Source: Streptosporangiaceae bacterium NEAU-GS5 (GTDB lineage Bacteria > Actinomycetota > Actinomycetes > Streptosporangiales > Streptosporangiaceae). From it: a stretch of 64,000 bases of DNA. The stretch is taken from assembly GCA_017592665.1 (NCBI GenBank), contig JAGFNW010000041.1, positions 1-64,000 of the forward strand, read 5' to 3'. Below, one piece after another: positions 1 to 64,000 of this stretch. Made by a program: the position numbers and the translations under genes. The notes beneath the pieces were generated by a model, which saw only the letters and a program-made list of their open reading frames with translations, did no database searches and was not told the DNA's origin. The stretch's first letter is position 1; each line of letters starts with the position of its first letter.

Positions 1-130
1 CTGGAACCGTTAGTCCCAGCATCACAAAGGAATCCGTCAAAAATGACGGGGTATTCCAAATGATGCAAAATACTAGATTTGCATGCACTGGCTTTTAGCA
101 CACTGTTGAGTTCTCAAGAAACGGACGTAC
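1..130 (-). promoter_or_regulatory. Probable rRNA operon leader (16S expected left of the window)
   Basis: Read on the minus strand, positions 117-98 give TTGAGAACTCAACAGTGTGC, which matches the conserved leader/spacer motif that actinobacteria carry upstream of 16S or 23S rRNA. Closer to the left edge is an extended inverted repeat, with arms GGAAT/ATTCC at 29-33/53-57 and CCGTCA/TGACGG at 34-39/44-49. This is the kind of stem expected in a processed rRNA leader. No rRNA gene sequence itself is in the window. The assignment rests on recall of the motif, and the operon could equally be read as a 16S-23S spacer. Confidence 0.6.
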
Positions 131-161
131 ATACCCCGACGCTTTCCGGGGCAACCCCTCT

Positions 162-191
162 AACTTACCAGATCCTCGTCCGCTATGCGAA
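162..191 (-). promoter_or_regulatory. Possible rRNA-type promoter
   Basis: On the minus strand TTCGCA (191-186) and TAAGTT (167-162) are separated by 18 bases and lie about 45 bases upstream of the conserved leader motif. This fits a sigma-70-type promoter for the operon to the left. The -35 match is weak, so this is inference from position. Confidence 0.3.
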
Positions 192-615
192 CCAACGTCC
201 TGGAAAAGGTTCGTTCGTAGGGTTTTGCCGGACTCTGGCCGTACGCGAGCACACGTCACACCCACCAGGGTGAAGATCGGGGTTCGCGCCGGACCAACCC
301 GGCTCTGCAAGATTAGCAGCCCCCCAGCCCACTTCGACCACGATTCCCGCACACCCGCGCCGCCGCCGCCCCTGGCCCTCCTCCGGAGGGTCGTACGGAT
401 CGCGGGGATCAGGACAACCGAATGGGACGCTCACGCATCTAAGTAGCGCCCAACGCTTTGCGAGTCCTGGGGGGAGTGGCGATGCCTGAACGTTCCGAGA
501 GGCAACCCGACGTCAAACCGCCCGCAATCGGCTCGGGTTACGAACAGGAAGCGGGTGTGGTCTCCGAAGGCGCCGACCGGGCGGCCCGGACCATCCCGCG
601 ATGGAGGTGGCCATC
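192..615. other. Intergenic stretch without a recognisable gene
   Basis: Open frames here are short, arginine/proline-rich and overlap on both strands, as expected for shadows in GC-rich DNA. I see no ribosome binding site paired with a credible protein. The segment probably holds further upstream promoters for the operon on the left and the promoter of the gene starting at 616. Confidence 0.4.
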
Positions 616-1020
616 ATGACGACGCGGTCGGAGTTCGACGACATCCGTGCCCACATCACTGCGGAGGCCCGCCCGGCACATGAGTTGCTGGAGCTGGCCA
701 CGGCCCTTCTCGACGACCTGGAGCAGGCCCGCGTCCGGGAGGCCACGCTCCGCTCCTACTACCTGAGCCTGCTCACGGCGGCCCGCGCGACCGTCGCGGC
801 ACATGAAGCCGGCCATCATGCCCCGTTCACCTTCCTGGAGCACGAGTTGTCGCGCCGCGGCCAGATGCCGACCGGCGCCGAGGTGGATCGCATCCTGGCC
901 GACGCGCGGACCGCGCAGAGCCTGATCCCCCACGTGGACGACGCGCGCAAGTCCACTCCTGGCGCCCGAGTGATCAGGTGCGCCGGCCTGAGCCGAGTCC
1001 CCAAACCCAAGAACGCCTGA
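616..1020 (+). CDS. Hypothetical protein, 134 aa
   Basis: Function not recognised. The ATG at 616 is preceded at 6 bases by GGAGGTGG, which decides it over the upstream in-frame ATG at 601. The protein is soluble and mostly helical, with a charged heptad-rich middle (HELLELATALLDDLEQARV) that suggests helix pairing. It has no signal peptide, membrane segment or cysteine pair. The C-terminus is basic (PKPKNA). It stands alone between the rRNA leader and a convergent lipoprotein gene whose stop is only a few bases away. It could be a small regulatory or structural protein, but nothing fixes its role. Confidence 0.6.
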   Translation: MTTRSEFDDIRAHITAEARPAHELLELATALLDDLEQARVREATLRSYYLSLLTAARATVAAHEAGHHAPFTFLEHELSRRGQMPTGAEVDRILADARTAQSLIPHVDDARKSTPGARVIRCAGLSRVPKPKNA

Positions 1021-1024
1021 CACC

Positions 1025-2620
1025 TCAGCCCGTCGGCATCAGGTCGTGGACGAACACGACATTGGGGTAGGCGGGGTTGTCGGTGTAGCCCTGGATGTTT
1101 CCTAGATAGGCCCGCTGGTAGTTCGTCACCCATGGCACTGCCACGACCGCCTTGCGGTCGATGAGCATGGTCTGCAGGTCCGCGTACGCCTTCTGGGCGC
1201 CCGAGCGGTTGGTGGCGGTCAGCGACGGCAGGCCGTCGATGCTCGTGTCTATCTGGGAATCCTTCAGGTACGCCAGGTTGAACGAGACCGGGTTCTCGCT
1301 GTGGAAGACGTTGCGGAACCAGGACACGGCGTCGGCGTAGTCGGGCCACCAATACATGACCAGGATGTCCTGCCGCTTCTGGCCCTTGGCCTGATCCCAC
1401 TGGGCCGTCCACTGCATGGCCCGCGCGTCGACCTTCACATTCAGCTTGCTGAGCGCGCTGACCAGGAGCGTCACGAGCAGCCGCTCGTCGTTGTCTCCCT
1501 GGGCGTAGGTAAGAGAGAGCCGCAGCTCGCGCTTGTCGGGCCCGTATCCGGCGGCGGCGAGCATGCGCTCGGCGTCTTTGAGGTTCTGGTGCGGTTCGTC
1601 GTCGGCGACATGGCCGAGCAGGCCCTCGGGCACGAGCCCGCTGGCCCTGCTGCCCGCCCCGCGCAGCGCGTCGATCACGCCGTCGTAGTCGATGGCCGCC
1701 TGTACGGCACGGCGGAGCCGTACGTCCTGAAGAGGGCCGGAGGCGCTGTTGAACAGCACGAGCAGGTTCTGGAACGACGGCATCTGAGACGTGCGCACGC
1801 CCGGCGAGCCCTTGGCGCGGCTGAACAGGCCCGGATTGAGCCGCTCGACGAACGACACCTCGCCGCGCAGCAGCAGCTGCCACGCCGTGTCCGGCTCGGG
1901 CGTCGTGCGGTATTGGATGACCTGATAGTGCGGGCCGTCCCAGCCGCCCCAATAGTCGTTGAAGCTGCGCAGTGTGAGCTCCAGCTCGCGGCCGCGCTGC
2001 CAGCTGCTCACCGTGTACGGCCCCGAGCCCGCGTCGCGGCCGTCCGCGAACCATTCCTTGAGGTCGCCCTCTCCGGCCGCGTGCGTGTCGTAGATATACG
2101 CGGCGTACGAGGCGGAGGCCACCAGATCAAGCGGGACCGGGTATTTCAGCGCGAACACGACTGTCAGCGGGTCGTGCACGGTGATCGACTCGACGGCGTC
2201 CCAGATGTAGGCGGCTCCGCCGCCGAGGCGCTTGGTCCGTTCGATCGAGGCTTTGACCGCCTCGGCGTCGACGGGCCGCCCGGTGTGGAAGCGCATCCCC
2301 GGCCGGAGCTGGAACGTCCACTGGCGGCCGTCAGGCGTGGCCTGCCAGCTGGTGGCCAGGCGGGCGCTCGCTCTGCGCGTCACCGGGTTGTAGACGGTCA
2401 GGGAATCGTAGATGTTCTGCATCGCGAGGATCTCGTTGGAGTACGAGGTCGCGGGATCCCAGTCGGTGACGATGTCGAGGTTTGAAACGTACACGAACGT
2501 CGCGTCTTTTAAGTCGGCCGGAACGGCCGGCGGGCGCGTCTCGCCGTGTCCACATCCGGCCAGCATCGCGGCGGTTAAGACGGCGAGGACGACACGAGCC
2601 GCGCTGGTCATACGACGCAT
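1025..2620 (-). CDS. ABC-type peptide/nickel family substrate-binding lipoprotein
   Basis: About 531 aa. The N-terminus is a lipoprotein signal peptide with lipobox LAGC, so the mature protein is anchored outside the membrane. The body resembles SBP family 5 (dipeptide/oligopeptide binders), including NIYDSLTVYNP, RPGMRFHTGRPV and the late AYADLQ segment. The ATG at 2620 is chosen because the longer frame only adds non-signal sequence; GTG at 2626 is also possible with GGAAGG upstream. No permease or ATPase gene is nearby. It is clearly paralogous to the product at 5051-6631 and is divergent from the sensor kinase gene at 2752. Ligand unknown; a peptide or other small solute is likely. Confidence 0.88.
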   Translation of the reverse strand: MRRMTSAARVVLAVLTAAMLAGCGHGETRPPAVPADLKDATFVYVSNLDIVTDWDPATSYSNEILAMQNIYDSLTVYNPVTRRASARLATSWQATPDGRQWTFQLRPGMRFHTGRPVDAEAVKASIERTKRLGGGAAYIWDAVESITVHDPLTVVFALKYPVPLDLVASASYAAYIYDTHAAGEGDLKEWFADGRDAGSGPYTVSSWQRGRELELTLRSFNDYWGGWDGPHYQVIQYRTTPEPDTAWQLLLRGEVSFVERLNPGLFSRAKGSPGVRTSQMPSFQNLLVLFNSASGPLQDVRLRRAVQAAIDYDGVIDALRGAGSRASGLVPEGLLGHVADDEPHQNLKDAERMLAAAGYGPDKRELRLSLTYAQGDNDERLLVTLLVSALSKLNVKVDARAMQWTAQWDQAKGQKRQDILVMYWWPDYADAVSWFRNVFHSENPVSFNLAYLKDSQIDTSIDGLPSLTATNRSGAQKAYADLQTMLIDRKAVVAVPWVTNYQRAYLGNIQGYTDNPAYPNVVFVHDLMPTG

Positions 2621-2751
2621 GCCCACAGATCCTTCCTGACCCCGAACCACCGAACGGTACTGCAAGATCCGTATTGTTACCGATATTTCGCGATATCCCG
2701 CCTCAGATCTCCCTTTTGTTGCATAACGTTGGCCCCAGCCACGGAGGTGCC

Positions 2752-4701
2752 ATGAAGCAGATCAACCGAGACCGCCCGATTCGGGTGAAGCTCGTCGGTC
2801 TGCTGCTCGTGCCCCTCTTCTCGCTCATCGCGCTGTGGGCGGTGACCGCGGGCGTGACTCTCGGCGACAGCATGCGGATGCGCACGTACAACACGCTCTG
2901 GTCGACCCTACGTCAACCAGCCGATGTCCTCATCTCGGAAATCCAGCGTGAGCGGCTCGCCTCGGCCAAGCTGCTCGGGGGTATGCGTGGCGCGAGCCGT
3001 TCGGATCTCGGCTCGCAGCGGCTGAAGACCGACGCGGCCCGGGAGAACCTGCGCCGGCTCGCCACATCGGACGCATCGCGCGCCGCGACCACCGACGCCA
3101 TGCGCTCGCAGGTGGACGAGATGCTCGATCGAGTGGAGCATCTCGACGATCTCCGCGCCGAAATCGATGCCGGACTTTCCGCCCGTTTGCGCGCAATTGA
3201 GACATACAACTCGGTATCCGACGCCATATATCGGATGCACTACAGTCTTGCCCTTATTGACGACATTCCCATCTACCAGCAGTCCCGCGTCGTGATCTCC
3301 CTGGGATATGCCAGGGAGCTGCTGTGCCGCGAGGAGGCCATCGCGGCCGCGGCACAGGGTGCGGGCGAGCTGACCGACGAAGAACGCAAGCTGTTCACGC
3401 AGCTGGTCGGCAACCGCCGATTCCTGATCGACCAGGCGCTGCCCGAGCTCGACCCGGCGCTGCGCCAACTGCACGTGAACCTCATCACCACCCCGATCTA
3501 CCAGCGCCTCAGGTTCCAGGAAGAGAAGATCATCAACGCCCGGCACATCACCCCGGCGTTCGAACGCAACTGGGAGGTGACCGCCGACACGGTCGCCGAG
3601 TCGTTCGACCGGGCACAGGCCCAGTCGGGTTCCGTGCTGTCCGCGCAGGCCGCGCCGATAGCCGACAAGATCATGCTGCGCGCCGTGCTGGCGGGCCTCG
3701 GCGGGCTGCTGGCCGTCGGCATTTCGATCCTGATCTCACTGCGCTTCGGCGGGCGCCTGGCCCGCGAACTGGCCGGCCTCCGCGAGGCCGCGCTCGATCT
3801 GGCCAACGTACGGCTACCGCGGCTGGTCGAGCGGCTCAGGAGCGGCGAAGAGGTCGACGTGGACGCCGAGGCGCCGTTCATCCTGAGCCGTGCCGCCCCG
3901 ACCACCGAGATCCAGGACGTCGGCCGGGCCATCTCGAGCGTGCAGAAGACGGCGCTCGAGGCCGCCATCGGCCAGGCGCGGCTGCAGCGCGGCGTCAACA
4001 AGGTCTTCGTCAACCTGGCCCGCCGCAGCCAGACGCTGCTCCACCGGCAGCGCACGCAACTGGACGGCATGCAGCGCAGGACCACCGACCCCGACAGCCT
4101 CGAAGACCTGTTCCGGCTGGACCACCTGACGACCCGCATGCGGCGGCACGCCGAAGGTTTGATCATCCTGTCCGGCGCGGCGCCCGGGCGCGGCTGGCGC
4201 AAGCCCGTGCCGCTGCACGACGTCGTACGCGGCGCGGCCGCCGAGGTCGAGGACTACGCGCGGGTGACGGTCTTCCCGATGGGCGAGCACGCGCTCGAGG
4301 GCGCGGCCGTGGCCGACGTGATCCACCTGGTCGCCGAGCTGATCGAGAACGCGACGACGTTCTCGCCGCCGCGCACCACGGTCAACGTGCGGGGCGAGCT
4401 GGTCGCGAACGGCTTCGCGGTCGAGATCGAGGACCGCGGCCTCGGCCTGCCGGCCGAACGGCTGGCCGAGTTGAACGAGATGCTCACCGATCCGCCCGAG
4501 TTCGACCTGGCCGACAGCGACCGGATGGGTCTGTTCGTTGTGGGCCGTTTGGCCCGGCGTCGCGGAATCAGAGTCACATTGCTTCCTTCGGCGTACGGTG
4601 GGACCACGGCCGTCGTTCTCGTCCCGCGGACGCAGGTGGTCGTCGACGAAAGTCAGCTGACTCCTGAGGAGTTCCTGGCCAAGCTGGAGGCGGAGCAATG
4701 A
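2752..4701 (+). CDS. Conservon-type sensor histidine kinase (CvnA-like, nitrate/nitrite-sensing-type sensor)
   Basis: 649 aa. A first membrane helix lies near residues 13-35, followed by a helical extracellular sensor region of about 270 residues, a second helix near 305-330, and a cytoplasmic HATPase domain. Visible ATPase motifs are ELIENATTFSPP (N box), EDRGLGLP and GLFVVGRLARRRG. This layout is that of the CvnA kinases of Streptomyces conservons, which act with CvnB (roadblock), CvnC (DUF742) and CvnD (small GTPase). The start ATG has GGAGG at 6 bases. The stop overlaps the DUF742 gene by ATGA. No CvnB or CvnD gene follows, so the module is partial. The two flanking binding proteins suggest a link to ligand sensing (inference). 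Confidence 0.85.
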   Translation: MKQINRDRPIRVKLVGLLLVPLFSLIALWAVTAGVTLGDSMRMRTYNTLWSTLRQPADVLISEIQRERLASAKLLGGMRGASRSDLGSQRLKTDAARENLRRLATSDASRAATTDAMRSQVDEMLDRVEHLDDLRAEIDAGLSARLRAIETYNSVSDAIYRMHYSLALIDDIPIYQQSRVVISLGYARELLCREEAIAAAAQGAGELTDEERKLFTQLVGNRRFLIDQALPELDPALRQLHVNLITTPIYQRLRFQEEKIINARHITPAFERNWEVTADTVAESFDRAQAQSGSVLSAQAAPIADKIMLRAVLAGLGGLLAVGISILISLRFGGRLARELAGLREAALDLANVRLPRLVERLRSGEEVDVDAEAPFILSRAAPTTEIQDVGRAISSVQKTALEAAIGQARLQRGVNKVFVNLARRSQTLLHRQRTQLDGMQRRTTDPDSLEDLFRLDHLTTRMRRHAEGLIILSGAAPGRGWRKPVPLHDVVRGAAAEVEDYARVTVFPMGEHALEGAAVADVIHLVAELIENATTFSPPRTTVNVRGELVANGFAVEIEDRGLGLPAERLAELNEMLTDPPEFDLADSDRMGLFVVGRLARRRGIRVTLLPSAYGGTTAVVLVPRTQVVVDESQLTPEEFLAKLEAEQ

Positions 4702-5054
4702 GCGACGCCGAATGGCTTGATGAAGAGGCGGGGCCGGTCGTCCCCGCGTACGCGCTGACCCAGGGCCGGGTCCATCCGTACAGCAAAGAGATCGACCTGG
4801 TGGCGATCGTGGTCGCCGCCGCGGGCCTCACGCCGTCCAACCTGACGCCTGAGCAGTGGGTCATCCTCAACCTGTGCACGCGCGCGACGTCGCTGGCCGA
4901 CATCGCGGCCGGGATCGACCTGCCCGTGGGCGTGGTCCGGGTCCTGGTGGGCGACCTGCACGAGCAGGGTCTGGTGAAGGTACGGCCACCCGCCGAGGCG
5001 GCGGAGCGGATGACCGTACTCAACGAGGTGCTGAACGGACTGCGCGCGCTTTAG
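4698..5054 (+). CDS. DUF742 protein (CvnC-like)
   Basis: 118 aa, matching the usual CvnC length. The sequence runs from VVPAYALTQGRV through a winged-helix-like region (LADIAAGIDLPVGVVRVLVGDL) to VLNEVLNGLRAL, which is typical of DUF742. In conservons this protein is membrane-proximal and works with the kinase and a GTPase. The ATG overlaps the kinase stop (ATGA), so the two are translationally coupled. Its stop overlaps by 4 bases the stop of the convergent lipoprotein gene, leaving no room for a roadblock or GTPase gene. It probably acts as an output or DNA-binding partner of the kinase (inference). Confidence 0.85.
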   Translation: MSDAEWLDEEAGPVVPAYALTQGRVHPYSKEIDLVAIVVAAAGLTPSNLTPEQWVILNLCTRATSLADIAAGIDLPVGVVRVLVGDLHEQGLVKVRPPAEAAERMTVLNEVLNGLRAL

Positions 5055-6631
5055 GCGGCGGGTTTGAGGTCGTAGACGAAGACCACGTTCGGATAGGCCG
5101 GGTTGTCCACGTACCCCTGCACCTTGCTGCTCAGCGCGCGCTGGTAGTTCTGGACGTACGGCACGGCCACCGCGGCCTGGTCGTCGATGATCTCGCGCTG
5201 CAGGGTGCCGTACGCGTCCTGCGCTTTCGTGGTGTCGGTTGCCGATAGTTCGGGCAGGCCGTCGATCTCCTTGTCGATCGCGGCGTCCTTCAGATACGAC
5301 AGGTTGAACGAGACCGGGTCGGCGCTGCGGAAGACGTTGACGAACCAGGAGAAGGCGTCGGCGTAGTCCGGATACCAGTACATGATGAAGATGTCCTGGC
5401 GCTTGTCGGACTTGCCCTTGCCCTGGTCCCACTGGGTCGTCCACTGCAGGGGCTTGGCCTCGAGCTTCACGTTGAGCTTGTCGAGCGCGCTGGTCAGCAG
5501 CGTGACCAGGACTTCCTGGTCGCTGTCGCCCTGGGCGTAGGTGAGGCTGAGGGTGAGCTTCTTGCCGTCGGGGCCGTAGCCGGCCTCCTTCAGCAGCGAC
5601 TCGGCGCCGGCGAGGTCCTGACGCGGGCGGAGCTCGGGGGTGTAGCCGAGCAGGCCCTCAGGGACCAGTCCGCTGGCCGGGACGCCGGCGCCCTTGAGCG
5701 CGGCGACCAGTCCGTCGTAGTCGATGGCCTTCTGAATGGCCTTGCGCACCTTCACGTCGACGGTGCCGGTGTTGAACAGAACGAGCAGGTTCTGGAACGA
5801 CGGCGACTGCGACGCCTGGACGCTCGGAGTGGACGCCGCCTGCGCGAACAACTGCGGATTGAGCCGTTCCACGAACGACACCTCACCACGCTGCAACAGC
5901 TGCCATGCGGTGGTCAGCTCCGGAGTGACCCGATAGGCGATTTTCGTGTAGTGAGGCCCCGCCCACCCGCCCCAATACTTGTCGTACGCCTTGAGAGTGA
6001 GCTCGGTCTCCTGCCCCTTTCGCCATGATTCGATCGTGTACGGCCCCGAGCCGCCGTCGGTCGTGCCGGCCTTGAAGTCGACGCTCGCGTCGTAGATGTA
6101 AGCGGCGTATCCGGCGGACGCGATCAGATCGAGCGGGACCGGATACTTGAGCGTGAAGACCAAAGTCGTCGGATCTTTAGCCTCGATCTTGTCGACCGCG
6201 CCCCAGATGTAGGCGGCGCCGGCGCCGGTCTTCATGGTCCGCTCGATCGACTCCTTGGCCGCGGCCGCGTCGACGGGCTTGCCCGTGTGGAAGGTGACGC
6301 CACCACGTAACGTGAAGGTCCACTGCTTGCCGTCGGAAGACTTGGTCCACGCGGTCGCCAGGCGCGGCTCCGTCTGCTTGGTCTGCGGGTTGTAGCGGGT
6401 CAGCGACTCGTAGATGTTCTCCATCGCGATGATTTCGTTGGAGTACGAACTGGCCGGGTCCCAGTCGGTGACCACGTCCAGATTAGGCACGTAAACGAAC
6501 GTACTGTCGACAGTTTTACCCGACGACGCCTGGGGTGAGGCGGCGCCGCGTACCTTGCCACCCGAGCACGCCGAGGTCAAAGCCACAGCGGCCACGGCAC
6601 CCGTCGCGACCAGACGTATATGCCATCGCAT
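5051..6631 (-). CDS. ABC-type peptide/nickel family substrate-binding lipoprotein (paralogue)
   Basis: About 526 aa. It has a signal peptide ending in LTSAC followed by a Ser/Gly-rich linker, so it is predicted to be a lipoprotein; Thr at -3 of the lipobox is slightly unusual. SBP family 5 blocks closely match the product at 1025-2620 (for example TDWDPASSYSNEI, KYPVPLDLIASAGYAAYIYD), so one gene is a duplicate of the other. The ATG at 6631 has AAAGGA about 10 bases upstream and begins a normal signal peptide; the longer frame starts with GTG and adds only MKAKGIPP. No transporter partner is present. The gene ends against the DUF742 gene. Confidence 0.88.
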   Translation of the reverse strand: MRWHIRLVATGAVAAVALTSACSGGKVRGAASPQASSGKTVDSTFVYVPNLDVVTDWDPASSYSNEIIAMENIYESLTRYNPQTKQTEPRLATAWTKSSDGKQWTFTLRGGVTFHTGKPVDAAAAKESIERTMKTGAGAAYIWGAVDKIEAKDPTTLVFTLKYPVPLDLIASAGYAAYIYDASVDFKAGTTDGGSGPYTIESWRKGQETELTLKAYDKYWGGWAGPHYTKIAYRVTPELTTAWQLLQRGEVSFVERLNPQLFAQAASTPSVQASQSPSFQNLLVLFNTGTVDVKVRKAIQKAIDYDGLVAALKGAGVPASGLVPEGLLGYTPELRPRQDLAGAESLLKEAGYGPDGKKLTLSLTYAQGDSDQEVLVTLLTSALDKLNVKLEAKPLQWTTQWDQGKGKSDKRQDIFIMYWYPDYADAFSWFVNVFRSADPVSFNLSYLKDAAIDKEIDGLPELSATDTTKAQDAYGTLQREIIDDQAAVAVPYVQNYQRALSSKVQGYVDNPAYPNVVFVYDLKPAA

Positions 6632-6710
6632 TGGGGGGATTCCTTTCGCTTTCACATTTCGATCCTAGGTTTCTAGCATTTATCGAAATACGGGGAAAGA
6701 GCTGGATACC

Positions 6711-7841
6711 GTGTGCGCCATGACCTCCCCTTTTGACGTCACCTGCCCGCAGATCGGGATGGAGGAGGAGTACCTGGTCGTCGACCCGGACTCCAGAGAG
6801 GTGGTCCCCCGGGCCACAGATGTGGTGGAGCGGGCCGCGGCGGCCCTCGGGGCCGAACACGTGGGCACCGAGATCACCAAGTTCCAGGTCGAGGCCCGGA
6901 CACCGCCCTGCACATCCATCGAAGACCTGGAAGGCCACGTCCGTCGCATGCGCGCCGCCGTCGTCTCCGCCGCGCTCGAGGAAGGCCTGGCCGTGGTGGC
7001 CTCGGGCACACCCGTCCTCGGCGACGTCGTCCCGCCCCCCATCCAGGATCATCCCCGCTACGGCATCGGCATCGCCACCTACCGCTCACTCCATGACGAA
7101 CAGGCCATCTGCGCCGCGCACGTCCACGTCCACCTGCCCGACCGCGACAAGGCCGTGCTGGTCGGCAACCACCTGCGGCCGTGGCTGCCCGTGCTGATCG
7201 CGATGACGGCCAACTCGCCCATGTGGGCCGGGCGCGACACCGGCTACGCCAGCTGGCGCACGCTGACCTGGGGCAAGTGGCCCGTGGCCGGGCCGCCGCC
7301 CTACTTCGCCTCCCGGGCCGAATACGACGCGCTTGTGGCCGCCCTGTCCGCGGCCAAGGTGCTGGTCGACCCCGGCACGATCTTCTGGGACGTACGGCCC
7401 TCGGCCCGGCTGCCCACGCTCGAAGTGCGCGGCAGCGACGTGCCGGCCACCGCCGAGGACTCGGCGCTGCTGGCCGCCATGGTGCGCGCTCTGGTCGTGG
7501 TCGCCCTCGGCAAGGTCTCGGACGGCGATCCCGGGCCTCAGCTGTCGCCTGCGCTGCTCCGGGCGGCGTACTGGCAGGCGGCACGCGACGGCCTCACGGG
7601 AGACGGCATCGACCCGCTCACGGGCGACCTCGTGCCCGCCGCCGATCTGGCGAAGCGGATGCTGCGCGAGGCCTCCCCCGGCCTGGCCGGCGCCGGCGAT
7701 CTGGAACTGGCGACGGCGCGGCTGGACCGGCTCCTCGCCGACGGCACGGGGGCCGACCGCCAGAGAGCCGTCCTGGACAGGCGAGGGCGGCTCTCCGACG
7801 TCGTGGATCACCTCATCGAGGTCATGGCAGGCGCTCGGTGA
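6711..7841 (+). CDS. YbdK-type carboxylate-amine ligase (GCS2 family)
   Basis: 376 aa from GTG 6711; ATG at 6720 is an equally good start, and the ribosome site (GGGGAAAG) is poor for both. Family marks are GMEEEYLVVD near the N-terminus, ITKFQVEARTPP, HVHVHLPD in the metal/ATP-binding strand, and WDVRPSARLPTLEVRGSDVP. These place it with glutamate-cysteine ligase-type 2 enzymes, which join the carboxylate of Glu to an amine using ATP. YbdK homologues have weak gamma-glutamylcysteine ligase activity, and the physiological substrate is usually unknown. Single gene; its end is embedded in a short repeat shared with the convergent neighbour. Confidence 0.9.
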   Translation: MCAMTSPFDVTCPQIGMEEEYLVVDPDSREVVPRATDVVERAAAALGAEHVGTEITKFQVEARTPPCTSIEDLEGHVRRMRAAVVSAALEEGLAVVASGTPVLGDVVPPPIQDHPRYGIGIATYRSLHDEQAICAAHVHVHLPDRDKAVLVGNHLRPWLPVLIAMTANSPMWAGRDTGYASWRTLTWGKWPVAGPPPYFASRAEYDALVAALSAAKVLVDPGTIFWDVRPSARLPTLEVRGSDVPATAEDSALLAAMVRALVVVALGKVSDGDPGPQLSPALLRAAYWQAARDGLTGDGIDPLTGDLVPAADLAKRMLREASPGLAGAGDLELATARLDRLLADGTGADRQRAVLDRRGRLSDVVDHLIEVMAGAR

Positions 7842-7908
7842 GGCTTACGGCAGGTGCCCGACGAGTCATGGCGGGCTCGGCGAGGCTTATGGCAGGTGCT
7901 CGATGAGG
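7824..7908. repeat. Imperfect short repeat spanning two convergent gene ends
   Basis: The motif ATGGCAGG(C/T)GCTCG(G/A)TGAGG occurs at 7824 and 7890, with two partial versions between them (GGCAGGTGCCCGACGAG and ATGGCGGGCTCGGCGAGGCTTA). The outer copies encode the C-terminus of the ligase on the plus strand and of the flavoprotein on the minus strand. It looks like a local tandem duplication of about 20-40 bases. Confidence 0.7.
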
Positions 7909-9431
7909 AATGCCTTCAGCGGCGCCACGTGCCGTTCCTGATCCCGCCAGGTGGCCAGCAGGTCTTCGAGCAGGTGGCGTTCCGCGACCAGATCGCGGTA
8001 ACGCCACTTGCGGATGACCGGGTGGAGGAATGCGCTTTCCTGGGCCACCTCGGGGCGGGGGTGACGCTGGATGGCGAAAATGTCGCCGTAGTCTTGCCTG
8101 CCCCAGCGGAGCGTCAGTGTGAAGTAGTGCTCCTGATCGGCGAACCGTTCGTTCGCGTAGTCCTCGGGCAGGTCCGTGTAGCGCAGGATCTGCCCGTGGT
8201 CGACCACGTAGACATCCGATAAATACTCGAATTGGGTCCACAGGGCCGAGCTCCAGTTCGCTCGGTCCAGCATGGTTTCGGTCAGCCCATCCGGGTCGGC
8301 CGCGACCACTTCGTGATCGAGCGTGGCCTTGTCGTACCGTTCGGTGAGCAGTCGCGCCATCGTCCGCAGGTTGTAGCGGAAACCGTCGATGAAGGCCGAC
8401 GACGCCCGCTTCAGATCGCGGATCTGCATGAGCGTGCCGGCGAAATAGAGGCCGTCGACGTTGACGGACTGCCAGTCAGGCCCGAGCGCGGGAAGCCGGT
8501 CGTTCCTCGTGAGCTCCGGCATGCACGACCGGTCGAACACGGATGTGTCGATGCGGAAACCCGTGCACCGGATCACCGTGTCGTAGTCGAGAATCGCCTT
8601 CTCGCCCTCGGCGAGGGTGTAAGTGATCTCGGCCTTGAGCCGGTCGCCCTCGCGCCAGATCCGGTCGATGTCGCATTCCAGGACCCCGTGGAGGGTCTTG
8701 AACCAGTAGCTGTCGAGGAACGCGCCGTACATGCCGCGCACGTCTCCCGGGTGCTTGCTGTTCCACGACAGTCGTACGCCATGGGGGCTCGCCAGGTGAA
8801 TGACGGCCGCGTGGCCGAGCAGCGCCTGGGCCGTCTCGAACGCCGAGTTGCCCTTGCCGATGACCAGCACCCGCTGATCGGCGAAATCCTCCCCCGTCGT
8901 CGGCACGTCCTCGTAGCCGACGGCCAGCTCGATCCCCGGGATTTCAGGAATGTACGGCGCGCCCCAACCGGCCGCGACGATCACGCACTCGGCTTTGAGC
9001 GTGCCTGCCCGGGTGTGGACGGTGAAGGTGCCGTCGTCCTGCTTGGCGATGCGCTCCACCGCGGTGTCGTAGTGGACGTTGAGATCGTGCGCCCGCTGGA
9101 AGTCGTCGAGATAGCGCGCCATCTCGTCGGCGTGCGGGAAGTACTCCTTCGTGTAGCGGGGGAACTGTAATTGCGGGTCGTCGTTGAGCAGCGAGTTCCA
9201 GTCCCAGCGCAGGGTGATCTCGGGATCGTCCTGGCCCGTGTGGACCTTGTTGAGCGAGATCAGCCGACGGTGGCGCGGATAGCGCTGGAAGAACCCGCCC
9301 GGGCTCGACCCCCTTTCCAGAGTGACGTAGTCGGCCTCAAGCTTCTGCAGGAAGTAGCTGAGTTGAAGGCCGGCCGGCCCGGAGCCGACGATGAGATAGC
9401 GGTACGCGCGGTCGTCCGAAAGCGCCCGCAT
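7887..9431 (-). CDS. FAD-dependent oxidoreductase, FOXRED2-like / flavin monooxygenase-like
   Basis: 514 aa. The FAD site GSGPAG lies near residue 17, followed by a short FxxRYPRH segment. A second nucleotide site, GKGNSAFETAQALLG near residue 190, fits NAD(P)H binding. The later YFAGTLMQIRDLKRASSAFIDGFRYN matches the C-terminal half of FOXRED2/FMO-like proteins. The cytosolic enzyme probably uses NAD(P)H and FAD to oxidise a small molecule. Bacterial members are uncharacterised, and eukaryotic FOXRED2 acts in ER quality control, so the name conveys similarity only. There is no strong ribosome site before the ATG (GGTGGCAGCCTG). The nearest same-strand gene, upstream, is the AhpD-like protein. 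Confidence 0.85.
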   Translation of the reverse strand: MRALSDDRAYRYLIVGSGPAGLQLSYFLQKLEADYVTLERGSSPGGFFQRYPRHRRLISLNKVHTGQDDPEITLRWDWNSLLNDDPQLQFPRYTKEYFPHADEMARYLDDFQRAHDLNVHYDTAVERIAKQDDGTFTVHTRAGTLKAECVIVAAGWGAPYIPEIPGIELAVGYEDVPTTGEDFADQRVLVIGKGNSAFETAQALLGHAAVIHLASPHGVRLSWNSKHPGDVRGMYGAFLDSYWFKTLHGVLECDIDRIWREGDRLKAEITYTLAEGEKAILDYDTVIRCTGFRIDTSVFDRSCMPELTRNDRLPALGPDWQSVNVDGLYFAGTLMQIRDLKRASSAFIDGFRYNLRTMARLLTERYDKATLDHEVVAADPDGLTETMLDRANWSSALWTQFEYLSDVYVVDHGQILRYTDLPEDYANERFADQEHYFTLTLRWGRQDYGDIFAIQRHPRPEVAQESAFLHPVIRKWRYRDLVAERHLLEDLLATWRDQERHVAPLKAFLIEHLP

Positions 9432-9561
9432 CAGGCTGCCACCGCGCTGGGGTCGACGGTGGGCATGTGCGTGTCAGGCATGTGCACTCCACGTGATCGG
9501 CGAAACCTCACACGCAGGGTGCGTGACCCTCTATCCGAAGGTCAACCCATTGGCCGACGTT

Positions 9562-10116
9562 TTAAATACCGCGCTGTTCGAGCCGGAGCGTGGCCACATA
9601 TCCGTCCGTCATTCTCGCCCGTACGGCGTAGGCGTCCGGATCGTCCGGCGCGATCGTGTCCAAGCCGTCGACGTACCGATTGAACATGCAAAAGGCGGCG
9701 GCGATCAGCACCGTGTCGTGAATTTCGACGTCCGTCGCGCCGGCGTCCCTGGCCGCCTCGACCTGCTCCCCCGACACTTTCCGCCCGCTCACGGCGACCG
9801 AGCCCGCGATCCGCAGCAGGGCCTTCATCTTGGCCGATATGGGCGTCCCATCCAGATCCTCCCGGACCTGCTGGACCAGCCGCATCCCCTCCGGCAGCCA
9901 GGCAGCGGCCATGGCGGCATGCGTCGAGTAGCAGAAGCGGCAGTCGTTCTCCCCCGAGACATATGTGGCGATCAGCTCGCGCTCACCTCGGGTCAGAGTG
10001 TTGTCGCCGCACAGAAGCGCGTCCGCCAGCGCGTTCAACGGCAGCGCCATCTCTGGCCGATACCGGAAAAGCCCTCGTATTCCCGGTTCCTCCGAGTTAA
10101 GCGTGATGTGCGGCAT
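9562..10116 (-). CDS. AhpD-like / carboxymuconolactone decarboxylase-family peroxidase-related protein
   Basis: 184 aa, a normal length for the peroxidase-related branch of the family. The signature ENDCRFCYSTH contains the CxxC redox pair with the conserved Glu five residues before the first Cys and His after the second, as in AhpD-type alkylhydroperoxidases. Such proteins reduce peroxides or disulphides in the cytoplasm. AAGGAG sits 7 bases before the ATG, so the start is secure. The gene lies upstream of and on the same strand as the FOXRED2-like gene, with about 130 bases between them, so joint expression is possible. The electron donor is not evident. Confidence 0.88.
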   Translation of the reverse strand: MPHITLNSEEPGIRGLFRYRPEMALPLNALADALLCGDNTLTRGERELIATYVSGENDCRFCYSTHAAMAAAWLPEGMRLVQQVREDLDGTPISAKMKALLRIAGSVAVSGRKVSGEQVEAARDAGATDVEIHDTVLIAAAFCMFNRYVDGLDTIAPDDPDAYAVRARMTDGYVATLRLEQRGI

Positions 10117-10265
10117 ATGTGGCTCCTTATGGCATCTCCCCGACCTCCTCAGCTTCGATCACGGAACGGTTCGCCCGCATCTCACAGATTGCGGGATAGG
10201 TCAGCGGCCCATGGCCCTGACCACCTCGACCGCCAGACTCTCCACCCTGACCTGGGGAAACGCGA

Positions 10266-10292
10266 AAGGGCCGCCGATTGATGGCGGCCCTT
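10266..10292 (-). terminator. Hairpin terminator after the small secreted protein gene
   Basis: A perfect 10-bp stem, AAGGGCCGCC/GGCGGCCCTT, with a 7-base loop lies 17 bases past the stop of the minus-strand gene ending at 10309. There is no U tract, which is common in actinomycete terminators. Confidence 0.65.
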
Positions 10293-10308
10293 CCGAAAGT
10301 GCTGGTCG

Positions 10309-10791
10309 TCAGTTGTACGGGTTGTCGTACGTGCCGCTGCTCTTGGTGCGCGTGAAGTACTGGTTCTGGAAGTTGAACCAGCCCGCGGTCACGTCGAAGC
10401 GGATGTTGCGGACCGTGGACCCGAAGTTGGTCTCCGAGTTGAAGACGTACACGGCCTGGCAGCCGGTGGCGGACGAGTAACCGGTCTGGACGGGGTAGTT
10501 CACGGCCGTCCCGTTGACGATGATCCGGAAGTACGGCGCGGGATAGGCGTTCTTCCAGCAGAGCTGCAGGTTGTAGCGGTATTTCGTGTTCCCGTCGTCG
10601 AACGCCAGGGTGCCGGTCAGAGCGGCGAGTTCCTGGCCCGAGCCGTCGTTCGCGATGACGTTGACGGAGACCGGCTGGTCCGATCCGTACGTCGCCTGCG
10701 CGGGGGCCAAGGGTAGGACGGCGGCGACCACGGCCGCGATGACGATGGCGACGGACGTCATCAGACGACGCGCCGGAAGACCTGCGCTCAA
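10309..10791 (-). CDS. Small secreted protein of unknown function
   Basis: About 160 aa from a TTG at 10791, supported by AGAGG 6 bases upstream. The longer ATG frame has no ribosome site and would bury the signal peptide. The protein has an n-region with two Arg, a hydrophobic stretch (VAIVIAAVVAAVLPLA) and an APAQA cleavage site, giving a mature domain of about 130 aa. This domain is rich in Tyr, Asn and Thr, predicted all-beta, with two Cys (QLCWKN and TGCQAVY) that could form a disulphide. No family recognised. It may be an extracellular carbohydrate- or wall-associated protein, but that is a guess from composition. Confidence 0.65.
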   Translation of the reverse strand: MSAGLPARRLMTSVAIVIAAVVAAVLPLAPAQATYGSDQPVSVNVIANDGSGQELAALTGTLAFDDGNTKYRYNLQLCWKNAYPAPYFRIIVNGTAVNYPVQTGYSSATGCQAVYVFNSETNFGSTVRNIRFDVTAGWFNFQNQYFTRTKSSGTYDNPYN

Positions 10792-11039
10792 TTCACACCT
10801 CTGGTTTCTCGAAGTGAGGAAACGTGGGGTGTCCCGGAGGTTACGAGGAGGCGACGGGGCGGTCCAGTCGCGCATTTCTGAGAGCGCGATCCGGTCCGGT
10901 GCAAATCACGTGTGACCGTGCCCTTTGAATGGTGAACGCGAAAGCAGCCGGCCCGAAACCCGTCGCGGCCGATTGAATGTTTCACCTTCCGCGACCCAGG
11001 CCGCCGCGGCCTTACATCGGCTGATCGGTCCAACCGAGA

Positions 11040-11500
11040 TCAGCCGGTGAACCCATGCGCCCGTAGCCGGCCGGCGATCCCGTCGACTCCGCACGTGGCC
11101 GCCCAACCCGGGTGAAGGTCGACGAGGGCGCTGAGCATCCGCGAACGGCCCTCGGTCACCTCCTAGATGCGCCGCATAGACAGAGGCGCTTTCCGGGGTG
11201 GCTGTGCGGCCCTTCTTGGAAGAGACCCTCGTCAGAAACAGCAACGCCCGCGTCCCGGCAGGAACCGCGCGCCCGAAGTCGGCGACCGTCCGAACCGGCT
11301 CGCCCGCCCCGGCCAGCACGCCGCCCTGATACAGCTCGACATAGACGACCTGCGCCGACCGCCCTTTGAACCGGTCCTCCACCCGAACCGCCATCAGCAC
11401 ACGCCGGGCGTCGCGGCCGTACGCCGCTCCTGCCGGAATGACGTGCGTGCCTGCGGTTCGCGGCCTTTCCTGCCCTACGCGGGCCGGCGCATATCGTCGG
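11040..11500 (-). pseudogene. Frameshifted hypothetical gene
   Basis: Two protein-like segments occur in different minus-strand frames. The upstream part reads VEDRFKGRSAQVVYVELYQG, PVRTVADFGRAVPAGTRALL and SSKKGRTATPESASVY. The downstream part reads EVTEGRSRMLSALVDLHPGW and GIAGRLRAHGFTG before a TGA at 11042-11040. They would join near 11165 if one frame change were removed. The open frame that continues past that point turns into Arg/Pro-rich shadow sequence. The family is not recognised. A sequencing error or a real inactivating shift would both explain it. Confidence 0.45.
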
Positions 11501-11553
11501 CGTATCGGAAACCACATACGTGCTGGCAACGCCACATCCCCTTGCCTTGAGGC

Positions 11554-12198
11554 ATGAACGACAGCGAACCAGCACGAACATCGATCCTTCGGATTCTCCG
11601 GCTCCTTGTCGTCGGCCTGCTGGTCGTCATCGCGGCGATCGCCGCATCCCTCGGCTTCCAGTTGCTGGCGTCCTCGTCCTCGACCGCCGCGTCACCCATC
11701 GACCTCCCTCGAAGTGAGCAGCGCAGCGAGCAGCATGGTGCGCTCGGCGAGGCGGACGGAGCGGTCCCCGACGGCGTGACGGTCTTTGATGACGAGATTC
11801 CAGGTGTGGCGAACCTGGATCCAGCTCTCCTCGGCGCCCTGCGCCAGGCTGCGACGGATGCGGCGGCCGACGGCGTCGAATTCCAGGTGAACAGTGGCTG
11901 GCGGTCCCCGGCGTACCAGAATCAGCTTCTTCGTGAGGCGGTTTCCAAATACGGATCCGAAGAGGAAGCCGCCAAGTGGGTGGCCACCGCGGAGACCTCC
12001 GCCCACGTGAAAGGGGACGCGGTCGACATAGGGCCGGTCGATGCCGCGGCGTGGCTGTCCAAGCACGGCGCCGACTACGGCCTGTGCCAGATCTACGGCA
12101 ACGAATCCTGGCACTACGAACTGCGCCCCGACGCCATCGACCACGGCTGCCCAGCCATGTACGACGACCCCACCCAGGATCCGAGGATGCGCCAGTGA
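11554..12198 (+). CDS. Membrane-anchored D,D-carboxypeptidase, VanY/VanXY-like (peptidase M15B)
   Basis: 214 aa. An N-terminal membrane helix (about residues 14-38) is followed by a linker and an M15B zinc peptidase domain. Visible motifs are GWRSPAYQNQLL, the zinc-site SAHVKGDAVDIG (SxHxxGxAxD), and WHYEL carrying the third ligand and catalytic Glu. Family members remove the terminal D-Ala of peptidoglycan stem peptides outside the membrane. The stop overlaps the racemase start (GTGA), and the ligase follows, giving the peptidase-racemase-ligase set known from VanC/E/G-type glycopeptide resistance. The ATG has GAGG almost touching it, so translation may be leaderless or weak. A role in housekeeping wall trimming is the alternative. 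Confidence 0.82.
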   Translation: MNDSEPARTSILRILRLLVVGLLVVIAAIAASLGFQLLASSSSTAASPIDLPRSEQRSEQHGALGEADGAVPDGVTVFDDEIPGVANLDPALLGALRQAATDAAADGVEFQVNSGWRSPAYQNQLLREAVSKYGSEEEAAKWVATAETSAHVKGDAVDIGPVDAAAWLSKHGADYGLCQIYGNESWHYELRPDAIDHGCPAMYDDPTQDPRMRQ

Positions 12199-13328
12199 CC
12201 GGCACGCTCGGCATGACCCATCCCAGATCCGTCGAGCTCGTGCCGCCCACGTTGCGGACAATTCCCGAAGCGGTGACGGCGAACATCGCGATCGCGCGGG
12301 CTCGGACCCGCTCGCGAATCATGGCAGTGGTCAAAGCAGATGGCTACGGACACGGAGCCGGCGCAATCGCACACACGGCGGTGGCCGCCGGAGCGGAATG
12401 GCTCGGCACAACAGACGTCGCGGAAGCCATAAGCCTGCGTGCGACAGGGCTCACCGTACCGATTCTGACGTGGCTGAATCCGTCTGGTGTCGACGCCGAG
12501 GCCGCCGCGATCGCCAGGATCGACATCGCGGTCGGATCTCTCGATGAACTGGAAGCACTACTCAAGCAAAACGCGTCCAGTCCCGTACGGATCCACTTGC
12601 ACATGGACACCGGCATGGCCCGAGAAGGCTGCCCGGCACATGAATGGGACGCGCTCATCCCACGCGCACGACAGGGGCAGCGGCGCGGGAAGGTCCGCGT
12701 TGTGGGCCTCATGGGTCATCTGCCATTGGCCGACCACGCCGACCCCGAGGCGAACGCGCCGGCGGTGTGGCGCATGCGGCAGGCCAGAAGAGCGGTCATA
12801 GAGGCGGGATTCGATGAGCCGCTCACCCATCTGGCCGCAACTTCAGCAACCCTGACCGACCCGGCCACTCACTTCGGAATGGTCCGCTTCGGGGCCGGGC
12901 TTGTCGGCATCGATCCATCCGAGACGGCCGAACTGCACGCCGCGTCTCGGCTGACCGCGCCGGTCGCGCACAGCGCAATCGTCAAGGCAGGTACGCCGGT
13001 CGGTTACAGCGGCACGTACGTCACCGACACGTCCACCAACCTCAGCGTTCTGCCCCTCGGATACGCCGACGGGATCCCGCGAGAGATTTCGCCGGCCGCG
13101 TTCGTGGAGATCCATGGGCGGCGCCACCTGGTGGTCGGGCGTGTCTCGATGGACCAGATCGTCATCGACACCGGCGCCGACCATGTCCCACCCGGCACGA
13201 CGGCAACCGTGTTCGGCCCGAAGGACGGCGTCACTCCGACCATCCACGACTGGGCCCGCTGGGCCGGAACCATTCCCCACACCATCGTCACAGGCATCGG
13301 ATCACGCGTGAAAAGGACGATCACATGA
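12195..13328 (+). CDS. Alanine racemase family PLP enzyme, VanT-like candidate
   Basis: 377 aa from GTG 12195, which overlaps the peptidase stop; ATG 12213 is the alternative. The PLP lysine is K47 in AVVKADGYGHG, and the catalytic Tyr of the second domain is Y271 in VGYSGTY. It converts L- to D-alanine or, if VanT-like, L- to D-serine. In the C-terminal IGSRVKR motif, Ser370 stands where Bacillus Alr has Tyr354. VanT serine racemases carry a non-Tyr residue (Asn) there, so a wider pocket is plausible. It lacks the VanT membrane domain and is cytosolic. This may be a second racemase in the genome; the housekeeping alr is not in the window. Confidence 0.88.
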   Translation: MTGTLGMTHPRSVELVPPTLRTIPEAVTANIAIARARTRSRIMAVVKADGYGHGAGAIAHTAVAAGAEWLGTTDVAEAISLRATGLTVPILTWLNPSGVDAEAAAIARIDIAVGSLDELEALLKQNASSPVRIHLHMDTGMAREGCPAHEWDALIPRARQGQRRGKVRVVGLMGHLPLADHADPEANAPAVWRMRQARRAVIEAGFDEPLTHLAATSATLTDPATHFGMVRFGAGLVGIDPSETAELHAASRLTAPVAHSAIVKAGTPVGYSGTYVTDTSTNLSVLPLGYADGIPREISPAAFVEIHGRRHLVVGRVSMDQIVIDTGADHVPPGTTATVFGPKDGVTPTIHDWARWAGTIPHTIVTGIGSRVKRTIT

Positions 13329-14329
13329 CGCACCACGTTTTGGTCATCGGCGGCGGCCAGAACGCCGAACACGACGTCTCCGTGAAAAGCGCCGCGGCCA
13401 TCGGCGAGGCACTGCGCTCCGGCGGGTTCGAGGTCAGCGCGGTCACCATCGGCCGCGACGGAATATGGACAGCCGGCCAAAGACCGCTCGGAAGAAGCGC
13501 CGCCGCCTCGCTGGCCGCTGCATTGCCCCTCCTCGAACGCGCGGATGTGGTCTTCCCCGCGATTCACGGCCCCATTGGAGAGGACGGGACGCTCGCCGCG
13601 CTGTGCGCTCTCACCCAAAAGCCGGTGGCAGGCTCCGGACTGCTGGCCGGGGCGATCGGCATGGACAAATGGGCGACCAAGGTCGTCGCCGAATCCATCG
13701 GAATACGCACCGCCCCGGGACGCCTGGTACGCGCGGCCGACATGGAAGGCATTGCCTTCGAGGCCGATGTCGTCGTCAAACCGGTCTCCGGCGGGTCCAG
13801 CTACGGCGTCACGTTGGCCCGGGACACCGTCCAACTGGACGAAGCGCTGCGCACCGCCGCTCGCTACGACGATCGGATCCTCATCGAGCACGTCGTCCAC
13901 GGCCGGGAGATCGACGTCGCCGTCCTGCGCGAGGCGGACGGCAGCCGCTGGGCGGCCCCGCCGTTGGAGATCCATTCCAGCGGACTGTTCGACACGGCCA
14001 CGAAGTACAACGGGACGGCCCGGTTCACCGTGCCGGCCCGCCTCGACAGCACCGACCGGGCGGCGCTCACACAAGCGGCGCTGGCGCTGTTCGACGCACT
14101 CGGCTGCGCCGGAGTCGCACGCGTGGACTTCTTCCTGACCGACAGCGGTCCAGTCCTCAACGAGGTCAACACGATGCCCGGCATGACAGCCGAATCCCAA
14201 GTGCCGAGAATGTTCGCGGCCGCGGGAGTGCCGTACGAGGAACTCGTCGCCCGCATGGTCGCTGCCGCATCGATCCCAACAGCCGCACCCCGCGCGGACG
14301 AACAGTTGGAATCTCTACGAAGCGCCTGA
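13325..14329 (+). CDS. D-alanine-D-X ligase (Ddl/Van ligase family) with Phe at the specificity position
   Basis: 334 aa ATP-grasp ligase. Family motifs are GGQNAEHDVSV, AIHGPIGEDGT, VVKPVSGGSSYGV, EHVVHGREIDV, and the Mg site with D268, E280 and N282 (LNEVNTMPGMT). It joins D-Ala to a second D-amino or D-hydroxy acid for peptidoglycan. Escherichia coli DdlB uses Tyr216 in GTFYDYEAKY; here the aligned segment is SGLFDTATKY with Phe222. Tyr216Phe gives DdlB depsipeptide activity, and Phe also occurs in natural D-Ala-D-Lac and D-Ala-D-Ser ligases. The ATG overlaps the racemase stop (ATGA), so all three genes are coupled. Plain D-Ala-D-Ala activity cannot be excluded. Confidence 0.9.
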   Translation: MTHHVLVIGGGQNAEHDVSVKSAAAIGEALRSGGFEVSAVTIGRDGIWTAGQRPLGRSAAASLAAALPLLERADVVFPAIHGPIGEDGTLAALCALTQKPVAGSGLLAGAIGMDKWATKVVAESIGIRTAPGRLVRAADMEGIAFEADVVVKPVSGGSSYGVTLARDTVQLDEALRTAARYDDRILIEHVVHGREIDVAVLREADGSRWAAPPLEIHSSGLFDTATKYNGTARFTVPARLDSTDRAALTQAALALFDALGCAGVARVDFFLTDSGPVLNEVNTMPGMTAESQVPRMFAAAGVPYEELVARMVAAASIPTAAPRADEQLESLRSA

Positions 14330-14800
14330 CAAACGCTGCCGGTCACGAGCCGCCCCGCCGCGAGCGGCGACCCAGATGCTGCGAGCCGTTCCCGCCGCCG
14401 CGCTGCGGGCCACCCGTACCGCGCTGTTCGACCGTGAGCCAAAGACCGCGCGTTCCACGCTTCCATCTTCGCCGGCACCGGCTGATCAGCGACCAGCACT
14501 CGCCGTCCCAGTCGGTGTCTATGCGCGTGCCCCTCGACCTGACCGACGGGTCTTCCGTGTGGCCCGCGAAGCAACAGGCCCGCCACCGTCCGGTCGGCGG
14601 GGCGGTGGTGGCGGCGAGGTGCTTCTCCCCGCCGACCGGCACGAAATGGAAGACGCCGACCCAATGGCCTGGCGCCTGATCGTCGTAAATCCGCGTAAAT
14701 CCGTCATCACGTCGTCCGGCTCGACAAGGAAACGACGTGATCGAAGATTCCGTCTACAGATCCGCTTGCGAGTCACCGCTCTCAGGCTCTGAAAAACAGA
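14330..14800. other. Intergenic stretch of about 470 bases, no firm gene
   Basis: Both strands carry open frames of 70-140 codons, but they overlap each other, are rich in Arg, Pro and Ser, and lack ribosome sites. A minus-strand frame around 14640-14480 has some protein-like texture (FAGHTEDPSVRSRG, TDWDGECWSLISR) and could be the remnant of a small gene. I cannot assign it. Confidence 0.35.
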
Positions 14801-14837
14801 AAATCCCTGGTCTCCGGAACCCGGTGACCAGGGATTT
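14801..14837 (-). terminator. Rho-independent terminator after tRNA-fMet
   Basis: A 12-bp perfect stem, AAATCCCTGGTC/GACCAGGGATTT, has an inner CCGG-AAC-CCGG hairpin and starts 3 bases past the tRNA CCA on the minus strand. A T-rich run (TTTTCTGTTTTTC) follows. This is a textbook intrinsic terminator. Confidence 0.9.
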
Positions 14838-14840
14838 CTT

Positions 14841-14917
14841 TGGTAGCGGGGACAGGATTTGAACCTGCGACCTCTGGGTTATGAGCCCAGCGAGCTACCG
14901 AACTGCTCCACCCCGCG
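14841..14917 (-). tRNA. Initiator tRNA-fMet (anticodon CAU)
   Basis: 77 bases including an encoded CCA. The minus-strand sequence folds as a cloverleaf with anticodon CAT in GGGCTCATAACCC. The three G-C pairs at the bottom of the anticodon stem and the unpaired position 1 (C1 facing U72 beside the GCGGGG/CCCCGC stem) are initiator hallmarks, so this is fMet rather than elongator Met. The D arm (GAGCAGTTCGGTAGCTC) and T arm (GGTTCAAATCC) are intact. It has its own strong terminator. It is read away from the degenerate repeat array that lies just upstream. Confidence 0.96.
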
Positions 14918-15060
14918 TCGGTGTGTCTAAAGACTACCCACCTCTGGGGACAGTGGCAAATCGACGAACCGGCCCGATGTGGATCTCATCGAAACCGCCT
15001 GGATCCGCGCGGCCCAGCGCGCCACGACGGGCCGTCCCACCAGGGCTGCGATCGCACCAG

Positions 15061-15320
15061 GCGGCCCAGAACACGGCCGGCTGGCACGCTAGTGGCGGCC
15101 CAGAACGCAGCGGATGGCCCGGAATGCACGTGGCGGCTCAGAAGCATGTGGCGGCCCAGAACGCGACCGGCGGGCCGGACACACGTGGCGGGCCAGAACG
15201 CACCGGGGCGGCGATCGCAGCTGGTGGCCCAGAACGCACCAGGCCGGGCCGGAAGCACGGGGCAGGTCGGAACGCACCAGGCCGGGCCGGAACGCGGGTG
15301 GCGGGCCGGAATGCACCGAG
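15061..15320. repeat. Degenerate 17-20 bp tandem repeat array
   Basis: About 13 units based on GTGGCGGGCC(A/G)GAA(C/T)GCAC follow one another between the tRNA and the UPF0182 gene. Examples are GGCGGCCCAGAACGCAG at 15095, GGCGGCTCAGAAGCATGT at 15132 and GGCGGGCCAGAACGCACC near 15186. Many units pair into 37-38 bp higher-order units. Unit lengths are not multiples of three and frames shift between units, so it is unlikely to be coding. GGCC centres make each unit partly palindromic. Confidence 0.75.
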
Positions 15321-15354
15321 GTCCCGCCGCATGTGGGATGCGACGGGACCTCGG
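15316..15354 (-). terminator. Strong hairpin terminator of the UPF0182 gene
   Basis: An 11-bp perfect stem, CCGAGGTCCCG/CGGGACCTCGG, encloses a second short stem (GCAT/ATGC). It lies about 45 bases past the stop of the minus-strand gene at 15399. There is no U tract, but the stem is very stable. Confidence 0.7.
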
Positions 15355-15398
15355 GGCTGGCTCAGCTAGGGCTGTGGGGTCAGATGGGATCAGATGGG

Positions 15399-18353
15399 TC
15401 AGGTGGGTGAGGCCGTGGCGGAGGGGGTGGCGGCCGGGGAGGCTGGGGAAGCCGACGTGGAGGGCTGTGGGGAAGGCGAGACGGACGGGGAGGCCGATGG
15501 CTGGGCCGCGTTCTGCTGGGCGGCGTTGAGGCTGTCCAGGGCCTGCTGGAGCTCGCGCTGGGCGGTGCCGTAGGCGGCCCAGTCGGGCGGGTTCTTGGCC
15601 AGGGCGTCCTGCCCGGCCTTGAATGCCTTGTTGGCGTTCTCGAGCAGGGTCTTGATGGACGCGTTCGTGTTCGGCTGCTGCTCCTGCTGCGGCGGATTGT
15701 TCTCGTTGGTGATCGGTGGCGCCTGGCCGCCGAAGACCTCCTGCAGAGCCTGGCTGAGGTTGTCGCCGAAGCCCACCTTCTCGCCGTACAGCACGAGCAC
15801 CTTGCGCAGGCTGGGGAACTTGGCCGAGGTCTCGGCACGCGGCTGCACGTAGACCGGCTCCACATAGAGCAGGCCGCCGCCGAAGGGCAGGGTCAGCAGG
15901 TTGCCGTAGAGAACCTCGGTGGCACCCTGGCCGCGCAGCAGGTTGAGCTGCGTGGAGACCGTGGTGTTGGACTCGAAGAGGTTCTGCGCCTGTGGCGGAC
16001 CCTGAATCGCCGTGGTGCTCGGCAACTGAAGGATCTGCAGCTTGGCGTCAGAGGCCGCGGAGCTGGCGTCGACGGCCATGAAGGCGGCCATGTTCTGCCG
16101 GCGGTTGGGCACGAAGGTCGTGGTCAGCGAGAACTTCTGGACTTCGCCGGGCATCTTCATCGTGACGTAATAGGGCGGCTGCTTGCTCTTGCCGGTCGCC
16201 GGGTCCTCGGGGACCTTCCAGAAGTCCTGGCCGCCGAAGAACGCGTCGGCGTCGGTCACGTGATACTGCGTGAGGATCTCCCGCTGGGCCTTGAACAGGT
16301 CCGCGGGGTAGCGCAGGTGGACACGCAACTCGGCGCTGATCGCCGAAGCCGGCTTGACGATCCCGCCGAACGCCTTCCGCCAGGTCTGCAGCAGCGGGTC
16401 GGTCTCGTCCCACGCGTACAGCGTGACCGTGCCGTCGTAGGCGTCGACGGTGGCCTTGACCGAGTTGCGCATGTAGTTGACCTCGTCCCGCGGGATCTGC
16501 GGGACGCCGAGCCGCGGGGTGGAGATGTCCGTGGTCAGCGATTCGAGGCTCTTACGCTCGGAATAGGGGTACGCATCCGAGGTCGTGTAGCCGTCGACGA
16601 TCCACAGGACCCGGCCGCCGACGACCGCGGGATAGGGGTCGCGGTCGAGGGTGAGGAACGGCGCCACCTTCTCGACCCGGTCGAGCGGCTCACGGTCGTA
16701 GAGGATCCGGGAGTCGTTGTTGATGTTGCTGTTGAGCAGCAGGTTGGTCTCGCCGTACTTCAGCGCGTAGAGGGCGCGCGTGAAGAAGTTGCCGATCGGG
16801 ACGCCGCCCTTGCCGCCGTAGGTGTTGTTCTGCTGGCCGTTGCCACCCTGCTCGGGGAAGTCGAGCTCGACGGGCTTGGTGCCCTTCGGTCCGCCGACGA
16901 TCGAGTAGTCCGGCGAGTTCTCCCCGAAGTACACCCGGGGCTCGTAGTCGCCGAGGTCGCCGACCGGCGGAATGTCCCGCTCGTTGAAGATCGGGAGACC
17001 GCTCGCGTCCACCTGGTTGCCGGGCGCGGCCACGAAGCCGTAGCCGTGTGTGTAGACCAGATGGTCGTTGATCCAGTTTCGCTGGGCTTCCGGCGGCTGG
17101 CCGATGTCGCGGACCGCGACGACCGTGTCACGGGTCTTCCCGTTGATCGTGTAACGGTCGATGTCGAGCTGGTCGGGGAACTGGTAGTAGCCCCTGATCT
17201 GCTGCTTCTGCTGGAACGTCGGGGAGAGCAGGCTGGGGTCGAGCAGACGCATTCCGGGAATCGACTGCGACTCGGTCTGCAGCACCGACGGATCGGCGTC
17301 GGTCTTCGCGCTGTAGTCGGTCACCGAGGCGGCGGACACCCCATAGGCCTTGCGCGTGGCGTCGATGTTGCGCTGGATGTAGTCGTGCTCCTTGGCCTGC
17401 TGGTTGGGCTTGACCTGGAACTGCTCGACCAGCACCGGATAGACGCCGCCGATCAGCACGGCCGACAGCACGAGCAGGCCGAGACCGACGCCCGGCAGCA
17501 TGCTGCCCGACCGGACCACGCCGGCGAAGAAGAGCACGGCGCAGATCAGCGCGATGATCGCGAGAATGTTCTTGGCGGGCAGGACGGCGTGGACGTCGGT
17601 ATAGGACGCGCCGAACACCTTGCCGCGGTCGGAGAAGACCAGGCCATAGCGGTCAAGCCAGTAGGCGACCGCCTTGAGCAGCACGAACACCCCAAGCAGC
17701 ACGGACAGATGCCCTCTGGCCGCGCGTGAGGCGTGCACGCCGCCCGGCGACTGGATGCGGAATCCGCCGTAGAGGTAGTGGACCGCCGTGGCCGCGAGGA
17801 CCGACAGGATCACCGCGGTGAAAAGGAAGTTCACCACCATCCGCAGGAACGGATAGGTGAACATGAAGAACGACACGTCCATGCCGAACTGCGGGTCCTT
17901 CACATTGAACGGCGTGGCGTTGAAGAACATCAGCCACGTCCGCCACTGCCCCGAGATGGACGACCCGGTGAACAGCGCCAGAATGCCCATGATGATCAGG
18001 AAGATGAGCCGGCGATGGGGGTCGACGGCCAGCCGATAACGATCGGCCCCCTGCGCGTTGCCGAACATCCCCGGCCCGAACATGGGCCGCAGCCGGTGCG
18101 CCAGCATCACGTTGCCGCCGACGATGCCGACCATCAGCACGGCTCCGACGACGAACAACAGCACCTGGGTCAACAGGACGGTCGAATAGACGCTTGTGAA
18201 GTTGACCGACTGATACCACAAGAAATCGGTATATATCCCGGCGAAGATGAACAGCAGGATGACGATCACAATGAGCGTGATCCCGACGGGAATCAGCAGC
18301 CGTGGCCTGCGGGGCAATCGCACCCGCCCGGTTCCGGGGTTCCGGAAGCTCAA
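15399..18353 (-). CDS. UPF0182 family large membrane protein
   Basis: 984 aa from a TTG start at 18353, which has GAGGAG at 7 bases and so is preferred. The N-terminal third holds about seven membrane helices, beginning LLIPVGITLIVIVILLFIFA and ending near residue 300. The remaining 650 residues form the conserved extracytoplasmic domain of UPF0182 (RNWINDHLVYTHGYG, FPEQGGN, YPADLFKAQREIL). The C-terminal 100 residues contain a Gln/Asn-rich linker and a Ser/Pro/Ala-rich tail. Function is unknown, but the family is near universal in actinobacteria and usually lies next to the PDZ protease, as here. The gene ends in a strong hairpin. Confidence 0.95.
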   Translation of the reverse strand: MSFRNPGTGRVRLPRRPRLLIPVGITLIVIVILLFIFAGIYTDFLWYQSVNFTSVYSTVLLTQVLLFVVGAVLMVGIVGGNVMLAHRLRPMFGPGMFGNAQGADRYRLAVDPHRRLIFLIIMGILALFTGSSISGQWRTWLMFFNATPFNVKDPQFGMDVSFFMFTYPFLRMVVNFLFTAVILSVLAATAVHYLYGGFRIQSPGGVHASRAARGHLSVLLGVFVLLKAVAYWLDRYGLVFSDRGKVFGASYTDVHAVLPAKNILAIIALICAVLFFAGVVRSGSMLPGVGLGLLVLSAVLIGGVYPVLVEQFQVKPNQQAKEHDYIQRNIDATRKAYGVSAASVTDYSAKTDADPSVLQTESQSIPGMRLLDPSLLSPTFQQKQQIRGYYQFPDQLDIDRYTINGKTRDTVVAVRDIGQPPEAQRNWINDHLVYTHGYGFVAAPGNQVDASGLPIFNERDIPPVGDLGDYEPRVYFGENSPDYSIVGGPKGTKPVELDFPEQGGNGQQNNTYGGKGGVPIGNFFTRALYALKYGETNLLLNSNINNDSRILYDREPLDRVEKVAPFLTLDRDPYPAVVGGRVLWIVDGYTTSDAYPYSERKSLESLTTDISTPRLGVPQIPRDEVNYMRNSVKATVDAYDGTVTLYAWDETDPLLQTWRKAFGGIVKPASAISAELRVHLRYPADLFKAQREILTQYHVTDADAFFGGQDFWKVPEDPATGKSKQPPYYVTMKMPGEVQKFSLTTTFVPNRRQNMAAFMAVDASSAASDAKLQILQLPSTTAIQGPPQAQNLFESNTTVSTQLNLLRGQGATEVLYGNLLTLPFGGGLLYVEPVYVQPRAETSAKFPSLRKVLVLYGEKVGFGDNLSQALQEVFGGQAPPITNENNPPQQEQQPNTNASIKTLLENANKAFKAGQDALAKNPPDWAAYGTAQRELQQALDSLNAAQQNAAQPSASPSVSPSPQPSTSASPASPAATPSATASPT

Positions 18354-18513
18354 CGCCCACTCCTCATCTCATCTCCAGGTGGCGCCGGGGCGGCGCCACG
18401 CCCGGAGAACAACGGTTCTGTCCTGGCAACCTACACCGCGAGTAAGCCCCCCGTGCTCCTCGATCCACGAGCTGTGAACAACCTGAGAACTTGGAGGTCA
18501 GCCAAGCGGTCCG

Positions 18514-18555
18514 CAGGCGGAGCAGGACAGGCGGAGCAGGACAGGCGGAGCAGGG
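18514..18555. repeat. Three 14-bp tandem repeats
   Basis: AGGCGGAGCAGGAC is repeated three times head to tail (18514, 18528, 18542; the last copy ends differently). It lies in the gap between the protease and UPF0182 genes. The unit length is not a multiple of three and no gene covers it. Confidence 0.85.
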
Positions 18556-18637
18556 CGCGGCATGCGACCGCGGCCACCTGACCCTGCGCGGGCGGCGGCC
18601 CGGGACGCGGGGCCGGCTCGAAGTCGTCCTGTGAACG

Positions 18638-19705
18638 TCAGCCGGCGCTGGAGCAGGCGGGGATCTCGCCCTTGCCGGTGACGACGGATTTGACGGACTT
18701 GATGGCGCCGTCAAGGGTGTCGACCCTGACCAGGCGGAGTCCTTCGGGGACGGCCTTGATGGCTTCGGCGCAGTTGGCCCTCGGCACGAGGAACGTCGTG
18801 GCCCCGGCCTTGCGCGCGCCGACCATCTTCTGCTCGATGCCGCCGATCGGACCGACCGTGCCCTTGTAGGGGTCGTCGATGGTGCCCGTGCCGGCGATCG
18901 CCTGGCCGCCGGTCAGCTCGCCCGGCGTGAGCTTGTCGTAGATGCCGATCGAGAGCATGAGGCCGGCGCTCGGCCCGCCCACGTCGCCGACGTTGATGTC
19001 GACCGTGAACGGGAACTTGTACGTCACTGTCGACGACATCCGGACCCCGACGATGGCCTTGCCGTCCTGGCCCTTGACGGTCTTGACGGTGACCTTGCTC
19101 TCGGCGCCGCCGCGCTTCACGGTGAAGGTGACGGCGTCGGGCGGCGCGTGTTTGCGCACCTCGTCGGCCACAGCGTCCATCCCGTTGGAGACGATGCCGT
19201 CGACGGCCACGATCTGGTCTCCGGCCTTGAGCTTGCCGTCGGCCGGAGTGCCCTTGTCGGTCTGGGCCACGATGATCGTGGCCTGCTGCTGGACCGGGAT
19301 CCCGAGCTCGTTGAGCGCGGCCGCGGTGGCCGACTGCTGCGAGTCGGTCATCTCCTGCGAGTTCTGCTGCTCGACCTGCTTCACGGTCGAGGTCCTCGGG
19401 AAGATCGTCTCCTCGGGGACCACGGCGATGCTCGGGTCGAGCCAGCCGCGGAGCGCGGTCAGCAGGTCGATGCGACTGTCGGGACCGCCCTGGTAGGCGA
19501 CGGTGACCAGGCTCAGCTTGCCGCTCGTGGGATAGGTCTGATGCCCCGCGATGGTGATCACCGGCTTGCCCTTGATGTCTCCCAACGTGTTCTCCGTGGG
19601 ACCGGGGCTCAGCACCACGTAGGGCACCGGGAGCAGCGCGGCGGCCACTGCCAGCGCCAAGGTCAGGAAACCCGCGACCATCAAGGTCAGACCGCGTCGG
19701 GACAT
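18638..19705 (-). CDS. PDZ-domain Lon-like serine protease (YlbL family)
   Basis: 355 aa. A single N-terminal membrane helix (residues 7-30) is followed by a PDZ domain (KLKAGDQIVAVDGIVSNGMD, about 140-215) and a C-terminal Lon (S16) domain. The catalytic dyad is Ser246 in GGPSAGLM and Lys293 in IEQKMVGARKAGA. The domain lies outside the membrane, so it probably cleaves secreted or membrane proteins. ATP-binding parts of true Lon are absent, as is usual in YlbL. It shares strand and neighbourhood with UPF0182, and a joint envelope function has been inferred for such pairs but not shown here. Confidence 0.93.
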   Translation of the reverse strand: MSRRGLTLMVAGFLTLALAVAAALLPVPYVVLSPGPTENTLGDIKGKPVITIAGHQTYPTSGKLSLVTVAYQGGPDSRIDLLTALRGWLDPSIAVVPEETIFPRTSTVKQVEQQNSQEMTDSQQSATAAALNELGIPVQQQATIIVAQTDKGTPADGKLKAGDQIVAVDGIVSNGMDAVADEVRKHAPPDAVTFTVKRGGAESKVTVKTVKGQDGKAIVGVRMSSTVTYKFPFTVDINVGDVGGPSAGLMLSIGIYDKLTPGELTGGQAIAGTGTIDDPYKGTVGPIGGIEQKMVGARKAGATTFLVPRANCAEAIKAVPEGLRLVRVDTLDGAIKSVKSVVTGKGEIPACSSAG

Positions 19706-19742
19706 GATGGAACTCTATGCCGTGAGACCGGCGTCGCCGCCC

Positions 19743-20168
19743 TCATCCACAGGCGCCGACCCATTCGTCCGATCCGTCGGTGAATATCTGGTGCTTCCAG
19801 ATGGGCACTTCGTGCTTGAGGTCGTCGATCAGCCGCCGGGACGCCGCGAAGGCCTCGGCCCGATGCGGGCAGGCCACGGCCACGATCACGGCGATGTCGC
19901 CCAGCTCCAGCTCGCCCACCCGGTGGACGGCGGCGAGGGCCGTCACGGGGAAGTCGGCGGCCACCTTCTCGGCGACCCGGCGTAGCTCGGCCTCGGCCGA
20001 TGGATGCGCCGAATAGGTCAGGCGCGTCACCGGCTTGCCCTGATCCTGCTCACGCACGGTGCCCACGAAAACGGTCGTGCCACCCGCCGCATGATCTTCC
20101 GCGGCCCGCATGACCTCGTCCACGGACAGCGGGGTCTCCCGAATGCCCAGCAGCCGGATGACGTTCAC
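19743..20168 (-). CDS. moaE: Molybdopterin synthase catalytic subunit MoaE
   Basis: 141 aa, the normal MoaE length. Typical blocks are GGTTVFVGTVREQDQG, LTYSAHPSAEAELRR, VAVHRVG-type segment AAVHRVGELELGD, and CPHRAEAFAASRRLIDDLKHEVPIWKHQ, which contains the catalytic lysines. MoaE with MoaD inserts dithiolene sulphurs into precursor Z to make molybdopterin. No moaD or other Moco gene is adjacent, so the partner is encoded elsewhere. It lies 3 bases downstream of the epimerase-like gene on the same strand, suggesting one transcript. The MOSC-domain protein at 55421 may use the cofactor product. Confidence 0.93.
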   Translation of the reverse strand: MNVIRLLGIRETPLSVDEVMRAAEDHAAGGTTVFVGTVREQDQGKPVTRLTYSAHPSAEAELRRVAEKVAADFPVTALAAVHRVGELELGDIAVIVAVACPHRAEAFAASRRLIDDLKHEVPIWKHQIFTDGSDEWVGACG

Positions 20169-20171
20169 GCG

Positions 20172-21254
20172 TCACAGCTTACGCTTGCGCCGCGCCGCCC
20201 TGACGATGGCCGCAGTGCCGATCACGGCGACGGTGGCGCCGGCGGCGGTGAGCGTGGCCTCCTTGCCGGACAGACGGCGTCCGACCACGGCGTGCCGGCC
20301 CTCGCGGAGCTCCAGCAGCTCCTTGAGCGCCTCTTCGTTGGTCCACGCGGGCTTCCAGCCGGCCGTCTTCAGCGACGTGGCCTCGACGACCCATGGATAG
20401 ACCACGTAGTGCAGGTCGGTCGCGGGCGCGGGCGTGACCCCCAATCGGTGCAGCCGCTGGGCGGTGCCGAACGTGATCCCGGCCGGCAGCTCGAACCGCC
20501 GCAACCCGGACGCCTCTTCGACCTGCTCCATCTCCAGCCAGCCGTCGGAGCCGACCGCGACGACGCCGCTCACCTGGCCGAGCGCGGCGAACTCCAGCGC
20601 CGACACCAGGTCGTCGACGTGGCAGAACTGCCAGCGCGGCAGGCAGCCCTTCACGACCAGCAGCCGCGGCGCCTCGAAGTGGCGGGTGATGACGGTGTCG
20701 ATGCCCGGCCCGACCAGCGCGGCCGGTCGGAGCACGGTCACCTCGAGCCCGGGATGGGAGCGCAGCGATCGCCGCGCCAGCGCCTCGATCTCCAGATGGT
20801 CGCCGACCAGGCCGGTGTCGGGCTCGGCCGCGACCGGCGAATCCTCGGCGAGGGGCACCGGGTTGTCGGGGGCCGCGCCGTACACCATGGCGCTCGTCAC
20901 CAGGATGGCGCGCCTGACCCTGGCGGCGGCGCACGCGGTGAGGACGGTCTGTGCGGCTCGAAGGTTGTACGCCCTGCGCGTGGCCGGATCCGAATCGAGC
21001 GCCACATCGGTGGCGAGATGGACCAGGACGTCGACATCGGAGACCCGGTTCGCCAAGAGCGGATCGCGGATGTCGAGGACCCGCCAGGTGACGTTGGGCA
21101 CGTCGCCGCGGTGATCGTCGATGGCCACCACACGACGGAAATCCCCTGACGAGGCGGCCTTGGCGACAAATGCCCTGCCTATGCCGGAGGCCGCGCCGGT
21201 AACGGCCACGACGGGCTGGCGCTGGCCCTTGGCGGTGCGTTTCGTGGTCGGCAC
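20172..21254 (-). CDS. NAD-dependent epimerase/dehydratase family protein
   Basis: About 360 aa from a GTG at 21254 with GAGGA just upstream; the longer open frame contributes no conserved sequence. The Rossmann nucleotide site is VTGAASGIGRAFV at the N-terminus. Extended-SDR features include VLVHLATDVALD and TSAMVYGAAPD, in which the usual YxxxK is not clear; LRPAALVGPGIDT follows. The C-terminus has a hydrophobic segment (AAGATVAVIGTAAIV) followed by basic RRKRKL, so it may be tail-anchored to the membrane. Likely a sugar-nucleotide or NAD-dependent scaffold function, substrate unknown. Divergent from the zinc metalloprotease gene. Confidence 0.82.
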   Translation of the reverse strand: MPTTKRTAKGQRQPVVAVTGAASGIGRAFVAKAASSGDFRRVVAIDDHRGDVPNVTWRVLDIRDPLLANRVSDVDVLVHLATDVALDSDPATRRAYNLRAAQTVLTACAAARVRRAILVTSAMVYGAAPDNPVPLAEDSPVAAEPDTGLVGDHLEIEALARRSLRSHPGLEVTVLRPAALVGPGIDTVITRHFEAPRLLVVKGCLPRWQFCHVDDLVSALEFAALGQVSGVVAVGSDGWLEMEQVEEASGLRRFELPAGITFGTAQRLHRLGVTPAPATDLHYVVYPWVVEATSLKTAGWKPAWTNEEALKELLELREGRHAVVGRRLSGKEATLTAAGATVAVIGTAAIVRAARRKRKL

Positions 21255-21336
21255 TGGGTCCTCGCTTTGCGCTGATCCGCCCCCTGGCGGATAACGTGGC
21301 GGATGTGGACTCCTCCATCCTGCACGAGGTGACGCG

Positions 21337-22575
21337 GTGACTGACCTGCCAGGTCGCGAAAACGACCCTAACGAGAATCCGTTTGCCGCGTTCGGCGACC
21401 CGGAGCAGATCGCCGCGGCCATGCGGCAGTTCGCCGACATGCTCTCAGCGCCACCGGGCTCGGGCCCGGTCAATTGGGACATGGCGAAGAACATCGCACG
21501 TCACGCGGTTGTCGCCGAGGGTGATCCGAGCGTCATGGAAGGCGAGCGCCGCCAGATCGTGGACGCGCTCAATCTCGCCGACCTGTGGCTCAACGAAGTG
21601 ACGGCGTTGCCCAGCGGCGTGTCGTCCCCCGAGGCGTGGAGCCGGTCCGAGTGGATCGAGAAGACCATCCCGGTGTGGCAGCAGTTGTGCGATCCGGTGG
21701 CGGCGAAGATGGTCGAGACCATGGGCGGCACGCTGGGCGCGGCCGGGCTGCCGGCCGAGGCGCAGGCCATGGCCGGTCCGCTGATGGGCATGTTGCAGCA
21801 GATGGGCGGCATGATGGTCGGCCAGCAGATCGGCCAGGCCCTCGGCACGCTGGCCCGTGAGGTGGTCGGCACCACCGACATCGGGCTGCCGCTGTCCACC
21901 ACCGCGGCGCTGCTGCCCGGCGGGGTGGCCGCCTTCAGCGAGGGCCTGGAGAATCCGGCCGAGGAGATCCGCCTCTATCTGGCGCTCCGCGAGGCCGCGC
22001 ATCACCGGCTGTTCCAGCACGTCCCGTGGCTGAGGTCGCATCTGCTCGGCGCGGTCGACGAATACGCCAAGGGCATCCACGTCGACGTGTCCGCCCTGGA
22101 GGAGAAGCTCAGCGGCCTCGACGTCAACAATCCCGAGCAACTCCAGGAGATGCTGGGCGGCGGCGAGCTGCTCAAGCCCGAGGAGACCGACCGGCAGAAG
22201 GCGGCGAAGGCCCGGCTGGAGACCGCGCTCGCCCTGGTCGAGGGATGGGTGGCCACGGTGGCCGACGCCGCGGCCGCGGCCAAGCTGCCCTCCGCGGCCG
22301 CGCTTTCCGAGGCCGTGCGCCGCCGCCGGGCCACCGGCGGCCCCGCGGAGCGCACGTTCGCCACGCTCGTCGGCCTGGAGTTGCGCCCGCGGAAGCTGCG
22401 CGAGGCGGCGGCCCTCTGGCAGGCGCTCACCGACGACCGCGGCGTCGACGGCCGCGACGCGGTGTGGAACCACCCGGATCTCATGCCGACCGCCGACGAC
22501 CTGGAAAATCCCGAGGGCTTCATCAAGGGCGAGGCCCACTTCGACCTGTCGGAGCTCGAGGGCGGCGAGGAGTGA
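21337..22575 (+). CDS. Zinc-dependent metalloprotease-like protein (DUF2342 family)
   Basis: 412 aa from GTG 21337, with GAGG 7 bases upstream. The protein matches the actinobacterial family annotated as putative hydrolase or zinc-dependent metalloprotease. Features are an N-terminal NPFAAFGDPEQIAAAMRQF, a Gly/Met-rich middle (PLMGMLQQMGGMMVGQQIGQ), a helix REAAHHRLFQHVPWLRSHLL with the putative metal-site histidines, and the ending DLENPEGF. The active chemistry of the family is not established. Its stop overlaps the NUDIX start (GTGA), so the two are co-translated. It is divergent from the epimerase-like gene, and a shared promoter region of about 80 bases separates them. Confidence 0.85.
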   Translation: MTDLPGRENDPNENPFAAFGDPEQIAAAMRQFADMLSAPPGSGPVNWDMAKNIARHAVVAEGDPSVMEGERRQIVDALNLADLWLNEVTALPSGVSSPEAWSRSEWIEKTIPVWQQLCDPVAAKMVETMGGTLGAAGLPAEAQAMAGPLMGMLQQMGGMMVGQQIGQALGTLAREVVGTTDIGLPLSTTAALLPGGVAAFSEGLENPAEEIRLYLALREAAHHRLFQHVPWLRSHLLGAVDEYAKGIHVDVSALEEKLSGLDVNNPEQLQEMLGGGELLKPEETDRQKAAKARLETALALVEGWVATVADAAAAAKLPSAAALSEAVRRRRATGGPAERTFATLVGLELRPRKLREAAALWQALTDDRGVDGRDAVWNHPDLMPTADDLENPEGFIKGEAHFDLSELEGGEE

Positions 22576-23126
22576 CGCTGCGCCTCGACGCCGTCGCCGT
22601 GCTCGAGGAGTGGGTGGCGCCGACGCCCGGCGAAGAGCTGCTCCGAAAGGAGTTCCTGGAGCATCTCTACTCCCATGACGACGCGATGTGGCGATCCTGC
22701 GCGGCCGGTCATCTGACCGCGACGACCGCCGTGCTGTCTCACGACGGCACGAAGGTGCTGCTCACCCTGCATCCCAAGGCCGGCATGTGGCTCCCCATGG
22801 GCGGCCACTGCGAGCCGTCCGACACCTCGCTTCGCGAAGCGGCGTGGCGCGAGGCGACCGAGGAGTCCGGCATCTCCGGGCTCACCCTCCTTCCCGGGCC
22901 GCTCGCGCTCGACCGGCACAAGGTGTGGTGCCACAAGCCTCACAGCTGGCATCTCGACGTCGAATTCGGCGCCGTGGCGCCTCCCGGAGCCGAGGCCGTG
23001 ATCAGTGCGGAGTCGCTCGAGCTGGGCTGGTTCCCGCCGGACGCCATTCCCGAGCCCACCGATGAGGCGACCCGCCGGCTGGCCCGCCGATCGGCTCTTA
23101 CGCTCCCTATGCGCGGCGGTCGCTAA
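22572..23126 (+). CDS. NUDIX hydrolase
   Basis: 184 aa. The start is the GTG that overlaps the previous stop. The NUDIX box is GGHCEPSDTSLREAAWREATEESGI, whose REATEESGI end fits the REUxEExGU consensus exactly; the first half has a slightly different spacing. The fold normally cleaves nucleoside diphosphates linked to another group, using Mg bound by the Glu residues. The substrate cannot be told from sequence. It is coupled to the metalloprotease-like gene, and the EEP-domain gene follows 10 bases later, so these three form an operon. Confidence 0.88.
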   Translation: MTLRLDAVAVLEEWVAPTPGEELLRKEFLEHLYSHDDAMWRSCAAGHLTATTAVLSHDGTKVLLTLHPKAGMWLPMGGHCEPSDTSLREAAWREATEESGISGLTLLPGPLALDRHKVWCHKPHSWHLDVEFGAVAPPGAEAVISAESLELGWFPPDAIPEPTDEATRRLARRSALTLPMRGGR

Positions 23127-23136
23127 GGTTCGCACC

Positions 23137-24135
23137 ATGACGACGGAGGAGCGGGCCGCTACGGTGGGCGGAGTGATCGCCCCGGGCAAGCGCCGCCGGT
23201 TCCGGCCCGCCCCCTGGTTCGCGTGGCTGGTGGTCCTTCCCTTGGCCGCGTGGACGGTCGTCCGGCTCGGCGGGTTCGAGACGGGCGGCATCGGGATCCA
23301 GCTGATGGCGGCCACGCCGTACGCGACGGTGGCGGCGCTGATCGCGACGGGCTTGGCGGTGCTCGCGAGGAATCGGATCGCCGCCGTCGTGGGCCTGGCC
23401 TCCACGGTAGCGCTGGCCGCCGTGGTGCTGCCGCGGGCGTTCGGCTCGGCGCAGCCGGCCGCGTCCGGTCCCACGCTGAAGATCCTGTCGATCAACATGC
23501 GGTTCGGCGGGGCCGACGCGACGACCATCGTCAATCTCGTACGGACGCTTCATCCCGACATCCTCAACACGCAAGAGCTCAGTCCGTGGGGTGTGCAGCA
23601 CCTGCAGGAGGCGGGTCTCAGCGAGCTGATGCCGTACGACGACCTGGCGCCGGAGAGGTCGGCGGCGGGCAGCGGGATCTTCGCCCGCGTTCCGCTGACG
23701 ACGCTGCCCGACATGGGGCTGATCGAGGGCCACCACATGCCGCACGTGCGGTTCACCATGCCGGGAGGCCGTCAGGTCGAGCTAGTCGACGTGCACACGG
23801 TCGCCCCGCTCGGGCCGGACGCCTCGGTGTGGTCGGCGGCCATGCGCGTGCTGCCCGAGCCTGAGGCTGGAACGATCCGGATCCTGGCCGGCGACTACAA
23901 CGCGACCCTGGATCACGCCGAGTTCCGCCGGGTGCTCGCCAAGGGCTACGTCGACGTCGGCGACGCGGCGGGCATCGGACTCGTGCCCACCTGGCCCGCC
24001 GGACGCAGCATCCCGCCCGTGATCACCATCGACCACGTCCTGGTGGATCCGCGCGTCGCGGTGGTCTCGGCCGGCGTCCACAGCGTGCCGCGCACCGACC
24101 ACAGAGCCCTGTTCGCCGAGCTCCGACTGCCCTAG
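23137..24135 (+). CDS. Membrane-anchored endonuclease/exonuclease/phosphatase family protein
   Basis: 332 aa from ATG 23137 with AAGG at 8 bases. The first 110 residues contain three membrane helices (WFAWLVVLPLAAWTVV, a second from IQLMAATPYATVAALIATGL, a third from IAAVVGLASTVALAAVVL). The rest is an EEP domain with ILSINMRFGGAD, LNTQELSPWG (metal-binding Glu), LAGDYNATLDH (catalytic Asp/Asn) and TDHRALFAELRL (catalytic His). The domain faces outward, so a phosphodiester or phospholipid substrate at the surface is more likely than genomic DNA. It overlaps by 4 bases the stop of the convergent gene at 24132. Confidence 0.88.
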   Translation: MTTEERAATVGGVIAPGKRRRFRPAPWFAWLVVLPLAAWTVVRLGGFETGGIGIQLMAATPYATVAALIATGLAVLARNRIAAVVGLASTVALAAVVLPRAFGSAQPAASGPTLKILSINMRFGGADATTIVNLVRTLHPDILNTQELSPWGVQHLQEAGLSELMPYDDLAPERSAAGSGIFARVPLTTLPDMGLIEGHHMPHVRFTMPGGRQVELVDVHTVAPLGPDASVWSAAMRVLPEPEAGTIRILAGDYNATLDHAEFRRVLAKGYVDVGDAAGIGLVPTWPAGRSIPPVITIDHVLVDPRVAVVSAGVHSVPRTDHRALFAELRLP

Positions 24136-24731
24136 ATCCCGCTTTCGCCGCCCGTGGTGAGCAGGTCGCGCACGGACTCCCATCCTTCGAGACCGGGGTC
24201 GAGCCGGCCGATGTCGGCGGGCCCGCGCAGCCGGTGCCAGCCGGGGCCGGTCGCCACCCGGCGCGGCCCCGGAGCCTGCCGCCGCAACTCCTTCACCACG
24301 TCGGGCTCGTCGAACGACGGGGTGGCCCAATCCGGAAGCGGCAGCCGGGACGCGATCGCCACCGCGCCGCCGTCGTCGGCCGGGCAGACGGCGAGCTCGG
24401 CCCGGCCGAGCGCGCGGAAGAGCTTACCGATCAGCAGCGGCGGCAGGTCGGGCGCGTCGCCGCTGACCACGACCGCCGCATCCCCAGGTGGCAGGGCGGC
24501 GAACATCTGGGACACGTCGTCGATGGAGATGACGGGCGTGCCCGGCCATACGATCTCCTCCAACCCGGGGACGCCGAGCGACAGGACCACCGGCGAGACC
24601 AGCTCCAGGCCGGCCACGATCTCGTAGGTGTCTTCGGCCGAGGCGTACAGGAACGACTCGGGATCGATTCCAGGCGGCGCGGCGGCCGCCATGGCCGGGG
24701 TGACGAGCACCGCGGCGACGCGGGTCAACAC
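24132..24731 (-). CDS. Glycosyltransferase/nucleotidyltransferase-fold protein (DUF2064/CofC-like), probable
   Basis: 199 aa from a GTG that overlaps the end of the upstream metallopeptidase gene by 7 bases, so it is translationally coupled. The central VVVSGDAPDLPPLLIGKLFRAL followed by CPADDGGAVAIA resembles the GT-A fold of DUF2064 and MobA/CofC-type proteins, where the D of SGDAPDLP would bind metal and nucleotide. The N-terminal LTRVAAVLVTPAM lacks the usual nucleotide-binding loop, so activity is uncertain. No substrate can be named. Alternatives are a degenerate family member with a structural role. Confidence 0.6.
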   Translation of the reverse strand: MLTRVAAVLVTPAMAAAAPPGIDPESFLYASAEDTYEIVAGLELVSPVVLSLGVPGLEEIVWPGTPVISIDDVSQMFAALPPGDAAVVVSGDAPDLPPLLIGKLFRALGRAELAVCPADDGGAVAIASRLPLPDWATPSFDEPDVVKELRRQAPGPRRVATGPGWHRLRGPADIGRLDPGLEGWESVRDLLTTGGESGI

Positions 24732-25303
24732 TCTTCCGGGCTCCCATGGGCCGCCATCGAAAAGCCTTCGAGGAAGCCGCGCGCCCGCTCGGCCTTGGGA
24801 TAGCGCTCGACCAGCGCCCAGAAGCGGGGACCGTGGCTGGGCACCAGCAGGTGGACCAGCTCATGGATGATCACGTAGTCGACCACCCACCCGGGCATGC
24901 CGCGCAGCCGCGCCGAGAGCCGGATCGTGCCATGATCAGGGGTGCAGGACCCCCAGCGGTGCTGCTGGTTCTCCACCCACCTGACGCTGGTCGGGACCGC
25001 GCCGCCGCCGAGGAAGCGGTCGGACAGCTCGCGGGCACGCTCCAGAAGGTCGTCGTCGCTGGGGCGTCTTCGCTGCTCCTTGGCCGCAAGCCGGTCGAGC
25101 ATGCGGCGGACCCACTGCTCCTCGTCGGTCGTGCTCAGACCTGCAGGAAGCAGCACGATGGTCTTGTCGCCATCGCGGTACGCGGAAACGGTTCGCCGCC
25201 GACGTGTGCTCCGACGAACCTCGACTGTCTCGGGGGGCACATATGCACGGTAGCCGACACGCGGGGAATTCCACAGGGGGGCACCCACGTTTTCGCTGGT
25301 CAA
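24725..25303 (-). CDS. YgjP-like zinc metallopeptidase (M48/WLM-type)
   Basis: 192 aa. The C-terminal half carries HELVHLLVPSHGPRFW, an HExxH zinc motif followed by the third His, and before it the family block RWVENQQHRWGSCTPDHGTIRLSARL. This is the YgjP-like metallopeptidase domain, a compact cytosolic domain of unknown target. The N-terminal 60 residues form a basic beta-rich region (VEVRRSTRRRRTVSAYRDG). It is coupled to the downstream DUF2064-like gene. It lies divergent from the ThiF-like gene, with about 100 bases between. Confidence 0.9.
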   Translation of the reverse strand: MTSENVGAPLWNSPRVGYRAYVPPETVEVRRSTRRRRTVSAYRDGDKTIVLLPAGLSTTDEEQWVRRMLDRLAAKEQRRRPSDDDLLERARELSDRFLGGGAVPTSVRWVENQQHRWGSCTPDHGTIRLSARLRGMPGWVVDYVIIHELVHLLVPSHGPRFWALVERYPKAERARGFLEGFSMAAHGSPEEC

Positions 25304-25403
25304 TCACTGTTTTCAGAACGTTCAGATTTATCGGCGTCACCGGGGGTTATCCACAGCCTCAGGCTCGGCGCGACGCGGCGGCGGGCAGGCGTGGCATCGT
25401 CCC

Positions 25404-26471
25404 GTGTCCATGAGGCCACGACTGAAGCCCGTGCTCCGCCGCGTCGAGCGCGACCCGCGCACGCTGCAGATCGGCGTCCATCCGCTGCGCGCGGTCGTGC
25501 TCGCCGACCTCGAGCCGCCGATGCGCCGGGTGATCGACAGTCTGGACGGCACCCGCACGCTGCCCGAGGTCATCGCCGCGAGCGAGCTGGCGGAGCCGGT
25601 CGTCCGCGAGTTGCTGGAGCGGCTCATGGCGCACGGCCTTCTCGATGACGCGAGCGCCCACCCAGGTCTGCTGGCCGGGTTGCCGTCGTCGGAGCGCGAG
25701 CGGCTGCGGCCCGACCTCGACGCGCTGTCGCTCACCTCCGCCGACGGCGGGATCGGCGCGTTGCGCCGGCGAAGATCGGCGCAGGTGCGGGTGCACGGCG
25801 CGGGGCGGGTGGGGGCGCAGGTGGTGGCGCTGCTCGCGGCCGCGGGCGTGGGTCACCTGTGCGTGGTCGACCCGGGCACGGCCCGCCGTGAGGATGTCGT
25901 GCCGGGCGGGCTCGGCTGGACCGAGGTGGGCGGCAGCCGCGAAGCGGGCGCGGTGGCCGTGGCCAGGCGGCTGGCGCCGAGCGTCAACGCCTGGCCGGGG
26001 CAGAGCGCGTCCCGGCTGGGTGACGGCGTGCGGCCGGATCTCGTCGTGCTCGCTCCGGTGGAGCCGCTCGATCCGCTCCTCGTCCGCGATCTCGGCACGC
26101 GGCGGATCCCGCATCTGCTGGTCACGGCGTATGAGCGGTGCGGGTCGGTAGGGCCGTTCGTGATGCCGGGCGTCACGCCGTGCCTCGGCTGTCTCGATCT
26201 GATCCGGCGCGACCGCGACCCGGCGTGGCCGGCCGTCCGGGCCCGGCTCGGCGGGTTCCCGGCCGGTGAAATCGCCTGCGACACGGTGCTTTCCACTCTG
26301 GTCGCGGCTCAGGCGGCGGGCCTCGCCTTGGCGTACGTCGACGCCGGGCTTGTGAGCAACCACACAGTGGATGTAATGCCAGATTGGCGGTGGAGACTGC
26401 GCATTTGGGAGTCTCATCCAGAATGTCGTTGTAGTCGCTATGCGACGGCTAAGTTAACAATGGTCGCGTAG
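25404..26471 (+). CDS. ThiF-family / cyclodehydratase-like E1 fold protein
   Basis: 355 aa from GTG 25404, or ATG 25410; neither has a strong ribosome site. The N-terminus (LKPVLRRVERDPRTLQIG, LERLMAHGLLDD) resembles the leader-binding/winged-helix part of TOMM cyclodehydratase partner proteins. The middle has the nucleotide-binding strand VHGAGRVGAQVVALLAAAGVG and VVDPGT of E1/ThiF enzymes. Zinc-type cysteines occur in PCLGCLD and in the C-terminal CRCSR. It is a standalone gene with no precursor peptide or dehydrogenase near, and this type is common in actinobacterial core neighbourhoods. It could adenylate or bind a peptide terminus; the function is not established. Confidence 0.8.
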   Translation: MSMRPRLKPVLRRVERDPRTLQIGVHPLRAVVLADLEPPMRRVIDSLDGTRTLPEVIAASELAEPVVRELLERLMAHGLLDDASAHPGLLAGLPSSERERLRPDLDALSLTSADGGIGALRRRRSAQVRVHGAGRVGAQVVALLAAAGVGHLCVVDPGTARREDVVPGGLGWTEVGGSREAGAVAVARRLAPSVNAWPGQSASRLGDGVRPDLVVLAPVEPLDPLLVRDLGTRRIPHLLVTAYERCGSVGPFVMPGVTPCLGCLDLIRRDRDPAWPAVRARLGGFPAGEIACDTVLSTLVAAQAAGLALAYVDAGLVSNHTVDVMPDWRWRLRIWESHPECRCSRYATAKLTMVA

Positions 26472-26517
26472 ACAGCGCCGGGGGGCGCGCGCAAGCGTAG
26501 AGGGCGCCCGGGGGCGC

Positions 26518-27870
26518 ATGACCAGGATGGCGGGCCACATGGACACCGGGACGGGCACCGAGGGACCATCGCTACCCCGCAACGCGGTGACGCGATCTGC
26601 CAAGCTCGCGACGTTGCCGCTCGGGTTCGCCGGGCGCACGGCGCTCGGGTTCGGCAAGCGGATCGGCGGCAAGCCGGCCGAGCTCGTCGTCCAGGAGATC
26701 CAGCAGCGCACGGCCGACCAGATGTTCCGCATCCTCGGCGAGCTCAAGGGCGGGGCCATGAAGCTCGGCCAGACGCTGTCGATCTTCGAGGCGGCGTTGC
26801 CGCCGGAGATCGTCGGGCCTTATCGGGCCACGCTGACCAAGCTGCAGGACGCCGCGCCGCCGATGCCCGGCGCCCGGGTCCACCGCGTGCTGGCCGAGCA
26901 GCTCGGCGACGACTGGCGGGAGAATTTCCTTTCCTTCGACGACGTTCCGGCCGCGGCCGCCTCGATCGGCCAGGTGCACCGCGCCGTCTGGCACGACGGC
27001 CGCCCGGTGGCCGTCAAGGTCCAATATCCGGGCGCCGGAAAAGCGCTGATCAGCGACTTCAACCAGCTCGCGCGGCTGAGCAAGCTGTTCGGAGTGCTGC
27101 TGCCCGGGCTCGACGTCAGGTCGGTCGTGTCCGAGCTTCGCGAGCGGGTCGTCGAGGAGCTCGACTATCTGCGCGAGGCGGAGGCGCAGCACGCGTTCGC
27201 CACAGAGTTCAAGGACGACCCCGACTTCCACGTGCCCGACGTGATCGCGGCCAACGAGCAGGTGCTGGTCACCGAGTGGATGGACGGCACGCCGCTGTCG
27301 AAGATCATCAGCGGCGGCACCCAGGAGGAGCGCGACCACGCGGGGCTGCTGCTGGTCAGGTTCCTGTTCTGCTCGCCGGCCCGCGTGGGGATGCTGCACG
27401 CCGACCCGCATCCCGGCAACTACCGCGTCCTGCCGGACGGCAAGCTCGGCGTGATCGACTTCGGCGCCGTCAACCGGCTCCCGGACGGATATCCGCGTGT
27501 GTTCGGCACGCTCACCCGGATCTTCAACCAGGGCGACATGAGCGCGGTGGTCGACGGCCTGCGCGCCGAAGGCTTCATCAGGCCGCACATCAAGACGGTC
27601 GACGTCGACGCGCTGGGCGCCTTCCTCGCGCCGTACGTCGAGCCGACGCAGGTCGAGGAGTTCTCCTTCAGCCGCGAATGGCTGCGCGACCAGGTGGCGA
27701 CCGCGACCGACCTCCGGCCGACCAACGTGATCCGGCAGCTCAACCTGCCGGCCTCGTATGTGCTGATCCACCGCGTCCACGCGGCGGGCGTCGGCGTGCT
27801 GTGCCAGCTGGGGGCCACGGCCCGCTTCCGCGACGAAGTGATCCGCTGGGTCCCCGGCTTCGCGGAGTGA
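26518..27870 (+). CDS. ABC1/UbiB-family atypical kinase (AarF-like)
   Basis: 450 aa. Hallmarks of the ABC1 family are the [15 protein letters not shown] helix with the KxGQ motif, ASIGQVHRA in place of the usual glycine loop, VAVKVQYPG (ATP lysine), the long [11 protein letters not shown] helix, [11 protein letters not shown] (catalytic loop) and VIDFGAV (metal Asp). These membrane-associated kinase-like ATPases affect quinone or lipid handling. Start: the first ATG (26518) adds MTRMAGH, and a second start at the ATG of MDTGTG is also possible. The protein has no C-terminal membrane helix. Monocistronic between the ThiF-like gene and a convergent lipoprotein gene. Confidence 0.92.
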
Positions 27871-27920
27871 CCCGGACCCTCAGGACACCCAGCGGGCTTC
27901 GGCCCAGCCAGCGGTTCGGG

Positions 27921-27970
27921 CCCGCCGCCAACCGCCTGCCGCCAACCGCCTGCCGCCAACCGCCCGGCAC
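27921..27970. repeat. Short tandem repeat, unit CCGCCAACCGCCTG
   Basis: About three and a half copies of a 14-bp unit lie between the stop of the ABC1 kinase gene and the stop of the convergent lipoprotein gene. It is not coding. The unit length matches that of the unrelated repeat at 18514, which may be coincidence. Confidence 0.8.
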
Positions 27971-27984
27971 CCGGCACCATCGGC

Positions 27985-29181
27985 TCAGGGCGCCCAGCGC
28001 CAGATCGCGCCGCCTTTGTAGGGCGGCTCCTCCGCCTCGGTGGCATCGGATCCGGCCGCCCACATGGCTCCCGTCGCCCGTACGGAGACCAGGTGACCGA
28101 TCCTCGTGTTGCCGAGCGGCCCGCGCGGGAAGTCACCGAAGGTCCACTTCGTCCCCATGACGCGGACGTAGCTCTCCACGAAGTCATTCTTGCTGTACAA
28201 GATCCACACGCCCCCGGCCGGATCGGCCTCGATCGGTCCGTACGCGTCGAACGAGGGATCGTCCCGCAGCGTGTACGACCAGCGCCCGGGGACGCCGTGC
28301 AGGAAAAGGCCACGACCGCAGTAGTCGACGTCCTCCTCTTCACCGCCGCACACCCAGGCGATCCAGCCGATCGCGCTGACCCTGCCGGAGGCGTCCACGG
28401 TCACGTCTTCCAGCCTCGAGAACTGCCCCTTGTGCACGGTGGGCACGGCCGGGATCGGGACCGCCCGCCAGACGCCACCCGACCGCCGGGCCAGCGCGGC
28501 GTTGCGATGCGACGAGCCGGCGATCCATCCGTCGGAGACGCTCGCGGGTGTCACGGGCGTCCATTCCTTCCGCCAGGTGGAGCCGTTCCAGCGCCGCAGC
28601 ACGCCCATCGCCTGCCACGGGCCTGACTCCGCGCCGCCCGCGCCGGACAGGATGTTGGCGCCCTCGATGATCCATATGTTCTTCGCGTCGGTGTAGGGCC
28701 GGCCGAACCGCGCGCCGTCCGACGACGTCACCGTCCACGTCGAGCCGTTCCAGTGGGCCTGGCCTGAGTCGCCGAACAGCCAGACGTCGTCGTCGGACAC
28801 GGCCGCGATGCGTGAGGCGAACGAGTCCGGTAACTCGGGCGCGGGCACGCGCGTCCATTCGCCCTTCCCGTCGCCGCGCAACACGAGCGGCTGATCGGTG
28901 GTGCGGCCGCACACCTCGGGCCAGTAGCGGCCGACGACCCACAACGATCCCGACGGCGTGGCCGCCATGTCGAGGTAGGTGTGGTGGAAGTCGTAGTGGG
29001 CCAGCGACCAGCCGCTCCCCGTGGCTCCCGTCGGCGGCGGAGCGGTCGAGCACGTCCTGGCATGCTGCGCAGGGGTCTGCTTGGCGGCGCGGTGAGCCCG
29101 GGTCTGCGGATGCGGCGTGCTCGCGCAGCCGATCGCGACCAGCGCCACGCTCGCTCCGATCATGATCAAGGCCGGTCTCAT
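27985..29181 (-). CDS. Secreted lipoprotein, beta-propeller-like, unknown function
   Basis: 398 aa. The signal peptide ends with lipobox AIGC, so the protein is lipid-anchored at the outer face. The mature part has a Thr/Pro/His-rich linker of about 35 residues, then a Trp- and Gly-rich all-beta domain with recurring segments such as GSLWVVGRYWP, DDVWLFGDSGQAHWNGSTWT, RRWNGSTWRKEWTPV and GGVWILYSKND. Spacing of about 45 residues between them suggests a beta-propeller. Several Cys pairs occur (VCGG, DYCGRG). No enzyme motif. It could bind polymer or protein at the surface. It is divergent from the gene at 29246. Confidence 0.8.
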   Translation of the reverse strand: MRPALIMIGASVALVAIGCASTPHPQTRAHRAAKQTPAQHARTCSTAPPPTGATGSGWSLAHYDFHHTYLDMAATPSGSLWVVGRYWPEVCGRTTDQPLVLRGDGKGEWTRVPAPELPDSFASRIAAVSDDDVWLFGDSGQAHWNGSTWTVTSSDGARFGRPYTDAKNIWIIEGANILSGAGGAESGPWQAMGVLRRWNGSTWRKEWTPVTPASVSDGWIAGSSHRNAALARRSGGVWRAVPIPAVPTVHKGQFSRLEDVTVDASGRVSAIGWIAWVCGGEEEDVDYCGRGLFLHGVPGRWSYTLRDDPSFDAYGPIEADPAGGVWILYSKNDFVESYVRVMGTKWTFGDFPRGPLGNTRIGHLVSVRATGAMWAAGSDATEAEEPPYKGGAIWRWAP

Positions 29182-29245
29182 ACCACCTGAGACGCCACGC
29201 GCCCGCGGAGAGTTTCACACTCGCGGAAAATCGAAATCTTGTTCT

Positions 29246-29704
29246 ATGTTGAAAGTCGTGTACGTCCCGCCCGAGTGGCCGACCGCGGTGCGCCGTCCAG
29301 ACGTCCCGGATTGGGAGGTCTCGGCCGCGACATGGCTGCTGGACGCGTGCCCGCCCGACTATCGGGCCTACACGGTGCTGCGCCGCCACCCGGTGACGCT
29401 CGCCTTCCTGGCCCGTCTGCACGTCGACGGGCAGATCGAGGCCGCCAGGGTCGGTTTCCGCACGGCCGGCTCGCTGAACGCGTTCGTCGAGCCGCACACC
29501 CGGGACGAGATCCAAGAGGTGCTGCGGCGCGAGGGTCCTCGGCTGGTCGCGCTGGCCGCCTCGATCGCCGCGGTGGAGCACGCGCTGCGCGGTGGCACGT
29601 TCACCGAGCAGATCCGGCCCGACGGGGCCCGGAGGATCGTCCCGCCCTCTGGCGACGGGCCGCCGCGTCGCGAGCCCCGCGCCCGGTTCTTCCCCAGGAA
29701 CTGA
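29246..29704 (+). CDS. Hypothetical actinobacterial protein, 152 aa
   Basis: Function not recognised. ATG 29246 or GTG 29258 could start it; GAAAG lies close before the GTG. The protein is soluble and compact, with conserved-looking blocks WPTAVRRPDVPDWE, WLLDACPPDYRAY, RRHPVTLAFLARLHVDGQIEA and FVEPHTRDEIQEVLRREGPRLV, then a basic Pro-rich tail ending RARFFPRN. The alternation of helices suggests a small DNA- or protein-binding fold. It lies upstream of the whiB7 leader region but is separated from it by a promoter. Confidence 0.7.
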   Translation: MLKVVYVPPEWPTAVRRPDVPDWEVSAATWLLDACPPDYRAYTVLRRHPVTLAFLARLHVDGQIEAARVGFRTAGSLNAFVEPHTRDEIQEVLRREGPRLVALAASIAAVEHALRGGTFTEQIRPDGARRIVPPSGDGPPRREPRARFFPRN

Positions 29705-29770
29705 GGGCTTGCGAGATAGGTGATACAGGAGCGCAAGATCGTGTATCGAATCCGTGAAATTGCAGGTAGA

Positions 29771-29807
29771 AAATAGGTTGCCCACTCTGGCGGTTGCCGT
29801 TTAGGGT
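29771..29807 (+). promoter_or_regulatory. Probable whiB7 promoter with AT-rich WhiB7 site
   Basis: TTGCCC (29778-29783) and TAGGGT (29802-29807) are 18 bases apart. AAATA ends 2 bases upstream of the -35 box. WhiB7-activated promoters carry an AT-rich element a few bases upstream of the -35, so this fits autoregulation. Transcription would start near 29815, just upstream of the leader ORF. Confidence 0.55.
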
Positions 29808-29870
29808 CATGGTCAAGTCACTCGGACGCTCCTGTCCGATCTTCTGAACGCCGAAACGAGGTGAGCCCCC

Positions 29871-30119
29871 GTGACGAACATCAACACCATCACCGCCACG
29901 CCGTGGCTCGCCTCCGCATGCCCGGCGGCCGTCTCGCTCGCCCACGCGCAGGCGAAGCATGCTCAGAAACTGCGCAGTGAGCAGGCTGCTGCCCTCCGTA
30001 CCGCCGTGTATGGGCCGTTCACCACGGTCCAGACCATGACGGTCGAACTGCAGACCATCGATGACCCCAATGGCGTCGTGCGAGGTCCGCAACCCTGGAG
30101 ACAACTGGTCATAACCTGA
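29871..30119 (+). CDS. Leader ORF (uORF) of whiB7, 82 aa
   Basis: GTG start at 29871 with GAGGTGAG 5-8 bases upstream. The product (MTNINTITATPWLASACPAA at the N-terminus, ending WRQLVIT) matches no domain. Its position between the promoter and an intrinsic terminator that precedes whiB7, and the fact that its last codons form one arm of an alternative hairpin, argue that translation of the ORF rather than the peptide matters. In mycobacteria and Streptomyces, whiB7/wblC is known to be controlled by ribosome-mediated attenuation at an upstream ORF. The peptide could also have its own role; it is longer than a minimal leader. Confidence 0.7.
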   Translation: MTNINTITATPWLASACPAAVSLAHAQAKHAQKLRSEQAAALRTAVYGPFTTVQTMTVELQTIDDPNGVVRGPQPWRQLVIT

Positions 30120-30180
30120 CCAGACCTCAGGTCTCCAGGCCGCGGATCCGCACACAGGATCCGCGGCCTTCGTGTTTTTC
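30084..30180 (+). promoter_or_regulatory. Transcription attenuator of whiB7 (antiterminator/terminator pair)
   Basis: Terminator: perfect 13-bp stem AGGCCGCGGATCC (30137-30149)/GGATCCGCGGCCT (30157-30169) followed by TCGTGTTTTT. Alternative stem: GGTCCGC (30084-30090) with GCGGATC (30142-30148, one G-U) plus CCTGGAGAC (30094-30102) with GTCTCCAGG (30131-30139). The alternative would sequester the left arm of the terminator, so the two exclude each other. The leader ORF stops at 30117-30119, between the two arms. A ribosome reaching the stop would block the alternative stem and allow termination; stalling upstream would favour readthrough into whiB7. Confidence 0.75.
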
Positions 30181-30228
30181 CAGGCCGCTCAGCCCAACAC
30201 GATCAACCGACAGAAGAAGGTGACGCAG

Positions 30229-30492
30229 ATGGCGGCCCCGATCATGGACCTGATCGAAGCCGAGATCCCCTGTCGTACCGACCCCGACCTGTGGTTCGCC
30301 GAGTCCCCCGACGACGTGGAGTTCGCGAAGGCGCTCTGCGGGGGCTGCCCCATCCGGGAGGCCTGCCTGGCCCGCGCGCTCGAGCGCGAGGAGCCCTGGG
30401 GCGTCTGGGGCGGCGAGCTCATCCTTCGGGGGACGATCGTCCCCCGGAAGCGGCCTCGCGGGCGTCCCCGCAAGAACCCGGTCGCTGCCTAA
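30229..30492 (+). CDS. whiB7: WhiB7-type transcriptional regulator
   Basis: 87 aa from ATG 30229, with AAGAAGG 8 bases upstream. The four Fe-S cysteines are C15, C37, C40 and C46, in the WhiB pattern Cx21CxxCx5C. GVWGGE (58-63) is the WhiB turn that meets sigma factor region 4. The C-terminal KRPRGRPRK is the AT-hook that separates WhiB7 from other WhiB proteins. WhiB7 binds the housekeeping sigma factor and activates intrinsic resistance genes for ribosome-targeting drugs. Expression is predicted to be gated by the attenuator just upstream. The ABC-F gene at 50160 is the kind of gene it often activates (inference). Confidence 0.95.
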   Translation: MAAPIMDLIEAEIPCRTDPDLWFAESPDDVEFAKALCGGCPIREACLARALEREEPWGVWGGELILRGTIVPRKRPRGRPRKNPVAA

Positions 30493-30530
30493 CCACCTCA
30501 CGAACTGCGTACACGAAAGGCCGATCCAAA

Positions 30531-30713
30531 ATGAGCTTCCACTCTTACGCCGCTCTCGATCTTCATCACGAACTGGTTGAAGAGCGAATACGCAGGCTCC
30601 ACCAGGAGGCCGCCGACGACCGTCTCGCCAGCCGTATCAGGAGCGTGCAGAAAGCACGCCGGCAGGTAGAACGCGCGTCCCAGCGCCTCCGCCACGCGCT
30701 CGCGCGCGTGTGA
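30531..30713 (+). CDS. Small helical protein downstream of whiB7, 60 aa
   Basis: ATG 30531 with GAAAGG 9-10 bases upstream. The product is strongly helical and basic at its end (AALDLHHELVEERIRRLHQE, then VQKARRQVERASQRLRHALA), without membrane segment. It starts 38 bases after whiB7 and is probably on the same transcript. Similar short Leu/Arg-rich proteins are widespread in actinobacteria with no known role. The gene is the last one before the left boundary of the integrated element. Confidence 0.65.
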   Translation: MSFHSYAALDLHHELVEERIRRLHQEAADDRLASRIRSVQKARRQVERASQRLRHALARV

Positions 30714-30737
30714 GCCGAACGCGTTAACACACTTTCC

Positions 30738-30754
30738 TTCCCGACAAGGGAAAT
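30738..30754. repeat. Putative left attachment core repeat
   Basis: TTCCCGACAAGGGAAAT; the matching copy at 38186-38201 lacks one G. The sequence is itself partly palindromic (TTCCC/GGGAA), so a chance match is possible. Confidence 0.45.
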
Positions 30755-30853
30755 CCGATGAGTAGATCTACGTCGTACTGAGTCGAACGGGGCTCCCCTC
30801 ACCTGCATGAACGCCCTGAGGGAGTCGCGGCGAGTCTGAAGGAGCCGGAAGGC

Positions 30854-30883
30854 ATTGGCTCCCCAAATTGGCTCCCCGCGACT
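30854..30883. repeat. Putative integrase arm-type site, left copy
   Basis: Two TGGCTCCCC units separated by AAAT, followed by GCGACT. It matches the copy at 38063-38092 over most of its length. Confidence 0.6.
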
Positions 30884-30909
30884 CCTCTCAGAGCGGGAGA
30901 GGAGTCCCT

Positions 30910-31242
30910 ATGACTTTTGAGATCAGCAACGCCTTAACCGGCGAGCAGAACCTTTTCCGTGAGGGCAGCCCCGTTCTCGTGTGGTTCCCGCTGCCCGACG
31001 CCGACCCGTACGACCGCGACACGTGGTCCTGGCTGCCCGGCTCGATCCTGGGCCAGTGCGGACCTGACGAATGGCACATGGTGGTCGAGGCACCCGCACT
31101 CGCCGAGCCGGACCCGAGCATCCCGAACGGTGATGCTCCTGAGAATCTGCTCTACCCCACATGCTTCCGCGACGCGACTGGAGTCCGGCGGGCCTCTGCC
31201 CAAGAGTGGCAGCGCGTGTGGGAGGGGCTGTCACATGGCTGA
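30910..31242 (+). CDS. Hypothetical protein of the integrative element, 110 aa
   Basis: ATG 30910 with AGGAG 6 bases upstream, a strong ribosome site. The acidic protein contains PVLVWFPLPDADPYDRDTWS, WSWLPGSILGQCGPDEWHMV and LYPTCFRDATGVR. The PGSI..QCGPDEW pattern resembles short SH3-like barrel proteins found in actinomycete elements, but I cannot name a family. It overlaps the DUF2637 gene by 8 bases and is co-transcribed with it. Confidence 0.75.
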   Translation: MTFEISNALTGEQNLFREGSPVLVWFPLPDADPYDRDTWSWLPGSILGQCGPDEWHMVVEAPALAEPDPSIPNGDAPENLLYPTCFRDATGVRRASAQEWQRVWEGLSHG

Positions 31243-31906
31243 CCGCCTTATCCGCGCCACGACAGCGCTCGCCGTGCTGACAGTCGCGGCAGTCGCCGCG
31301 GTGATCTCTTACCAGCACGCGTACGAGTTGGTGAGCACCCACGGAGAAGTTGGCATCACCGCACGGCTGGTGCCGTTCACGGTGGACGGACTCATCTGGG
31401 CCGCGTCGATGGTGATTCTGGATGCCAGCCGGCGCGAACGACCCGTTCCCTCACTGGCCAAGGGGAGCTTGAGCGTGGGCATCGTGGCAACGATCGGCGC
31501 CAACGTGGCGCACGGCATGAGCCACGGAACAGTGGGAGCAGTGGTCAGCGCCTGGCCCGCCGTCGCCCTGGTGGGCTCGTTCGAACTACTCATGCTGCTC
31601 ACCCGCAGCGCGACAACGTCGGCCGCCGTTCAGCTGGCACCTGAACCGGATCCCGCTCCACTCGCGCCCGAGGTACCAAAGCGTGTCGATGTGGCACAAA
31701 CGCCGGAAGACGCGATCCGCGCCGACTACCTCGCCAGCCTGAACGGCCCAGGCCGACCGCTATCGCAGCGCTTTCTGGCCGACAAACACGGCATAGATCG
31801 GCGCAAGGTGAAACAGATCATCTCTCTCCACAGCGGTGCAGCCAACGCCAGCACGTACCACTTCCTAGGGAACGCCCCGAGCCCTCGTCATCGCGATCAG
31901 CTATGA
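31235..31906 (+). CDS. DUF2637 membrane protein
   Basis: 223 aa. Four hydrophobic helices fill residues 5-130 (LAVLTVAAVAAVISYQHAYE with the conserved SYQHAYEL; VPFTVDGLIWAASMVILDASR with the conserved VDGL; a third after ATIGANVAHG; a fourth at WPAVALVGSFELLMLL). These are the DUF2637 signatures. The tail has an acidic/Pro linker and a helix-turn-helix-like RFLADKHGIDRRKVKQIIS, as in element-encoded SpdB/transfer-associated proteins. The ATG overlaps the previous stop. It probably functions in plasmid/element spread or regulation; the exact role is not established. Confidence 0.85.
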   Translation: MADRLIRATTALAVLTVAAVAAVISYQHAYELVSTHGEVGITARLVPFTVDGLIWAASMVILDASRRERPVPSLAKGSLSVGIVATIGANVAHGMSHGTVGAVVSAWPAVALVGSFELLMLLTRSATTSAAVQLAPEPDPAPLAPEVPKRVDVAQTPEDAIRADYLASLNGPGRPLSQRFLADKHGIDRRKVKQIISLHSGAANASTYHFLGNAPSPRHRDQL

Positions 31907-32097
31907 CGGGGGCTCTGATCGTTCACGGCCACTGCCCGTTGGGCCTACCGTATTCAGGACGAAGCAATCCGGAATGTTCTCGACAACTGATCGCATTGGC
32001 GTTAACCAAGACCCGATCATCAGAACTGCTCATGCTAATCGCCGCGGTGGAACCAACAACGGTAATCAGGATCGCACAAGTGTTCACATCCGAGTAA
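31903..32097 (+). CDS. Possible small protein, 64 aa
   Basis: The ATG overlaps the DUF2637 stop (ATGA), which supports coupling. The product (MTGALIVHGHCPLGLPYSGR at the start, AAVEPTTVIRIAQVFTSE at the end) matches nothing known. Local GC content is clearly lower than in the flanking core. It may be a remnant frame. Confidence 0.35.
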   Translation: MTGALIVHGHCPLGLPYSGRSNPECSRQLIALALTKTRSSELLMLIAAVEPTTVIRIAQVFTSE

Positions 32098-32719
32098 GTT
32101 GTGACCTTCACAGTGTGACAGATTGTCGCGGCCGATGTCGGCGACGCCGATCAACGCGGCGGCGGGATGGCGATCGAACCGCGAGAACCTTGACTACCCG
32201 GCCTTGGGGGAAGGCCCAGGTGCTTCTCGCCGCGCTGTGCTGCTGCGGTGCATCGTCTGTCCTTTCCGGGACAACGGATCCGGGCGCGCTGAAGGCAGGC
32301 CGGAAGAATCGGCGACGCTTCCGGGCGTGCGTCAGCTCGACACGGATCGGTGCTGAGTGATGGCAGGGATGTCCCGCACGTTGACGTCAGAGGACGTCAG
32401 CGGACCGCGTATTTATGCCGGTGGTGGCGCCGCAAGGCCGTCGATGCGCGGCGCTGCGGCGGGCAAGGGGGTGATACGGCGGATGCCGCTCCTGCGACCC
32501 CATCCAATGACGAGGTCCAGGTCGGACAGGCGGGTCCGCCATCCACGCTGTGCAAAATGTTGCCGCGCACAACATATCTCTGCGTAGCGCGTTGAGGCGA
32601 TGCCCGTCACGCAGTCGGCGTTGGACCGCGGCGCCCGGTTGGTGATCACTCCTGGCCTGCGATTTCAGTCAGATCTTGATCGCGTTTTAGCCGAGGCTGT
32701 CATCTTCACGATCGTGAAT
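32098..32719. other. Non-coding or degraded stretch in the element
   Basis: Only short overlapping frames on both strands, none with a ribosome site or recognisable motif. The composition varies from AT-richer near 32100 to GC-rich near 32450. It probably contains the promoter of the large secreted-protein gene and decayed element sequence. Confidence 0.4.
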
Positions 32720-35050
32720 ATGACAATGCGCCGATGGCGCGGTGCCGGACTGACCGTGCTGCTCGGGGCGCTCGTGGCCTTATCGGATCCATCGGCGGCG
32801 TTCGCGCTGCCACCCGGCGGCGGCGGTGGGGGCGGCGGAGGAGGCGGGGGTGGTTCTGACCCGTGCCTGAGCCTGACCACATCGTTCACCGTGTCCCCGG
32901 CCACCATCCATCTGGGCCAGTCGGTGACCGCGACCTGGACTGTGCACCGCCCGACCGGCTGCGCCGGCAGCACCTCGACGCTGCTCGGGCCGGGCGCTCC
33001 GGCCACCACGTTCGGCAACGGCGGATCGGCCACCATCACCCCACCCACGGCCGGCACCGCGTCCTACCAGGTCAAGATCGCCATCAGCGGTGGCTCGATG
33101 TTCACCACCCCGATCCCGGTGACGGTGCAGCCGTTCGGCCAGATGCCCGCGCACGCCGTCGCCCGCACCAGCGACGGGCGGCTGGAGTTGGCCGTCGCCG
33201 ACGGCGCCAACCTCGACCACGTCTCCCGCGGCGGGCAGAGCGCTCCCAGCGCCGGGTTCGGCCCGTTGAACCTGGGCACCGATTCGATGCATACGCTGGC
33301 GGCCGAGACCAACAGCGACGGCCGGGTCGAATTGTTCGGCACCGACACCGTCGGGCAGGTCTTCCACCAGTGGCAGACCAGCCCCGGATCTGAGTCGTGG
33401 TCGGGGTGGCAGCAGGTGGACGGGATCGTGTTCTCGATCGCGGCGGCGCGTAACGCCGACGGCCGCCTGTCGCTGTTCGGCAGCAACGCGGCCGGGCAGG
33501 TGTTCTACCGCACCCAGGTCAGTGCGGGCAGCACCGGCATGGGCGGCTGGACCCAGCTGGACGGCACCGTGCGTCAGGTGGCGGCCGACACCAACGCCGA
33601 CGGCCGGATCGAGTTGTTCGCCCTGACCGAGGCCGGGCAGATCTGGCACCGCTGGCAGACCGCCCCCAACAGCACCGCCTGGTCGGCGTGGCAGTCGCTG
33701 GACGGCACCCTGTTCTCGATCGCGGTCGCCCGTGACAGCGACGGGCGGCTGGAGCTGATCGGCGCCAACGGCGGCGGCACGATGTTCCAGCGGGCGCAGA
33801 CCAGCCCCGGCAGCAGCACCTGGACCGGCTGGACCCAGGAGCCGGGCGCCTCGAGTGGGTCACTGGCCGCCGAGACCAACAGCGACGGCCGCATCGAGAT
33901 CATCGGCCAGACCTTCCTCGACGGCAAACTGCGCCTGGTTCACCGGGCCCAGACCGACCCCGGCACTACGACCTGGACCGACTGGATGACGTTGGACCGT
34001 CGGGTCGCGCCGCACCCGCTGACGGTGGCGTGCCTGGACAATCCGGACTGCCGGCGGGGCGATGTCAACGGCGACCACGTGCCGGATCTGGTGACCTATG
34101 TGCGGGCTCAGGGTGATGTGATGGTGTCGCTGGGCAATCCGCACGCGGCCGGGGATTACGCGCCGGCTCAGCGGTGGGCCACCGGGTTGTGTTTCGCCGG
34201 GATCGATTGTGAGCTGGGCGACGTCAGCGGCGGCGCCGATCACGCCGACGACATCGTGGCCTTCGACCGCAGCACCGGGACGGCGCGCGTGGCGGTATCG
34301 GCCGGGACCGTGTTCTCCAGCCCGGGCGTGTGGTCGGCGGCCGCCTGTTTCGATGTGTCCATCTGCCGCCTGGCCGACATGAACAATGACGGTAAGGCCG
34401 ATGTGGTGTCGTTCTTCCGCGATTCCCACACCGCTTTGGGGTCGGGCAAGGTGTCCGTGCTGATGTCGGACGGGAGCAGTTTCGCGGCGGCGGCGCAGTG
34501 GTCGGATCAGGTCTGTCCGGCTGGGCAGCAATGCCTGCTCGGCGACGTCGACGGCGACGACCTGCCCGACGCGGTGACCGCGGTCACCACCGGCGATTTC
34601 AAAGGCACCGTGTGGGTGGCCCGCAACGTGTTCGGATCGTTCGCCGCGCCGCAGATCTGGGCCGCCGACAGCGGATGCGTCGATGATGCCGTCTGCGCCG
34701 TCTTCGACGTCAACGACGACCAAAAAGACGATCTGGTGGCCAAATCTTCGGGCAGCGGCTCCGACACCCTGGTGGCGGCGGCGACCTCCACGGGAACCTC
34801 CTTCCACGCCACCCAGTCCTTCGATCTCCAAAGTCTGCCCGGGTCGCGCCAACGACCCAGCGTGTCGTGCGCCGAGGCGAGCAAGAACTTCAAAATCGCC
34901 TACGACGCAACGGAATTCTGGGCCCGGCTCGCTCGTCGCGGCGGGCTGTTGGCCGGCCTCTATAGAGCTCTGGCCACTTACTGGGACGGCGAGGCGAGCC
35001 GGTGGGCCAATTACAGCTTCGAGAATGGCTGCATGGATCGTGGTGATTGA
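32720..35050 (+). CDS. Large secreted protein: Gly-rich linker, propeller-like repeats, FG-GAP/VCBS repeats
   Basis: 776 aa from ATG 32720, or 774 from 32726; the longer frame from 32600 has no signal. A signal peptide (RRWRGAGLTVLLGALVAL, cleavage near AAFA) is followed by a run of 13 Gly. Next is an Ig-like domain (about 30-130, TVSPATIHLGQSVTATW), then five repeats of about 52 residues on the pattern DGRLELF-GQVFHQWQTSPGS-W-GW-LDG, typical of lectin-like propellers. The C-terminal part has five Ca-type FG-GAP loops (GDVNGDHVPD, DMNNDGKAD, GDVDGDDLPD, DVNDDQKDD among them). Likely an extracellular carbohydrate- or surface-binding protein. It lies inside the decayed element as apparent cargo. 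Confidence 0.85.
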   Translation: MTMRRWRGAGLTVLLGALVALSDPSAAFALPPGGGGGGGGGGGGGSDPCLSLTTSFTVSPATIHLGQSVTATWTVHRPTGCAGSTSTLLGPGAPATTFGNGGSATITPPTAGTASYQVKIAISGGSMFTTPIPVTVQPFGQMPAHAVARTSDGRLELAVADGANLDHVSRGGQSAPSAGFGPLNLGTDSMHTLAAETNSDGRVELFGTDTVGQVFHQWQTSPGSESWSGWQQVDGIVFSIAAARNADGRLSLFGSNAAGQVFYRTQVSAGSTGMGGWTQLDGTVRQVAADTNADGRIELFALTEAGQIWHRWQTAPNSTAWSAWQSLDGTLFSIAVARDSDGRLELIGANGGGTMFQRAQTSPGSSTWTGWTQEPGASSGSLAAETNSDGRIEIIGQTFLDGKLRLVHRAQTDPGTTTWTDWMTLDRRVAPHPLTVACLDNPDCRRGDVNGDHVPDLVTYVRAQGDVMVSLGNPHAAGDYAPAQRWATGLCFAGIDCELGDVSGGADHADDIVAFDRSTGTARVAVSAGTVFSSPGVWSAAACFDVSICRLADMNNDGKADVVSFFRDSHTALGSGKVSVLMSDGSSFAAAAQWSDQVCPAGQQCLLGDVDGDDLPDAVTAVTTGDFKGTVWVARNVFGSFAAPQIWAADSGCVDDAVCAVFDVNDDQKDDLVAKSSGSGSDTLVAAATSTGTSFHATQSFDLQSLPGSRQRPSVSCAEASKNFKIAYDATEFWARLARRGGLLAGLYRALATYWDGEASRWANYSFENGCMDRGD

Positions 35051-35071
35051 TTTGGCCGGCATCCCGGCGGT

Positions 35072-36221
35072 TTACGGGTCGCAGCGGTCGCAGTGGACGT
35101 CGCCGGGTGGTTTGCTGGTGATCAGCGCGCGGAGCCAGTCGACAAAGTCGGACGCCTTTCACCTCCATCTCGTAGAACTTGTCGGGCTCGAAGATCTGAT
35201 GGTCGGCGCCGGATGCGGTGTGGCTGTGCGAGTGCACCCCGGCGGCCTCGATCGCCGCCTCGTTGCGGTCGATCTCGGAAAGGGAGGTTCGGGGGATCGC
35301 CGTCCAGCCACGGGGTCAGCTCCGAGGTCGCGTGCGGGTCGTAGGCGAGTCGAAACGGGCCGCCACGAGGGTGGGATCATGCCGGGAGGCCTGGGTCCAG
35401 AATTTGGGGACGCCCCAGTCGCGGACGGTGAGCCCGTTCACCGCCCAGTGCAGCTGTGGTAGAGGTGCCAGCGGTTCACGCCGTCTTCGCGAGACCGGCC
35501 GGCCGGTGGCGGGGTGTGCGCCAGGCGCGCCGGCCCGTGCGGATCGGTGCCGAAGTCGTGGTGTCGGTGGTGGCCCCTGGTGTACGGCTCCGCCTCGAGT
35601 AGCCGTCGGCAGGCCGCGACGGTGTCGGCGGCCGAAAGCCCGTCGTCGTCGAGGCCCATGATGCCACCGGCAGGGTGCCAGATCCCCACGTTGCGGCGTA
35701 CGACCACGTCGTACGCCGCAACGTAGCGGGTGCTCGTGGGCCGCAGCAATCCGGACGGTCAGGCCGTGCGCGGTCATGTTTTCGGGCACCTCATGGCCGA
35801 CGAGGGTGACCAGGCCTGGCCGATCGTCGCCAGCCGCCGGCAGCCGCGGCACAGTCGCCGCGCGCCGGGCCGGCACCACCATGTCGACCTCGGCGGGAGC
35901 CATACCAACGGTGGTGAGGACCCGGCCCGGTTGACACCGAGACCGGGAGACATCGCGGGAGGGGTCAGGCCGGGTCTGCGGCAAGAGCCGTAGGCGGTAG
36001 ACCTGCCGATCTTTAGAATGCGAAGCCTCGGTGAAGAAAGACACCGTCGGCTCACCCGGCTTATAGAAGCGGACCTTGTGCTCCCGGCCCGCCCACCGGC
36101 CGGGCACATCGACGGCGTCCGCCACCGGCCGGTAGGACGCGTTGGTGCACTGCAACCCCAACGCGCCCAGGATCGTCGGTGGCATCGTGATCCAGGATCG
36201 CGGCGTGTTCGTCGTCGACAA
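35072..36221 (-). pseudogene. Multiply frameshifted gene, family unknown
   Basis: Protein-like segments succeed one another in different minus-strand frames. From the upstream end they are MPPTILGALGLQCTNASYRP, HKVRFYKPGEPTVSFFTEAS and LTVRDWGVPKFWTQASRHDP. Then come RLAYDPHATSELTPWLDGD, EIDRNEAAIEAAG with HSHSHTASGADHQIFEPDKF, and SDFVDWLRALITSKPPGDVH ending CDRCDP before a TAA at 35074-35072. At least three frame changes are needed to read it as one protein, so it is a decayed gene, or several gene scraps. A CDRC motif at the end may bind metal. I do not recognise the family. Confidence 0.5.
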
Positions 36222-36307
36222 ACCGCCTGCCTAGCCCCGGCAGCTGCGGAAACGTGCGAATCCGGCACATCTCCACGACTACGGTGGGCGGCCCCTATCC
36301 TTGCGCC

Positions 36308-36517
36308 ATGGCCTTCATTGAAGAGCGCATCGACACCGTCGAGCACGACATCGCGGAGATCAAGGACCGGATCGGCGTCATCGGACGCTCGGTCGGGAAC
36401 CTGGAGCGCACCGCGGGCATCGTACGTGACGACGTGGCCGAGCTGAAGGCCGGGCAGATCGAGATCCGGGATCTGCTCGCCCAGGTCGTCGCCCGCCTGG
36501 AAGGCGTGGAGGGCTGA
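36308..36517 (+). CDS. Small coiled-coil protein, 69 aa
   Basis: ATG 36308 is chosen because coiled-coil sequence begins there; the longer frame adds an unlikely N-terminus. The protein is almost entirely heptad repeat (ERIDTVEHDIAEIKDRIGVI, LKAGQIEIRDLLAQVVARLE), acidic and soluble. Such proteins often accompany phage or element genes and act as oligomerisation parts. The ribosome site is weak. It is flanked by degraded frames, but itself intact. Confidence 0.55.
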   Translation: MAFIEERIDTVEHDIAEIKDRIGVIGRSVGNLERTAGIVRDDVAELKAGQIEIRDLLAQVVARLEGVEG

Positions 36518-36524
36518 GCGTCCG

Positions 36525-36890
36525 TCACTCGGCCATGATCTCCGTCAGCACGTGCAGCCCAGAACTTGGCATCCTCACCGCCGCCGCCGGCCCACACCCC
36601 GAGGGTGGCGCGTTCACCGTCGATCGCGACTGCCAGCGCCGCGCCGACGGGCCGGTTGACGATCTGCCCATCACCGGCGTGGCGTGGATCGCGTCGATGA
36701 AAATCACCGGATAGACCGCGTCCACGCACGTCTGGAGCGCGCCGGCCGCTGCGTACGGGTCGCGCCTGGTGCTGCTGGAGTGCTGGCCGGCCCGGCCGAG
36801 CGTGGGAGCCGAGGAGCACCTCGACCATGTCATCATCTCGGCGGACGGCCCGCAATGTCGGCAGATATGGCCGACCGCGCCCGAGGACAC
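36525..36890 (-). pseudogene. IS256-family transposase fragment
   Basis: Three pieces in shifting minus-strand frames reproduce the catalytic-core segment of IS256/mutator transposases: DAVYPVIFIDAIHATPVM, then GQIVNRPVGAALAVAIDGER with TLGVWAGGGGEDAKFWA, then LHVLTEIMAE. In intact enzymes these run together as the block containing the first catalytic Asp (FIDAIH). Two frameshifts and the absence of the N- and C-terminal parts make it inactive. Terminal inverted repeats were not found. Confidence 0.75.
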
Positions 36891-37035
36891 CGATCGTGAC
36901 GTCTTCCAGGACTGGATATGCGCAACGGGGCGCGCATGCTGGCTGAGCTGTGGCGGTCATGACGGCCGACGTCGACGGTGCTCGACCTGACCCGCGCCTG
37001 GCTGTGGACCCATGACTCGACGGCGCGCGGGATGC

Positions 37036-37173
37036 CTACCAGCGGCGGTCGGAGATCGACGCCCGGTCGGCGTCGTCGAGGACGAACAACCGTTCCAACT
37101 GCGGCTGTGGCGGGGTGCCGGTGAACTGGCTGTAGGCGGCTGCCTCGGCGTCGCTTAAGAATTCGACTGGCGT
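37036..37173 (-). pseudogene. Tn3-family transposase N-terminal fragment
   Basis: The minus-strand frame reads PVEFLSDAEAAAYSQFTGTP, then QLERLFVLDDADRASISDRR before a TAG. It matches the N-terminal DUF4158 segment of Tn3-family transposases. An ACG stands where the usual Met start would be, and only about 45 codons survive of an enzyme of about 1000 residues. The resolvase and inverted repeats are not seen. Confidence 0.7.
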
Positions 37174-37228
37174 AGGCCGAGAACGTGGAGCGAATCCACG
37201 TTCCTAGATCAGGCCGAAGATCCAATCG

Positions 37229-37438
37229 TTACGGCAGGCGGCTGCCTGACGGCACTTTCGATTCCGATGTTCGAAGATCCCACAGGAGCGGCCAGGCGCG
37301 TTCGATGGTGGCGAGGTAGATGTCGAGCTCACTCTCGACGAAGACCTGCGCATACTCACCGGCCTTGAAGGTCCGGCAGCCGTCCTCGTCCGGTTCGGCA
37401 TCGCCGGGGATGCCCTCGATCATCAGGCGGATGGGCAT
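37229..37438 (-). CDS. Hypothetical protein, 69 aa
   Basis: ATG 37438 overlaps the stop of the upstream minus-strand ORF (TGATG), suggesting coupling. The product is acidic (MPIRLMIEGIPGDAEPDEDG, FKAGEYAQVFVESELDIYLA, WPLLWDL) with a basic tail. No domain recognised. It sits between transposase fragments and may be residual cargo of the element. Confidence 0.4.
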   Translation of the reverse strand: MPIRLMIEGIPGDAEPDEDGCRTFKAGEYAQVFVESELDIYLATIERAWPLLWDLRTSESKVPSGSRLP

Positions 37439-37620
37439 CAAGCAGGGCCGGTCAGCCCGTAGCGCTCGCGCAGCACCTGCTGCTCCTGCTCGGTCAGCCC
37501 GGACACGGCCAGGAAGTCTTCCGGGCTGGTGCGTACCCGGTCCGGGCTGTGATGCCAGTCGTGGGTGAGCTTGAGGGCCCGGCATTCCTCCAGTGGGACC
37601 ACCACAGCCAGCCAGGGCAT
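37438..37620 (-). CDS. Hypothetical protein, 60 aa
   Basis: ATG 37620, weak ribosome site. The product starts MPWLAVVVPLEECRALKLTH and ends DFLAVSGLTEQEQQVLRERY plus GLTGPA. It is coupled to the 69-aa ORF by a TGATG overlap. It may be the tail of a larger decayed protein. The opposite strand over the same bases also carries a protein-like scrap, so only one of the two is likely real. Confidence 0.35.
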   Translation of the reverse strand: MPWLAVVVPLEECRALKLTHDWHHSPDRVRTSPEDFLAVSGLTEQEQQVLRERYGLTGPA

Positions 37621-37624
37621 GGAG

Positions 37625-37858
37625 CACCGCCCGACCCCGAGGGCGCGGCGCTGGGCCTCAGCGGCCAGGGCGGACCACTGCTCGCCGAGATCGCTGCCGT
37701 CGCCCTGCACATCACCCATCCCGCATGAGCGGCCTGGATCGTCGTCCTCGCAACGGCGACGGCCGGTCTGGTCGCCGTGTTCGGGCAGATGATCCGGTTG
37801 CGGCTGCCCGAACGCCTGTACGCGGCGATCGTCGTCACGGCGATCGGCGACTGGATCG
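37625..37858 (+). pseudogene. Fragments of element genes ahead of the integrase remnant
   Basis: The plus strand reads APPDPEGAALGLSGQGGPLL, then AEIAAVALHITHPA and a TGA at 37726-37728. Directly after, in the same frame, comes a hydrophobic segment AAWIVVLATATAGLVAVFGQ, then RLRLPERLYAAIVVTAIGDW. The second looks like part of a small membrane protein. It runs into the integrase frame without a start codon for either. Low certainty. Confidence 0.3.
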
Positions 37859-37861
37859 CCG

Positions 37862-38062
37862 CCGCGCGAGCTACGCCACTCCTTCGTTTCGATCCTGAGC
37901 GCGCATGACGTGCACATCGAGACCATCGCCGATCTCGTTGGGCACGCGGGCACCCGCACGACGGAAACGGTCTACCGGCAGGAGATCCGTCCGGAGGTCG
38001 CGAAGAGCGCCCAGACCATGAACAAAATCTTCGGCGATGCCAAACCGCGAAAGTCCGCCTGA
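37862..38062 (+). pseudogene. Tyrosine integrase, C-terminal remnant
   Basis: 66 codons ending in TGA at 38060-38062. ELRHSFVSIL carries the Arg/His of box II, DLVGHAGTRTTETVYRQ carries the GH motif and the nucleophilic Tyr, and the tail is EIRPEVAKSAQTMNKIFG. This is the end of a phage-type site-specific recombinase. The preceding 300 or so residues, including the first catalytic Arg, are missing, so it cannot recombine. The putative att/arm repeat follows at once, as in actinomycete elements where int abuts attP. Confidence 0.85.
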
Positions 38063-38092
38063 GGTGGCTCCCCGTTTGGCTCCCCACGACTT
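38063..38092. repeat. Putative integrase arm-type site, right copy
   Basis: Two TGGCTCCCC units separated by GTT, followed by ACGACT, directly after the integrase stop. Counterpart of 30854-30883. Confidence 0.6.
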
Positions 38093-38185
38093 CAAAGATC
38101 GAAAAAGGGCTCGGGAGACGACCCCGAAACCCCCACTCATCTGCATCAACGGCTCAAGGTCACCCGTGCCGACGCCCGATGCTCG

Positions 38186-38201
38186 TTCCCGACAAGGAAA
38201 T
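38186..38201. repeat. Putative right attachment core repeat
   Basis: TTCCCGACAAGGAAAT, identical to the left copy apart from one G. It lies just outside the right arm-type site and next to the core terminator at 38205. Confidence 0.45.
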
Positions 38202-38204
38202 GAG

Positions 38205-38236
38205 AAGGAGCCCGGGTCACGCGACCCGGGCTCCTT
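38205..38236 (-). terminator. Strong intrinsic terminator of the alpha/beta hydrolase gene
   Basis: A 14-bp perfect stem, AAGGAGCCCGGGTC/GACCCGGGCTCCTT, with a 4-base loop starts about 10 bases past the stop of the minus-strand gene at 38246. Confidence 0.85.
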
Positions 38237-38245
38237 TGCTTGCGG

Positions 38246-39088
38246 TCAGCCGGCCGCGGCGATGATGAGGTCGGCGGTGCTGCGGGGATGGGAGATCATG
38301 ACGGCGTGTGAGGCCCCCTTGATCTCGATGGTCCGGGCGTTCGCGCGTTTGGCCATGAACCGCTCGGCTGCCGGCGGGATGGCCTGGTCGGATCCCGCGA
38401 CCAGATACCACGACGCGATGGTCTTCCAGGCCGGGACGCCGCTGGGGGTGGCCAGGGCGGCCACACTGACCGGTCGCTGGGTGGCGGCCATGAGGCTCGT
38501 GCCGGCGAGCGGCAGGTCGGCGGCGAAGACCTGGCGGAATTTGGCCGGGTCGATGTACGCGTCGGTCCCTGTTCCCCCACCGGGCATGGGGAAGGATCGG
38601 GTGATCAGGGCCGCGCCGAGCTGGCTGCCGGGGAACGCGCCGGCCAAAGCAAGGCCGGACTCGCCCTCGTCCGGAGCGAAAGCGGCGACGTACACCAAGG
38701 CCTTGACGTTGGAGTGGCCGACGGCCGCGTTGGTGATGACCTCGCCCCCGTAGGAATGGCCGACCAGGACCACCGGGCCTGAGATCGTGGAGATGACGCT
38801 GGAGACGTAGGCCGCGTCGCCGGTCAGATCGCGCAATGGGTTGGCGGCGGCGATGACGGGATAGCCGGCGTTCTGGAGGCGGGCGATGACGCCGTTCCAG
38901 CCGGAGGAGTCGGCGAACGCCCCGTGAACGAGCACGATGGTCGGCTTGACAGTGTGGTGGGCTGCGGCGGACCAGGCGGCGGAGGAGGTCGCGGACGCAG
39001 GACTGGTCGCGGTCAGCAGGACGAGAGCGATCAGCGCAGCCGGCAGCGCGCGCGGTTTCCGGGCGTACGCCGGCAGGTTCTTGCTCAT
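38246..39088 (-). CDS. Secreted alpha/beta hydrolase
   Basis: 280 aa. A signal peptide with basic start and a hydrophobic LPAALIALVLLTAT segment ends near ASA. The hydrolase fold follows with VLVHGAFADSSGW (oxyanion HG), nucleophile elbow LVGHSYGGEVI with Ser, an acid in AGSDQAIPP and the catalytic His in GASHAVMISHP. It belongs to the same subfamily as the protein at 40018, which lacks the signal peptide and the Ser. The substrate is not known; esterase or lactonase chemistry is likely. It is the last gene of a same-strand group and has a strong terminator. Confidence 0.9.
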   Translation of the reverse strand: MSKNLPAYARKPRALPAALIALVLLTATSPASATSSAAWSAAAHHTVKPTIVLVHGAFADSSGWNGVIARLQNAGYPVIAAANPLRDLTGDAAYVSSVISTISGPVVLVGHSYGGEVITNAAVGHSNVKALVYVAAFAPDEGESGLALAGAFPGSQLGAALITRSFPMPGGGTGTDAYIDPAKFRQVFAADLPLAGTSLMAATQRPVSVAALATPSGVPAWKTIASWYLVAGSDQAIPPAAERFMAKRANARTIEIKGASHAVMISHPRSTADLIIAAAG

Positions 39089-39179
39089 GATGATTCTCTC
39101 TGTTGGCTTGGGTGGCGCAGGTGACGTTGAGCCCGTACGAGTCGCCCTCGATGAGCGCCGGACGGATCCAGGCGGGAAT

Positions 39180-39968
39180 TCACAGGGTGGTGATGAGGCC
39201 GCCGTCGATGGCGAAGTCGCTGCCGGTGATGTTCGCGGCGCGGTCGGAGGTCAGGAACACGACGAGGTCGGCGACCTCTTCCGGGCGGGTGAAGCGCCCG
39301 GTGGGGGAATCCGCGGCGGCGTGCGCGGCGATGTCGTCCGGCGACGTGCCGGTGGCCCGGGCGACGGTCTGAGCAACCCCGTCGTCGCCCAGCCACAATG
39401 CGGTGGAGACGGGACCCGGGCTGACCGTGTTGACCCGTACGCCCTGGGCGGCCACTTCCTTGGACAGGGCCTTGCAGAAGTTGGACAGCGCGCCCTTGGC
39501 CGCGCAGTAGTCGATGACCAGGGGGTCGGGCAGGCGGGCGTTGACCGAGCTGATGGTCACGATGCTGCCGGCGCCGCGTTCGGTCAAATGCGGCAGGGCG
39601 GCGCGGGTGGTGCGCACGGCGGCCAGGAAATTGACGGTCAGCGTGGTGGTCCAGTCGTCGTCGGTGACCGACAGGAAGCCCTCGGCGCGCGGACGGACCG
39701 CGCCGACGTTGTTGACCAGGATGTCGAGGCCGCCGAAGGCCGCGACGGCCGCTTCGATGAGCAGTGGTGGCCCGTCCGGATGGGCCAGATCCACCTCGAT
39801 GGGGAGGATCTCACCGCTGCCGGAGAACGCTTTCAGCTCGGCGGTGGCCGTCCGGGCGCCGGCCACCACGCGGACGCCTTCGCCGGCGAGGGCAAGGGCG
39901 ATGGCGAGGCCGATGCCGCGGCTGGCGCCGGTCACGACCGCGGTCCTGCCTGACAGGCCCAACTCCAT
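39180..39968 (-). CDS. SDR-family oxidoreductase
   Basis: 262 aa classical SDR. The cofactor loop is TGASRGIG, followed by NNVG (LVNNVGAV), the catalytic Ser in TISSVNARLP, YCAAK for the Tyr/Lys pair, and the usual C-terminal GSDFAIDGG. It would reduce or oxidise a carbonyl/alcohol with NAD(P)(H). It sits between two related alpha/beta hydrolase genes on the same strand, so a shared pathway for a small ester or lactone substrate is plausible. The ribosome site is a GAAAGG upstream of the ATG. Confidence 0.93.
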   Translation of the reverse strand: MELGLSGRTAVVTGASRGIGLAIALALAGEGVRVVAGARTATAELKAFSGSGEILPIEVDLAHPDGPPLLIEAAVAAFGGLDILVNNVGAVRPRAEGFLSVTDDDWTTTLTVNFLAAVRTTRAALPHLTERGAGSIVTISSVNARLPDPLVIDYCAAKGALSNFCKALSKEVAAQGVRVNTVSPGPVSTALWLGDDGVAQTVARATGTSPDDIAAHAAADSPTGRFTRPEEVADLVVFLTSDRAANITGSDFAIDGGLITTL

Positions 39969-40017
39969 GACGAGTCCTTTCAGGGGTTGATGCTGATGGG
40001 AGGTCTTACGGGAGTAC

Positions 40018-40758
40018 TCATGAGCGGCTCTCTCGGGTCGCGCGGCGAATGTGGGCGGCGACCTCGGCCGGCCGTGTCAGGGCGACGGCGTGTGAGGCGT
40101 CGATCTCGATCGTGTCGGCGCCCGCCCGCCTGGCCATGAAGCGCTGGGCGTCGGGATGGATGGCCCGGTCAGCGGTGGCGATGACAGCCCAGGACGGGAG
40201 TGTCCGCCACGCCGCGGCCGCCACGCGTTCCTCGAACGCGATCGAGGCGATCGGGCGCTGCGCGACGGCCGCGGCCGCGGCGGCGCGCTCGGGTAGGTCG
40301 GCGGCGAACACCGCCGGGAAGCGGTCGACGCTCAGGGACAGTTCCACGCCGAATTCGGCGCCGGTGGGAAACGTGCCGGGCCGTAGGGCCGGGGCCAGCA
40401 AGGTGTCGGGATGGCGGGCGGCGATGTCCAGCAGGTTCTCCCCCTGGTCGGGGGCGAAGGCGGCGACGAAGACCAGCCCGACGACGTTGCCCTCCTGGGA
40501 TCCCGCCTGGGTGATCACTGCTCCGCCGTACGCGTGGCCGGCCAGCAGCACCGGGCCGTCGATCGCGCGGGCCAGACCGGCGAGGTAGGCCGCGTCGGCG
40601 ATGAGCCCGCGCAGCGGGTTCGCCGGAGCCCTGACGTCGATCCCGGCGTCCAGGAGTTCGCCGACCACGCCCGTCCAGCTCGACGCGTCGGCGAACGCCC
40701 CGTGCACCAGCAGCACCGTCGGGGTGCTGCCGTTGATGAATGTTCGCCGGGTGGTCAT
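40018..40758 (-). CDS. Alpha/beta hydrolase-fold protein lacking the nucleophilic Ser
   Basis: 246 aa, no signal peptide. The fold is clear: VLLVHGAFADASSW, elbow LLAGHAYGGAVITQ, acid segment ATADRAIHPDAQ, and His in DASHAVALTRP. In the nucleophile elbow the codon is GCG, so residue 76 is Ala where the paralogue at 38246 has Ser (GHSYGG). Asp and His remain. It may be an inactive binding protein, or it may catalyse a reaction not needing a Ser nucleophile, as some alpha/beta-fold lyases and dioxygenases do. It is next to the LuxR-type regulator gene and may be a ligand sensor or enzyme of that regulon (inference). Confidence 0.85.
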   Translation of the reverse strand: MTTRRTFINGSTPTVLLVHGAFADASSWTGVVGELLDAGIDVRAPANPLRGLIADAAYLAGLARAIDGPVLLAGHAYGGAVITQAGSQEGNVVGLVFVAAFAPDQGENLLDIAARHPDTLLAPALRPGTFPTGAEFGVELSLSVDRFPAVFAADLPERAAAAAAVAQRPIASIAFEERVAAAAWRTLPSWAVIATADRAIHPDAQRFMARRAGADTIEIDASHAVALTRPAEVAAHIRRATRESRS

Positions 40759-40820
40759 GGCCTGACCGTACGCACCGGTGACGCCGCGTCGCGTGCGTCA
40801 TGTGACGGTGCCTTGACGCG

Positions 40821-43565
40821 TCAGGCGCCCTCGGGCGGCGTGCGGAGTGCCGCGCCCAATTCGACTCGTGAGGTCACCCTCAGCTTGGGGAACAGCCGAT
40901 ACAGATGTGAGCTGACGGTCCGGTGCGACAGATAGAGCCGCTGGCCGATCTCCCGGTTCGTCAGGCCGTCAGCGGCCAGCTGGGCGATCTGAAGCTCCTG
41001 CGCGGTCAGCACGTCGAGCGCCACGCTGTCCCGGCGACGGCTGGTCTCCCCGGAGGCGCGCAGCTCTTGGCGGGCCCGTTCACCCCATGGGATCGCGCCC
41101 AGCGCGTCGAAGGTGTCGCGGGCCGCCCGCAGAGGCGCCCGCGATTCGGCCGTGCGCCGGCGGCGCCGAAGCCACTCACCATAGGCCAGCTGAGCGCGCG
41201 CCCGGACGAACGGCCAGCGCCCCATGTCCGCGGCGCCGAGCGCCGCCTCGAACAACGGCTCGGCCTTCCCGTCGTCGGCCAGCACCGCCCGGATGTAGCG
41301 AAGATCCGCGTGCAGCGCCGGCGAGGGGGTGATCAACGCCAGCGCCTCCATCTCGGCCACGACCGCCCCGATCGCGGCGGCCCGCCCACTGTGTACGGCG
41401 GCGTCCGCCAGCTCCCCGACGGCGTAGCACCGCAATGTGGAGTGATACGCCGGATCGGCGGCAACGTGCATCCGCCACAGATGGTCGAAGGCGTCGTCGT
41501 AGTGCCCACGGCCGAGTGCGTCCAGCCCACGTGCGTACTGCACCGTGGCCAGGATGGGCCGCGCGCCGACAGACGCGCTGGCGCGCTCGGCCTGCTCCGC
41601 CAGGCTCCGCACACCATCATGATTCCCGCGCAGTGCCGCCAGCATGGCTCCCGATGCCAGCGCGATGGCGTGCATGAGCGGCTGCGCCGTCTCGCGGGCC
41701 AGCCGGGTGGCCTCCTCCACGGCGGGAATGGCCACGCCGAGGTCGACCAACCGGACCGCGCTCCACGCCTGGGCTCCGAGTGAAAGCGCCAGGACGCCAA
41801 GCCGCCCCTGCGCCCGCAGGTCGGCAAGGGAGGCCGCGGAGAACCGCTCCGCCAGATCGAACGCTCCCACCAGCAGCGCCGCCGTGCCGAGCAGCCGGGT
41901 CTGATGCGCGTCACCGGGCATCTGGGCGGACAGATGGCGCATGCGGTCGATGACGACCGCGCCGCGATCGGCAGGGGCCGCGTAGGCCAGGATCGCCAGC
42001 AGCCGCGCGTCGAATTCGTCGACGGCCAGGCTCTCGGCCACGGTCACCACACGCCGGCGCGCCTGAAGCGCGGGCTCGGCCCAAAAGCACCGCCGGGCCG
42101 CGCCCCACAGGAGCTTGAGCGCGAAGTCGGTATCCCCGTCGGCCGCCGCGCGCTCGGCCATCTCCGCCAGCTTGAGCGCCCCGGCCGTGTCATCTCGGAT
42201 GCCGTCGTCGAAGCTCTCCCGGATCCACATGACCCGTGCTCGCTGCGCCGGTCCGAGCTCACGCCGCTCCACCTCGCGCAGCAGCCGGCTGACGAGATCC
42301 TCGCGTCCCAGCTCGACCCCGCCCTCCGCGGCCTGCAGAAGTCTTTCCGTACGGCGAACCGGATCCTCGCTGAGCCTGGCGGCCTGCTCCAGCGCGGCGA
42401 TCGCCGCCACGACCGCGCCCCGGCGCTGCGCCCGCGACGCCGCGGCCTCCAACTCGCCGGCGATGGTCTCGTCCGGCTCGAACGTGGATGCCGCGTGATG
42501 CCACACCCCACGGTCCGGCTCACCGATCAGCACGCGCGCCAGCGCCGCATGCGCCGCGTGCCGCTGGGACAAACCGGCGTTCTGGTGGATGGCCGAGCGC
42601 ATGAGCGGATGCCGGAACCGCAGCTCGCGCCCATCCGGGTCGACCAGCCCGACCTCCATCGCCGGCAGCAGATCCTGCACCGTCACGGACTCGCCGGCCA
42701 CGATCGCCGCCGCCGCCAGGGTCTCAGCCAGGGCGAAACCATCGTTCAATGCGGCGACCAGCAGCAATGTGCGGGTCAGCGGCGGCAGCCCGGACACCCG
42801 GGCGGTGAACGCCTGTTCCAGCCGGGTCGTCAGCGGAAGCCACGCCGGCAACATCGCCCCGTCATCGGGCAGCCTGCCCCACGCCGACGACAGCTCGACC
42901 AGCGCCAGAGGGTTGCCCGCCGCCTCAGCCAGAATGCGAGCCCGCGCCGTGGGCGCCAGGCCGGGAGCGTGCGCGTCGAGCAGCCCGATGGCGGCGACTT
43001 CGCTCAGCGGCTCGAGGACCAATTCCGGCAGACCGGCATCAAAGGAACTTGGGACGCCATCGCGGACCGCCGCCAGCAACGTGATCGTCTCGGACTCCAG
43101 CCGACGTGCCACGAAGGCGAGCACGTCCGCGCTCGAGTGGTCCAGCCAGTGGGCGTCCTCGACGACCAGCAGCACAGGCGTACGGCCGGCGGCCTCGCCG
43201 AGCAGATTCAGCACCGCCAAGGCGACCAGGAACAGCTCGGGCACCACCGCGTCAGAGACGCCCAAGGCCGCTCGCAAGGCGTCGCGCTGCGGCCCCGGCA
43301 GCTCACCGACATCGGCCAGGAGCGGACGCAGCATCTGGTGCAGACCCGCGAAGGCCAGCCGCGTCTCCGACTCCACGCCCGTCGTCGTGAGGACCCGTAC
43401 GCCGCTGGCGACCGCTACCCGGCCTGCCTCCGACAGCAGTGCCGATTTCCCGATGCCGGGCTCGCCCCGCACCACCAGTGCACCGCCACCCGCGACGAGA
43501 TCGCCGAGGCGTCGCGCCTCCAGCTCCCGCCCGAACAGCGGCGTCGACGACCGGCCGGCTGGCAT
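40821..43565 (-). CDS. LuxR-family large ATP-binding regulator (LAL)
   Basis: 914 aa. An N-terminal AAA-type ATPase module starts with FGRELEARRL and the Walker A GEPGIGKSALL, with Walker B LLVVEDAHWLD. A long TPR-like helical region spans about 350-820. The C-terminal LuxR helix-turn-helix is LTAQELQIAQLAADGLTNRE with RTVSSHLYRLFPKLRV. LAL proteins are signal-integrating activators of carbohydrate or secondary-metabolite genes. It is on the same strand and between hydrolase genes, so the group 38246-44381 is probably its target set. The start ATG lies just inside the ORF; no other start is better. Confidence 0.92.
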   Translation of the reverse strand: MPAGRSSTPLFGRELEARRLGDLVAGGGALVVRGEPGIGKSALLSEAGRVAVASGVRVLTTTGVESETRLAFAGLHQMLRPLLADVGELPGPQRDALRAALGVSDAVVPELFLVALAVLNLLGEAAGRTPVLLVVEDAHWLDHSSADVLAFVARRLESETITLLAAVRDGVPSSFDAGLPELVLEPLSEVAAIGLLDAHAPGLAPTARARILAEAAGNPLALVELSSAWGRLPDDGAMLPAWLPLTTRLEQAFTARVSGLPPLTRTLLLVAALNDGFALAETLAAAAIVAGESVTVQDLLPAMEVGLVDPDGRELRFRHPLMRSAIHQNAGLSQRHAAHAALARVLIGEPDRGVWHHAASTFEPDETIAGELEAAASRAQRRGAVVAAIAALEQAARLSEDPVRRTERLLQAAEGGVELGREDLVSRLLREVERRELGPAQRARVMWIRESFDDGIRDDTAGALKLAEMAERAAADGDTDFALKLLWGAARRCFWAEPALQARRRVVTVAESLAVDEFDARLLAILAYAAPADRGAVVIDRMRHLSAQMPGDAHQTRLLGTAALLVGAFDLAERFSAASLADLRAQGRLGVLALSLGAQAWSAVRLVDLGVAIPAVEEATRLARETAQPLMHAIALASGAMLAALRGNHDGVRSLAEQAERASASVGARPILATVQYARGLDALGRGHYDDAFDHLWRMHVAADPAYHSTLRCYAVGELADAAVHSGRAAAIGAVVAEMEALALITPSPALHADLRYIRAVLADDGKAEPLFEAALGAADMGRWPFVRARAQLAYGEWLRRRRRTAESRAPLRAARDTFDALGAIPWGERARQELRASGETSRRRDSVALDVLTAQELQIAQLAADGLTNREIGQRLYLSHRTVSSHLYRLFPKLRVTSRVELGAALRTPPEGA

Positions 43566-43622
43566 GACGCCATCATCTCCAGTGGAGATGTCGGACAGGT
43601 GAACATATCGACGATGCGGGCG

Positions 43623-44381
43623 CTAGTGGTCACTCAGCCAGTCGACGACGGTCACCGCCAGCCAGCCGCTGTGGGACAGGTGGATGTCGTGCCCCCCTCC
43701 TGGCGCCTCCAGATACGTTCCGCGCGGGATGGCTTCGGCCATCTCCTGGACCAGGCTCGGCGGGCAGAACGGGTCGTAGGTCCCGGTGATCATCAGCGTC
43801 GGGCAGCTGATGCCGGCCGCCCTCGATCGGCTGATGTCACCGCCCGCGTCGATTACCGCGCTCATCGCCTGAGCCCAGCTGGCGGCCATGATCCGGGCTC
43901 CGGCCGGGCCGTAGCGCTCGGCCAGGTATGCGGCCAGCGGTTTGAGCTCGTCGATCGGATCGTCCAGCAGGTGCGCCAGCCCACGGAGCATCCCCGGCGA
44001 CGCCACGATCTGACCGGCCGCGCCCCAGGTGAGGACCGAAAGCGCGCGGGCCGGCTGCAACGCCGCCATGAGGAGCGCCTCCTCGCCGCCGTCGCTGAAG
44101 CCGACAAGATGGGCCACCTCGACTCGGAGTTCGTCGAGCAGGCCGAGCAGGATCCGGGCGTCGTCAAGGTAGTACGTCGATGTGTAGTGCCGTGGCTGGG
44201 GCTGCGACCGGCCTGATCCCGGCAGGTCGACGGCGATGACGCGAAACCCGCCGACGAGCACGCCGCGCAGGCGATTGAGGTCGGTGACGCTGCCACCCCA
44301 GCCAGGCAGGATCACGACGGCGTCGCCCCGGCCGTCGTCCTCGTAGTAGATCTGCCGCCCCTCCGGCCCGAACCAGGTCAT
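43623..44381 (-). CDS. Alpha/beta hydrolase
   Basis: 252 aa. Motifs: VILPGWGGSVTD (oxyanion loop), DLPGSGRSQP, nucleophile elbow HLVGFSDGGEEALL with Ser, acid in ITGTYDPFCPP, and catalytic His in APGGGHDIHLSHSG. It is a different subfamily from the pair at 38246/40018, closer to haloalkane-dehalogenase-like esterases. Probably hydrolyses an ester or amide in the cytoplasm. It lies upstream of the LAL regulator gene on the same strand (gap of about 60 bases) and divergent from the DrrA-type ATPase gene; about 130 bases carrying the MerR-type operator separate them. Confidence 0.9.
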   Translation of the reverse strand: MTWFGPEGRQIYYEDDGRGDAVVILPGWGGSVTDLNRLRGVLVGGFRVIAVDLPGSGRSQPQPRHYTSTYYLDDARILLGLLDELRVEVAHLVGFSDGGEEALLMAALQPARALSVLTWGAAGQIVASPGMLRGLAHLLDDPIDELKPLAAYLAERYGPAGARIMAASWAQAMSAVIDAGGDISRSRAAGISCPTLMITGTYDPFCPPSLVQEMAEAIPRGTYLEAPGGGHDIHLSHSGWLAVTVVDWLSDH

Positions 44382-44471
44382 GGAATCCTTTCGAGATCGG
44401 TGCGGCAGGCCGCACCACCATCGACCATCCGATCACGGAAAGCCGCCCGCTGGAAATCTTGGCGCGAGGGG

Positions 44472-44503
44472 TTGACCTTGCCCCTGGGGCAGGCTTCGAC
44501 CAT
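44472..44503 (+). promoter_or_regulatory. MerR-type promoter/operator of the exporter operon
   Basis: TTGACC at 44472-44477 serves as -35. Overlapping the spacer is the palindrome TGCCCC-T-GGGGCA (44479-44491). A poor -10 (GACCAT, 44498-44503) follows after 20 bases. The overlong spacer with a dyad centred in it is the classic arrangement activated by MerR-family regulators. A MerR gene ends the same operon. The start codon is at 44511, so the transcript would be nearly leaderless. Confidence 0.6.
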
Positions 44504-44510
44504 CAGTGGC

Positions 44511-45467
44511 ATGAACACATCAGTCAGGCAAGCGACACGGGCGGCGGTCTCGGTGCGGGGGCTCCGCAAGGCGTACGGGGAGAAGGTCGTTCTCGACGGC
44601 GTCGATCTCCACATCGGCGAAGGCGAGGTCTTCGCCCTGCTCGGGCCGAACGGCGCGGGCAAGACCACGACCGTCAAGATCCTGTCCACGTCGATCCCCG
44701 CCGACGGCGGCACGGCCGCCGTTCTCGGGCACGACCTGCCCGCCGAAGCGGCGGCCGTACGGGCGCTGATCGGGGTGACCGGCCAGTTCTCCGCGGTCGA
44801 CGACCTGCTGACGGCCGAGGAGAACCTGACCCTCATGGGCCGCCTGCTGCACGTGCCCCCGGCCGAACGACGGGCCAGGGTCGCCTCGCTGCTGGAGCGC
44901 TTCGACCTGGTCGAGGCGGCCAAGCAGACGCCGGCCACCTACTCGGGCGGCATGCGGCGCCGCCTCGACATCGCCATGACCCTGATGGGGCGGCCCCGTC
45001 TGATCTTCCTGGACGAACCGACCACGGGCCTCGACCCGCGCAGCCGGCACATCATGTGGCAGCTGATCCGCGACCTGGTCGCCGACGGCGTCACCGTCCT
45101 GCTGACCACGCAATATCTGGAGGAAGCCGACCAGCTCGCCGACCGCGTGGCCGTGCTCGACCACGGCCGCATCGTCGCCGAGGGCACACCGGAGGAGCTC
45201 AAACGGCGCATCCCCGGCGCGCACATCCGGCTGCGGCTGGCCGACGCCGGCGCCCTGGACGCGGCGGCCCTGGCGCTGCCCGAGGGCACCCGCGACGACG
45301 AGGAGCTGACGCTGCGGGTGCCGAACGAGGGCGGCGTCCGGTCGCTGCGCGACGTGCTGGCCCGGCTCGGCGACGACGTCTCCGTGGACGACCTGTCCAT
45401 CCACACGCCCGATCTCGACGACGTCTTCTTCGCTCTCACTTCGACCGTCAAGGAGCAGAACCGATGA
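44511..45467 (+). CDS. DrrA-type ABC transporter ATP-binding protein
   Basis: 318 aa. Walker A GPNGAGKTTTVK, Q-loop GQFSAVDDLLT, signature YSGGMRRRLDIA, Walker B LIFLDEPTTGLD and H-loop-region TTQYLEEADQLA all fit the daunorubicin-resistance DrrA group. The C-terminal 80 residues form the usual accessory domain (TPDLDDVFFALTS). It energises export of a hydrophobic compound with the permease encoded next. The ATG at 44511 is taken because it begins the family-typical N-terminus and lies just past the MerR-type promoter. It overlaps the permease gene by ATGA. Confidence 0.93.
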   Translation: MNTSVRQATRAAVSVRGLRKAYGEKVVLDGVDLHIGEGEVFALLGPNGAGKTTTVKILSTSIPADGGTAAVLGHDLPAEAAAVRALIGVTGQFSAVDDLLTAEENLTLMGRLLHVPPAERRARVASLLERFDLVEAAKQTPATYSGGMRRRLDIAMTLMGRPRLIFLDEPTTGLDPRSRHIMWQLIRDLVADGVTVLLTTQYLEEADQLADRVAVLDHGRIVAEGTPEELKRRIPGAHIRLRLADAGALDAAALALPEGTRDDEELTLRVPNEGGVRSLRDVLARLGDDVSVDDLSIHTPDLDDVFFALTSTVKEQNR

Positions 45468-46252
45468 CCGCTCTGACCATCTCCGCCCAGGACTCCGTCA
45501 CGATGCTCGGGCGGGAGATCAAACACACCTTCCGCTTCCCCCTGATGCTCATATCGTCGATCATCACCCCGGTCGTGATGCTGCTGCTGTTCGTCTACAT
45601 TCTCGGCGGGCCCATCGGCGACGGGCTCGGCTCGGCGGCGCACGGGGTCGCGTACATCGACTTCCTCGCGCCCGGGATCATCATGATGACCGTCGCGTCC
45701 GGCGCCTCGACCACGTCGATCAACGTGAACACCGACCTGACGGGCGGGATCATCGACCGCTTCCGGACGATGCCGCTGACCCGCGGCGCGATCCTGGCCG
45801 GGCACGTCGGCGCCGGGGTGCTGCGCACGGTCCTCACCACGGCCGTCGTCACCGGGGTGGCCGTGCTGGCGGGCTTCCGGCCGCAGGCCTCGGCCGCCGG
45901 CGGGCTTGCCGTCCTCGGCGTCGTGCTGGCCTTCGCGTTCGCCCTGTCCTGGCTGGCGGCGGCCTTGGGGCTGAACGCCAAGACCGTGGCGGGCGCGAAC
46001 GGCGCGACCCTGCCGCTGCAGTTCCTGCTGCCGTTCTTGTCCAGCGCGTTCGTTCCGGCCGACACGATGCCGGCGGCCATCCGGTGGTTCACCTCGAACC
46101 AGCCGTTCACGCCGGTGACCGAGTCGCTGCGCGGGCTGATGACCGGCGTTCCCGTCGGCAACAGTGTCTACGTGGCGCTGGCCTGGTCGGCGGGGATCGC
46201 GCTGGCCGGCTACCTCTGGGCTCGGGTCGCGTTCAACCGTGGCGCCCGATGA
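45464..46252 (+). CDS. DrrB-type ABC-2 permease
   Basis: 262 aa with six membrane helices: first LMLISSIITPVVMLLLFVYI, then a segment after YIDFLAPGIIMMTVASGAST, then helices at VLRTVLTTAVVTGVAVLAGF, LGVVLAFAFALSWLAAALGL, LPLQFLLPFLSSAFVP and VYVALAWSAGIALAGYLWAR. The ABC-2 motif NVNTDLTGGIIDRFRTMPL is present. It forms the channel for the DrrA-like ATPase. The start overlaps the ATPase stop. The cargo may be an antibiotic or a toxic lipid; the MerR regulator downstream would sense it. Confidence 0.92.
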   Translation: MTALTISAQDSVTMLGREIKHTFRFPLMLISSIITPVVMLLLFVYILGGPIGDGLGSAAHGVAYIDFLAPGIIMMTVASGASTTSINVNTDLTGGIIDRFRTMPLTRGAILAGHVGAGVLRTVLTTAVVTGVAVLAGFRPQASAAGGLAVLGVVLAFAFALSWLAAALGLNAKTVAGANGATLPLQFLLPFLSSAFVPADTMPAAIRWFTSNQPFTPVTESLRGLMTGVPVGNSVYVALAWSAGIALAGYLWARVAFNRGAR

Positions 46253-46304
46253 CATGATGAGGACCACGATGTACGGCGAGCAGGTCGAAAGGGGTCCAGG
46301 CAGC

Positions 46305-47063
46305 ATGATCACCATCGGCCGGCTCGCCGATTTCGCCGGCGTGACGATCAAGGCGGTCCGCCACTACCACCAGCGGGGCCTGCTCGAAGAGCCGCCGCGC
46401 GACTCGTCCGGCTACCGGCGCTACAGCGCCGAGCACGCCATCCACCTTGTGAAGATCAAGACGCTGGCCGAGGCGGGCGTCCCGCTCGCCCGCATCAAGG
46501 AACTGCTGGCGGCCGACCCCGATCAGTTCGCGGCCGCGATCGCGGAGATCGACCGCAACCTGCTGGAGCGGGCCGAGGAGCTGCTGCGCACCCGCGAGCG
46601 GATCGCCAGGCTGACCGCCGGCGACCGGCTGTTCGTCTCGCCCGAGGTCGCCGACTACCTCGAGCAGTTGCTGGCGCTCGGCGTGAGCCCACGCTCCGTA
46701 CAGACCGAACGCGACGGCTGGATCCTCATGCAGTCGGTCTCGCCGAAGGACGCGGCCGTCTGGATCGCCGACAAGCTCGAAGCGATCAAGGATCCGGAGT
46801 TCCGCGCCATCTATCGCGACTACGACGCCGCCTACGACTGGTCGCCCGACGATCCGCGGCTCCACGAGCTGGCCGACCGGGCCGCGCGCTGGACGGCCGA
46901 GCACGTCGGCCGGCGGGAGGAGACCAGCGCGTCGATGCAGGACCCGCTCGTCGTCCAGCTGGTCATCTCGACGGTCGACGATCACTCCCCCGCCTGGGAT
47001 CGGCTGAACACGATCGCCAAGGAGCGCTATCAGGCGGGCGCCGTCACACCCCCGGAGGCGTGA
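46305..47063 (+). CDS. MerR-family transcriptional regulator
   Basis: 252 aa. N-terminal winged helix-turn-helix TIGRLADFAGVTIKAVRHYH plus SGYRRYSAEHAIHLVKIK is diagnostic. A dimerising helix follows (about 85-125) and then an effector domain of about 130 residues resembling TipAS-type or GyrI-like all-helical domains. The ATG at 46305 gives the normal MerR start (MITIGRL); ATGs at 46254 and 46257 would add 16-17 residues. It is the third gene of the exporter operon and probably activates the promoter at 44472 upon ligand binding. The 3' end overlaps the convergent DUF692 gene by 20 bases. Confidence 0.9.
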   Translation: MITIGRLADFAGVTIKAVRHYHQRGLLEEPPRDSSGYRRYSAEHAIHLVKIKTLAEAGVPLARIKELLAADPDQFAAAIAEIDRNLLERAEELLRTRERIARLTAGDRLFVSPEVADYLEQLLALGVSPRSVQTERDGWILMQSVSPKDAAVWIADKLEAIKDPEFRAIYRDYDAAYDWSPDDPRLHELADRAARWTAEHVGRREETSASMQDPLVVQLVISTVDDHSPAWDRLNTIAKERYQAGAVTPPEA

Positions 47064-48402
47064 CAGTGATCTCGATCGTGCCCGGCGCGGCCTCGCCGGG
47101 CAGGCGGCCCTCCCGCAGGGCGCCGATGAGCGGCCGGGGATCCACGGGAAACGTCAGCCGCTGCGGCAGCCCTGTGAGGATGGCGCGCTGCGCCGCCAGT
47201 TCGAAGCCGACGACCTCGCGCAGATGCCGCACCGGCAGGTCGGCCTGGGCGAGGTGGGCGGCGAAGCACCGCGCCTCGTCGGCGGCCATCGGCTCCGGCG
47301 GCGCCGTCGCCCAGAAATCGGCAAGCAGATCCTCGACCGCCGGCCCGCCGAGCGTCATCAGCAGGAGCCGCGTGGTGAGGGGCAGCGTGCCCGCCACGTT
47401 TCCAGCGCGTACCGATCCGATCAGCTTGCGCAGCACGCCCACGCCGGGATCTTCCAGGGGTCGCTCCCTGCCGAGGAGCGCGGCCCCGAGCCGCTCCTCC
47501 CACCGGGCCGGCGACGGCAGCGGGCGGGCCGCGGCGCTCCCCCGCGAGTCCCACAGATCGCGCAGCTGCAGCAACTGCTCGCCGAGCCGTTCCACCGACA
47601 GCCCCTGGTCGGCGACCGACTCCGGCATCACCTCGTAAACGACGGCCTTGAGGTTGGGCAGCCGCGGGATCATCTGCCGGGCGAGATCCATGACCTCCGC
47701 GGGGACGAGGCCCGAATGGGCGTCCAGCCAATATCCGGCATATTCGGCGCCACCGGCCAGATGCACCTCCACGATCCGCTCGAGCGGCAGCGCGGCCAGC
47801 ACGTCGGCCACGGCCTGGCGGCCGTTGCGCTCGTTGGCCCACAGGTTGTGCATGTCGAGGAGGATGCCGCAGTCGGCGGCCCGCGCGACCGCGGCGAAAT
47901 ACGCGCCGTCGGTCAGCTCGCCCGGCGTCGGCCGCAGGTAGCTCACCCCGGTCTCGAACGCGAACGGCACCGGCAGCCGCTCCTTGAGCCGCGCGATGTT
48001 CGCGGCGGCGAGCATGACCCCTTCTTCGCTCTGCACCGGGGGGAGCAGGAAGCCGAGGTCGGTGTCGTGGAGCCGGTTGAAGCTCAGATGCTCGCTGACC
48101 CAGGCCGGCGCGAGGCGGCCGACGGACTCGACGAACGGCTCGAGGTGCCGTTGGTCCGGCGCCGTGCCGCCCACCGGGTAGCCCACTCCGTGGACCAGCT
48201 TCGGCCTGGCGATCCGCCCGAGCCGCTCGAAGGCGCGCTCATCCAGCCGGTGCGGACCGCCGTCCGAATCGGCGGGAAGCCAGAAGGCCTGCGGCTCCAC
48301 CTCGACGACGTCGACCCACTCGAGCAGGCTTTCCCAGCCCGGCCAGTAGACGACGCCGACGCCGAGCTCCGGCAGGGCCAGCAGGTCTCCAAGGCCGCTC
48401 AT
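47044..48402 (-). CDS. DUF692 multinuclear iron oxygenase-type enzyme with extra C-terminal domain
   Basis: 452 aa. Residues about 10-285 form the DUF692 TIM barrel (MbnB/TglH type). Likely metal ligands are E104-H105 (SEHLSFN), E150 (FAFETG), D183-H185-N186 (LLDMHNLWAN), H214 (EVHLAGG), D227/H229 (WLDAHSG) and E257. Residues 300-452 form a separate helical domain (RWEERLGAALLG, TLPLTTRLLLMTLGG, DLPVRHLREVVGFELAAQ), which may replace the partner protein used by MbnB. Such enzymes modify Cys residues of peptide substrates. The ATG overlaps the stop of the 71-aa gene (GATGAG), so peptide and enzyme are coupled. Confidence 0.88.
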   Translation of the reverse strand: MSGLGDLLALPELGVGVVYWPGWESLLEWVDVVEVEPQAFWLPADSDGGPHRLDERAFERLGRIARPKLVHGVGYPVGGTAPDQRHLEPFVESVGRLAPAWVSEHLSFNRLHDTDLGFLLPPVQSEEGVMLAAANIARLKERLPVPFAFETGVSYLRPTPGELTDGAYFAAVARAADCGILLDMHNLWANERNGRQAVADVLAALPLERIVEVHLAGGAEYAGYWLDAHSGLVPAEVMDLARQMIPRLPNLKAVVYEVMPESVADQGLSVERLGEQLLQLRDLWDSRGSAAARPLPSPARWEERLGAALLGRERPLEDPGVGVLRKLIGSVRAGNVAGTLPLTTRLLLMTLGGPAVEDLLADFWATAPPEPMAADEARCFAAHLAQADLPVRHLREVVGFELAAQRAILTGLPQRLTFPVDPRPLIGALREGRLPGEAAPGTIEITVTPPGV

Positions 48403-48614
48403 CCCAGTTCGCGCACCTCGAGCTCGGGTGTGACGACGAAGCGCCGGGCGATGTCGTACCTGATGTCGAAGCCCGAGGTGCAGCCACGGCAGCCCAGGCG
48501 GTCGAGGACCGTCCGCTGGAGGTCCTGGAACCGGTCGAGGTCGTCCGCGATCTCCGCCGGAATGGTGACGTGGATGACGCGTCCGCTTCCTGGTCGCGCG
48601 AATTTCTGGCCCAT
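48399..48614 (-). CDS. Small CxxC peptide, probable substrate of the DUF692 enzyme
   Basis: 71 aa, ATG 48614 with AGGGG 8 bases upstream. The N-terminal half is amphipathic (PAEIADDLDRFQDLQRTVLD) and leader-like. The second half has LGCRGCTSGFDIRYD with C42 and C45, then FVVTPELEVRELG. It is the first gene of a two-gene unit with the DUF692 enzyme. Genes for DUF692 enzymes commonly lie beside short Cys-containing precursors, so this is a RiPP-precursor candidate. There is no Gly-Gly cleavage motif or secretion signal, and no protease or exporter is attached. It may instead act as a small accessory protein that binds iron. Confidence 0.75.
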   Translation of the reverse strand: MGQKFARPGSGRVIHVTIPAEIADDLDRFQDLQRTVLDRLGCRGCTSGFDIRYDIARRFVVTPELEVRELG

Positions 48615-48809
48615 GATCTATCCCCTCTCGTTGCGTCGCCTGCTTCTCGTGAATGCTCGTGACCGTAGATCCTGCGGGCGTGGCGGCGCCCCAGGGAACG
48701 GCCCCGGGAAATCCCCAGTGCCGGTATTTGTCCACAGACATCCGCCCACGATTCGCCGGACACTTTGTCTTGTCAAAGACGATACGTCCATCGAAATCGG
48801 AGCACGGTC

Positions 48810-50195
48810 ATGAAGCATCCCGTCCTCATCGCGGGAGCGGGCCCGGCGGGCCTGGTCACCGCGATCACCCTGGCGCGCATGGGCGTCGGCTCGCTGCTGG
48901 TCGAGCGCCGCCCCGGTACGTCGACCCTTCCGCGCGCCACCGCGATCAGCACGCGCACCATGGAGCTGCTGCGCTCGTGGGGTCTCGAGCAGCAGGTACG
49001 GCAGGGCGAACTCGGCGTCCAAGTCCACGGCAGGGTCACCGAGACCCTCATATCTCCCGGCGGCATGAGCTTCTCGCTGGGATTCCCCACGCCGGAGGAG
49101 GCGGCCGAGCACAGTCCGGCCGGACCCGCCGCCGTGCCGCAGGACTACCTGGAGCCGATCCTGCTCGCCCACCTCCGCCAGTACGGCCACGCCGAGGTCC
49201 GCTTCAACACCGAGGTGACCGGACTCACGCAGGGCGACGACGGCGTGGAGGTGACGCTTCTCGACCGGGAGTCCGGCGAGAGCCACCAGGTCGGCGCCGC
49301 GTACGTGGTCGGCGCCGACGGCGCGCGCAGCTTCGTCCGGACCGCGCTGGGGATCGGGATGTACGGCCAGGAGCGCCTGCTCGACCACATGTCCGCCCTG
49401 TTCACGGCTCCGTTGCGGGCGCTGCTGCCGCAGGAGCCCTTCGGCCTGTACGTGATCACCCACTCCGAGGCCGGGGGCGTGCTGCTGCCGGCCGGAGCGG
49501 CCGACCGCTGGCTGTACTCCCGGGAGTGGAACCCCGACACCGAAACCCTCGACCAGTACGACGAGCCGCGGCTGACCCGCCTGATCGCGGCCGCCACCGG
49601 CCTGCCCGGCCTGCGCCCGCGGATCGAGCACATCGGCGCGTTCACCTTCAGCGCCGAGGTCGCCGACCGCTATCGGGAGGGGCGTTGCTTCCTCGTCGGC
49701 GACGCCGCCCACAAGATCACGCCACGCGGTGGAACCGGCATGAACACGGCCATCCACGACGGGCACGACCTCGGCTGGAAGCTGGCCTGGGTGCTGCGGG
49801 GCTGGTCAGAGCCGTGGCTGCTGGACACGTACGAGACCGAACGACGTCCGGTCGGGATCCGCAACACGGCGCGCTCGGCCGACCCCGAGGGCGGGCGGCG
49901 GTCGTCGGCCGAGGCGCTCGTCGAAGATCTCGGCGGCCGGCTGCCCCACGCCTGGGTCTCCCCCGGCGTCAGCACCCTCGATCTGATCGGTCCTGGTCTC
50001 ACCCTGTTCCTCGGTCCGGACGCCGTCGCCCGGCCGTACGCCGGGAGCGGGGCGCCCGTGGCCGTACACCGGCTTGACGAGGAGACGGCCCGCAAGCTGG
50101 GCATCGACGCGGACGGCGCGCTGCTGGCACGCCCCGACGGCCGGCCGGCCGAACAGGCGTCAGTCCTCGGCGACCTGGCCGTGCTCCACGCGTAG
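48810..50195 (+). CDS. Class A FAD-dependent monooxygenase (aromatic hydroxylase type)
   Basis: 461 aa from ATG 48810, with GGAG 8 bases upstream. FAD motifs: GAGPAGLVTAITLARMGV at the N-terminus, VVGADGARSFVRTALG (DG motif), and LVGDAAHKITPRGGTGMNTA (GD motif). This is the group that includes TetX-like and polyketide hydroxylases (MhpA/RdmE/anthrone type). It would hydroxylate an aromatic or polyketide ring with NADPH and O2. The C-terminal thioredoxin-like tail (TLFLGPDAVARPYAGSGAPV) is present but shortened. It overlaps the convergent ABC-F gene by 36 bases. The substrate may be an antibiotic, as resistance-type genes lie near. Confidence 0.88.
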   Translation: MKHPVLIAGAGPAGLVTAITLARMGVGSLLVERRPGTSTLPRATAISTRTMELLRSWGLEQQVRQGELGVQVHGRVTETLISPGGMSFSLGFPTPEEAAEHSPAGPAAVPQDYLEPILLAHLRQYGHAEVRFNTEVTGLTQGDDGVEVTLLDRESGESHQVGAAYVVGADGARSFVRTALGIGMYGQERLLDHMSALFTAPLRALLPQEPFGLYVITHSEAGGVLLPAGAADRWLYSREWNPDTETLDQYDEPRLTRLIAAATGLPGLRPRIEHIGAFTFSAEVADRYREGRCFLVGDAAHKITPRGGTGMNTAIHDGHDLGWKLAWVLRGWSEPWLLDTYETERRPVGIRNTARSADPEGGRRSSAEALVEDLGGRLPHAWVSPGVSTLDLIGPGLTLFLGPDAVARPYAGSGAPVAVHRLDEETARKLGIDADGALLARPDGRPAEQASVLGDLAVLHA

Positions 50196-51800
50196 GCGGC
50201 GGGTGGTGTGCACGGCCGCGAGCATCCGCCGGTCGTGCGTGACCAGCAGCAGCGTGCCGGGAAAGCCGGCGAGGGCGGTTTCGAGCTGCTCGATGGCCGG
50301 CAGGTCGAGGTGGTTGGTGGGCTCGTCGAGCACGAGCAGGTTGACGCCGCGGGCCTGGAGCAGGGCGAGCGCCGCACGCGTACGCTCGCCCGGCGACAAC
50401 GTGGCGGCGGGCCGCAGCACGTGATCGGCGCGCAGCCCGAACTTGGCCAGCAGCGTGCGCCCCTCGGCGGGGGCCCAGTCGACCAGCCGCGTGAAGGCGT
50501 CCAGCAGCGGGTCGCCGCCGAGGAACAGCCCGCGCGCCTGGTCGATCTCGCCGACGACGACGCCGGGGCCGAGCGCGGACGAGCCCTCGGTGAGTTCGGC
50601 CCGGCCGAGCAGGGCCGCGAGCAGGGTCGACTTGCCCGCGCCGTTGGGGCCGGTGATCGCCACCCGGTCGGCCCAGCCGATCTCCAGGGTGACCGGGCCC
50701 AGGGTGAAGCCGCCGCGGCGTACGACGGCCTCGCGGAGCGTGGCCACGACGGCGCCGGACCGGGGCGCGGCGGCGATCTCCATCCGCAGCTCCCACTCCT
50801 TGCGCGGCTCGTCGACGACATCGAGACGCTCGATCATCCGCTCGGTCTGGCGGGCCTTGGCGGCCTGCTTCTCGGAGCTCTCGGCGCGGAAGCGGCGGCC
50901 GATCTTGTCGTTGTCGGTGGCCTTGCGGCGGGCGTTCTTGACGCCCTTCTCCATCCAGGCGCGCTGCGTGCGGGCCCGCTGCTGGAGCCCGGCCAGGGTG
51001 TCGGCGTACTCCTCGTAGTCGGCCCGTGCGTGCTGCCGCGCGACCTCGCGTTCGTGCAGGTAGGAGTCGTAGCCACCGCCGTACGTGCGGATCTGGCGCT
51101 GGGCCAGGTCGAGCTCGACGACCCGGGTGACGGTGCGGGCCAGGAACTCGCGGTCGTGGCTGACCAGCACGACCCCCGAGGCGAGCGAGGTGACGAAGCG
51201 CTCGAGCCGGTCGAGCCCGTCGAGGTCGAGATCGTTGGTCGGCTCGTCGAGCAGGATCACGTCGTAGCGGCTGAGGAGCAGGGACGCGAGCCCGGCGCGC
51301 GCGGCCTGGCCGCCGGAAAGGGCCGTGGTGGGATGGTCGAGGTCGACCTTCAGGCCGAGGTCGGCGGCCACCTCCTCGGCGCGGTCCTCGAGGTCGGCGC
51401 CGCCGAGGGCGAGCCACCGTTCGAGGGCCGCGGAGTAAGCGTCGCCCTGCGGACCGGTGGGATCGCCGCTGGCCAGCGCCTCGGTGGCGGCGTCGAGCGC
51501 CGTCTGTGCCGCGGCGACGCCGGTGCGCCTGGCCAGCAGGGCGCGCACGGTCTCCCCCGGCCGGCGGTCGGGCTCCTGCGGCAGGTAGCCGACGGTCGCG
51601 GTGGAGGGCGAGAGCCGTACGGAACCGTGCTCGGGAGCCTCGAGGCCGGCGAGCATGCGCAGCAGCGTGGATTTACCGGCGCCGTTGGCGCCGACCAGGC
51701 CGACCACATCGCCGGGGCCGACGACCAGATCGAGCCCGCTGAACAGGACGCGGTCGCCGTGGCCCGCGGCGAGATCCTTGGCGACGAGTGTGGCGCTCAC
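50160..51800 (-). CDS. ABC-F ATPase (ribosome-associated, possible antibiotic resistance type)
   Basis: 546 aa from GTG 51800. Two ATPase domains occur without membrane segments: GANGAGKSTLLRM, ALSGGQAARAGLAS and VILLDEPTNDLDLDGL in the first; GPNGAGKSTLLAA, LSPGERTRAALALLQ and LLVLDEPTNHLDLPAI in the second. The linker (about 235-300) is long, helical and basic (MEKGVKNARRKATDNDKIGR), as in ABC-F proteins that reach into the ribosomal E site. Such proteins rescue or protect ribosomes and often are WhiB7 targets in actinomycetes. Whether this one confers resistance cannot be seen from sequence. Confidence 0.92.
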   Translation of the reverse strand: MSATLVAKDLAAGHGDRVLFSGLDLVVGPGDVVGLVGANGAGKSTLLRMLAGLEAPEHGSVRLSPSTATVGYLPQEPDRRPGETVRALLARRTGVAAAQTALDAATEALASGDPTGPQGDAYSAALERWLALGGADLEDRAEEVAADLGLKVDLDHPTTALSGGQAARAGLASLLLSRYDVILLDEPTNDLDLDGLDRLERFVTSLASGVVLVSHDREFLARTVTRVVELDLAQRQIRTYGGGYDSYLHEREVARQHARADYEEYADTLAGLQQRARTQRAWMEKGVKNARRKATDNDKIGRRFRAESSEKQAAKARQTERMIERLDVVDEPRKEWELRMEIAAAPRSGAVVATLREAVVRRGGFTLGPVTLEIGWADRVAITGPNGAGKSTLLAALLGRAELTEGSSALGPGVVVGEIDQARGLFLGGDPLLDAFTRLVDWAPAEGRTLLAKFGLRADHVLRPAATLSPGERTRAALALLQARGVNLLVLDEPTNHLDLPAIEQLETALAGFPGTLLLVTHDRRMLAAVHTTRRLRVEHGQVAED

Positions 51801-51928
51801 TCGACCTGAATATACGCGTCCCGGCGGCGGCCACGTTCTCGCGCAGGTGGGCGAGCGAGGAGGGGTGGGTGGGGGGATCGTGTGGAAATGGGGGGCTCGG
51901 GGCGGGGTGGGTGGTTCATCATGCATGT

Positions 51929-53551
51929 GTGAGCCTGCCTGATCGTGGCCAGACCGGGTTGTGGGACATCGCCGCTGAGAAAGTGACCGACGCTGAGGAG
52001 TTGTGCCTGCTCGGTGAGCGTGCGATGGTGCGCGGGCTCTATCGGCGGGCGGCCGGGTTGTGGACTCGGGCGGTCGTCGCGGGGAGTGCCGAGGCAGGGT
52101 GCAAGCTGCTGGGCTTCCTGCCCGCCATCGGCCAAGACTCCACGCCGGCGGCTCAGTGGGTGGCCGCGCATGTCCCGCTCGACGACATGGAAGAGGTCAT
52201 GTCGCTGCTGCCGGCCATGGCGGCCACGGAGACCCGGGAGGACGACGGCTGGCCGGACGCCTACAGCGTCGTCCATGACCCTGAGAAGATCCCGGACGGT
52301 CCGGATCAGGCGGACGGCGAGGCCACGGGTGCGGTGTTCGTGTTGGCCGATCGGATCGCGGCGGGATTGGCGTTGAACGACGCCTCGAACGTCGCGGCGG
52401 TGCTCGGGACGCTGCGGCACGTCAGGACGTACGGGGCGGCCACGGCGCTGCTCCGGCGTGATCCGGCACGCCATGTCGATCTCGGGGAGCCACGGGGGGT
52501 GGCCGCGTTGCTGGGCACTTTGCGGCGGGCGCGGCAGCACGCCCAGTTGGCGGCGCTGTTGTCCCGTGACCCGGCCGGTCACGTCGCGATGGACGATCCG
52601 GGCGGTGTGGCCTGGCTGCTTCAGATCCTGCGCGACTGCGGCGCGGACGATGCCGCCGCGAGGCTGCTGGCTCGTGATCCGGCGCGTACGGCGCGGCTCG
52701 ACCGCTATGGCGTGGCCGGGCTGCTCGAGGAGCTTCATGCGGCCGGCGACCACGCGGCCACGGCCGTGCTGGCCGATCGGGCCGTGGCCATGCCGCTGGG
52801 CGACCCGGACGAGGCGTTCGCGGCCCTCGAATGCCTGCACAAAGTGGCGACCCACCCAGCGGCCGGCGCGCTCGCCTCGCGGATCGTGGCGGATCTCAAG
52901 CTGGACGATCCGTTCGAGGTCGCGTGTGGGCTGGAGAGCCTGGGCCGGATGGGAAGGCATGCCGAGCAGGCCGTCCTCGCGCGGCGGGCCGTCGACGGGG
53001 TGCCCATCGGACACCACGGTGTCGCGTGGCTGCTGCGTTCCCTCCACCAGCTGGAGCTCCACGACCACCTGCGTGACCTCCTGGCCCGGGACCCCGGCGG
53101 AAATCTCGCGCTCGACGATCCGTACCACGTCGACCTGATGCTGCTGGCGCTGCGGCGGGTCGGGGCGCGGGGCGCGGCCCGGGAGCTGGCCCGCCGGGCG
53201 GCCGAGCAGGCTCCGGCTCACCAACTACGTCACGTTCACTACCTGCTGATCCGTCTCCGCAAGATGCGGATGCTGGATCAGGCACGCCTGTACGGCGGCC
53301 GCGTCGCGGCCGAGGTCTCCCTCGCGGGGTCCCTCGAGTGCGAAGCGGAGGACCTGGACCAGCTGGTGGGGGAGCTCCGGAAGATCGACGCCGGTGATGC
53401 GGCGGACCTCCTGATCCGCCGCGCCACCGACGCCGGCGTTTTCTGGGGGTTCCTCCAGACCCGCACTCCTACGGACCGCGAGCGCTACCGGCACGGCCGC
53501 GAACCCGACGGCGCCCCCTCGCCGCCGTGGTCCTGGTCGGCACCCCGTTGA
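51929..53551 (+). CDS. Helical-repeat protein of unknown function
   Basis: 540 aa from GTG 51929; longer frames add shadow sequence. After about 120 residues it becomes a solenoid of eight or so repeats of 38-44 residues on the pattern LDDPxGVAxLLxxLRxxGAxxxAxxLLxRDPA (examples GVAALLGTLRRARQHAQLAA, GVAGLLEELHAAGDHAATAV, GVAWLLRSLHQLELHDHLRD). This looks like an ARM/HEAT or TPR-related scaffold. It is soluble, with a Pro-rich end. It is convergent with an XRE/Sel1 gene whose product also carries helical repeats, so the two may act together. No enzyme motif. Confidence 0.75.
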   Translation: MSLPDRGQTGLWDIAAEKVTDAEELCLLGERAMVRGLYRRAAGLWTRAVVAGSAEAGCKLLGFLPAIGQDSTPAAQWVAAHVPLDDMEEVMSLLPAMAATETREDDGWPDAYSVVHDPEKIPDGPDQADGEATGAVFVLADRIAAGLALNDASNVAAVLGTLRHVRTYGAATALLRRDPARHVDLGEPRGVAALLGTLRRARQHAQLAALLSRDPAGHVAMDDPGGVAWLLQILRDCGADDAAARLLARDPARTARLDRYGVAGLLEELHAAGDHAATAVLADRAVAMPLGDPDEAFAALECLHKVATHPAAGALASRIVADLKLDDPFEVACGLESLGRMGRHAEQAVLARRAVDGVPIGHHGVAWLLRSLHQLELHDHLRDLLARDPGGNLALDDPYHVDLMLLALRRVGARGAARELARRAAEQAPAHQLRHVHYLLIRLRKMRMLDQARLYGGRVAAEVSLAGSLECEAEDLDQLVGELRKIDAGDAADLLIRRATDAGVFWGFLQTRTPTDRERYRHGREPDGAPSPPWSWSAPR

Positions 53552-53552
53552 C

Positions 53553-54479
53553 TTAGAGGCAGGGCGCGCCGACGGGGGCTGTGGGTTCGCTGATCTGTTT
53601 GGACACCTCGTCGAAGCGTTCGGCGGCGGCCGGATGGTTCATGTGCGCGGCCCGGCTGAACCAGCTCGCGGCGGCCCACAGCTGCCCGGCCGCCTGATGG
53701 ATCTGGCCGAGGCGGTACGCGGCCTCGGGATGGTCGTTGGCGGCGAGCTTGTAGTAGAGGACCGCGATGCTCGTCCTGTCCGGGTGCTCTGTTTCGCACT
53801 GCCTGCCGTACTCGAAGGAGAGCTTGGCGGCGGCGGCGTCGGCGAAGGGGTCATGGTAGAGCTCCAGCGCGTCGGGGTGGCCGGCCGCGTTGGCGCGGCG
53901 CAGCCACTCGCGCGCCTCGTTCGGCGAGCCGCTGAGCATGGTGATGACGCCCAGCTTGAAGCAGGCGTCGCCGTCGCCGCGCTCGGCCTGCCGCAGCAGT
54001 CTTCCGCCCGTACGGCCGAAGGCCTTCAGGTAGCGGCTCATGGTCATCGTCTCCATGGGCTGGTCGTGGGCGCCCGCGACCCACTCGGCAACCGGCGGCG
54101 GAACCGGTTCGGGAGCGGTTTCCGCGGTGGCGGGACTCGCCTCGGGGAGACCGTGCGCCGCGCGCCACTGGTCGAGCCACTCGGCGAGCTCGCCGGAGTC
54201 GCCCATCTGTAGGCCTGTTTCGCGGGCGGCGGCGCAGCAGGCGCGCACGAACGTGGCGACCCACTGCCACGTGGGCAGCCGGGTCCGTTTCCCGGACAGG
54301 ATGTCGTGGGTGGTGCTTTCGGGAAGATCCGCCGGTTTGGCGCCGTCCAACTGCCGCGCGTGCCTGCGGAGGACGCCCAGCGTGGGAGAGCCCGCCGTGG
54401 CCCGCAGATCCTTCAGGCGTGCGATGAAAGCGGCGTTCGCGGTCACAGACTGTTGTTCGACCATCGCCCCTTGTTTCAT
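53553..54479 (-). CDS. XRE-family regulator with Sel1/TPR-like C-terminus
   Basis: 308 aa. The N-terminal helix-turn-helix spans about residues 12-85 (FIARLKDLRATAGSPTLGVL, LPESTTHDILSGKRTRLPTW). A Pro-rich linker follows near 130-150. The C-terminal half contains Sel1-like repeats (GDGDACFKLGVITMLSGSPN, EAAYRLGQIHQAAGQLWAAA). Such proteins are frequent in Streptosporangiales-type genomes and pair a DNA-binding head with a peptide- or protein-binding tail. ATG 54479 is used; a second in-frame ATG at 54464 (MVEQQS) is also possible. It is divergent from the small genes at 54756 and 55041, its likely targets (inference). Confidence 0.78.
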   Translation of the reverse strand: MKQGAMVEQQSVTANAAFIARLKDLRATAGSPTLGVLRRHARQLDGAKPADLPESTTHDILSGKRTRLPTWQWVATFVRACCAAARETGLQMGDSGELAEWLDQWRAAHGLPEASPATAETAPEPVPPPVAEWVAGAHDQPMETMTMSRYLKAFGRTGGRLLRQAERGDGDACFKLGVITMLSGSPNEAREWLRRANAAGHPDALELYHDPFADAAAAKLSFEYGRQCETEHPDRTSIAVLYYKLAANDHPEAAYRLGQIHQAAGQLWAAASWFSRAAHMNHPAAAERFDEVSKQISEPTAPVGAPCL

Positions 54480-54755
54480 GAAGAGATAGCTGATCTACCT
54501 GTCTTTGCAATGGGTCATCGTGCCACCACTTAGCGGCCAAGCCGGGGTGAATGACATATTCGGGCTCATCCGGGAAATCTTCCTCATCCGTCACACCAGC
54601 CTAGGACGACTCAGCAGCATTCCGGATGAATCCGGAAATGGCTGGATGTGACGCGGCGTTCCGGGGTTTTCCGGAGGTGTTTGAAGCGGTGGCAGAGGCG
54701 CGGCGCGGAGCCCCATCGTTGATCCACCCACCCGCCGATCAAGGGACACGGTCAC

Positions 54756-55031
54756 ATGTCGTACTCCGTCGCATGCCCAGCGGCTCTCCCGGCCGACGTC
54801 GTGCCCGGCTGTGGCCGTACGCCCGGCACGTTCTGGTCGCAGGACGACGCGCAGCTGGCCACGATGCTGGTGACGACCTGGGCGCTGCAGACCGGCAGGA
54901 TCCCGCCGCGACGGCCGCCCGACCAGCTCAGCGCCGAGGAGCTCATCGAGTTCTGGGCCGACGACGCATGGGCGGCCGTGACTCCCGACGCCACCGCGAA
55001 CAGCGCGCCGATCACTCTGCAGGAAGGTTGA
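54756..55031 (+). CDS. Small protein, 91 aa, unknown
   Basis: ATG 54756, no strong ribosome site (GGACACGGTCAC). The product contains VPGCGRTPGTFWSQDDAQLA, TMLVTTWALQTGRIPP and ELIEFWADDAWAAV. It is acidic and soluble with two Cys. It forms a pair with the 60-aa membrane protein that starts 10 bases later. Upstream lie repeated TTCCGGA-like motifs that could bind the divergent XRE regulator. No family recognised. Confidence 0.6.
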   Translation: MSYSVACPAALPADVVPGCGRTPGTFWSQDDAQLATMLVTTWALQTGRIPPRRPPDQLSAEELIEFWADDAWAAVTPDATANSAPITLQEG

Positions 55032-55040
55032 GCTCCGCCG

Positions 55041-55223
55041 ATGTTCTCTCTCCAGGCTCTCGTAGTCCTCTCGATCAGCGTCCTGGCGCTGGCGGTCACC
55101 TCCGCGCTCGTGCTCGCCGGCGGTGGTTCCTGGCCGGCCGCTCTGCTCAGCGGCGGCGCCGCCGGGGCGGCCGCATTGGGCTTGATCCCGCAACTTCTCG
55201 ACGACCGCCGCGGCCGCGATTGA
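55041..55223 (+). CDS. Small membrane protein, 60 aa
   Basis: ATG 55041. Two hydrophobic segments (LQALVVLSISVLALAVTSAL and WPAALLSGGAAGAAALGLIP) form a hairpin, then QLLDDRRGRD stays inside. No cleavage site. Coupled to the 91-aa gene upstream; the pair could be a membrane anchor and its partner. The region after it (55224-55420) has no gene. Confidence 0.6.
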   Translation: MFSLQALVVLSISVLALAVTSALVLAGGGSWPAALLSGGAAGAAALGLIPQLLDDRRGRD

Positions 55224-55420
55224 CGTCGCGCATTATTAAACGCAACGACGAATAGCGAATTAGTGCGCGTGCGGATGCACTTGCGCCCGCACGTTCCGAT
55301 GGGAATGCAGCCGCACGCGCATTCCACAAAGCGGCGACAAATTCCCCGCGCTCCAGCGCCGCCTGCCATCAGCGCGTACCGACACCCTCAGTAACCTGGA
55401 ACTCTGTCCAGCTTCAGGGG

Positions 55421-57154
55421 GTGAGCGCGGTGGCGCGGCTGCTTTCGCTCAATGTCGGGATGCCGAAGGACGTGCCCTGGCAGGGCAGGACCGTCCACAC
55501 GGGGATCTTCAAGTACCCCGTCGACGGCCCGCGCCTGGCACGCCGGCTCAACATCGACGGCGACGGCCAGGGCGATCTCAACGGCCACGGCGGCGAGATG
55601 CGGGCGGTCCTGGTCTACCAGCGCGCCTCCTACGACTACTGGCGCGACCAACTCGGCCGTGACGACCTGGAGTACGGCAACTTCGGGGAGAACTTCACGG
55701 TCGAGGGGCTGCCCGACGACGAGGTGCACATCGGCGATCGCTATCGGATCGGCGAGGCCGAGTTCGAGGTCAGCCAGCCGCGTGTGACCTGTTTCCGGGT
55801 CGGCATGCGGCTGGGCGAGCCGCAGATGCCCGCCCTGCTGGTCGCCCATCACCGGCCCGGCTTCTACCTCCGGGTCATCACGGAAGGCCGCGTTCAAGCC
55901 GGTGACGAGATCGTCCGTACGCGCGAGGGCCCTCACCGGATGACGGTCGCCGAGATCGACGCGCTGCTGTATCTGCCCCATCGCGACGTCGCCCGGCTTC
56001 GCGACGCGGTCGACATCCCCGCGCTCAGCCCCGGGTGGCAGGGCTCCTTCCACGACCTGCTCCAGACGAGCGAGCACACGAAGGATCCGCGCACCTGGCC
56101 CGGCTTCCGGCCGCTGCGCGTCGCCCAGGTCAGGCCGGAGAGCTCGACCGTGACCTCGATCTACCTGGCCAGTGGCGACGGCGCGCCGCTCCCCCGGCCC
56201 CTGCCGGGTCAATATCTCACCCTCCGCGTCGCCGGGGCCGCCGAGCCGCCGCCTGTACGGAGCTACTCCCTGTCGGCCTGCCCGGCCCCCGACCAATATC
56301 GGATCAGCGTCAAACGCGAGACGGACGGCCTGGTCAGCTCATATCTGCACGCGCATCTGCAGGCCGGCGACGCGATCGAGGTCGCGGCCCCGCGCGGCGA
56401 CTTCGTGCTGCCCGACGACGCCGAGACCGGGCCCGTGCTGCTGCTGTCGGCCGGCATCGGCGCCACGCCTGTGCTCGCCATGCTGCACGCGCTCGCCGCC
56501 GCGCGCAGCGGCCGCGAGGTCTGGTGGCTGCACACGGTGCGTACGGCCGCCGAGCACGCCTTCGCGACCGAAACCCACCAACTGCTGGCCGGCCTGCCCC
56601 ACGCCCACGAGCAGATCTTCTACACGGGCGTGACCGCGGCCGCCGGCCTGCCCGCCGAGGTCCGGCCCGGCCGCCTGAACCACGACACTCTCGCCTCCCT
56701 GGGCCTGCCACCGACGGCGACGGCCTACCTTTGCGGACCCGAGAAGTTCATGGCGGCCATGCTCGAGATCCTTCCGGCCATCGGCCTGGACTCGGGCCGG
56801 ATCCACACCGAGCTGTTCGGCACCCTTCCGGCCATCAACCCCGGCGTCGTGGTCACTCCCGCCCGCCCACCCCACCCGCCCCCCGGACCCGCAGGCACGG
56901 GACCTCAGATCACCTTCGCCCGCAGCGGCCTCACCGTGCGCTGGGACGAACGGCACACGAACGTGCTCGACCTGGCCGACGCCTGCGACGTCCCGACCCG
57001 CTGGTCATGCCGCACAGGTGTCTGCCACACCTGCCAGACGCCCATCCTGTCCGGTTCCGTCCGCTACCAGCCGGATCCCCTCGAGCCCCCGGATCCCGGC
57101 ACGGTCCTCGTCTGCTGCTCCCAACCGGAGACCGATCTCGTCCTCGACCTGTGA
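55421..57154 (+). CDS. MOSC domain-FAD/NAD reductase-2Fe-2S ferredoxin fusion
   Basis: 577 aa from GTG 55421; GTG 55430 is possible. Domains in order are MOSC (about 1-215, with NGHGGEMRAVLVYQ and FEVSQPRVTCFRVGMRLG, whose Cys would bind Mo), ferredoxin reductase (about 225-475, RSYSLSACP for FAD, LLLSAGIGATPVLAML for NAD), and a plant-type 2Fe-2S domain (about 490-577, SCRTGVCHTC and a later VCCSQP). The layout matches YiiM/mARC-like systems that reduce N-hydroxylated compounds using the molybdenum cofactor. All redox parts are in one chain. MoaE at 19743 serves the same cofactor pathway. Confidence 0.92.
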   Translation: MSAVARLLSLNVGMPKDVPWQGRTVHTGIFKYPVDGPRLARRLNIDGDGQGDLNGHGGEMRAVLVYQRASYDYWRDQLGRDDLEYGNFGENFTVEGLPDDEVHIGDRYRIGEAEFEVSQPRVTCFRVGMRLGEPQMPALLVAHHRPGFYLRVITEGRVQAGDEIVRTREGPHRMTVAEIDALLYLPHRDVARLRDAVDIPALSPGWQGSFHDLLQTSEHTKDPRTWPGFRPLRVAQVRPESSTVTSIYLASGDGAPLPRPLPGQYLTLRVAGAAEPPPVRSYSLSACPAPDQYRISVKRETDGLVSSYLHAHLQAGDAIEVAAPRGDFVLPDDAETGPVLLLSAGIGATPVLAMLHALAAARSGREVWWLHTVRTAAEHAFATETHQLLAGLPHAHEQIFYTGVTAAAGLPAEVRPGRLNHDTLASLGLPPTATAYLCGPEKFMAAMLEILPAIGLDSGRIHTELFGTLPAINPGVVVTPARPPHPPPGPAGTGPQITFARSGLTVRWDERHTNVLDLADACDVPTRWSCRTGVCHTCQTPILSGSVRYQPDPLEPPDPGTVLVCCSQPETDLVLDL

Positions 57155-57193
57155 CGCCCGCTCGCCGGGGGCGGGCGAGCTAGCATCCCTGGC

Positions 57194-58036
57194 ATGGACG
57201 CCCTGCGATCCGCCCCGGAGCTGAGCGAGTGGTCGATCGGGGAGCCCCTGGGCGAGGGTGGCATGGGCGCCGTATACGCGGCGACCGAGCGCGCGACCGG
57301 CGAGCCCAGGGTCGTCAAGGTCGTCCGGCCCGATCTGATCGCGACCGATCCCCGGGCCGCCGCGCTGTTCCGCCGTGAGATGCTCGCGAGCCGGTCGCTG
57401 CGCCACCCCAACATCGTCCGTACGGACACCGTCGGCGAGGCCGCCGGCACCTGCTTCATCGTGATGGAATACTGCGCGCTCGGCAGCCTGGCCGACCAGG
57501 CCTCCCGCCAGGGTCCGATGAGCGTCGCCGAGGCCGTCCCCCTGTTCCTGCCGATCCTCGACGGCCTGGCGTACGCCCATGACGCCGGATTCGTGCACCG
57601 CGACATCAAGCCGCACAACATCCTGCTCTCCGCTGCCGATGTCGCGAAGATCGCCGACTTCGGCCTGGCCAAGGCCTATGACACGGCCGGGTTGAGCGGC
57701 CTCACGACGACGGGGATGGCGGCCGGCACGCCCGCGTTCATGCCGCGCGAGCAGATCCTCAACTACAAGTACGTCATGCCCGGCGTCGACGTGTGGGCCG
57801 TGGCGGCCACCCTCTACTACGTCCTGACCGGCCGGACGCCACGCGACTTCCCGCCCGGCCGCGACCCGTGGCTGATCGTGAGCACGACCCTCCCTGCGCC
57901 CGTCGCGTCGCGGGGCTTACCCGTGCCGCCCGGGCTCGCCGCCGTCATCGACCAGGCCCTCGACGACACGGCGCGGCTGACGTTCGGCTCGGCCGGCAGC
58001 CTGAAGACGGCCATCCAGGGGGCGTGGGATGCCTGA
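57194..58036 (+). CDS. Serine/threonine protein kinase, single domain
   Basis: 280 aa, kinase domain only, no membrane helix or sensor. Glycine loop GEGGMGAVYAA, ATP lysine K42 (VVKVVRP), catalytic HRDIKPHN at 135-142, DFG at 155-157, and GTPAFMPREQ for the P+1/APE region, where MPREQ replaces the common APE. All catalytic residues are present, so it should be active. The stop overlaps the start of the larger kinase gene by 8 bases, so the two are co-translated. It may phosphorylate or activate its neighbour (inference). Confidence 0.93.
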   Translation: MDALRSAPELSEWSIGEPLGEGGMGAVYAATERATGEPRVVKVVRPDLIATDPRAAALFRREMLASRSLRHPNIVRTDTVGEAAGTCFIVMEYCALGSLADQASRQGPMSVAEAVPLFLPILDGLAYAHDAGFVHRDIKPHNILLSAADVAKIADFGLAKAYDTAGLSGLTTTGMAAGTPAFMPREQILNYKYVMPGVDVWAVAATLYYVLTGRTPRDFPPGRDPWLIVSTTLPAPVASRGLPVPPGLAAVIDQALDDTARLTFGSAGSLKTAIQGAWDA

Positions 58037-61000
58037 CTGGTCGCCGGGCTCGGTGATCGCCGGCGACTTCGTCGTCGAGCGCGATCTGGGCAGCGGCGGC
58101 TTCGGCCACGTCGTCCTCGTCCGCAATCGGCGCTCGGGCGAGTCGTACGCCGCCAAGCGCATCGCGGCCGCCGACCCCGTCGAGCAGGGAGGGCTGCTCA
58201 CGGAGGCGCAGCGGTGGATGAGCCTGCCCGCGCATCCGCACATCGCCACCTGCCACTTCGTCCGGACGATCGAGGACGCGACCGCGATCTTCAGCGAGTA
58301 CGCTCCGGGCGGCTCGCTGGCCGACCGCATCGCCTCCGGCGCCCTCTACGAAGGAGGCGAGCGGGCCGTGCTGACGGTCGCGCTGCAGATCGCGTGGGGG
58401 CTCGACGCCGCGCACAGCCTCGGCATGCTCCATCTCGACACGAAACCGGCCAATGTCCTGTTCGACGAGGCCGGTGTGGCGAAGATGACCGACTTCGGCC
58501 TGGCGGCCCGGCGGGCGTTGTCGGCGCAGACGTTGCTGCAGGAGGAGGCCCTGCTCGACTACCTGACGGACATCGACATCGACCCGGACAGGCGCGAACG
58601 CCTCAAGGACGCCTTCCGGGCGCAGCTCGCGATGCCGGGCGAGAACGAGTCCATCGCCGCCGTGCCCGGTGGCCTCACCCACGCCTACGCCTCCCCCGAG
58701 CAGGCCGAGGGCCGCACCGTCGGACGGGGCGCGGACACGTGGAGCTGGGGCGTCACGGTGCTGGAGATGTTCGCGGGCAGGCGCACCTGGCCGTCGGGCA
58801 CGGTCGCGGGCGCGGTCCTGGAGGCGGCGCTCCGCGGCGACATCGATCTCCGGCTGCCGATTCCACCGCGAACGGCGGAGATCCTGCGCGCCTGCTTCGC
58901 GCTCGACCCGGCCGCCCGCCCGCGCTCGCTCCATGCGGTCGCGGAGGATCTGCGGCCCGACGTCCCGGGCCTGTCGCCCCCTCCACGAGCGTCGATGCCG
59001 GCCGTCACGGCCCTGGCCACGCGCCAATCCGGCGAGGGCACGACGTGGGAGGATCCGCGCGCCTATCTCGGCTACGCGTACGCGACCTCGGGCCGAGACC
59101 CGGTCGAGGCGGTGGAGCGCCGGCCCGATCCGGTCGGCGGGCGGATGGCCCGGGCGCTGGAAGATCTGCGGGCCTTCGACGACGCCCGCCGGCTGCTCGA
59201 ATCGGCGCCACCCACCGACGAGAGCCGCTACGGCCTGGCCAGGGTGATCACCAATCAGGCGCAGATCAGGCGCACGCTGCGCGACCTGGCCGGAGCGTGC
59301 GGCGACTTCGAGGCCGCCGTGCGCGCGCTGGATGGAGCGGCCTCGGCGGAGTGCCGCGAGTTCCGGGCGTTGGTGATGCTTCCGTACGGGATCGTGCTCC
59401 GCGCGGCCGATCGGACACCCGAGGCGCTGGCGGCGAGCGACGCCGCGATCGACGGCTCATGGGACATCGAGGATCCGGTCTCGGCGGCACAGCTCCGCGG
59501 GTCGGCCCAGCTGGCCAAGGCCAACACGCTCATCAAAATCGGCGAGTCCGCCGAAGAGGCGTCGCAGTTGCTCCGCACGGCCGCCGCGGCCCTGCGCGAC
59601 AGCGGAAATCTCGAGGGCGCGGCCAAGGCCATGGGCACGCGGGCGGCGCTCCTGACGCGACTTCAGCGCCCCGACGAGGCCGGCGCGCTCTGGGCCGAGC
59701 TGGACGCCATGCTCGGGGATTCGGCCGAACAATCGAGCCTGCGCGCGATGTTGTCCCTCAGCCGCGCCAAGCTCGCCCAGGCCTTCCCCGATCGGCTCAC
59801 CCACGCCGCCGCGGCCGTCGACCTCTACACCCCGCTCGTCGAACGCGACGGCCACTACGACCTCGCGGGCGAACTGGGTGAGGCCTATCTATATCTGGGC
59901 TACGCCCATGAGCATCTGGCCCATCCGCGGGAGTCCCTGGCGGCGTACTGCAACGGCCGGATCCTGCTGGAGCAGGCCGTCCTGCGGGAAGGCCGCAGCG
60001 ACCTCGCCAACACGCTGAGCGAATGCGCGGAGTTCGAGTCCACGCTGACGCTCGAGCTCGAAGGGCCTGAGCAGGCGCTCGACCTCCAGCGCCGGTCGAT
60101 CGCGACCTGGCGGCGCCTCACCGGCCTCGACGGTGCGGACGCCTGGGGCAGCCAGCTGGCCCGCGCGCTCACCGGCCTCGCCGGCAGCCTCCGCGAAATC
60201 GGCGATCCGGCCGCCCTCGAGCTGCTCGACGAAGCCGCGCGGGCGATCGAAGCGATGCGCGAGCCCCGGCCGCACGCCACGCGCCGGATCATGGCGTCGA
60301 TCCATCGCGAGCGCGGCGTCAGCCATCGCAAGGCCGGCGACCTGGCCGCCGCCCATCAGGAATGCGCGGCGGCCGTCACCCTCCTCGCGGATTCGGAGGA
60401 TCCCGCCGAGATATCCATGCGGGTGCTGGCCCTCGAAACCCTCAGCGCGGTCCTCGCCGAGAGCGGGCACGTCAACGACGGCCTCGCCATGCTGGAGTGG
60501 TCGGTCGCCGACGTCGAGGCGCTCGTCGCGGCGGGTCTTCAGCCGCAGGCCTCGCTGCCGGAGAGCCGTCAACGGCTGGCCGGAGCGCGGTTCGACGCCG
60601 GGCTGCTCGACGAGGCGTGGACGGCGCTCTCCGCCGCCTACTCCGGTTTCGAGGAGCTCGTACGCGCCGGGCGCGACGACCTCCGGACCGAGGCCGCCCG
60701 GACGGCGTCGCTCGCCGGGGAGATCATGCTCAGGCTGGGCCGTCCCGAGCAGGCGGTCAGTGCCTTCCAGGACGCGCGCGGCCATTGGGAGGCGCTGGCC
60801 CCCGGCGACCTGCGGGTCCGCCGCATGATGTCGTCTCCGGACACCGTGCGGCGGGCGCAGGAGCGTGCCGGGGCCATGCCGGGTGCGGCCGCCCCCGCCG
60901 GCCCTGAGGCGATCGTGGAGATCATCGGCCGGCGGATCGCCGAGATCCAGGAAATGCTCGCCGTACGCGCCGGCGACGTGCCCGCCTTCCTCGCCACCAT

Positions 61001-61433
61001 CCGCGAAAGGAAGACGCATGCCGGGCAGCTCACCAGGTCGGGATTGCCGAGGGACGCCTCCAGGATCATGGAGGAGCTGGCCGGATCCTTGCTGTGGCTG
61101 AGCCGCACCCATCCGGGCGAGCACGTTTCCGCGCTCCTTGGCGAGATCGGCATCGGCCTCGGGCTGACCTCGATGCACAGCCGCCGCGACGCCGCGGCGA
61201 TCCGCGGATTCACGCTGGCTGTCGAGCAATATGAGGCCCTCGTCACGGAAAGCGGCCTGGAGGCCTATCGCGACGACTGGTTCCGCGCCCTCTACGGCCT
61301 GGCCGCCTGCCTGGCCTTCCTCGGCGATCAGGCGGGCGTGGCGCGGGTCGCCGACGAGCTCGACCGGCTGGCGCCCCATCGCGCGGCCGAATGGCGTGCC
61401 AAGATCCAGGAGATGCTCGACGCGCTCAGGTAG
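58029..61433 (+). CDS. Serine/threonine protein kinase with long TPR-like C-terminal region
   Basis: 1134 aa. Kinase domain: GSGGFGHVVLV, K43, catalytic loop LHLDTKPAN (135-142) with Leu in place of Arg of HRD, DFG 155-157, and YASPEQ at 220-225. Between DFG and SPE there is an insert of about 60 residues instead of the usual 20-30. From about 340 on the protein is helical with TPR-type motifs (TNQAQIRRTLRDLAGACGDF, GELGEAYLYLGYAHEHLAHP). The non-RD loop suggests control without activation-loop phosphorylation. No membrane helix. Likely a cytosolic signalling or scaffold kinase acting with the adjacent kinase. Confidence 0.9.
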   Translation: MPDWSPGSVIAGDFVVERDLGSGGFGHVVLVRNRRSGESYAAKRIAAADPVEQGGLLTEAQRWMSLPAHPHIATCHFVRTIEDATAIFSEYAPGGSLADRIASGALYEGGERAVLTVALQIAWGLDAAHSLGMLHLDTKPANVLFDEAGVAKMTDFGLAARRALSAQTLLQEEALLDYLTDIDIDPDRRERLKDAFRAQLAMPGENESIAAVPGGLTHAYASPEQAEGRTVGRGADTWSWGVTVLEMFAGRRTWPSGTVAGAVLEAALRGDIDLRLPIPPRTAEILRACFALDPAARPRSLHAVAEDLRPDVPGLSPPPRASMPAVTALATRQSGEGTTWEDPRAYLGYAYATSGRDPVEAVERRPDPVGGRMARALEDLRAFDDARRLLESAPPTDESRYGLARVITNQAQIRRTLRDLAGACGDFEAAVRALDGAASAECREFRALVMLPYGIVLRAADRTPEALAASDAAIDGSWDIEDPVSAAQLRGSAQLAKANTLIKIGESAEEASQLLRTAAAALRDSGNLEGAAKAMGTRAALLTRLQRPDEAGALWAELDAMLGDSAEQSSLRAMLSLSRAKLAQAFPDRLTHAAAAVDLYTPLVERDGHYDLAGELGEAYLYLGYAHEHLAHPRESLAAYCNGRILLEQAVLREGRSDLANTLSECAEFESTLTLELEGPEQALDLQRRSIATWRRLTGLDGADAWGSQLARALTGLAGSLREIGDPAALELLDEAARAIEAMREPRPHATRRIMASIHRERGVSHRKAGDLAAAHQECAAAVTLLADSEDPAEISMRVLALETLSAVLAESGHVNDGLAMLEWSVADVEALVAAGLQPQASLPESRQRLAGARFDAGLLDEAWTALSAAYSGFEELVRAGRDDLRTEAARTASLAGEIMLRLGRPEQAVSAFQDARGHWEALAPGDLRVRRMMSSPDTVRRAQERAGAMPGAAAPAGPEAIVEIIGRRIAEIQEMLAVRAGDVPAFLATIRERKTHAGQLTRSGLPRDASRIMEELAGSLLWLSRTHPGEHVSALLGEIGIGLGLTSMHSRRDAAAIRGFTLAVEQYEALVTESGLEAYRDDWFRALYGLAACLAFLGDQAGVARVADELDRLAPHRAAEWRAKIQEMLDALR

Positions 61434-61442
61434 GCGGGCGGG

Positions 61443-61850
61443 TCAATGGGCCCGGCCGGGGATCGGCTCGGCCAGCGCGGCCCGCGAGGAAGGCGCTTGG
61501 AAGGGGTCGGCGAAGTATTGGGTCTCGTGCGTCACGAGGCCATCGCCGAACTCCATGACGCTCACCGAATAGGTGGGCACACCGTCATAGGTGATCACGC
61601 ACTCGCTCACCCAGAGGTCGCCGCCGCCCAGGATCCGGAGGACGGTGAAGTGGCGTTCGGCCGGGTGACCGCCGCGCTGCGCCTGGATGCTCGACCGGCT
61701 CCGAAATCGCTCCCCCGACTGGGGGTAGTCGAGGATCGCGTCCGCAGCATAGATCGCGTGCTCGGTGTCGATGTCTCCGCGCTCGGATGCCTCCCAGTGC
61801 TCCACCAGCCTGGCCCTGGTCTTGGCGTCACGATCCGTTGTCCCGGTCAC
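61443..61850 (-). CDS. SnoaL-like/NTF2-fold protein
   Basis: 135 aa from GTG 61850, supported by GAGGA 8 bases upstream; the longer frame adds shadow sequence. Pattern LVEHWEASERGDIDTEHAIY with YPQSGERFRSRSSIQAQRGG and the beta-rich end VMEFGDGLVTHETQYFADPF is typical of SnoaL-like polyketide cyclase/isomerase folds. Function is unclear; many members are stress-related or bind small ligands. It is convergent with the big kinase gene and divergent from the PadR gene. Confidence 0.8.
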   Translation of the reverse strand: MTGTTDRDAKTRARLVEHWEASERGDIDTEHAIYAADAILDYPQSGERFRSRSSIQAQRGGHPAERHFTVLRILGGGDLWVSECVITYDGVPTYSVSVMEFGDGLVTHETQYFADPFQAPSSRAALAEPIPGRAH

Positions 61851-61934
61851 CCACTGTTCCTCCCCGTGACCTGAGGAACTCACGCTCCTTCCGACACCCC
61901 TAGGGGAGATCCCTGACGCCAACTATTCCTCGAG

Positions 61935-61954
61935 TGTATACGCTCGATGTATAC
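61935..61954 (+). promoter_or_regulatory. Probable PadR operator
   Basis: TGTATAC occurs at 61935-61941 and 61948-61954, 13 bases apart, each containing the palindrome GTATAC. It lies about 20 bases before the padR-type start codon. Twin dyads of this type are usual PadR binding sites, so autoregulation of the transporter operon is likely. Confidence 0.6.
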
Positions 61955-61973
61955 GCAGGCTGAAGGAGAGATC

Positions 61974-62501
61974 ATGGCGAACGTGCCGACCGCGCTGCTG
62001 GGCCTGCTCGAGCCCCAGCCGAGCCACGGCTATGAGCTGAAACGCGAATACGACACGCTGTTCGGTCAGGACCGGCCGTTGCCGTTCGGGCAGGTGTATT
62101 CGACGCTCGGGCGTCTGGAGCGCGACGGGCAGGTCGTGGTGGAGGGCGCGGAGCCCGGCGCAGGCCCGGAGCGCAAGCGCTATGCCATCACCGACGCAGG
62201 GGTGCGACGGCTGGAGGAGTGGCTGCGCGAGCCGGAGCCGCCCCACCCGCACCTGCAGACCGTGCTGTTCGTCAAGGTGATGCTGGCCTTGCTCTCCGGG
62301 CGGTCCGCCGCCGCGTTCCTCGACGTCCAGCGGGCCGCCCACCTCCAGCGGATGCGCGAGCTCACCGCGATCCGCAAGGCCGGGCCGCTGTCCCGGATCG
62401 TGCTGGCCGACTACGAGCTGTTCCACCTGGAGGCCGATCTGCGCTGGATCGACCTGACCGCCGCCCGGCTCGACCAACTGGCAGAGGAGTACGGCCGATG
62501 A
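61974..62501 (+). CDS. PadR-family transcriptional regulator
   Basis: 175 aa from ATG 61974, preferred over 61947 because AAGGAG lies 6 bases upstream. The winged helix includes ALLGLLEPQPSHGYELKREY, PFGQVYSTLGRLERDGQVVV and RKRYAITDAGVRRLEEWL. The C-terminal helices form the long dimer bundle of the class-1 PadR type with effector pocket. It overlaps the ATPase gene (ATGA) and probably represses the operon via the twin GTATAC site. Confidence 0.93.
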   Translation: MANVPTALLGLLEPQPSHGYELKREYDTLFGQDRPLPFGQVYSTLGRLERDGQVVVEGAEPGAGPERKRYAITDAGVRRLEEWLREPEPPHPHLQTVLFVKVMLALLSGRSAAAFLDVQRAAHLQRMRELTAIRKAGPLSRIVLADYELFHLEADLRWIDLTAARLDQLAEEYGR

Positions 62502-63178
62502 GCACCCCGATTCTGCGCGCGGCCAAAGTGACCAGGTCCTTCGGCCCGACCCCGGCGCTGCGCGGCGCCGACCTTCGAGTGGACGCCGGCGAGGTGCTCG
62601 CGGTCATGGGTCCGAGCGGATCCGGCAAGTCGACCCTGCTGCACTGCCTGGCCGGGATCCTGCGACCGGACTCGGGCGAGGTCTGGTTCGCCGATCAACG
62701 GCTCGACCGCCTCTCGGAACGGGACCGCACCCGCCTGCGGCGGCGTGAGTTCGGCTTCGTCTTCCAGTTCGGCCAGCTCGTGCCGGAGCTGCCCGCGGCC
62801 GCCAATGTGGCGTTGCCGCTGCTGCTCGCCGGTGAACGCCGCCGGGACGCGTACCGGTCGGCGGCAGGCCTGCTGGATCGCCTCGGCTTGGCCGGGCTGG
62901 CCGCCCGCCGCCCCGGCGAGCTGTCCGGCGGACAGGCGCAGCGCGTCGCGGTGGCCCGTGCGCTGGTGGCCCGGCCCCGGGTGATCTTCGCCGACGAGCC
63001 CACCGGGTCGCTCGACTCACTGTCGGGCGAGGCGGTGCTGGATCTGCTGGTGGACGCGGCCCGGGAGCAGGGCACGACGGTGGTCGTCGTCACCCATGAG
63101 GCTCGCGTCGCCGCGTACGCCGACCGGGAGGTCGTGGTCCGCGACGGCGTCGTGACCAGCCTGGCGGCCACGTCATGA
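62498..63178 (+). CDS. MacB/LolD-type ABC transporter ATP-binding protein
   Basis: 226 aa. Walker A GPSGSGKSTLLHC, Q-loop-region FGFVFQFGQL, signature LSGGQAQRVAVARAL, Walker B VIFADEPTGSLD, and H-loop VVTHEARVAAYAD fit the MacB/LolD/FtsE group that works with FtsX-like permeases. The start overlaps the PadR stop; its own stop overlaps the permease start (ATGA). The pair probably exports a peptide, lipid or antibiotic. Confidence 0.95.
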   Translation: MSTPILRAAKVTRSFGPTPALRGADLRVDAGEVLAVMGPSGSGKSTLLHCLAGILRPDSGEVWFADQRLDRLSERDRTRLRRREFGFVFQFGQLVPELPAAANVALPLLLAGERRRDAYRSAAGLLDRLGLAGLAARRPGELSGGQAQRVAVARALVARPRVIFADEPTGSLDSLSGEAVLDLLVDAAREQGTTVVVVTHEARVAAYADREVVVRDGVVTSLAATS

Positions 63179-64000
63179 GCCCGGGCACTGGGCGTGCCAC
63201 GCGCTCGGCCGTCATCGCTTTGGTCAGGCAGACCGTGCTGGCCGTACGCTTCGCTCTTGGAGGTGGACGCGAGCAGGCGGCCCGCACCGTCGTGACGGCC
63301 GTGGGCTCCGGTCTCGGCGTCTGCCTGCTGCTGCTCGCCGCCTCGGTGTTCACCGCGATTTCGGCCCACGAGACGCGGGACGCGTGGATGGCGACCTCGG
63401 GCACGCCCGGCGCCGGCGCGAGCCTGTTATGGCGCGCCCGGAGCGACGGATACGCCGGGCGGGAGATCGAGCGGGTCGACGTGGCGCCGCTCGGCGCGCG
63501 CCCCGCGCTGCCGCCGGGCCTGACCAGCCTGCCGGGCCCCGGCGAACTGGCGGTCTCCCCGGCGTTGCGACGGCTGCTGGAGACCACCCCGCAGGAGCGA
63601 CTGGGCAGGCGCTATCCCGGGCGGATCGTGGCGACGGTGGGCGACGCGGCGCTGCGGTCGCCTGACTCGCTCGTGGTGTTCGTCGGCCATGATCCGGCGC
63701 GGCTGGCCGCGGAGCCCGACGTCGTACGCGTGGCGAAGATTGGGACCACGCCCCAAAGCGTGTCGTTGACGCAGCTCGGGCGGGTGGCCGCCGGGCTGGG
63801 GGCGGCGGCGCTGCTGGTGCCGATCCTGGTGCTGATCGGCTCGGCCACCCGGCTGGCCGCGGCCCGGCGGGAGCAGCGGCTGGCCGCCATGCGCCTGGCG
63901 GGCGCCACTCCGGGACAGGTGCGCGGCGTGGCCGTGGCCGAGGGCCTGCTCGGCGCGCTCCTCGGCATGGTCCTCGGGTTCGCCGGGTTCGCTCTGGTCA
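63175..64000 (+). CDS. FtsX-like ABC permease, cut by the window edge
   Basis: 275 codons visible, no stop before the edge. An N-terminal helix (TVVTAVGSGLGVCLLLLAAS) is followed by a large extracellular domain (about 60-195, with WRARSDGYAGREIERVDVAP) and then a helix LGRVAAGLGAAALLVPILVL. The FtsX-type segment ARREQRLAAMRLAGATPGQV comes next, and a further helix (GLLGALLGMVLGFAGFALV) begins. MacB-like permeases have four or more helices, so at least half of the gene lies to the right. It is the channel partner of the ATPase at 62498. Confidence 0.9.
   Translation, partial: MSPGTGRATRSAVIALVRQTVLAVRFALGGGREQAARTVVTAVGSGLGVCLLLLAASVFTAISAHETRDAWMATSGTPGAGASLLWRARSDGYAGREIERVDVAPLGARPALPPGLTSLPGPGELAVSPALRRLLETTPQERLGRRYPGRIVATVGDAALRSPDSLVVFVGHDPARLAAEPDVVRVAKIGTTPQSVSLTQLGRVAAGLGAAALLVPILVLIGSATRLAAARREQRLAAMRLAGATPGQVRGVAVAEGLLGALLGMVLGFAGFALV

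Follow-up and report, generated by a model that had tools for sequence, protein, structure and literature searches.

A vanY–racemase–ligase operon with a linked His/Gln signature in an actinobacterial genome: a probable effector operon of VanC/E/G-type glycopeptide resistance

Three overlapping genes for a membrane-anchored VanY-like D,D-carboxypeptidase, an alanine racemase-family protein and a Ddl-family ligase probably constitute the effector operon of an inducible glycopeptide resistance system of the VanC/E/G type, with D-Ala-D-Ser as the most likely product (a probability of about two in three). The racemase would supply a D-amino acid in place of the terminal D-Ala, most likely D-Ser made from L-Ser; the ligase would join D-Ser to D-Ala, and the resulting D-Ala-D-Ser would be incorporated by MurF, while VanY would trim leftover D-Ala-D-Ala pentapeptides outside the cell. 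A glycopeptide-sensing VanR/VanS pair encoded on another contig would activate transcription through a shared VanR box. We propose D-Ser as the substrate by analogy, from the parallels with VanT and its AT3 domain, and we infer the resistance phenotype, VanR binding and the induction of the trio by glycopeptides.

The genes lie head to tail on the plus strand, joined by a GTGA and then an ATGA overlap (Table 1). Both their coordinates and their Pfam matches (VanY; N- and C-terminal Ala_racemase; N- and C-terminal Dala_Dala_lig) agree with the trio and joints described in the initial annotation, as does the membrane anchor that it assigned to the peptidase: VanY has one strongly hydrophobic stretch, at residues ~17–35 near its N-terminus. 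The zinc-peptidase pattern SxHxxGxAxD...ExWH is intact (His151, His187), and the nearest NCBIfam model is VanY-N, which the protein matches with 69.9 bits, well under the cut-off of 250 bits. The operon itself encodes no cytosolic D-Ala-D-Ala dipeptidase, its peptidase being the anchored VanY.

Table 1. Features of the operon and its upstream region (positions in the window, the whole 64-kb stretch of DNA that was analysed).
Feature	Position	Strand	Size and basis
VanR-box-like promoter motif ATATCGTCGGCGTATCGGAAACCACATACG	11491..11520	+	33 bp before the vanY start codon
vanY-like D,D-carboxypeptidase	11554..12198	+	214 aa; PF02557 (3.4e-12), motif and hydropathy
VanT-like amino-acid racemase (alr family)	12195..13328	+	377 aa, GTG start; PF01168 and PF00842, TIGR00492, alignments, tree
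Codon of racemase His362	13278..13280	+	alignments; VanT has Asn, Alr has Tyr
Ddl-family ligase	13325..14329	+	334 aa; PF07478 and PF01820, residue table, tree
Codon of ligase Gln292	14198..14200	+	residue table, alignments

The host is a soil-type actinobacterium with a genome of 9.96 Mb in 127 contigs (99.4% complete). The initial annotation had left room for the racemase and ligase being the sole alr and ddl genes of this genome; a housekeeping alr is found on contig C95 and a housekeeping ddlA on C62, and the trio is therefore an additional set. A third Ddl-like ligase (locus L002, C44:120462-124073) lies between PLP aminotransferase-like and threonine aldolase-like genes and may serve some other pathway.

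Curated models call the two enzymes ordinary Alr and Ddl, which counts against our reading. The racemase scored 226.5 bits with TIGR00492 (cut-off 168 bits), yet Alr Tyr354 is replaced by His, and the ligase scored 255.8 bits with TIGR01205 (cut-off 245.65 bits). Models of the known resistance enzymes were matched far below their cut-offs, with 198 versus 520 bits (D-Ala-D-Ser ligase model NF000207) and 208 versus 495 bits (VanG model) for the ligase, and 174 versus 460 and 99 versus 900 bits (VanT models) for the racemase. It likewise counts against our reading that the match to VanT and VanG is one of position and not of residue, that the operon lacks a cytosolic dipeptidase and that no AT3 gene adjoins it.

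The proposal of a VanC/E/G-like trio with altered D-Ala-D-X chemistry had cited two residues as marks, both of which were misaligned; what upholds it is a different residue signature, together with the VanRS and VanX/XY genes of relatives and the promoter motif. In the racemase, Ser370 had been placed at the Bacillus Alr Tyr354 position, but it aligns with a glycine. Alignment with the Alr of S. lavendulae, whose Tyr361 is equivalent to BsAlr Tyr354 (PMC3485190), pairs Tyr361 with His362, and this excluded Ser370. The site is reported as controlling racemase specificity and holds Asn in VanT, a residue that we take from the same report (PMC3485190) and not from an alignment of authentic VanT of our own. 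The catalytic residues Lys47 and Tyr271 are retained. Acetoanaerobium genes labelled vanG and vanT in RGI predictions were dropped as references, as their products are ordinary Ddl- and Alr-like proteins (Met at 282, Tyr at 354).

In the ligase, Phe222 had been equated with DdlB Tyr216. It aligns with DdlB Tyr210 instead, and Tyr216 is kept as Tyr228. Among 14 sampled close housekeeping Ddls of the family, 13 have Phe at the 210 position together with an intact Tyr216; Phe222 is thus uninformative, and we discarded it as a mark of specificity. The position that does set the ligase apart is that of DdlB Leu282, where it has Gln292; the sampled Ddls have Leu, Met, Val or Ala, and VanA and VanG (the latter represented by its PDB chain) have Arg. 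Presumably R322 of VanC2 occupies the same position; a literature search for text on VanC2 F250/R322 gave nothing. The ATP-grasp and substrate residues Glu15, Ser158, Tyr228, Arg266 and Asn282 are all kept.

To follow both positions across genomes, we scored 80 loci of named genomes, all taken from a single collection scan, and 12 whole-genome loci with a racemase, in addition to the window. Where a racemase adjoined a scorable ligase, the BsAlr Tyr354 site held His in 42 of 43 cases and Asn in the remaining one, and the partner ligase carried Gln at the DdlB Leu282 position in all 43, whereas stand-alone racemases had Tyr (46 of 47) or Asp (1 of 47); the scored loci share descent, and these counts do not represent independent events. 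One pair (L169) was left out of the 43 because its ligase side could not be scored. The racemases with His or Asn form one clade (100/97). The linked ligases fall into two clades, one of 27 rows (100/99) and one of 6 rows, and neither includes VanA and VanG, which group with each other (100/99); the branches of the ligase tree are long, and the joins between its clades are uncertain.

Three more His racemases had no ligase within 4 kb. One of them lies on a 3-kb contig, and for the other two the whole genomes were checked. Actinomadura litoris (L099) has vanY, racemase and vanRS together, with the ligase on another contig. Actinomadura physcomitrii (L109) has the same vanY-racemase-vanRS arrangement with a predicted VanR box; a search of its whole genome for the matching ligase returned only a 41% Ddl. 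The sole linked racemase with Asn, the VanT state, is that of a Microbacteriaceae MAG (L121, 6001-7056); its neighbours are a peptidase of the VanX/XY type and a ligase that bears Gln. On a Streptomyces anthocyanicus plasmid typed as mobilizable (L064, NZ_CP109206.1), racemase and Ddl are fused into one protein of 728 aa (4876-7062) that bears both the His and the Gln mark, and the fusion is followed by an AT3 acyltransferase gene (7119-8162).

Within the family, an orthologous trio is present in 10 of 299 genomes, our own included, and VanR and/or VanS adjoin it, before or after, in all nine others. One of these (L053, genome G131) has only VanS beside the trio, and its best VanR match is elsewhere (C1:3678974). 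Another set of neighbours recalls the architecture of enterococcal VanT, a fusion of an N-terminal AT3 domain to a racemase (PMC9558356): an AT3-like gene stands behind the ligase in seven relatives (six Microbacterium operons and one Actinotalea operon), and an AT3 gene (PF01757) stands ahead of the racemase in two Micromonospora loci. No AT3 gene was found next to the trio in the window. In a more distant clade that shares the signature (Lentzea, Jiangella, Nocardioides and others), a VanX/XY-type M15 peptidase is encoded directly upstream, and many of these loci also carry a kinase-regulator pair downstream.

The initial annotation had found no VanRS pair and suggested that expression might be constitutive. 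No vanR or vanS, remnants included, was detectable in the 64-kb window, but the genome encodes orthologues of VanR (86–88% identical) and VanS (64%) on contig C51, which carries no gene of the trio. Constitutive expression is not supported, given this unlinked pair and a rare promoter motif that it shares with the trio. Upstream of vanY in relatives, the motif consists of GTATCG-like repeats with 11-bp spacing, followed by CATACG. Across the 9.96-Mb genome its pattern is matched only twice, with 0 mismatches each time, namely at the site in front of the trio and one before vanR (C51:417745-417774); both were among the inputs of the pattern and match by construction, while the absence of any further site with up to two mismatches does not follow from it. 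A reversed-pattern control gave no match in the genome. Among close relatives that had not been used for the derivation, 10 of 12 match the motif exactly; in Actinomadura and Microbacterium loci outside the derivation it lies upstream of vanY. We call the motif a VanR box by inference from sequence, and the unlinked VanRS pair appears to switch the trio on, putatively through this shared site.

Some loci show further arrangements of the predicted box. In one locus (L048, genome G026) each of two vanY-like genes (~6240-6701 and 7895-8512) has its own match. Microbacterium halimionae (L105) has racemase, ligase and AT3 genes with a box upstream, and neither VanY nor VanRS was detected nearby. 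In locus L076 on C51 (9883-11244) the box points towards a subtilase-family gene, and this protease may also be under the predicted control of VanR.

The trio could alternatively be a VanRS-controlled means of boosting the ordinary D-Ala-D-Ala supply, in which the extra Alr and Ddl would offset the loss of D-Ala caused by VanY and help under wall stress. We consider this unlikely. The ligase does conserve DdlB Tyr216 and Ser150, which have been linked to D-Ala-only ligases (PMC7691350), but our residue table has VanG keeping both as well, and the two residues therefore do not discriminate. The strongest counter-argument is that sister operons couple the same enzyme pair to a VanX/XY dipeptidase, an association that would amount to a futile cycle were D-Ala-D-Ala the ligase product, and that the linked His/Gln change affects two specificity positions at once. 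Because of the linked change and the dipeptidase, D-Ala-D-Ala is an unlikely product.

Another product is conceivable if the pair joins D-Ala to a D-amino acid other than D-Ser, which would make the operon van-like but give its precursors a new terminus. The residues would be consistent with this, since the racemase has His and not Asn, the ligase has Gln and not Arg, and the position of the Alr carbamyl-Lys129 (His136 in the present racemase) has lost its lysine in most of the larger clade, where it is His or Gln, and is His in most members of the present group. The linked AT3 genes of relatives, however, point to a VanT/serine system, and L121, a member of the lineage, has Asn exactly as VanT does; we regard a terminus other than D-Ser as rather improbable. 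Duplication of Alr and Ddl genes is also known to give tolerance to cycloserine, and the trio could be a set of this kind for D-cycloserine, its extra enzymes titrating the drug. Such a role would leave the VanY, VanRS and VanX/XY partners and the VanR box unexplained, and it is very hard to credit here.

What is known of D-Ala-D-Ser resistance comes mostly from enterococci and related Firmicutes. We rate the chances as about even that the operon belongs to a widespread actinobacterial van class that does not derive from enterococcal VanG/VanT, in which a His/Gln enzyme pair would produce D-Ala-D-Ser or another non-Ala terminus, with a VanY- or VanX/XY-type peptidase, with or without AT3 and, in the present genome, with VanRS encoded apart. 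If true, such a lineage of actinobacteria, with enzymes of its own, would point either to a reservoir of D-Ala-D-Ser chemistry in the environment or to its having been invented independently. Annotation pipelines now hide such operons as 'alr' and 'ddl', and the His/Gln signature and the VanR box offer simple sequence tests for finding them.

The VanC, VanE and VanG operons share the working parts of the present system, i.e. peptidase, racemase, ligase and, with its predicted role here, VanRS. VanG keeps Tyr216, as does the present ligase, and VanT has a changed Tyr354 site, as does the present racemase. However, VanC/E/G systems have VanXY where the present locus has a membrane-anchored VanY, VanT has an AT3 domain and Asn where the present racemase has His and no AT3 domain, and VanA and VanG have Arg where the present ligase, of a separate lineage in the tree, has Gln. 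The D-Ala-D-Lac systems (VanHAX) are characterised by VanH, VanX and a VanA-type omega loop; the trio lacks VanH and VanX, and its ligase, unlike VanA, keeps Lys227-Tyr228. The self-resistance carboxypeptidase VanY-N of Nonomuraea is also an actinobacterial VanY, but the present one sits in a racemase-ligase operon.

The closest precedents are in passages of Andreo-Vidal et al. (2021; PMC8698665), where a few actinobacteria (Allonocardiopsis, Murinocardiopsis and Geodermatophilales) are described as carrying vanRSY alongside a Ddl and an alanine/aspartate racemase, and where D-Ala-D-Ser-like remodelling is suggested. The same paper describes a pdx operon of Micromonosporales (PALP dehydratase-Ddl-VanX), suggested to change precursor termini, which has a Ddl-like ligase, a Van peptidase and VanRS in common with the present system but uses a dehydratase in place of the racemase. 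The vanRSY-racemase-ddl gene set is that found here, except that our vanRS is unlinked from the trio, and we liken the two by arrangement and not by orthology. The arrangement as such is thus not new, having been described in 2021; those passages give no residue signature, promoter box or VanX/XY and AT3 partners. What our analysis adds to this precedent is the linked His/Gln signature, a regulon that is split and has a predicted box, and variants of the operon with VanX/XY or AT3.
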